In this document: positions 1 through 26,104 of the stretch, in pieces
Layout: each line of letters begins with the position of its first letter
Numbering within the stretch: the stretch's first letter is position 1
IMG/VR virus record: IMGVR_UViG_3300013014_000116
Location: 1 to 26,104 of that record
Direction: 5' to 3' (one strand)
Length of the DNA: 26,104 nucleotides
From: a virus
Made by a program: the position numbers and the translations under genes
The notes under the pieces: generated by a model
What the model saw: the letters and a program-made list of their open reading frames with translations, nothing else
What the model was told of the DNA's origin: nothing
Database searches by the model: none

Positions 1-237
1 GCCTACCAATTCGTTAGCGATAACGGTTGGCATGACACGACGGATAACTGGAAGAATCACACGGTTTAGTGTAGCGATGTTACCAGCTGTTGTTGTACCT
101 GCTGAAGATTCAGCAAGTAGTTGCTTTTTAGTGTTTTCTAAGATAACACTCATTGTTGACTTACGAGTTCCTTTTAGACCTTCTAACAGGGCTTCTTTGG
201 TCTCGTTCCAACGTCCTTCTAATAATACTTTTGACAT
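1..237 (-). CDS. 23: Major capsid protein gp23, N-terminal part (runs off the window)
   Basis: This is the first 79 residues of the main head shell protein; the gene continues past the left edge. The start is ATG at 237, preceded at a normal distance by AGGAGA. The stretch ILPVIRRVMPTVIANELVG (residues 61-79) matches the T4 gp23 pattern in which an ILP-(V/M)-(I/V)RR segment is followed by IA and a conserved G. The gene lies directly after the scaffold and protease genes, as in T4 (21-22-23). T4 gp23 loses an N-terminal propeptide to the gp21 protease at an (L/I)xE site. Here LAE at residues 41-43, just before SSAG, is a possible site, though LLE and ILE triplets also occur nearby. The assignment rests on this motif and synteny; the cleavage site is inference. 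Confidence 0.85.
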   Translation of the reverse strand, partial: MSKVLLEGRWNETKEALLEGLKGTRKSTMSVILENTKKQLLAESSAGTTTAGNIATLNRVILPVIRRVMPTVIANELVG

Positions 238-263
238 TTTATATCTCCTAAATTATGTCTATT

Positions 264-1364
264 TTAAAGCCCTGCCAAACGTTTGATATCGATAACGTTA
301 TCACGTTGATCCATATCTACTTCTTGTTTAATGGCAGATTTATCACCAGTTACTTCTTGAACACTTTCACGTAGAATAGGCTTTGTAGCTTTCTTCTCTG
401 TTCCACTGTTTAGAACTGCTGGTAGATACTTGTCGAAAGTGTGTTGTAACTTTGGTGTCTGTACACTTTCTAGTAAGTCCTTCATTACTTTTGCCTTTTC
501 ATCGTTTAATGGAGCAAGTAAATCACTCATCATTTTTTCACGTTGATTAGACTCTTTAATGATACGAACTTCACGTTCTTTAGATTCAATCAATTTTTTA
601 GATTGATTGAGTATTGTCATGGATTCGGCTAATTGTTGGTCTTTCAATTGTAGAGCATTCATAAGTTTACGGGTTTCAGCCTTGTCATTTAGATGAGTAA
701 CTGAGAACTCGCTTGCAAAACTTTCAAATATTCTACGTCCAAAATTGTTCTCACGAGCAACTTTGATATCTTCCTTCAATTGTCCTAATTCACCCTTAAG
801 ATGTTTAGTAACAGATTCGTTCAATCTTTTAGCAGATTCAGTCACAAAACGTGATTTTAATCTTTCTAATTGTTGACGACCTTCAGCAACTAACTTAACC
901 TTTGCTTCTACAACGGCTTGTTTGTCTTGTGTGAATTCTTTAATTTCACGTGCCAATGCATGAACAATAAATTGCTCAAGTTTAGCTTGACTTTCCATTT
1001 GTATTTTGCGTTCGCTACGCAATTCTTTAATTTCTTCAGCTAGTTTAGTAACCATGAAATTATTGAATTTAACTGCGCTTTCACGCAATTGTTGTTTAGC
1101 TTGAACACGGTCTTCGTTCATTGCTTGTCTCTCAGATTGAAATTCGGAAATTTCTTCTGATAAACTTTCTGTAACCATTTTATCTAGGGCTTCTACCATC
1201 ACGATTCTGTCATGTTCATAACGTTGTGCGAATTCTTCACGTAATTCAACACGTACTTGCTCACGTGCCTCTTGTAACTTAGATTCCCATGCTTCGTTTA
1301 GAGCCTGGCCTACATCTTCGTTAATAAGTCCACTTTCAAGTAATGGCTTGATAGCATCAAACAT
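264..1364 (-). CDS. 22: Prohead core scaffolding protein gp22
   Basis: A 366-residue, highly charged, almost entirely helical protein, longer than T4 gp22 (269 aa). In T4, gp22 is the main component of the internal core around which gp23 assembles, and it is then degraded by gp21. Coiled-coil segments run through residues 30-330. A related motif recurs about every 40 residues (SLSEEISEF, KLAEEIKEL, ALAREIKEF), suggesting growth by internal duplication. The block NNFGRRIFESFASEF in the middle fits the conserved region I know from gp22 relatives. Start ATG at 1364 follows AAAGGGGA. The gene sits 12 bases after the protease gene and 26 bases before gp23, so it is probably co-transcribed with both. 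The stop codon of the upstream gp21 gene lies within the short spacer. Confidence 0.85.
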   Translation of the reverse strand: MFDAIKPLLESGLINEDVGQALNEAWESKLQEAREQVRVELREEFAQRYEHDRIVMVEALDKMVTESLSEEISEFQSERQAMNEDRVQAKQQLRESAVKFNNFMVTKLAEEIKELRSERKIQMESQAKLEQFIVHALAREIKEFTQDKQAVVEAKVKLVAEGRQQLERLKSRFVTESAKRLNESVTKHLKGELGQLKEDIKVARENNFGRRIFESFASEFSVTHLNDKAETRKLMNALQLKDQQLAESMTILNQSKKLIESKEREVRIIKESNQREKMMSDLLAPLNDEKAKVMKDLLESVQTPKLQHTFDKYLPAVLNSGTEKKATKPILRESVQEVTGDKSAIKQEVDMDQRDNVIDIKRLAGL

Positions 1365-1376
1365 GCTGTTTCCCCT

Positions 1377-2012
1377 TTATTTAATTTTGAGATCATTGAT
1401 GAGGCGCATTACTTCCTCTTTCAAGTATTTCTCTACTTTCTTGTTGCCATTTGCATCTTTTGCAATATCTAACAATTTATGACCATGACGCATGTTCATC
1501 ATACCTTCATAGATTGCTTTTGGATACGCATTAGGTGCGCTTGGTTGTGCAACAATATCCACGGTGACTATTTCAAAGTCACTTACTTTGCCGTTCATGT
1601 CGTCCACGTTACCGCTACCACGACTTGAAACGCCGAGTTTCACACCACTTTCCAACATAGTAGCAACTAGTTGCCCCATTGGAGTTGGTAAAATCTTTAA
1701 CTTGCCGAAACCGTTAGCACCGTCCATCCACATACTAGTAATCATATGTGACACACGGTCTAAGTTGATCTTCAAGTCATCTGGGTGATCTACTTCACCC
1801 AATACAGAATGACCTTCGGTAATCTGTTCGTTCAATGTTTGTACGGCTGATTCTATTTCAGAAACGGGGTAAATACGCTCATTGGCGTTTTTTACCCCAC
1901 CCTGAATGAAGATACCTTTCATGTAAAGGTTCTTCTTATCGCCCTCACTTACGCTTTCGACCACCATGCTGGCACGGTCAAAAGTTAAGTGCTCCTTGAG
2001 ATACAAAGCCAT
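1377..2012 (-). CDS. 21: Prohead core protein protease gp21
   Basis: A 211-residue serine protease that matures the head by cutting scaffold, core and capsid proteins, usually after (L/I)xE. The fold family is that of herpesvirus assemblin and T4 gp21 (212 aa in T4, nearly the same length). Visible hallmarks are the N-terminal block MKGIFIQGGVKNANERIYP, the GEVDHPD motif with the likely catalytic His76, and GVSSRGSG with the likely catalytic Ser129 or Ser130. Start ATG at 2012 is preceded by TTGGAG at good spacing. It lies 14 bases after the acidic core protein and 12 bases before gp22, so head genes form one transcription unit. No degeneration is seen; the protein looks complete and active. 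Confidence 0.92.
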   Translation of the reverse strand: MALYLKEHLTFDRASMVVESVSEGDKKNLYMKGIFIQGGVKNANERIYPVSEIESAVQTLNEQITEGHSVLGEVDHPDDLKINLDRVSHMITSMWMDGANGFGKLKILPTPMGQLVATMLESGVKLGVSSRGSGNVDDMNGKVSDFEIVTVDIVAQPSAPNAYPKAIYEGMMNMRHGHKLLDIAKDANGNKKVEKYLKEEVMRLINDLKIK

Positions 2013-2026
2013 TGCTCCAAGATTCC

Positions 2027-2833
2027 TTATATTCTACGCTTGACTGGCTTGCGAGATTCAGCGACTGGACTCTTAGTATTGACACCATCGTCACCCTTTT
2101 TAGGAGCTGGAGCCTTCTCTAAGTCAGCATTGTTTTGTGCTGGAGCATTTTTCCAGTTGTTAGCGTCTTTTACACTTGTCTCGCCTTTTGAGTAGAAGTT
2201 GCTAGGTCCTTTAGGACTTGTAGGAACTGTCTCACTAGCGCCACTGAACTTTACTGGACGACTGTCCATTCCAGCTTGTCCACTGTTTTGTAAACTTGTG
2301 CTTTTTGTGTTTTGACCATTGTCACCATGAGTTACAGAAACTTTCTTTAATGTGATAGCTTCCATCATAGCTTCTTCATCACCCATAGCCATTTCTTCGT
2401 CACCCATAGCCATTTCGTCATCAGCGTCAGCCATTTCGTCATCAGCCATTTCGTCATCATTATTTCCCATGATTTCTTCGAATTCAGCCATCAATTGGTC
2501 TAACTTATCTTCGATGCTTACTAGACGATCTTCGACACCTTCTTCATCCATATCTTCATCGTCAGAATCAATATCAATGATATCTTCATCACCTTCGTCA
2601 TCAAAGTCGATTTCATCTTCTTCTTCTTCGGTCATGCCTTCTTCTTCAGCAGAGATTTCGTCCATCATCTGGCCTACTTGACCGCCCATTCCTTCATCCA
2701 TCTCATCGTTCATTATATCTTCATAGATTTCGCGGCTTTTTTCAACTACGATATCATGGAATAATGCACGGGCTTGTTCTTCGTTCTCATTGATAATTAA
2801 ATCAATTAGTTGTTCAAATTTTTTGTTATCCAT
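2027..2833 (-). CDS. Acidic prohead core protein (gp67-like)
   Basis: A 268-residue, strongly acidic protein. The first 50 residues look helical, residues about 60-160 are almost all D, E, M and G, with tandem repeats of DDEMA and GDEEMAM. The rest is a flexible tail rich in K, P, S and N, ending in a basic KPVKRRI. It lies between the portal region and the protease gene, where T4 has the internal core genes 67 and 68. T4 gp67 is a small acidic core protein (80 aa) cut by gp21. The tail with HGDNGQNTKS and RPVKFSG resembles core proteins of environmental T4-like phages as I remember them. Start ATG at 2833 follows TAGGAGA. Role is inferred from position and composition, not from a catalytic motif. 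Confidence 0.65.
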   Translation of the reverse strand: MDNKKFEQLIDLIINENEEQARALFHDIVVEKSREIYEDIMNDEMDEGMGGQVGQMMDEISAEEEGMTEEEEDEIDFDDEGDEDIIDIDSDDEDMDEEGVEDRLVSIEDKLDQLMAEFEEIMGNNDDEMADDEMADADDEMAMGDEEMAMGDEEAMMEAITLKKVSVTHGDNGQNTKSTSLQNSGQAGMDSRPVKFSGASETVPTSPKGPSNFYSKGETSVKDANNWKNAPAQNNADLEKAPAPKKGDDGVNTKSPVAESRKPVKRRI

Positions 2834-2940
2834 TGTATGTTTCTCCTAAGTAATGGCTTTGTAGAATTATTTAGTGAGTATTCACCAAACATGCTCAATA
2901 AGCACGTATTTTTTACGTTTTCAGGAGAAATATAGATATT
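2834..2940 (-). promoter_or_regulatory. Late promoter element ACTAAATA and leader of the core-protease-scaffold-capsid genes
   Basis: This spacer holds ACTAAATA on the minus strand (2868-2875), 34 bases upstream of the core protein start, and a TAGGAGA ribosome site. The element matches the motif found before several other structural genes here and resembles the T4 late -10 sequence TATAAATA. It also contains two small hairpins: ACGTA/TACGT around 2911-2925, and TGCT/AGCA just beyond. Neither is followed by a convincing T-run, so no terminator is called. The promoter is inferred from repetition of the motif. Confidence 0.5.
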
Positions 2941-3168
2941 TTACATTGCTGGTGCAGCAGCGTCTGGTTTTACACCATATTGTTCATGCACTTTTTTGAT
3001 ATACTTTGCTTTTTCAAAGTTACGAACGTCTAACATTTTTCTAAGTTTTCGTATCTGTCTTAGTGTTAGTTTTGTTTTGCGGCTTTCTTTCCACTTTGGT
3101 TTGCTATTATCCGCACTGGTATCTTGATAGCCTTCAATGGCGGGATTGAACATTTCCATAAGTCTCAT
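2941..3168 (-). CDS. Small basic protein between portal and core genes (gp67/gp68 position)
   Basis: A 75-residue protein with a basic helical centre, KTKLTLRQIRKLRKMLDVR (residues 32-50), followed by FEKAKYIKKVHEQYG and a short AAAPAM tail. It is the gene immediately after the portal gene, in the interval where T4 has 67 and 68. I do not recognise a domain of known function, and the protein is far more basic than T4 gp67. It might be a small head core protein or an internal DNA-associated protein; a similar small gene next to gp20 is, as far as I recall, common in marine T4-like phages. Start ATG at 3168 has no clear ribosome site, but a GATAAATA element sits 7 bases upstream. Confidence 0.55.
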   Translation of the reverse strand: MRLMEMFNPAIEGYQDTSADNSKPKWKESRKTKLTLRQIRKLRKMLDVRNFEKAKYIKKVHEQYGVKPDAAAPAM

Positions 3169-3175
3169 AGAATAG

Positions 3176-3183
3176 TATTTATC
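3176..3183 (-). promoter_or_regulatory. Putative late promoter element GATAAATA
   Basis: GATAAATA on the minus strand fits the NNTAAATA element of this window. It lies in the 15-base gap between the portal stop and the ATG of the 75-aa gene. If it is used like a T4 late promoter, the transcript would begin almost at the ATG. Confidence 0.4.
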
Positions 3184-4971
3184 TTACATTGCATTACCGG
3201 CCGGAGCAGGAGTTCCACCTGGCATATTACCAGCATCAGTTACTGCACCTGCTACTTCTGGTCCAGCTTCAGCACCCTCTTCTGGTTGATTTTCTAATGC
3301 GTCAGCAGTTTCTAAATCACTATCAATGTCACCTGCACTAATACCAATGTTACGTAAATCACTGCTTTCTGGTTCAAGGTCAGCATCTTTGCCATTTTCT
3401 TCACGCCACATTTTCTCGTTCTTATTGATTTCTTCTTCACTCAATCCTAAGAATCGTTCTAATGCAAAGCGTTTACTCATATAAGGAAATGCTTCCATAG
3501 CTTGAAATGTAGCAACACGGGCTGTATCTAGTTCACTCTGACGATATGCAGCAAAGTTTTGCGGTGGATTAAACTCTAATGTGAATAATCCACTATCAAT
3601 ATTAAACCCTCTCCAACGCAAGAATAACTTAAATTCTTCATCAAGTTTGTGACTGATATACTTCTGTAATCGTTCGCAATATTGATTGAAACGAAACTCT
3701 TGAATCATAGCAGTACCAACACGACCGTCACTCAATGGTGTAGTATTGTCATCAGGTCCAGTAGGTAAGTAACTACTTGGAACACGTAAGCCACGTGCTA
3801 AACGATTATTAAAGTATTTTAAGTCATCAATTTCACCAAGATTTTGTCCACCGGGTAATACTTCAACACTAGACCCACGTCCATCAGCAGTTACTGGGAA
3901 GAAGTAATCTTCGTTCATACTCAATGGATTGTATGTAGCATCTACGATTGCTGAACCACCATGAACTGATGGGATACGTCTTTGGTGTATCTCATTCTTG
4001 ATACGTTCAACGAAAGCCATAGCTAAGTGACTTGGCATGTTGCCAACGTCAATCTTAAACATTCTACGTTCTGGAGCACGTTGTACACGATAGATAAGAA
4101 CCGCATCTTCTAGTAATTCTTTTTGTTTATAAACTTTGAAAATGTTCTCTAAGATACTTTGACCAAACGGCCAAAATCTATCTAGTCCTTCAGTTAAACT
4201 TAAATGAACGACATGTTTAGCATCAATTGCACTTTCACTTTGACCTAATGTAAATCGACTGCCGGTAGTGTTGTAGGGCATACTTGGGACAGTATATCCT
4301 CCACCAGCACCACCACCACCTGTACCGCCCATACCAGTTGCCGGATTCGCAGCAAAGTCTGTGTTTGTTTTAGTGGCTACCGTAAGATTCTGTAAGTTAA
4401 TGTTAATGTCTTTGATAACATACTGTTCTGGCTTTTTACCTTCACTTTCGTTAACAATAACTTTGATAACTTTTGTGTTATCAATCCAGTATAACTTAAA
4501 GTTCTCTGGATCACGCACAAAAACTTGATCACCGTACTTGATTGTATTACGAAAAATTTTGAATGTTCTTGTGCCAAATTCGTTTAGTTTACACCATTGT
4601 TGTAATTGTGTTTTTAGCAATTCTACTTCATGGGGAGTTGGATCATCAGTAAATGCCAAATTGAATGGAGTGTCATTATGTTCATTTTTCTGTGTACTAA
4701 ATTCACTAATGATATCTAAACATGCGTTAATTTCAGCATCTACGTCCATCATTTCATACTGATTATATCGTTCAATACGATTAGGGTGACCTGTATAGAC
4801 TTCTGGAAGTCTACTCATGTAGTTTTTATAACCCATCTCTGTGTTATTCCAACCACCTGTTTCAGAACCATTTTGTCCTGGGCTGCCGTTCCAAGCGCCG
4901 GAATTACTATTTCCACCACCTATTGGACTGGAAATACCACTTTTATTCGTAAAACGTTTTTTATAGGTCAT
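3184..4971 (-). CDS. 20: Portal vertex protein gp20
   Basis: A 595-residue portal protein (T4: 524 aa), which forms the dodecameric ring at the head vertex through which DNA enters and to which the tail joins. The region around residues 45-110 (YMSRLPEVYTGHPNRIERY, then MDVDAEINACLDIISEF) is the typical start of T4-type portals. The block YRVQRAPERRMFKIDVGNMP and the later DDLKYFNNRLARGLRVPSSYL with DGRVGTAMIQEFRF are further family hallmarks. A Gly-rich loop lies around residues 205-220. The C-terminal ~70 residues are acidic, then Gly/Pro/Ala-rich and probably disordered. Start ATG at 4971 has no strong ribosome site, but a late element lies just upstream. It is followed by the head core genes on the same strand. 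Confidence 0.95.
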   Translation of the reverse strand: MTYKKRFTNKSGISSPIGGGNSNSGAWNGSPGQNGSETGGWNNTEMGYKNYMSRLPEVYTGHPNRIERYNQYEMMDVDAEINACLDIISEFSTQKNEHNDTPFNLAFTDDPTPHEVELLKTQLQQWCKLNEFGTRTFKIFRNTIKYGDQVFVRDPENFKLYWIDNTKVIKVIVNESEGKKPEQYVIKDININLQNLTVATKTNTDFAANPATGMGGTGGGGAGGGYTVPSMPYNTTGSRFTLGQSESAIDAKHVVHLSLTEGLDRFWPFGQSILENIFKVYKQKELLEDAVLIYRVQRAPERRMFKIDVGNMPSHLAMAFVERIKNEIHQRRIPSVHGGSAIVDATYNPLSMNEDYFFPVTADGRGSSVEVLPGGQNLGEIDDLKYFNNRLARGLRVPSSYLPTGPDDNTTPLSDGRVGTAMIQEFRFNQYCERLQKYISHKLDEEFKLFLRWRGFNIDSGLFTLEFNPPQNFAAYRQSELDTARVATFQAMEAFPYMSKRFALERFLGLSEEEINKNEKMWREENGKDADLEPESSDLRNIGISAGDIDSDLETADALENQPEEGAEAGPEVAGAVTDAGNMPGGTPAPAGNAM

Positions 4972-4983
4972 AATATTATCTAG

Positions 4984-4991
4984 TATTTAGT
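4984..4991 (-). promoter_or_regulatory. Putative late promoter element ACTAAATA for the portal gene
   Basis: ACTAAATA (minus strand), ending 12 bases before the gp20 ATG and lying beside the tape measure stop codon. It is identical to the elements at 2868, 9352, 9369 and 15601. By T4 late-promoter geometry the RNA would start about 6 bases before the ATG. Confidence 0.45.
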
Positions 4992-4992
4992 A

Positions 4993-7900
4993 TTAACCCT
5001 GTGAATACTTTAATAATTTGTTAGTGTAATTATTAGTTGTGCTTACTTTATCAATAAGATCATCAAATTTTGATTCCATCATAGAGTATAAATCCATTAG
5101 TATAGCAGAACTATTGTCTTTTGAAGATGTAGTTGTATCTGCTACTACTGACGATAATGCACCTTTTTTAGCTGACCCATCTTGCTGTGCTTTGTCCATT
5201 GCTATTTTATCTCCGGGATTAGGTAAAGGAACAATAGCTTCTCTACCGTGCAATTCTACTGGGTATCCAGCTTTAGGACCATCAAATACACCACCGTCAT
5301 AAGCTTTAAGAGGGTTTAGCGGTAATTCAACGTGATAATGTCCACCGGTTGCTTGTTTACTAGGATCGTCATATTCATTTTTAACATTGATACCGTGTTT
5401 ACCCCCGGCGGCATATATAGCTTTCTGTATTTGTTTATCGTATTCTTTTCCTGGTTTACTACTACCTGGTTCTAGACCCACAACCATATCAAATGCTAAT
5501 CCTTTTGTATGTCTACTTTCAGGAGTTTTTTCTGCATGATATCTGTCATTAAATCCAGTGAAAGATTTGAACCCTGGTGTACTTGCCTGTACTTGTTTTG
5601 CTATCTCTATTAGTGCTGGATCAATTTTAGCACCAGGTTCCTGTAAATCTCCAGTTTTAGATTCCATCCTTAACCCAGCAGCTTTTAATTGATCAAGAGT
5701 AGTAGCTTGTACTTGACCAGAACCCCCTTGGGATTTCATACTATATGGATTAGATGAAGTACCAGAACTAGAACTAGAACTAGAACTAGAACTAGAACTT
5801 CTATTATTTCCTCCACCACTTCCGCCATTCATGCCTGTTGCAAACGCAGCAAAGGCTTCTGCCATTTCTTTTGTCTTTTTAGGATCAATATTAAGTTTAG
5901 AAAAATCAACAAATTTTTCTATTATGTCTTTTCTACCAAACATTGATAAAAATCCATCAGCTAATCCACTCATCAGTGATCCAAAACCGCCGGCTGCTGC
6001 TCCTAATCCACCTTGAGCAAATGCTTTACTAAATTCTACAAAGGCTTCTGCATTATTTTTACTTCGTTTAACATCAATATCAAGTTTAGAAAAACTTACA
6101 AATTTATCTATAGGAGTTTTTCCATTAAGTAATCTTGATACTCCATCTCCAATTGCACTTATTGATGTTCCTAAACCTTCAAGTACTGCACTTGTCCCAG
6201 CAGCACCCATTGCTTTACTAAATGCTATAAATGCTTCTGCATTTGATTTAACTTTTTCTGCATTGATATCAAGTTTAGAGAATTTTATTAATTTATCTAC
6301 AGGCAATTCTGTTCCAAATAGCTTTGATAGACCATCACCTATCGCACTTACGAATGTTCCTATACCACCTATTATTGAACTTCCACCTGCTATTGCCATT
6401 GCTTCACTAAATGCCACAAATGCAGAAGCATTTGATTTAACTTTTTCTGCATTGATATCAAGTTTAGAGAATTCTACTAATTTGTCTATTGGAGTTTTTC
6501 CACCAAAGAATGAAGTAAGACCATCAGACATATTACTAATGATACTACCTATGCCAGCTGCTGCACCACCAACTCCAAATACTGCTAATCCTGTACCTAA
6601 ATACCCTATACCAAGTCCTGCTTGTTCTAATTTTTTACCATCTAATACTTCAAAACTCTTGATACCTTCCATTAGTGTTGGTAATGCTTTACCCATTATC
6701 CAACTTGCTCCTGCAATACCTGCACCAATTCCAGCTATGATAGCTGCTGCTGATGCTGCAAGTCCTGCAGCACCTAATACAACTTGTGGGTTAGCAAATG
6801 CCATTAAGAATCCAGCTAGTCCTTCTCCTGCTCCTTTTCCTAAATTTTTCAATATGCCAGGTTCTGCTAGTGTTTTTATGATTTCACTAGCACTACTGCT
6901 ACCGCCGCCCCCTGGAATGCCACCACCCGAAGGCATTCCCGGAGCATCGATTGTGGGGCGCGCTTTGGCGCCGCCCATTTGGGCGCTAGCAGTAGGCCCA
7001 TTTTGCCATCCAGCAAACGAACCCGGAGTATATTTTGTACCGCTTGTATGTGCTGTAGTTACTCCACCTGTTTGAGCAGTACGACCCAATGCATCTGATA
7101 ATTTACCAACTAATTTATCTTCTGCTTTATCAGCCGCAATACTAGCCATCTTTCCAGCAAACAACTTATAAGCTACTAATGCTCCAGCAGCTATCCCAGC
7201 AGCCATCATTGGATTATTCACTGCAAAGTCTTTTATATATCCACCAAATTTAGCAATATGTTCCATAAATTCTTTTAATGGCTCTCTAAACGCTTTTGGT
7301 AAAAATCTATCCATTGCCGATTCCATTGCGTTTGGCATTGCTATTAATGTACCTCGCACATCCTTCTCCATTGCAATCTGTAACATTTTAGCGCCCCATT
7401 GCTTGTCTAGTTGATTATTTGTAAATGAATCTAATGATGTGCGTAATGCAGTAAGTGCTTCTCCTGGATCGTATTTTGGTGCACCCGGTGGTGCATTGGC
7501 ATCAGCTTTTGCGGTTTTTGCTGCTGATCCTGCTGTAGCAAACTTGTAATTTTCAAAAGCTGCAAAACTATCTATACCCACGCCTGATTGTTCACCGGCA
7601 ACTTGCACATTTCTAGCAATTTGATTTTGATAAGTACCTATTCCTTCTCCTGCTAGTTCCAATAGACGAGTTTGATTCGTTTCTCCTCTTTTGTTTGCCT
7701 CTAGCATAGGCTCAAGATATCTTAGCATTACTGCTTGATTGCCATCCACTGCAGCACCTGACTTATTTTTTACAAATGCCTCTGCCAGTTGAGGCAGTCC
7801 TTTTGCCATAAATTGTTTAGCTATGTTTTCTGTAAGTTCTAAATCTTTAAGTTTTTCAGTATTACCTTCTTGTCTTGCTACATTTTTTGCAGCAGCCAAT

Positions 7901-9324
7901 TGAGAGATTGCTCTAATAGCATCTGCGGCTTTTTCTTGTTCTTTACGAGTTACACCAAGTAAAGTTGCTGCTCTGTCTAATTCAAACACATAGCCTTTAG
8001 CACCTGCTGCTATTTGTTCAGTAGTTTTTTTCTCAAGTCCACCCAGAGAGACTTGCTGTTCCATGTATTTTAGTGTATGTTCATTAAGTGCATCTTGATC
8101 GATTCCCATTCTTCTAAACGTTTCACCAAACTTATTCTTTACGAGGTCTGCTATATCAGTGAATTTTTGTAAACCTTCTACAGTACTAGAGCCAAACGTA
8201 GCCAAAGCCTGTCCGCTTTCACCTACTATTTTAATAAATTTAGCTATATCTTTTGTAGACAATCCAAGTTGGCCAAGTTGTTTCCATAATTGTGTCATGC
8301 CACCAGCAGTGGTCATGGATGCTTGTCCTACTTGATTAAAATCTTTATATAATTGATCGTAGATTGCTGCTTGTTTTTTAATTAATTCAGCATCTCGTTT
8401 CATTGTTGCAGCAGTAGCTTGCTTCTGATATCCTTCGTAAGCTAATGTCGCACCAATTAGTAATCCTATTATACCAACCAATACCCCAATTGGTCCGCCT
8501 AGAATTATCATTTGTAATGCGGTTTTACCAGCTTCCATGCCCAAGCTAACCATGCTTGAGCCAGTAGCTTCTATTGAACTAGCCAATGCATTCATTTCAG
8601 CAGATACTTGAGCGGCAGCTGCTGAGTTAGCACCAGCTCCTTCTAGTATTGCATCAGTAAAAGCATTTGCACCTTCCCAAGCACCTTTGATTCCTGCTAT
8701 AAATAAATTCAAAGTACTTGTAATTGCTAAACCTGCTATATCTTTTCCTAACTGTCCAATATTGCCAGCCATTTGTTGCTGAACTCTGTCTTGCTCTTTA
8801 AGTATTCCAATATGTGCCCGTTGGGCCATAGTTAATCCATCAGTTTCTTTAACTAATTTACCATTTGCATCAAAAACTCTTCCGGTTGAAGCTAGCGCAC
8901 GGGTCATAGCTACTTCGTTTTTTAACTCATTTTTATATCTTTCTTTTGCAGATTGACTTAAATTTTTGAAATCAGAAGTATTTTCTTCTAATACTTTGTT
9001 TAGTTCAGCTTCGGCTGCTTGCCGAGCCTTCATGTCAGATACTCTAGCCTTTTCAATTTTTGATAGTGTTTCATTACCTTCTTTGTAGGTTCTTATACTA
9101 ATACCTAAATCATCAAAGTTTTTCCTAATTCTAGCTGAATAAGCATATTCTTCTCTTTGATCTGTCTCTCTTAATGCTTTCTCTCTTTTTTGTTGGGCAA
9201 TTGTTTCTTGAGTAGCTTCGGTGTGTGTCCTAGTAGTTTCCGTGGAACGCTCTACCCCTTCGGACATTCCTTCAAAAGCCCTAGTCAGTCTTTCTATTCT
9301 GTCAAACAGTTCTTGTTCGTTCAT
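4993..9324 (-). CDS. Tail tape measure protein with internal tandem repeats and an M15-type peptidase domain
   Basis: A 1443-residue protein, the longest here. The N-terminal ~170 residues are charged coiled coil. Long hydrophobic, Gly/Ala-rich segments follow near residues 195-300, 695-725 and 835-890. Four tandem repeats of about 62 residues containing FSKL(D/N)I span roughly 905-1160, then a 12-serine linker. A peptidase region follows with SRHTKGLAFD (His1272, Asp1279) and GHYHVEL (His1329, His1331), which fits the SxHxxGxAxD...HxH zinc motif of M15 (VanY/VanX/Ply500-type) peptidoglycan peptidases. The C-terminus has GGVFDGPKAGYPVELHGRE followed by AIVPLP, a closing motif common in tape measure proteins. 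T4 gp29 is only 590 aa and lacks the peptidase. Likely role: sets tail length, exits at infection and cuts cell-wall peptides. Start ATG at 9324; no strong ribosome site. Confidence 0.85.
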   Translation of the reverse strand: MNEQELFDRIERLTRAFEGMSEGVERSTETTRTHTEATQETIAQQKREKALRETDQREEYAYSARIRKNFDDLGISIRTYKEGNETLSKIEKARVSDMKARQAAEAELNKVLEENTSDFKNLSQSAKERYKNELKNEVAMTRALASTGRVFDANGKLVKETDGLTMAQRAHIGILKEQDRVQQQMAGNIGQLGKDIAGLAITSTLNLFIAGIKGAWEGANAFTDAILEGAGANSAAAAQVSAEMNALASSIEATGSSMVSLGMEAGKTALQMIILGGPIGVLVGIIGLLIGATLAYEGYQKQATAATMKRDAELIKKQAAIYDQLYKDFNQVGQASMTTAGGMTQLWKQLGQLGLSTKDIAKFIKIVGESGQALATFGSSTVEGLQKFTDIADLVKNKFGETFRRMGIDQDALNEHTLKYMEQQVSLGGLEKKTTEQIAAGAKGYVFELDRAATLLGVTRKEQEKAADAIRAISQLAAAKNVARQEGNTEKLKDLELTENIAKQFMAKGLPQLAEAFVKNKSGAAVDGNQAVMLRYLEPMLEANKRGETNQTRLLELAGEGIGTYQNQIARNVQVAGEQSGVGIDSFAAFENYKFATAGSAAKTAKADANAPPGAPKYDPGEALTALRTSLDSFTNNQLDKQWGAKMLQIAMEKDVRGTLIAMPNAMESAMDRFLPKAFREPLKEFMEHIAKFGGYIKDFAVNNPMMAAGIAAGALVAYKLFAGKMASIAADKAEDKLVGKLSDALGRTAQTGGVTTAHTSGTKYTPGSFAGWQNGPTASAQMGGAKARPTIDAPGMPSGGGIPGGGGSSSASEIIKTLAEPGILKNLGKGAGEGLAGFLMAFANPQVVLGAAGLAASAAAIIAGIGAGIAGASWIMGKALPTLMEGIKSFEVLDGKKLEQAGLGIGYLGTGLAVFGVGGAAAGIGSIISNMSDGLTSFFGGKTPIDKLVEFSKLDINAEKVKSNASAFVAFSEAMAIAGGSSIIGGIGTFVSAIGDGLSKLFGTELPVDKLIKFSKLDINAEKVKSNAEAFIAFSKAMGAAGTSAVLEGLGTSISAIGDGVSRLLNGKTPIDKFVSFSKLDIDVKRSKNNAEAFVEFSKAFAQGGLGAAAGGFGSLMSGLADGFLSMFGRKDIIEKFVDFSKLNIDPKKTKEMAEAFAAFATGMNGGSGGGNNRSSSSSSSSSSSSGTSSNPYSMKSQGGSGQVQATTLDQLKAAGLRMESKTGDLQEPGAKIDPALIEIAKQVQASTPGFKSFTGFNDRYHAEKTPESRHTKGLAFDMVVGLEPGSSKPGKEYDKQIQKAIYAAGGKHGINVKNEYDDPSKQATGGHYHVELPLNPLKAYDGGVFDGPKAGYPVELHGREAIVPLPNPGDKIAMDKAQQDGSAKKGALSSVVADTTTSSKDNSSAILMDLYSMMESKFDDLIDKVSTTNNYTNKLLKYSQG
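5764..5799 (-). repeat. Six perfect copies of a 6-bp unit (AGAACT on the plus strand) encoding a poly-serine linker
   Basis: AGAACT is repeated six times without mismatch. Read on the minus strand it encodes the 12-residue serine run between the tandem-repeat region and the peptidase domain of the tape measure protein. Six-base units keep the frame, so copy number can vary without breaking the protein. Confidence 0.95.
6239..6473 (-). repeat. 46-bp direct repeat inside the tape measure gene
   Basis: The 46 bases at 6239-6284 recur at 6428-6473 with no difference that I can see. They are 189 bp (63 codons) apart and encode the AEKVKSNA-containing and FSKLDINAEK part of two neighbouring protein repeats. 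Two further, more diverged copies of the protein repeat lie at lower coordinates. The near-identical DNA suggests a recent duplication or gene conversion. Confidence 0.9.
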
Positions 9325-9351
9325 GCTTTATTTTTCCGTTATTTTGCAACT

Positions 9352-9376
9352 ACTAAATAGTTTACTTGTATTTAGT
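9352..9376. promoter_or_regulatory. Inverted pair of late promoter elements between the divergent tape measure and gp26-like genes
   Basis: ACTAAATA on the plus strand (9352-9359) and the same element on the minus strand (9369-9376) form a perfect 8-bp inverted repeat with a 9-bp spacer. The left element points right, towards the gp26-like gene at 9412. The right element points left, towards the tape measure gene at 9324. By T4 late-promoter geometry both transcripts would start at nearly the same base (about 9363-9365). TATAAAAATA at 9380-9389 is a weaker alternative for the rightward gene. Confidence 0.5.
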
Positions 9377-9411
9377 GTTTATAAAAATACATATTTTTTG
9401 GAGAATTATTA

Positions 9412-10233
9412 ATGAACAACCCCCTAAGACAGTATTTCCGCAGACCTGCTCTATATATATCATTGCCTAGCAAAGGAGAATATTACCCAGAGGGTGCTAT
9501 TGAAATGACGGAAAACGGAGAACTTCCAGTGTTTCCAATGACTGCAATTGATGAAATTACAAGCAAAACCCCGGATGCATTATTTAACGGTAGTGCAGTC
9601 GTTGAGATTATAAAAAGCTGTATTCCTGCAATCAAAGACCCATGGCATATGCCAAATATAGATATAGATGCTATCTTAGTTGCAATTCGTGCTGCTACTA
9701 ATGGAAGCGAATTAGATTTGAAATCTATCTGTCCAGAATGCGAAAATGAAGGTTCATATGGAGTAGACTTAATGGGATTATTACAAACTATTAAACCTAT
9801 TGATTTTGAAAGTACTGTTGCGTTTGGTGAATTGTTAATTAAATTTAAACCATTGTCTTATAAACAAGTAAACGACCTTAATTTAAAACAATTTGAATCA
9901 CAAAGGGAAATAATGACCTTAGAATCTATTACAAATGAAAACGAAAAAAATTCAAAATCCAGTGAGATAATGAAAAAATTATCTAACATGAATATGAGTT
10001 TGATAGCCATGACCATTGCTTCTATTAGTATACCTGGAGAAACAGTTACTGATGCTAAGTTTATATTTGAATTTTTATCATCTTGTGATAGAAATACATT
10101 TGAAAAAATTCGTGAATCTATGATTAATCTTAGAGCCAATTCAACTATTAAACCACAAAAAGTAAAATGCGTAAATTGTTCGCATGATTACGAACAAGCA
10201 ATAACATTAAATGTTACAGATTTTTTCGTATAA
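9412..10233 (+). CDS. 26: gp26-like baseplate hub / tail assembly protein (0-frame product)
   Basis: A 273-residue protein in the T4 gp26 family (T4: 208 aa), which in T4 is needed to assemble the baseplate hub. The N-terminal block PSKGEYYPEG...NGELPVFPMTAIDEITSKTPDALFNG (from residue 19), then SCIPAIKDPW and DIDAILVAIRAATNG, is the pattern I associate with this family. Two CxxC pairs, Cys107/Cys110 and Cys253/Cys256, could form a zinc-binding site. Start ATG at 9412 follows GGAGAA at 9400. The last codons, GAT TTT TTC GTA TAA, contain a -1 slippery heptamer directly before the stop. The tape measure gene is divergent and adjacent, which fits a tail assembly chaperone role. The gp26 label is from motif memory, the chaperone role is inference. 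Confidence 0.75.
   Translation: MNNPLRQYFRRPALYISLPSKGEYYPEGAIEMTENGELPVFPMTAIDEITSKTPDALFNGSAVVEIIKSCIPAIKDPWHMPNIDIDAILVAIRAATNGSELDLKSICPECENEGSYGVDLMGLLQTIKPIDFESTVAFGELLIKFKPLSYKQVNDLNLKQFESQREIMTLESITNENEKNSKSSEIMKKLSNMNMSLIAMTIASISIPGETVTDAKFIFEFLSSCDRNTFEKIRESMINLRANSTIKPQKVKCVNCSHDYEQAITLNVTDFFV
10221..10227 (+). promoter_or_regulatory. -1 ribosomal frameshift slippery heptamer T TTT TTC
   Basis: In the gp26-like frame the codons are GAT TTT TTC GTA TAA, so the heptamer reads T TTT TTC, a canonical X XXY YYZ site. After a -1 slip, reading continues CGT ATA AGG CTT and stays open to the TAA at 10455-10457. The 0-frame stop is only one codon further on. A 9-bp stem starts 6 bases downstream of the heptamer. 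Confidence 0.75.
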
Positions 10234-10457
10234 GGCTTCTTTCTCTTGATAGCGAACAGATAATAAAATTATTGAATGGGCTAGAAAAAGAAGCCGAACA
10301 GATCAAGGATAATGCATTGAAATATTCTTGGTATATGAGAGGAGGCGTAAGTTATGAAGATATACTTAATATGTCTCCGCATGAACGAGAAACTATAGCT
10401 AAGATAGTTGAAGATAATTTAGAAACAACTAAGAAATCTCAAATGCCATTCTTCTAA
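10227..10457 (+). CDS. -1 frame extension of the gp26-like protein (C-terminal domain made by frameshifting)
   Basis: The -1 frame is open from 10188 to the stop at 10455-10457. After the slip it adds 76 residues to residues 1-272 of the gp26-like protein, for a 348-residue fusion. The added part is helical, with LEKEAEQIKDNALKYSWYMRGG, then VSYEDILNMSPHERETIAKI and VEDNLETTKKSQMPFF (each quoted in part). I recall similar short WYMRGGVSY...ETTKK proteins after gp26 in environmental phages. No ATG precedes the conserved core; the only upstream start is TTG at 10272 without a ribosome site, so independent translation is doubtful. In T4, gene 51 lies directly after gene 26, but whether this domain corresponds to gp51 is not known to me. 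Function is inferred to be tail assembly chaperone-like. Confidence 0.65.
   Translation, partial: RIRLLSLDSEQIIKLLNGLEKEAEQIKDNALKYSWYMRGGVSYEDILNMSPHERETIAKIVEDNLETTKKSQMPFF
10234..10307 (+). promoter_or_regulatory. Predicted frameshift-stimulating stem, possibly a pseudoknot
   Basis: GGCTTCTTT (10234-10242) pairs perfectly with AAAGAAGCC (10287-10295), giving a 9-bp stem whose base is 6 bases after the slippery site. That spacing is typical for -1 frameshift stimulators. Within the 44-base loop, CTTGAT (10245-10250) can pair with ATCAAG (10302-10307) beyond the stem, which would make a pseudoknot. The pairing is read directly; folding in vivo is inference. The long loop may hold a further small hairpin around 10262-10273. 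Confidence 0.6.
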
Positions 10458-10489
10458 CCCATAACTATTCATTTATCAAATATTGGGTT
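10456..10489 (+). other. Weak hairpin after the gp26 extension
   Basis: AACCCA (10456-10461) pairs with TGGGTT (10484-10489) across a 22-base AT-rich loop that begins inside the stop codon. It is followed by GTTT only, so by itself it is a poor terminator; it may act with the hairpins just downstream. Confidence 0.35.
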
Positions 10490-10500
10490 GTTTCATTAAG

Positions 10501-10550
10501 AGATGAACTTCGTTCATCTAAGACCTCACTTCGTTCGGTCTTATTTTTCT
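10501..10550 (+). terminator. Tandem hairpins with T-run: rho-independent terminator of the gp26-like unit
   Basis: The first hairpin is a perfect 8-bp stem, AGATGAAC/GTTCATCT, with a TTC loop (10501-10519). The second starts on the next base: AAGACC (10520-10525) pairs with GGTCTT (10537-10542) and is followed by ATTTTTCT. CTTCGTTC is repeated in both loops. The T-run is only on the right, so the terminator serves the plus strand. Confidence 0.75.
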
Positions 10551-10949
10551 ACAATTCTGTATTCTCAAAAACTTTATTGTATCGGGTATATATTGCCGCT
10601 TTGAAGCCATGGTAGTGCAAATTTGCACTACCAATGGAAACTTGCCATGCCCGTCATCCTTTGCCATCTATTCCCCGCACAATCGCCTTTTTCGTGACAT
10701 TATACGCAACCGGTTGTCCTGTAGTGTTTATGGGACTGTAGTGAAGCTACCAATGTCTTTCAATTGATTCTTCGACAACGCATGTTCTATATCCGCAAGA
10801 TAGAGTTGGATATAGACTCATTGAAGGTTCGCTTTGACGAGAGCCTTCTCGGTTTTCCTTATCATTGCTGATAAGCATACTCCAGATCCGTCAGCACAGC
10901 ACAATCTGTACAAACTCAAGGAGGACTCACAGACTGAGCCAGCAAATTT
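10551..10949. other. About 400-bp non-coding region rich in inverted repeats
   Basis: No open frame of note on either strand. Base composition is visibly richer in G+C (about 43-50% in the 60-base lines counted) than the nearby plus-strand genes (about 27% in one line counted). It holds a perfect 22-bp palindrome at 10611-10632, a 9-bp stem TCTATATCC/GGATATAGA (10786-10794 with 10808-10816), an 8-bp stem GAAGGTTC/GAGCCTTC with one G-U pair (10823-10830 with 10841-10848), and a 7-bp stem CTTATCA/TGATAAG with a TTGC loop (10858-10875). I found no tRNA, hammerhead or known riboswitch pattern. It could be a structured phage RNA, a replication or packaging signal, or a decayed gene. Confidence 0.5.
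10611..10632. repeat. Perfect 22-bp palindrome
   Basis: GGTAGTGCAAA followed by its exact reverse complement TTTGCACTACC. Flanking CCAT and ATGG (with one extra A on the right) can extend the pairing. As DNA it could be a binding site for a dimeric protein; as RNA it cannot make a normal loop unless the central bases open. Confidence 0.9.
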
Positions 10950-11507
10950 TTATACGTTAATAGTTAATATGGAACTTTGATTTGACTTGGTGTCTGATGA
11001 ACAATATGTTTTTAATATTGGTATATTATGTAAGAAGAAACTATCAAATTCGAAAATCATCCAGTCTCCATGTTTTTGAGAAGTGTAATAAGTGAAATTA
11101 TCTGCGACCCATGTTAGTTTGCTTTGTACACAAACATATCTGCCTTTACGATTAAACTTCATAAACAAAATGTTTACGTCATCCGGATCAGCAACATCCA
11201 TAAGTTGCGCTAGCCAACCATCTAATACTTTACATTCTCCAGTTAGTATCAGATGAAACGGAAAATCTGCATAGAACTTACATTCAACATTCATTCTACT
11301 GAATGATTGACCAGGTACTATATCGCCTTTGAATGAACGAACTTGACCTTCATGTAATATTTGTGTTCTATGTTGATTCTTCCCGCCCACATATGCTCCA
11401 GACCCAGGAGCACGAATAAAACTTTCGCCGTATGTATCGGATAGATATTTAGCGATTTCTCTTTCGAAACCTGAACCTTTGTTTTTCTGTGGACTTGACA
11501 TAATCAT
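10950..11507 (-). CDS. Hjc-like / PD-(D/E)XK nuclease, probable Holliday junction resolvase
   Basis: A 185-residue protein whose N-terminal half shows the Hjc/RecB-type nuclease pattern: KGSGFEREIAKYL (Glu17), IRAPGSGAYVGG, KGDIVPG (Asp62) and VECK (Glu75, Lys77). That is the E...D...ExK catalytic set that binds two metal ions. In archaeal Hjc the same arrangement cuts four-way DNA junctions. The C-terminal ~90 residues have no motif I recognise. T4 uses endonuclease VII (gp49), an unrelated fold, for debranching before packaging; this could be its functional replacement, or another DNA-repair nuclease. Two in-frame ATGs exist (11507 and 11501); GGTGGAGA lies upstream at a rather long distance and does not decide. 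It follows gp46 by 26 bases on the same strand. Confidence 0.65.
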   Translation of the reverse strand: MIMSSPQKNKGSGFEREIAKYLSDTYGESFIRAPGSGAYVGGKNQHRTQILHEGQVRSFKGDIVPGQSFSRMNVECKFYADFPFHLILTGECKVLDGWLAQLMDVADPDDVNILFMKFNRKGRYVCVQSKLTWVADNFTYYTSQKHGDWMIFEFDSFFLHNIPILKTYCSSDTKSNQSSILTINV

Positions 11508-11533
11508 ACTTATCTACATTTCTCCACCGTAAA

Positions 11534-13297
11534 TTATTCTATGTCTACTGCTGTATTATAGCTAGTAAATCCGTTTTCTTTGATGACTTTCAATACATTT
11601 GGAACACGACCAGCTAATTCTTCACGATGACTAACAAGCCAAATAGACTTCTTTCTACGACGGCTCATGTCTTTAAGAATAGCGATAGCGTTTTCAACAC
11701 CCATTGTGTCTAATCCACTATCAATCAATTCATCAATAAACAATGTATTGATTGGGCTGTATAAGTTCTCCCAAACATCTCTAAACGCAAAACTCAATCC
11801 TAGAATCAATCTATTGCGTTCACCGCGACTTAGATTGTCAAAATCAAGTTCACGACCTAATTCTGTAATCTCAACTTGTAAATCGTTTTTGAATATTACA
11901 TTATGTGGTAACCCAATCTTATCTAAGTAATGAGTTAGTCTACCATTCAAGTATGATAGATTCTGGTCAATAATCTTTTTACGAACAAAGCTATCTTTGC
12001 TAGTCAATAAGTCAAGTAAGAACTTTTGATGTTCCATAGTTCTAGTCAATTTATTAATCTTGTCAAAGTTAATCTCTTGCAATGCTTTGTTCTCCATCTC
12101 AACAATCTGTTCACTATATGGATCGACTTCATTGGACTTGTTTTCAATCTGAGTAATCAAGTTTTCAAGTTGACTATTATGTTTAATCGCCTGTGCTTCT
12201 GTGTCATAGTGTGTCACAGGCGTTGCACCTAACACGCCTAAATCTTGTAGTGCTTGGGTATTTTCTAAGTATTGTGTATTCGTTGCCAATGCTTGTAATG
12301 CTGCTTCTTGCAATGATTTTTCTTTTTCAGCTAAAACATTTTCATGCTTTTGGTCATGAAACTCTTGTCCGCAAGCATAACATGTGTGATTTTTTAAATC
12401 ACTAATTTCTTTTGTTAGTTTGGTAACTAGTTTTTGTTCTTTTGCTTCATCAGCCACGCAACGTGCAATTAGTTTGTTAAGGTCATCTATAGCCTTACGC
12501 TTTTCATTGTATGTGGTTAAATCTTTGTGTGCTTGCAATTCACTAGCAATGTCAATAGTAATCAACCGTTGATAGTCAATAGCAAGACGCTCTAAGTCCT
12601 CATCGTGCTTCATTTGCCATAACTTCTGTCTACGCTTTGTAGCATCAATCTGTTCCTTAACACGCTTGTTGGCTTCTTCAATTGCTTTTACATTGAATTC
12701 TTCTTGTTGTATACCATCTTTAGTATCTTTCAACATACCTTTGATGACTTCAGCCTTCTCGGACAATAATGTAATGCCTAGTAATTGTTCAATGATATCA
12801 CGCTGTTCATTATTTTTAAGAGCAAGAAATGGTTCACTGTAAGTGTTCAATGCTACGATATGCTTGAACATATCGGCACTCATGTGAATTACTTTTTCAA
12901 TAGACGCTTGTGTTTCTTTGTTCTCACCCTGTGCGTCATCCATTCCTTTTTGCAATGAATTATTAATATAGAATCGCAACACATTTGGCTTACGACCGCG
13001 TTCAATCTTATACTCAATACCTTCAACACTAAACTCTAATGTTACCATCATGTTTTTAGCATTAGTACGATTGACTAGATTATCTTTACGAATGCTATTG
13101 ATGGGTACCCCGAACAATGCATAAGATAACCCTTGAATCAATGTAGTCTTACCAGTACCATTACGAGCACCATCGCCACCTAAGTCTAAGTTCTCTCCTA
13201 GTATAAGTGTTAGTTCTTGTCGGTCAAAGTTTACTGCTTGTGTTACTTGACCGATGCTTAGGAAGTTTCGTAATGTTATATTCTTAAGTGTTATCAT
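11534..13297 (-). CDS. 46: Recombination endonuclease subunit gp46 (SbcC/Rad50-like ATPase)
   Basis: A 587-residue SMC-type ATPase (T4 gp46: 560 aa). With gp47 it forms the exonuclease complex that resects DNA ends for recombination-dependent replication and degrades host DNA. Walker A is NGTGKTT with Lys50; eight extra residues (LDLGGDGA) lie between GEN and it. Two long coiled-coil arms flank the zinc hook CYAC (Cys306, Cys309). The ABC signature LSRGE is at 489-493 and Walker B TLFIDE at 518-523, followed by a D-loop-like SGLD and the switch His in LVSH. The start ATG at 13297 overlaps the stop of the 77-aa gene (ATGA), so translation is coupled. All functional residues are present. Confidence 0.95.
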   Translation of the reverse strand: MITLKNITLRNFLSIGQVTQAVNFDRQELTLILGENLDLGGDGARNGTGKTTLIQGLSYALFGVPINSIRKDNLVNRTNAKNMMVTLEFSVEGIEYKIERGRKPNVLRFYINNSLQKGMDDAQGENKETQASIEKVIHMSADMFKHIVALNTYSEPFLALKNNEQRDIIEQLLGITLLSEKAEVIKGMLKDTKDGIQQEEFNVKAIEEANKRVKEQIDATKRRQKLWQMKHDEDLERLAIDYQRLITIDIASELQAHKDLTTYNEKRKAIDDLNKLIARCVADEAKEQKLVTKLTKEISDLKNHTCYACGQEFHDQKHENVLAEKEKSLQEAALQALATNTQYLENTQALQDLGVLGATPVTHYDTEAQAIKHNSQLENLITQIENKSNEVDPYSEQIVEMENKALQEINFDKINKLTRTMEHQKFLLDLLTSKDSFVRKKIIDQNLSYLNGRLTHYLDKIGLPHNVIFKNDLQVEITELGRELDFDNLSRGERNRLILGLSFAFRDVWENLYSPINTLFIDELIDSGLDTMGVENAIAILKDMSRRRKKSIWLVSHREELAGRVPNVLKVIKENGFTSYNTAVDIE

Positions 13298-13527
13298 TTT
13301 AATTTTCTAAAAAACTTATCTTTAGCCAATACTTCTGCCTTCAGTGTTCGTTCCATAACACTTTCTAGTCTAAGTTTGATTTTAATTAACCGTCTTTGTT
13401 CAGCCAAAACACCAATATAAGAATGAGTTTTAGTCAATTCAGATAACGCTATACCTAAATGTTTGTTGACCTTCATCAATGATTCTAAATCTCTGTATTC
13501 TTTTGGTTCTATTAATGGTTCTGTCAT
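13294..13527 (-). CDS. Small helical protein between gp47 and gp46
   Basis: A 77-residue charged protein of unknown function. It is predicted by eye to be mostly helical, with KTHSYIGVLAEQRRLIKIKL and LESVMERTLKAEVLAKDKFF. Its start overlaps the gp47 stop and its stop overlaps the gp46 start, both as ATGA, so the three are translated as a coupled set. T4 also has small genes (46.1, 46.2) between 46 and 47, but I cannot say they are homologous. Its fixed position and coupling suggest a partner or regulator of the gp46/47 nuclease. It is unlikely to be a chance frame, given both exact overlaps. Confidence 0.75.
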   Translation of the reverse strand: MTEPLIEPKEYRDLESLMKVNKHLGIALSELTKTHSYIGVLAEQRRLIKIKLRLESVMERTLKAEVLAKDKFFRKLK

Positions 13528-14537
13528 AGATTGTTATAGATATCCAATAATATCTTTTTATCAAAACTATTGCTTTCAATACTATTGATTTGGTCAATGA
13601 TGATTTGGTCTACTGATTCAAACTTCAAATCACCGCGACCCTCTTGTTCAACTTGATCTACTTTCATTGGTATCAATGCCATTTCTCTTAGTTTATGTTC
13701 TGGTATCAATGTCTCACGTATGAAGTTTGCTTCTTCATAGCTAATATCAATATCAAGATGTACTCTAACATGACTATCAATCAATAGCAATCCCTCTGGG
13801 TTTTCAAGCACATCACTTAATTTATATACACGGAACAATGGTTGACGAGGCCAGCTATGAAAGACTGGGTCTTGTCCCCACTCTAATATCATCATACCAC
13901 GTGCGTCATCACCTGCGTCAGCATAGTTATGCGGGAAAGCATTACCAATGTACCATACATTAGACTTGCTTTGTCGTTTGTGAAAGTGACCACTAAAGAC
14001 TTTATCAAAGCCCTTCATATGATCAGTATTAATCTCACCATGATCGGGCATCTCTACCATAGCATTCATATAGAATCTAGGCAATTCAAAATGACCAAAC
14101 AAGTATTTACCACTTAGTTTTTGTACTTTCTTGTAATCATCCTGCACTAGCCAAGGAGCGATTACTACATCTCCTTGACTGAAGAAGTCGTTGACAATTT
14201 GTACGTTTGGTAAATGTTTAGCCCACTCAACACTATGAATGTCCCTGCGGTCACGATAATAAAGGTCATGATTGCCCGGTATAAAATATACCCTATCAAA
14301 ACTATCATTTAGTTTCTCCAATGCTTGTAATCCAAACTGTAGTGTATGGATGTTGATGCTTGCTCTGTGATGATTATAATCACCCAAGAAGAAACAAGTT
14401 TCACATCCCTCACTCTTTGCTTTCTTTATAAACCAATCTACAAAATTATTACAGTCTTGGTTATGTTGCAGGCTATTTGACTTAAGGCCAAAGTGAATAT
14501 CTGTAAACACTGCGGCTTTTTTGAAAAGGTTACTCAT
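13524..14537 (-). CDS. 47: Recombination endonuclease subunit gp47 (SbcD/Mre11-like)
   Basis: A 337-residue metallophosphoesterase (T4 gp47: 339 aa), the nuclease subunit that acts with gp46. Motifs in order are FTDIHFG (Asp13, His15), FLGDYNHH (Asp53), PGNHD (Asn89, His90, Asp91), FGHFE and FSGHFHKRQ. These are the metal-binding residues of Mre11-type enzymes. The C-terminal ~90 residues would contact gp46. The stop overlaps the next gene's start. No ribosome site stands before the ATG at 14537, but a sigma70-like -10 (TATACT) lies 6 bases upstream, so the message may be leaderless or the gene may be read from gp55. Confidence 0.95.
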   Translation of the reverse strand: MSNLFKKAAVFTDIHFGLKSNSLQHNQDCNNFVDWFIKKAKSEGCETCFFLGDYNHHRASINIHTLQFGLQALEKLNDSFDRVYFIPGNHDLYYRDRRDIHSVEWAKHLPNVQIVNDFFSQGDVVIAPWLVQDDYKKVQKLSGKYLFGHFELPRFYMNAMVEMPDHGEINTDHMKGFDKVFSGHFHKRQSKSNVWYIGNAFPHNYADAGDDARGMMILEWGQDPVFHSWPRQPLFRVYKLSDVLENPEGLLLIDSHVRVHLDIDISYEEANFIRETLIPEHKLREMALIPMKVDQVEQEGRGDLKFESVDQIIIDQINSIESNSFDKKILLDIYNNL

Positions 14538-14543
14538 CTAATT

Positions 14544-14573
14544 AGTATATAGTAAAAGACAATGCGAAATCAA
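14544..14573 (-). promoter_or_regulatory. Possible sigma70-type promoter for the gp47-gp46 unit
   Basis: On the minus strand TTGATT (14568-14573) and TATACT (14544-14549) are separated by 18 bases. The start point would fall at about the gp47 ATG, giving little or no leader. The match to consensus is moderate and the region is AT-rich, so chance is possible. Confidence 0.35.
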
Positions 14574-14587
14574 TCACATTGGTAAAA

Positions 14588-15499
14588 TTATTCTTCGTAG
14601 ACTACCGAACTCATACCAGCACCAAGACCCTGACGAGTCCAGCTTGGGTTAAGTCCGTTAATCTCTAAGATATCATCACGGATATTTTGATTACGTTTTT
14701 CCGTATTCAATACACGGCAGAAACTATTTGTAATTGCTGCGGTGTAATATGCGAATGGATTAGCACTTTTAGCTTCATTGAATCGTAGTCCAACATATGT
14801 AAGTTGTAGAATGGCACTGTTACGCATTTCATCGTTGTATGTATACCCACGCCAATTATACTTCATGGCATATTTTTCACACATCATAATGTACATACGG
14901 GCTAGTTTGTTTGTGACCTGTCCATGATCCTTACTGAATTCTCCTGATTCTAAATCACCTTTCCAATGACTTTTGCCTACACAGTAGAAAGTATTGTTTT
15001 TGTCAATTTTATAATGTTGGAATGGGGGAAAGTTTACTTTGACATGTACCATGTCATCTACTTCTGCTTTGGTTGTTACATCTTCCAAATCAGCAAAAAT
15101 CTCATCAGGGTCAACTTCTTCAACTTCAAAGATATCCTTTGCGGTTTTCTTTTTAACTGTTTTGCGGGGAACTTTTGGGGCTACTGGGACATGATCCCAA
15201 TTCATTACACGAAATACTAAATCTGTCACTAGAATGGATTCTGGGTCAACTGAATCTTTTGCCCCCGCTTCTATCCCTAATCGTGCGGCTCTAGCTTCTT
15301 TGGCCTGTTGAATAGATTCTGGTCTAAATGCATATTCTAAACTATCCTCAATTGAAGATTGGGGCATATCAACTATAAAATCATATCTATGATATTCTGG
15401 TTTAGCAAAATGACAATATGCATTTTTGCTCTCATGTATCTCTTTTAAGATATCTTTGTTATTCAAATAGTTGACGGGTTTTCGTGAGGGTAATGACAT
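14588..15499 (-). CDS. 55: Late-transcription sigma factor gp55, with a long N-terminal extension
   Basis: A 303-residue relative of T4 gp55 (185 aa), which replaces host sigma70 on RNA polymerase and recognises the late -10 element. The recognisable part is the C-terminal ~150 residues: LARMYIMMCEKYAMKYNWRGYTYNDEMRNSAILQ with FNEAKSANPFAYYTAAI and FCRVLNTEKRNQNIRDD (each quoted in part), a sigma region 2-like core. The first ~140 residues are extra: a part with YHRYDFIVDMP, an acidic-basic middle, and PRKTVKKKTAKD. I see no obvious clamp-binding motif at the C-terminus, which reads GAGMSSVVYEE. Start ATG at 15499 follows AAGGAG. Its own promoter lies upstream, and late elements in the window suit its role. 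Confidence 0.85.
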   Translation of the reverse strand: MSLPSRKPVNYLNNKDILKEIHESKNAYCHFAKPEYHRYDFIVDMPQSSIEDSLEYAFRPESIQQAKEARAARLGIEAGAKDSVDPESILVTDLVFRVMNWDHVPVAPKVPRKTVKKKTAKDIFEVEEVDPDEIFADLEDVTTKAEVDDMVHVKVNFPPFQHYKIDKNNTFYCVGKSHWKGDLESGEFSKDHGQVTNKLARMYIMMCEKYAMKYNWRGYTYNDEMRNSAILQLTYVGLRFNEAKSANPFAYYTAAITNSFCRVLNTEKRNQNIRDDILEINGLNPSWTRQGLGAGMSSVVYEE

Positions 15500-15529
15500 A
15501 GTTCTCCTTGTTGTAGTTATGCTTGATTG

Positions 15530-15558
15530 ATTGTAGCATGATAGTTGCAGAAATGCAA
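15530..15558 (-). promoter_or_regulatory. Sigma70-type promoter for gp55
   Basis: On the minus strand TTGCAT (15553-15558), a 17-base spacer and TACAAT (15530-15535) make a near-consensus host promoter, with a start expected near 15523 and a 20-30 base leader carrying AAGGAG. An inverted repeat, GTTGCA-GAAA-TGCAAC (15544-15559), overlaps the -35 and could be an operator. Early or middle expression of a late sigma factor makes sense. Confidence 0.7.
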
Positions 15559-15592
15559 CAATTTTTTGTTGAAATGGTAAAAATACTAGTAT

Positions 15593-15608
15593 TATTTATG
15601 ACTAAATA
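15593..15608. promoter_or_regulatory. Abutting divergent late promoter elements
   Basis: CATAAATA on the minus strand (15593-15600) is directly followed by ACTAAATA on the plus strand (15601-15608). The rightward element lies 23 bases before the 490-aa gene's ATG at 15632, with AAGGATAAG between as ribosome site. The leftward element would give a second, late transcript of gp55, but its fit is weaker evidence. Confidence 0.5.
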
Positions 15609-15631
15609 GTATATAAGGATAAGAAATTGAT

Positions 15632-17104
15632 ATGCCACAATATAGTAATACGATAACTGCCTCAACAGGGTTAGTAACTACCGCCGTTCTAAATACAGTG
15701 GATAATACTATCACGTATACATTGACGGCTCCAAACGGTGCTACAGCTACACGCACACAAAGTTCAACATTACCCGGAAATTATTCACAAAATATTAATA
15801 GCCTTACTAGGCAACTTGCTGTAGGTGGATATACGTCTAATCGGATAGACATAGCATTTGGCGTCCGTGACACGACATCGGCTGTCAAACAACAAGCGAC
15901 TGAAGCACAAGCAGCAGCTACAGCAACAGACACCCCAGTTCCAGCAGCACCTGCACCGCCAACGCCAACAAATAGTTCTGCTGATCCAGCAGTTCCTCCT
16001 GTTCCAGTAGCACCCGTAGTAGAAAACGCAGCGCCCGCAAACACCGAAAATGACACTGCTGCAAGAGTTGCAGCATTTAATACAGATTCAGGTACTGGTA
16101 CTACTAAAAAATTCATAACTGATGAAGACGGCCAAACTACATTAGTTGCAGTTAACGGAGTACCAGTCGAAGCGGCACAAGACAAAAAAACAGTTACTGA
16201 ATTTGATGAAGCAGCAATTGCCGCAGCTAGACAAGCTGAATATGATGCAATAGAAGCTAAATTATATGCAGACCTTGCTGCTAGTAATACTAATAGAGGA
16301 TTGACTAGCGCACTACGAAATACACAAACGCAAGCGACTCAACAAGACTATTCAAATTTCAACAATAGAGAAGATTGGCGGGTGCGGTTAAGTTTAGCCC
16401 CTAATTCTAATTATCTATATAAAGATCCTGATACAACCATAGCTGGAATATTAAGCCCATTAAAAGCAACAAATGGGGTAATATTCCCTTATACCCCTGC
16501 TATTTCAGTTGCATACGCTGTACAGTATGATCCTGCTTCATTAACACATACAAATTATAAGTATTATACTTACAATAGTAGTTCAGTAGATCAAATTACA
16601 TTAAGTTGCGATTTTACTGCACAAGATGTTTTTGAAGCTACTTACTTATTAGCAGTCATTCATTTTTTCAAATCTGTAACAAAAATGTTTTATGGTCAAG
16701 ATCAAGATCCTAAACCCGGAACACCTCCACCATTATGTTATCTTTCAGGATTGGGGGCATTTCAATTTAATAATCACCCACTTGCAATAACTAATTTTAC
16801 ATATTCACTGCCAACTGATGTGGATTATATTAGAGCAGGTACTGTACAAGAACAACCTAAAGCTAACCAAACATTTAATAGTAGACTGCAAGATGCTAAA
16901 TTACAACCTGGAGCACAACCTGCTCCTCCACAGTTTTCAGGGGCATATTTGGTGCAAGAACCTACATATGTTCCAACAAAAATACAAATATCAATAACAG
17001 CAGTCCCTATTGTTACAAGAAACGATATAAGTAATCACTTCAGTCTCAAAGATTATGCGGCTGGAGTATTATCAAAACGACCATCAGGCGGAGGAATTTG
17101 GTAA
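15632..17104 (+). CDS. Tail/baseplate structural protein, possible tail-tube initiator or hub component
   Basis: A 490-residue protein in three parts. Residues 1-85 form a Thr/Asn-rich beta domain (ITASTGLVTTAVLN...). Residues about 85-240 are an Ala/Pro-rich linker with APAPPTPTN and VPPVPVAPVVEN. Residues about 245-490 are a folded domain with GVIFPYTPAISVAYAVQYDP, ITLSCDFTAQDVFEATYLLA, VIHFFKSVTKMFYG and GLGAFQFNNHPLAITNF (quoted in pieces). I do not recognise a named family with certainty. Position ahead of the LysM-like, hub and spike genes suggests the role of T4 gp48/gp54 (tail tube cap/initiator), but the sequence does not show this. Start ATG at 15632 follows AAGGATAAG. Its TAA overlaps the next ATG (TAATG), so the two are translationally coupled. 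Confidence 0.6.
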   Translation: MPQYSNTITASTGLVTTAVLNTVDNTITYTLTAPNGATATRTQSSTLPGNYSQNINSLTRQLAVGGYTSNRIDIAFGVRDTTSAVKQQATEAQAAATATDTPVPAAPAPPTPTNSSADPAVPPVPVAPVVENAAPANTENDTAARVAAFNTDSGTGTTKKFITDEDGQTTLVAVNGVPVEAAQDKKTVTEFDEAAIAAARQAEYDAIEAKLYADLAASNTNRGLTSALRNTQTQATQQDYSNFNNREDWRVRLSLAPNSNYLYKDPDTTIAGILSPLKATNGVIFPYTPAISVAYAVQYDPASLTHTNYKYYTYNSSSVDQITLSCDFTAQDVFEATYLLAVIHFFKSVTKMFYGQDQDPKPGTPPPLCYLSGLGAFQFNNHPLAITNFTYSLPTDVDYIRAGTVQEQPKANQTFNSRLQDAKLQPGAQPAPPQFSGAYLVQEPTYVPTKIQISITAVPIVTRNDISNHFSLKDYAAGVLSKRPSGGGIW

Positions 17105-17412
17105 TGTTAAATAGTATGTACCCAGCAACTAGTCCTTATTATAATACGGACCTAGTAAACAATCAATTTTTAGATATAATGTCTAACAGACCCATACCAA
17201 TGGATCCTTCAGATGTATATTGGGAAATAACATCAGTATACGAATATAGACCTGATTTGTTAGCTTATGATTTATATTCAAATAGTATGTTATGGTGGGT
17301 ATTTGCAATGAGAAATCCTAATATGTTGAAAGATCCATATTTTGACTTTGTATCAGGTGTTAATATATATTTGCCTAAGTTAAGTGCTATCAATCAAGCA
17401 TTAGGATTATAA
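17104..17412 (+). CDS. 53: gp53-like baseplate wedge protein with a LysM-type fold signature
   Basis: A 102-residue protein. IPMDPSDVYWEITSVYEYRPDLLAYDLYSN followed by SMLWWVFAMRNPNMLKDPYF and DFVSGVNIYLP (quoted in pieces) matches the pattern of the N-terminal half of T4 gp53 (IPM...YYIKGSPRPEELANAIYGN...YWVLLMCN) and the general LysM spacing of LA..Y, W, N and a final G...I.LP. T4 gp53 (196 aa) ties the wedges to the hub; small LysM proteins (such as P2 gpX) do the same in simpler phages. The start chosen is ATG at 17104, which overlaps the previous stop and has GGAGGAA 8-10 bases upstream, rather than the in-frame TTG at 17098. The gene is shorter than T4 gp53, having only the core domain. 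Confidence 0.7.
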   Translation: MLNSMYPATSPYYNTDLVNNQFLDIMSNRPIPMDPSDVYWEITSVYEYRPDLLAYDLYSNSMLWWVFAMRNPNMLKDPYFDFVSGVNIYLPKLSAINQALGL

Positions 17413-17415
17413 TAG

Positions 17416-20334
17416 ATGGTAACTAGAACTGTATATCCAGGTGGACTTGTTAAACGTGGTGCTCCCTCTACACAAAACAGAGCCAATGATGATAAGACAA
17501 ATAAAAAGAAAACTGGCACCGTAACAAAAACTCCTGTACAACCTGCTGTAATACCAGCAGTAAGTGGTGCAACTAATGAAACTCTTGCTGAAACTGCTAG
17601 ATTAGCACGTTCGGGAACAGCTGGACCAACACAAGCTGGAACAGTTGATACTCCGGACGCATTACCTCCTCAAGATGAATCAATTGGCAAACGACTAAAA
17701 AATCCATTAAGTAATTTTTCAAGTTACACATATCAACTTTCTTTGTATATGATAACTCCTGATGCCTATGAAGCATTTATTTTAAGCGGTAGAAAAAACT
17801 TAAATGCTATTAATAATATAACAGAAGAAGGAAGTGCATCAATTGCAGCAGCAAACGCTGCAAACACACAAACAGAATCCAATAGACAAGCCGCAGTAGA
17901 GTTTGGTTCATTTACACAAGGGGTAGGAGAAAGAGGAAGAAATATTTCACCGCCTGCACCATCAAGTTTGAAAACTATTAAAACAGGCGGGGCATATTTA
18001 ATTGCACAAAGTGGTGGAATTAATAACAGTGGACCAATACAACGAGCACCAGGTTTTGATTTAGATTTTTATATAGATGATTTGGTAATAACTCAAGCAA
18101 TGACTCCACAAGATTCTCAATCTACTACTAATGTTACTGACATTGAATTTAAGATAACAGAACCATATGGATTTTCTTTTTTGACAAGATTAAAACAAGC
18201 ACAAACAGCATTGCAAGCAATTTGCCCAACTAATGGGTATTCGGATATTAAAAATCCAATAAGACAATTTTATATTTTAGGTGTAAGATTTTTAGGATAT
18301 GATGAAAATGGTAATATAATTGACGCTGCTACAATCAATAAAGATATTAGTGCTGACCTTGGAACTGGTATTGGGTTGTATGAAAGATATTTTGATATAA
18401 TACTCAATACAGTAGATTTTAGAATCGGAGGTCCTCCTGTAGTCTATACTTGCAAAGCTAAATGCATTCCCGGAGCATATGCGTTTGATACTAAAAAAGG
18501 TATAATTTGGTCTGGTGCATCGATTCAAGGTAAAACTGTATACGATGCGTTATCAGGTGGGTCTGATCCTTCTACTGTTAGACAAAGTAAACCGGGCGAA
18601 AGTGCAATAGCACAAGCAGGAGCAGGTGGAACTTCAGGATCATGGGGATTATTATCTACATTGAACAGAGAACAACAAAAAAGATTAGATAACAACGAGA
18701 TAGAAATTGCCGCTAAATGGGATATTGTTTGGAAAGATGATTCTTTTGATACTATAGCAATGGCAACAATAGTTGACCCAAAGCAATTAGACAAAAGACG
18801 CATGCCTACTACAACTGCCACTAATAAAAAAGAATCTAATGCTGTAACAGCACAAACAGATACTACCCCTAATACAAATTTAACTACTATTGCACTTGGT
18901 AAAGGTATCTCTATTGTACGAGCATTTGACGAAATAATCAAACAAAGTTCATATTTAGATGATACGTTAAATATGTTGATAAAAGCTGAACAAGATAATA
19001 ATCTCAAATCAGACAGTTCTCCTGAAATAGTTAATAATAAAAATAAAGTAGTTAGACCAATTAGTTGGTATAATCTTAGTGCTGAGGTAGTAGTTCTTGG
19101 ATGGGATAGAAAACAAAAAGATTTTGTTGTTAAAACTACATTTATTGTTCAGCCATATACTACTCCGGTCACACTTAGCGCATATGGAGGAAAAGTGACA
19201 CCTTATACTGGCCCACATAAAAGATATGAATATTGGTTTACGGGGAAAAATTCTGAAATATTAAAATATGAACAAACATTAAATAATGCGTTCTTTAATG
19301 TTGCAATACTTGGTGCCGGTGTATCAACTAATTTGTCTGGGCAAAATCAAGATATTCCACTAGCAATTGGTCAACCAACAGGTCAACCAATACAAGGTAA
19401 ACCAAATTATAGTATGGAATCACAAAATTCATATATTTCAAGTTTATATGCCAAAGATTCTTGGGCTGAAGTTAATCTTACTATTTTAGGTGATCCTGAT
19501 TTTTTAATGCAACCTGCAGCCAGTTCAATAGCTACAGTGTATAGCAAATTGCGTTATGGTACAGACGGTTATTCAATAAATCCAAATGGTGGTCAAGTAT
19601 TCATTGAAATCAATTTCAAAGAACCTTCTGATTATAATAATGGTACTGGAACCATGAATATCAATAATTCTATAAATTTGTATCCTCACCCAAAATGGGT
19701 ACAAGACCAAATAGACAGTCGAGGCGGAGGCGTTGCTATGTATTTAAAAAGTGTAGTAAGTAAATTTAGTAGAGGTTTATTTCAACAAGATTTATCAGGA
19801 ATACCAGGGGTATTTAGTGAACTAGATAACCCAACCGCTGATGGAAGAGGAAATCAATCTGATGTAAATCAAACTGACGCAGAAACTAATAGACTAGCAA
19901 GAAAAGCACCGGTTGTTACTAATTCGGGTACAGGAACCGCAGCAGCAACTAGTGCAGCTAAAGTCAATCAGACAAAAGTTAGGACCGGATCCACTGTAGC
20001 ACTTAATGGATTAACATACGATAAAAATGCATCATTGATGTCGGCATATACATCAAGAGCGCCAACTGGAACTGCACCAACCCCAACTAATAATTCTACT
20101 ACTGTGAAAAGTGTAGCAACTGCGGAAGCACTTAATAGGGGAACTAATACCGGACTATATAAAGGTAAACTTAATCCATGGGATCATCCGCCTCCTCCAT
20201 CAGTATCAAAACCAGTGCAAGATCAAACGACACTTAATAAAAAAGGAAGTCAAGATGATGATTCTGGAACTGTTAATAGGGGAACTAATACCGGACCCAA
20301 TCGTGGAAATTTTCCTTGGAATAGAAAAGATTAA
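17416..20334 (+). CDS. Large baseplate hub candidate (gp27-like position)
   Basis: A 972-residue protein between the gp53-like gene and the gp5-like spike, where a hub protein (T4 gp27, P2 gpD) is expected. An N-terminal ~90-residue low-complexity part precedes LSNFSSYTYQLSLYMITPDA. The segment FDLDFYIDDLVITQAMTPQD, TNVTDIEFKITEPYGFSFL (residues about 210-260) resembles the beta-barrel start of hub proteins. Later blocks are PPVVYTCKAKCIPGAYAFDT, the Lys-rich WDIVWKDDSFDTIAMATIVD, and TLNNAFFNVAILGAGVSTN. The C-terminal ~140 residues are low complexity with NRGTNTG repeated. T4 gp27 is 391 aa, so this is far larger. Homology to gp27 is suggested by order and local pattern only. Start ATG at 17416, three bases after the previous stop, with AGGA upstream. 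Confidence 0.55.
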   Translation: MVTRTVYPGGLVKRGAPSTQNRANDDKTNKKKTGTVTKTPVQPAVIPAVSGATNETLAETARLARSGTAGPTQAGTVDTPDALPPQDESIGKRLKNPLSNFSSYTYQLSLYMITPDAYEAFILSGRKNLNAINNITEEGSASIAAANAANTQTESNRQAAVEFGSFTQGVGERGRNISPPAPSSLKTIKTGGAYLIAQSGGINNSGPIQRAPGFDLDFYIDDLVITQAMTPQDSQSTTNVTDIEFKITEPYGFSFLTRLKQAQTALQAICPTNGYSDIKNPIRQFYILGVRFLGYDENGNIIDAATINKDISADLGTGIGLYERYFDIILNTVDFRIGGPPVVYTCKAKCIPGAYAFDTKKGIIWSGASIQGKTVYDALSGGSDPSTVRQSKPGESAIAQAGAGGTSGSWGLLSTLNREQQKRLDNNEIEIAAKWDIVWKDDSFDTIAMATIVDPKQLDKRRMPTTTATNKKESNAVTAQTDTTPNTNLTTIALGKGISIVRAFDEIIKQSSYLDDTLNMLIKAEQDNNLKSDSSPEIVNNKNKVVRPISWYNLSAEVVVLGWDRKQKDFVVKTTFIVQPYTTPVTLSAYGGKVTPYTGPHKRYEYWFTGKNSEILKYEQTLNNAFFNVAILGAGVSTNLSGQNQDIPLAIGQPTGQPIQGKPNYSMESQNSYISSLYAKDSWAEVNLTILGDPDFLMQPAASSIATVYSKLRYGTDGYSINPNGGQVFIEINFKEPSDYNNGTGTMNINNSINLYPHPKWVQDQIDSRGGGVAMYLKSVVSKFSRGLFQQDLSGIPGVFSELDNPTADGRGNQSDVNQTDAETNRLARKAPVVTNSGTGTAAATSAAKVNQTKVRTGSTVALNGLTYDKNASLMSAYTSRAPTGTAPTPTNNSTTVKSVATAEALNRGTNTGLYKGKLNPWDHPPPPSVSKPVQDQTTLNKKGSQDDDSGTVNRGTNTGPNRGNFPWNRKD
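20132..20296 (+). repeat. 24-bp direct repeat at the 3' end of the hub candidate gene
   Basis: The 24 bases at 20132-20155 are repeated exactly at 20273-20296, 141 bp (47 codons) apart and in frame. They encode NRGTNTG in the disordered C-terminal tail. Recombination between them would delete 47 codons without a frameshift. Confidence 0.9.
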
Positions 20335-20335
20335 T

Positions 20336-20343
20336 ATTAAATA
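20336..20343 (+). promoter_or_regulatory. Weak candidate late promoter element ATTAAATA
   Basis: ATTAAATA in the 15-base gap before the gp5-like ATG at 20350. It fits NNTAAATA but the surroundings are AT-rich, so a chance match is likely enough to keep confidence low. Confidence 0.25.
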
Positions 20344-20349
20344 ATTTAT

Positions 20350-22410
20350 ATGGCAGAAGATATTTATAGTCCTAAGGGACAAAACAAAAGAAGTAAACCA
20401 GACGCAGGCGGCGGCGTATTGCGTGAATTGCCTGTGATTGGAGTAGTTAAAAACAATATTGATAATACTCGCGCCGGACGAATTGATGTTTATATAGAAG
20501 ATTTTGGGGGAACCGATCCAGACGATCAATTAAATTGGACTACTGTAAATTATATGAGTCCTTTTTTTGGTAGTACTCCTGCTAGTAGCCCATCAGATAA
20601 TTACGGTACTTATGTATCAAATCCAAGTTCTTATGGTATGTGGTTTAGTCCGCCTGACTTAGGTAGTAGAGTAGTTTGTATATTTTTGAATGGTGATTCA
20701 AACTATGGTTATTACATAGGTGGAATTTTAGAACCAGAATTATTACAAATGATTCCGGCAATAGGAGCATCTGACAATATTGTAGCAAACAAAGGGGAAG
20801 CCGAACAAACAGGAGGTTCATCTAAATTACCTGTTACTAATCTAAACACAAATAACAAAAACATTACAGACAGTCAAAATTTCTTAAATGAAGCTAAAAC
20901 TATTCACAGTTACGCTGCTGGCATTTATCAACAACAAGGCTTACTCAGAGATCCAATAAGAGGTCCAATATCAAGTAGTGCATTGCGTGAATCTCCTTCA
21001 AGAGTTGGTTGGGGTGTCAGCACCCCTGGACGCCCTATATTTCAAGGAGGATACACGGATCAGGATGTATTGGACAAAGGAAGTCAAGGTGATTCAGAAG
21101 CATTACAAATTATAGGTCGCCGCGGCGGGCATAGTATTGTCATGGACGACGGTGATGTAAACGGTAAAGATCAATTAATAAGATTGAGAACAATTCAAGG
21201 TCATCAGATATTGATGAGTGATGATGGCCAAACATTACAAATTATTCATAGCAATGGACAAAGTTATGTTGAGTTAGGCACAGAAGGTACTGTTGATGTG
21301 TTTGCAATGAATAGTGTCAATGTAAGAACACAGGGAGACTTAAATCTACATGCTGATAACAACATAAATATCAACGCTAAAAAAGATTTGAACATAGCAG
21401 CAGACAATATAAACATAAATGCTGCGACTAACATTGGATGGAGAGCAGGTAGTAATTTTAGTGGATATACATTGGGAACTTACACTATAAAAGTTAATGG
21501 ATCTATGAGTATGAGTGCCGGCGGTGAAGGTTCATATGCTAGTGGTGGAGTAATGTTTGTTAATGGTAATAAAGTTAATCTTAACACTGGCTCGACTTCA
21601 GTAACACCAAATGAAGTTCCATTGATAACACAAATTGCACATACTGATACATTGAATGATCCTAAAGTAGGATTTGCAGCAGCACCCGGATTATTGAAAT
21701 CAATAGTAAGTAGAGCACCTGCACACATGCCATGGGCTAACGCAGGACAAGGGGTAGATGTAAGTGTATCATCTTCTCCAGATGCTAATCTTGAATCACC
21801 TCCTGCTCCGGCAGTTGCTGAGACTAATAATGCAGCAAGTACTGCACCTGCAAATAGAACCAATGCAGCATTGACTTCAACTGTGCCACCTGCGCCAGCA
21901 GTTAGTGCTAGTATAGATAAAAATGTTTCTACTGCAATGATTAGTTCCGCAGCGGTAAATGCAGCAGCAAATGCACCTGAGGTAGTAGCAACTGGCACAG
22001 GAGTTATACCAGATGCCAATGGAGATATTAATGCAGCAGTGGGAAAAATGGCAATGACTCCGCAACAGATGGAAGCTGCTATGGTCATAAAACCCGGATC
22101 TGCTGCACTTGTGACTAGCTTAGTTCAAGGTGGTGCTAATGTAGAGACTGCTATGCCATCAAGCATGTTTACAGGTAAACCTGGAGCAGAAGACTTACCT
22201 ACATTTGTCAATAACACTGGCGCACAAGTAGTAGCCAAAGCAGAAAGTTTACAACAAGCACAAGCATCATTAACTGCTGCCGGAGTTATTACAGGGAAAG
22301 AAGCACCCGGGGATATTGCAGGACTAGTGAATGCTGCTTCTGAAGTTGGGGTACAGACTACAATTGATTTTGTAAAAAAATCAAGCGCAACAGATTTTGA
22401 AAGAGGATAA
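20350..22410 (+). CDS. 5: gp5-like central spike protein, lysozyme domain absent
   Basis: A 686-residue tail spike. Residues about 25-150 form the OB-fold (gp5 N / VgrG-like) domain: LPVIGVVKNNIDNTRAGRIDV, then GMWFSPPDLGSRVVCIFLNG and YYIGGILEPE. Residues about 245-400 hold the beta-helix type repeats of the gp5 C-terminal needle (GHSIVMDDGD, LRTIQGHQILMSDDGQTLQI, LNLHADNNININAKKDLNIA, quoted in pieces). In T4 gp5 (575 aa) a T4-lysozyme domain sits between these two parts; here the linker of ~95 residues shows no lysozyme motif. Residues about 410-686 are an Ala/Pro/Thr-rich extension ending in a helical region with LQQAQASLTAAGVITGKEAP. It directly follows the hub candidate and precedes the 639-aa gene by one base. 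ATG at 20350 has no strong ribosome site. Confidence 0.85.
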   Translation: MAEDIYSPKGQNKRSKPDAGGGVLRELPVIGVVKNNIDNTRAGRIDVYIEDFGGTDPDDQLNWTTVNYMSPFFGSTPASSPSDNYGTYVSNPSSYGMWFSPPDLGSRVVCIFLNGDSNYGYYIGGILEPELLQMIPAIGASDNIVANKGEAEQTGGSSKLPVTNLNTNNKNITDSQNFLNEAKTIHSYAAGIYQQQGLLRDPIRGPISSSALRESPSRVGWGVSTPGRPIFQGGYTDQDVLDKGSQGDSEALQIIGRRGGHSIVMDDGDVNGKDQLIRLRTIQGHQILMSDDGQTLQIIHSNGQSYVELGTEGTVDVFAMNSVNVRTQGDLNLHADNNININAKKDLNIAADNININAATNIGWRAGSNFSGYTLGTYTIKVNGSMSMSAGGEGSYASGGVMFVNGNKVNLNTGSTSVTPNEVPLITQIAHTDTLNDPKVGFAAAPGLLKSIVSRAPAHMPWANAGQGVDVSVSSSPDANLESPPAPAVAETNNAASTAPANRTNAALTSTVPPAPAVSASIDKNVSTAMISSAAVNAAANAPEVVATGTGVIPDANGDINAAVGKMAMTPQQMEAAMVIKPGSAALVTSLVQGGANVETAMPSSMFTGKPGAEDLPTFVNNTGAQVVAKAESLQQAQASLTAAGVITGKEAPGDIAGLVNAASEVGVQTTIDFVKKSSATDFERG

Positions 22411-22411
22411 G

Positions 22412-24331
22412 ATGGCTGTTAATTTAGAATCTATTGTAACTAATCAAATATCAGGTGCTGGAAGTAATGTCGCAGCAGCAATAGCCTCAGGTAATTTTGC
22501 ATCAAATCTTGCTACTAACGTTACTAGCGGGTTAGGTTCCATAGGTGTTTCGCTTTCTGGATCGGGTATTATAGGTAAACCTGGTGAAAGTTTAATGGCG
22601 CAAGCTGGGGCAAAAAGTTTAACTGCATCTGCATTTGGTGCAATAACTAAATCTTTCAAACCACTTGAAGCAAACGTGCCGCAAAACTTAACAGCTATTG
22701 CTGCAAAAAACTCAGAAGATCAAGCAGCAGCGGAAGAAGCTGCGGCATTGCCGGCAGCACAAGTAGCAGCACTACAAACAATGCCAGGTACAAGTGCATT
22801 AACTTCTAGTTTGAAAACTGCTCAAGCTGCTGCAAGTGGAATGAGTCCGCAAACTAGTGCGTTATTATTATCAACTGTCAATGCATTGGCAAGTGGTGGA
22901 AAGAATAGTGCAATCAGTGGCGCCACAGCTGGGTTATTAAAACAAGGTATTGGAATAACACAAACATTGACCAATGGTAAAAATCTTAGTCAAGGTCAAA
23001 TTGGTTCAGCAATTAGTGCAATAGGGGCAGCAACAGGTGGAACAAGCGCAGGCGCAAGACAAACAGCATCTTTGTTGACAGCAAGTATTGGTATAGGACA
23101 AACATTGTCCAGTGGAAAAAATCTCAGTACTGGACAAATTGGTACAATTGTTGGAGCATTAAATTCTACTCAGGGTAAAAATGCACTACCTAATTCATTG
23201 ATAACACAAAGTATAGGATTAGCACAAACATTATCAAGTGGAAAAAGTATTACACAGGGTCAAATCAATGGACTAGTTGGATCAGTAGCACAAATTGGTT
23301 CTGCTAATGGTGGCAAGAGAATTAATTCAGCAACAGCATCGTTGATAGCACAAAGCATTGGGTTAACAACAACCGTAGCAAGCGGAAAGAAAGTAACTCC
23401 CGGGCAAGTAAGTGCATTGGTTACTTCAAGTATTAATTCTGCGCTAAGTGCTGGAAGTCCAAAAAATAGAACAAATGGGGGAGGTAGTGGGGTAGGAGCA
23501 TTAGCAGGTGGATTATCCGCTATAGCAGCAGTAACTATCGGAGCAGTTGCAACCGGAACTCCAGTGAATGTTAAAACAATTGGAAACCTAGCAGTTAACT
23601 CAATAAGTTCAATTCCCGGACTTGCACCATGGGGAGCAGTAATTAGAAATGCATCTGCGGTTGCGATGAATAATATATCAAAACCAACCGCTGCGGCAAG
23701 CACAGTTGCATCATTGGCAGCAGGCCCATTGAGTAAAACAGTTAATAGTGGTGTCTCTACTATTAGTGCAGAAAGTACCGCAATAACACAAAATATAGAA
23801 AAAACTAAAAAAGTACCATTATCTGCACTAGCTACCAGTGGGCTATCACCGTCAGCAGCAGCATCTTTAACTGCTAGTGTAAATGCTATGAATGCAGGTG
23901 GTTCTTCTCCAGTTAAGTTACCAACTGTAGCTACAGGAACAGTTGATAGAAGTCAATTAACATCTCAAATTAATTCTATACTAGGTAGTAATAAGATTCA
24001 AGTGCCAAATTTCTCTGGAATTCCACCAATACCAAATAAAATTAACACAGATAGCGCATCACTAGCAGAACAAGATTCAGTGATAAAAGAAATTGCAACA
24101 TTAAAAGATAAACGCTGGGATGTGTCAAAAGCTGCCGGAAATGCAAGATATAAAGCATCAGAAGCTAAACAAAAATTACCACAAGGTGACCCTGAAATTG
24201 CAGCACTTGAAAGGGCTTCAGTATCAGCACAAAAAGAGTTGGATGACTTAGATAAGAAAATTGTAGAATTACAGAGAAAACAATATACTTTAATAACCGG
24301 TGAACCATATCCAGAGCCTGCTACTGGATAA
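22412..24331 (+). CDS. Ala/Ser/Gly-rich repeat protein next to the spike gene, function unknown
   Basis: A 639-residue protein I do not recognise. It is very rich in A, S, G and T. At about residues 180-340 a motif recurs four times about every 42-48 residues: QTLTNGKNLSQGQI, QTLSSGKNLSTGQI, QTLSSGKSITQGQI and TTVASGKKVTPGQV. A hydrophobic Gly/Ala stretch (LAGGLSAIAAVTIGAVATG) follows near 365-385. The last ~80 residues are charged and helical, with KDKRWDVSKAAGNARYKASE and ELDDLDKKIVELQRKQ. The start is ATG at 22412, after AGAGGAT and one base beyond the gp5 stop; the in-frame TTG at 22397 lies inside gp5 and is less likely. Its place between spike and gp25 suggests a spike-tip, hub or ejected protein. 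That is inference. Confidence 0.6.
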   Translation: MAVNLESIVTNQISGAGSNVAAAIASGNFASNLATNVTSGLGSIGVSLSGSGIIGKPGESLMAQAGAKSLTASAFGAITKSFKPLEANVPQNLTAIAAKNSEDQAAAEEAAALPAAQVAALQTMPGTSALTSSLKTAQAAASGMSPQTSALLLSTVNALASGGKNSAISGATAGLLKQGIGITQTLTNGKNLSQGQIGSAISAIGAATGGTSAGARQTASLLTASIGIGQTLSSGKNLSTGQIGTIVGALNSTQGKNALPNSLITQSIGLAQTLSSGKSITQGQINGLVGSVAQIGSANGGKRINSATASLIAQSIGLTTTVASGKKVTPGQVSALVTSSINSALSAGSPKNRTNGGGSGVGALAGGLSAIAAVTIGAVATGTPVNVKTIGNLAVNSISSIPGLAPWGAVIRNASAVAMNNISKPTAAASTVASLAAGPLSKTVNSGVSTISAESTAITQNIEKTKKVPLSALATSGLSPSAAASLTASVNAMNAGGSSPVKLPTVATGTVDRSQLTSQINSILGSNKIQVPNFSGIPPIPNKINTDSASLAEQDSVIKEIATLKDKRWDVSKAAGNARYKASEAKQKLPQGDPEIAALERASVSAQKELDDLDKKIVELQRKQYTLITGEPYPEPATG

Positions 24332-24347
24332 TCAAGTAGTTTATAAG

Positions 24348-24355
24348 TATAAATA
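24348..24355 (+). promoter_or_regulatory. T4-type late promoter TATAAATA before gp25
   Basis: An exact T4 late consensus, TATAAATA, ends 5 bases before the gp25 ATG at 24360. By T4 spacing transcription would begin at or within the ATG, so either the message is leaderless or the gene is mainly read from upstream. It is the only exact T4 consensus I found. Confidence 0.5.
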
Positions 24356-24359
24356 TATC

Positions 24360-24809
24360 ATGACCACATACATTGGATTCAGCAGTATCTCAGCAAATAA
24401 ACCTAGGTCAACTAATTTGCCTACTGGTCCTGCTGGCGGAACAGGTTCATTAATTGATCCAGTAAATATTGGTAATAAATTTGGATTAGTAGATACTCCT
24501 TTGGTCGTACAAGATTTAGTAAACGCACTAAATATTCCACAAGGTCAAAAAGTAGGACAACCAGGTTATGGTACTACACTTTGGTCTTTTGTTTTTGAGC
24601 CAAATACAGCAGATGTTCAGTTTCAATTAGAAACTGAAATACGCAGAGTAGCTAGTTTAGATCCAAGATTAGTACTAAATTCAGTTAGGGCTTTCCCGCA
24701 AGAAAATGGAATATTGTTAGAATTAGAAATAGCAGTATCCCCCTTCAATCAAGCGCAGTTATTAAATGTATTTTTTAACAATGCTAATAATACTGCTTCT
24801 ATTCAGTAA
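24360..24809 (+). CDS. 25: Baseplate wedge protein gp25
   Basis: A 149-residue wedge protein (T4: 132 aa), part of the inner baseplate that contacts gp6 and gp53 and triggers sheath contraction. PLVVQDLVNALNIPQGQKVGQPGYGTTLW, FEPNTADVQFQLETEIRRVA and LDPRLVLNSVR (quoted in pieces) form the typical gp25/gpW pattern, including the conserved D.V..AL.....G....P.YG..L...F.P. The start chosen is ATG at 24360 (MTTYIGFSS); the in-frame ATG-like start at 24300 would lie inside the previous gene and add 20 unlikely residues. An older label, lysozyme-like, is not supported by any catalytic motif. gp6 follows, as expected. Confidence 0.92.
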   Translation: MTTYIGFSSISANKPRSTNLPTGPAGGTGSLIDPVNIGNKFGLVDTPLVVQDLVNALNIPQGQKVGQPGYGTTLWSFVFEPNTADVQFQLETEIRRVASLDPRLVLNSVRAFPQENGILLELEIAVSPFNQAQLLNVFFNNANNTASIQ

Positions 24810-24835
24810 CCTAAAAAACCCATGTTTTCAAGTAT

Positions 24836-24843
24836 GATAAATA
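24836..24843 (+). promoter_or_regulatory. Putative late promoter element GATAAATA before gp6
   Basis: GATAAATA, 17 bases before the gp6 ATG, lies inside an inverted repeat, AAGTAT-GATAA-ATACTT (24830-24846). It fits the NNTAAATA element seen elsewhere in this window. Confidence 0.45.
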
Positions 24844-24860
24844 CTTAAAAGAGAATACTT

Positions 24861-26104
24861 ATGGCTACAAGTTCAAGACAATCAGCACTATTTGGGGTAA
24901 ACGACTGGAAAACGATTTATCAAACTTTCCAGCAAGCAAATTTCCGTAGTTATGACTATGAAACATTACGTAAAAGTTTTATAGATTATCTAACCATATA
25001 TTATCCTGAAACTTTTAATGATTATATTGAAAGTTCAGAATTTATTGCATTACTTGACGTTATGGCGTTCATGGGCCAAGGTCTTGCTTTCCGTAATGAC
25101 TTAAATACCCGTGAAAACTTCATTGATACTGCTGAACGCAGAGACAGCGTTATTAAATTAGCTAATCTTGTAAGTTATACTCCTAAAAGAAACTTAACAG
25201 CAGAAGGTTATTTGAAAGTAACCAGTATTCGTACCACGCAGAATCTTACTGATTTGAATGGGTTCAACTTAGCTAATATTCCTATATTGTGGAATGACCC
25301 AGCTAATCCAAATTGGTTAGAACAATATAATACAATTATTAATGCAGCATTAGTAAATACCCAACGTGTAGGTCTTCCTGCGAATTCTGCACAGATTCTT
25401 GGAATAAAAACAGACGAATATACATTGCAGATACCGGCAGGAACAAGCCCAGTGGTACCATTCTCAACTACAGTTAATGGCATGAACATGAATTTTGAAT
25501 TGTGCAGCGTCAGTACAGTGGGTGAAGATTATGTATATGAAATTCCTCCTGCACCTACTAATCAATTTAATATGTTATACCGTAATGACAAATTAGGATA
25601 CGGTAGTCCAAATACAGGATTTTTCTTTTACTTTAAGCAAGGTGTATTACAAAATTTTGATTTTTCATATCAAAATCAAATTGCAAACCAAGTAACTGAC
25701 ATTGGAAGTATTCAAGGTGTTAATAATACCGATACTTGGTTATATCAAATAAGTCAAACAAATGGTTCATTTGGATTGTGGATTAGAGTAGATAACATTT
25801 ATGCAAATGCATATTTACAAACACAAAATAGTGTTAGACAAATATATTCTGTAAATAGCAGATCCAATGACCAAGTAAGTTATATATTTGGTGATGGGGT
25901 ATTCAGCGAAATTCCAGTCGGGAACTTCAGAGCATATGTTCGTGGAGGTAATGCATTAACCTATACTATTCAACCTACACAAATTCAAAATCTTACTGTT
26001 ACAATGAATTATGTCAGTAGAGTTGGTCGTGTAGAAACATTGACAATTGGGTTAAGTTTACAAACTCCTGTAACCAATGCACAAGCTAGAGAAACATTAG
26101 CTGA
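24861..26104 (+). CDS. 6: Baseplate wedge protein gp6, N-terminal part (runs off the window)
   Basis: The first 414 residues of the main wedge scaffold protein (T4: 660 aa); the gene continues past the right edge. In T4, gp6 dimers form the continuous ring that holds the baseplate together. The N-terminus reads SFIDYLTIYYPETFNDYIES, EFIALLDVMAFMGQGLAFRND, LNTRENFIDTAERRDSVIKL and ANLVSYTPKRNLTAEGYLKV (quoted in pieces), the hallmark gp6 N-terminal domain. Further on, YIFGDGVFSEIPVGNFRAY resembles the conserved middle domain of gp6/gpJ proteins. The start ATG at 24861 has only a weak AGAG upstream. The gp25-gp6 order matches other contractile systems. Confidence 0.93.
   Translation, partial: MATSSRQSALFGVNDWKTIYQTFQQANFRSYDYETLRKSFIDYLTIYYPETFNDYIESSEFIALLDVMAFMGQGLAFRNDLNTRENFIDTAERRDSVIKLANLVSYTPKRNLTAEGYLKVTSIRTTQNLTDLNGFNLANIPILWNDPANPNWLEQYNTIINAALVNTQRVGLPANSAQILGIKTDEYTLQIPAGTSPVVPFSTTVNGMNMNFELCSVSTVGEDYVYEIPPAPTNQFNMLYRNDKLGYGSPNTGFFFYFKQGVLQNFDFSYQNQIANQVTDIGSIQGVNNTDTWLYQISQTNGSFGLWIRVDNIYANAYLQTQNSVRQIYSVNSRSNDQVSYIFGDGVFSEIPVGNFRAYVRGGNALTYTIQPTQIQNLTVTMNYVSRVGRVETLTIGLSLQTPVTNAQARETLA

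Follow-up and report, generated by a model that had tools for sequence, protein, structure and literature searches.

A known case in which frameshifting yields 2 tail assembly proteins is the G/GT pair of phage lambda. The short form ends soon after a slippery heptamer, G_GGA_AAG, the long form carries a C-terminal extension read in the −1 frame, and the 2 genes adjoin the tape measure gene. Tail genes with such a −1 frameshift in long-tailed phages were reportedly treated by Xu, Hendrix and Duda in 2004.

In T4, gp26 and gp51 are counted among the chaperones of hub assembly; the particle lacks gp51, although its assembly requires it (PMC3004832). Vladimirov, Gautam and Davidson (2022, Virology 566:9-15) are cited as having identified the T4 tail assembly chaperones in PMC10885494, which adds that some T4-like phages carry 1 short chaperone gene and 1 long fusion gene instead of frameshifting. 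Poly-T slip signals in T4-like chaperone genes are referred to as known, again citing Vladimirov 2022, in PMC12846349, which also describes a conserved −1 frameshift at a poly-T stretch, with the motif GTTTTT, in the chaperone locus of phage Adele (Vandenendeviridae/Andersonviridae). The preliminary description of the DNA analysed here knew of no such frameshift described for T4 genes 26/51; with the T4 chaperones identified and poly-T slip sites reported for T4-like phages (PMC10885494, PMC12846349), the idea is less new than it seemed there. A frameshifted T4-type chaperone is thus not new in kind, and what is added here is the present phage group, together with how deeply the heptamer and the stem that follows it are conserved.

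The window, i.e., the whole stretch of 26,104 nucleotides that was analysed, carries 1 PF12322 gene, rather than the 2-gene arrangement of T4, and a long form requires a −1 slip. The 0-frame ORF (9412–10233, plus strand) encodes a gp26-like short product of 273 aa, which matches PF12322 (T4_baseplate) with an E value of 9e-19 (68.4 bits, against a cut-off of 24.5) and the baseplate hub family phrog_150 with an E value of 8e-18. Its AlphaFold2 model (pLDDT 87) has a T4-like baseplate hub assembly protein as its best match in BFVD. Comparison with the PDB gave no usable match (Z up to 7.4, covering a helical stretch only), and no solved structure of the PF12322 family was found for fold comparison. 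Family and PHROGs searches returned no match of this gene to a lambda-type chaperone family.

The last codons of the ORF are GAT TTT TTC GTA TAA. They contain the heptamer T_TTT_TTC at 10221–10227 (plus strand), in the X_XXY_YYZ register of the 0 frame and 1 sense codon before the stop, followed by a 6-nt spacer (10228–10233), which includes the stop codon TAA (10231–10233) and is shared with most relatives. In the −1 frame, an open stretch begins at 10188 and ends with a stop at 10455–10457. A slip at the heptamer would join 272 residues of the 0 frame to a 76-aa extension (RIRLLSL...QMPFF; 10227–10457 with its stop, plus strand), yielding a 348-aa fusion. Direct reading thus confirms the heptamer, frame, coordinates and fusion length given in the preliminary description, which saw the extension as a helical domain with no ATG or ribosome site before its core. 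The AlphaFold2 model of the −1-frame tail is helical (pLDDT 89), and the first ATG of that frame falls within the conserved WYMRGG core, leaving 2 TTG codons, the first of them at 10272, as the only start candidates before it. The tail domain had no match below E 1 in BFVD.

Relatives of both the 0-frame part and the tail were gathered by tblastn and by scans of IMG/VR; the −1 tail had relatives in 80 fetched loci. T TTT TTC stands unchanged and in register in all 58 distinct related junctions, which are related rather than independent sequences, with protein identity dropping to about 40% within the set, and the G after the heptamer is identical in all 58 as well. The tail is in the −1 frame in every one of these junctions and extends exactly 74 codons beyond the 0-frame stop. 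Because the loci of this first set had mostly been found via the tail, another scan was restricted to conserved N-terminal peptides of the 0 frame, far upstream of the junction; the heptamer was in register in 67/67 distinct junctions. A third scan, started from gp26 of cyanophage S-PM2, found it in 53/53 junctions of the cyanophage type. The second Phe codon at the slip site is always TTC, even though these genes use TTC less often than TTT for Phe (142 against 372, out of 514), and the few other FF pairs that they contain are never written TTT TTC. Judging from these comparisons, the heptamer at the junction is not a product of chance. Furthermore, a −1-frame stop codon directly adjoins the heptamer in 42/58 junctions, so that the conserved junction FR is hardly reachable there except via a slip at this site, and the codon-position entropy past the 0-frame stop (0.86, 0.54 and 1.38) follows the −1 frame. 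In one locus, L148, the heptamer and stem are kept and the −1 ORF ends after 23 codons, through either error or decay.

The same arrangement extends well beyond the nearest relatives. T_TTT_TTC in register with a related −1 tail is found in the jumbo phages Munch, GAP32, CBB, 121Q, RaK2, SCTP-2, Vibrio 2.275, PA5oct, Atu_ph07 and Phosso, i.e., in 10 of the 11 jumbo phages examined, the exception being XacN1 with T_TTT_TTT. Among T4-like phages, P-SSM2, S-PM2, KVP40 and Aeh1 have T_TTT_TTC in register and a −1 tail, and HTVC008M has T_TTT_TTT. The distance from the start of the heptamer to the 0-frame stop varies between phages from 10 to 40 bases; what stays constant is thus the heptamer and not the stop. 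The cyanophages and KVP40 resemble the window in that T_TTT_TTC starts 10 bases before the 0-frame stop and the sequence called gp51 lies in the −1 frame, but their tails are shorter (57–63 aa versus 76), their stem sequence is different, and the 2 parts are annotated as separate genes. In cyanophages, gp51 has been noted to be approximately 20% of the usual length and to consist of the C-terminal part only (Sullivan et al. 2010, PMC3037559), a truncation which the slip site would explain. In several jumbo phages, the small downstream ORF is recorded as a hypothetical protein, and in RaK2 and PA5oct it is unannotated. Many genome records of T4-related phages split the long chaperone form into 2 genes or miss its tail. 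As described, the Adele locus is similar in its −1 frameshift at poly-T and in that the ORF downstream had been wrongly annotated as a gene of its own, but it has the GTTTTT motif and belongs to other phage families.

The heptamer of the window is followed, after 6 nt, by a perfect 9-bp stem with a 44-nt loop, whose 5′ arm, GGCTTCTTT, is at 10234–10242 and whose 3′ arm, AAAGAAGCC, is at 10287–10295 (both plus strand). The fold of 10228–10300 has a z-score of −3.1 relative to shuffles. When 48 sequences are aligned without gaps, the partners of the 7-bp core stem pair in 94% of the cells, compared with 35%–58% when the partner is slid by 1 to 3 columns. The stem covaries: the core shows double, compensatory changes (e.g., C-G to U-A), and a longer, 14-bp version of the stem shows double changes at 7 pairs. 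With shuffles that keep the −1-frame protein by exchanging synonymous codons, the mean z-score of the stem region is −1.74 in the 58 junctions and −1.59 in 50 further sequences, against −0.42 for a control stretch further downstream. In the cyanophage set, the mean is −2.00, but the downstream control is also fairly structured (−1.12), which makes folding a weaker line of evidence for that set than for the clade of the window. The position of the 3′ arm shifts between clades: compared with the main group, it lies approximately 25 bases further downstream in the window and the relatives closest to it. In addition, Atu_ph07, Phosso, P-SSM2 and S-PM2 have stems of unrelated sequence at nearly the same place after the heptamer. 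RNAalifold applied to the 48-sequence alignment gave a weak and different consensus (−0.16 kcal/mol); as both stem length and 3′ arm vary between sequences, we relied instead on the count for the named structure and on folds of single sequences.

The preliminary description had combined this stem with a 6-bp pseudoknot. The stem and its 6-base spacer hold, but the pseudoknot was dropped: the proposed pairing of 10245–10250 (plus strand) with 10302–10307, 6–7 bp in the window, is broken in a 98%-identical relative (L001) and absent from 3 others (L014, L015 and L016).

The relationship of the window gene to both T4 proteins can be followed in profile comparisons. T4 gp26 and gp51 both match the full length of PF12322 and are thus paralogues, gp26 corresponding to the short form and gp51 to the long one. 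The latter is approximately 48 residues longer, and this extra part aligns with the −1-frame tails; a segment of the P-SSM2 tail, YYKINFALMQHHKYSLTELENMMPWER, aligns with 26 of its residues. In hhalign comparisons, cyanophage tails matched gp51 at 97%, and the tails of the window and of the jumbo phages matched gp51 plus cyanophage tails at 90% (E value of 1.7e-6), whereas column-permuted controls stayed under 1%. The match of the fused protein of the window to phrog_150 reaches position 280 of the 282, like that of gp51, and the match of the short form ends at position 229. The 0-frame product thus belongs to PF12322 like both T4 proteins, and the C-terminus of gp51 has a relative in the −1 extension, but T4 encodes the short and long forms by 2 divergent genes, whereas the window has 1 gene and a frameshift.

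T4 genes 26 and 51 are divergent neighbours, and T4 gene 26 lacks the heptamer, with GAG TTC TTT GAG at that place. A partner gp51 encoded after T4 gene 26 was considered and rejected, as gene 51 is divergent and itself a PF12322 copy. The suggestion that gp26, and perhaps gp51, would be the T4-type counterpart of the G/GT pair needs correcting for T4 itself, which has 2 genes and no frameshift pair.

The sequence comparisons that the preliminary description had called for favour its reading. Taken together, the conserved heptamer, the constant −1 frame, the covarying stem and the gp51-type tail support the overall frameshift interpretation, and we consider it very probable that 1 gene makes the short and the long forms of a T4-type tail chaperone by a −1 slip. 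Most ribosomes would stop at 10231–10233 and release the 273-aa short form, the equivalent of T4 gp26. A fraction of them would slip back by 1 base at T_TTT_TTC, helped by the stem 6 bases downstream, and continue in the −1 frame to give the 348-aa long form, the equivalent of T4 gp51. The slipping itself, its rate and the chaperone role are what we infer from the sequence features described above.

Other explanations of the 2 frames account for parts of this evidence. The same fusion could result from RNA polymerase, rather than the ribosome, slipping on the run of 6 T residues, and the runs of 7 or more T in HTVC008M and XacN1 would suit such slippage. However, the seventh base is C in all 58, 67 and 53 junctions of the 3 sets, despite TTT being used more often for Phe and a longer run being expected to slip better, and a ribosomal site accords with a stem that keeps its spacing and varies by compensatory changes; we regard polymerase slippage as very unlikely.

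Separate translation of the downstream ORF as a small protein, whether begun at a start codon of its own or by ribosomes reinitiating where the 0 frame stops, would agree with the records of P-SSM2, S-PM2 and KVP40, in which gp51 is annotated from an ATG at or just after that stop, and with the overlapping ATGA present in 9/58 relatives. Yet in 39/58 junctions there is no −1-frame ATG, GTG or TTG up to position +33, no ribosome-site match precedes any start in the remaining 19, and the conserved residues begin before any start. Moreover, a separate gene would not be expected to lie in the −1 frame in every lineage, its existence would leave the invariant heptamer unexplained, and T4 gp51 is a continuous fusion. 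We therefore judge a separate protein highly unlikely as the general explanation, although in the 9 relatives with ATGA and in the cyanophages with an ATG just past the stop, some of the tail may additionally be made by independent or coupled translation. As for a single gene broken by sequencing error or mutation, the frame change itself, and nothing beyond it, points that way; over 100 distinct junctions, taken from many assemblies as well as from finished reference genomes, share the same frame relation, and this conservation refutes the idea, to which we give practically no weight. Translational slippage at the heptamer thus remains the reading that we adopt.

The tail assembly chaperone role of the window gene rests on homology and on the published assignment, and would, by analogy with lambda G/GT, involve the tape measure protein. 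The short form may coat that protein, and the long form may link it to tail or baseplate proteins by means of its helical C-terminal extension. The presumed client is the product of an adjacent ORF of 1443 aa on the opposite strand (4993–9324, minus strand), for which PF and PHROGs-type family searches gave no match. A relative of this ORF lies beside the gp26-like gene in 50 loci, on the opposite strand in 50/50, and in RaK2 the equivalently placed and oriented neighbour carries an annotation of similarity to a tape measure. By size, place and this annotation, the ORF is a fair tape measure candidate. The likeness to lambda seen in the preliminary description is therefore partial: the short form ends near the heptamer, the long form arises via the −1 frame and the candidate tape measure gene is adjacent, but that gene is divergent, whereas the lambda genes lie upstream of the tape measure gene in the same operon, and the heptamer is not G_GGA_AAG.

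Among 6 T4-like records, T4 alone has 2 PF12322 copies, with single copies in P-SSM2, S-PM2, KVP40, HTVC008M and Aeh1; the divergent pair is also found in 44RR, QL01 and an Acinetobacter phage. It is likely that the −1 frameshift at T_TTT_TTC with its stem is the ancestral route to the 2 chaperone forms across the whole T4 superfamily, including the jumbo phages, and that in 1 branch this route later gave way to the T4 26/51 pair through gene duplication and fusion in frame. In the simplest history, the ancestral frameshift gene would have been duplicated in the T4 branch, after which the slip site was lost from one copy and the other became an in-frame fusion.

A further arrangement was seen in 2 Straboviridae loci, from Enterobacter EC-F2 (L124:1201-2494) and Klebsiella CP-p-KP-21068 (L126:1201-2492), where a gp51-like gene and a shorter gp26-like gene stand in tandem before gene 25, unlike the divergent pair of T4. 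Elsewhere, a sequence with GGHYHVELP had a weak endolysin match in PHROGs. Downstream of the frameshift gene of the window, 2 short hairpins in a row at 10501–10547, GATGAACTTCGTTCATC and then AAGACC...GGTCTT with a T run, look like a transcription terminator, and a perfect 22-base palindrome, GGTAGTGCAAATTTGCACTACC, occupies 10611–10632, in the space that separates the tail ORF from a convergent PDDEXK nuclease gene.
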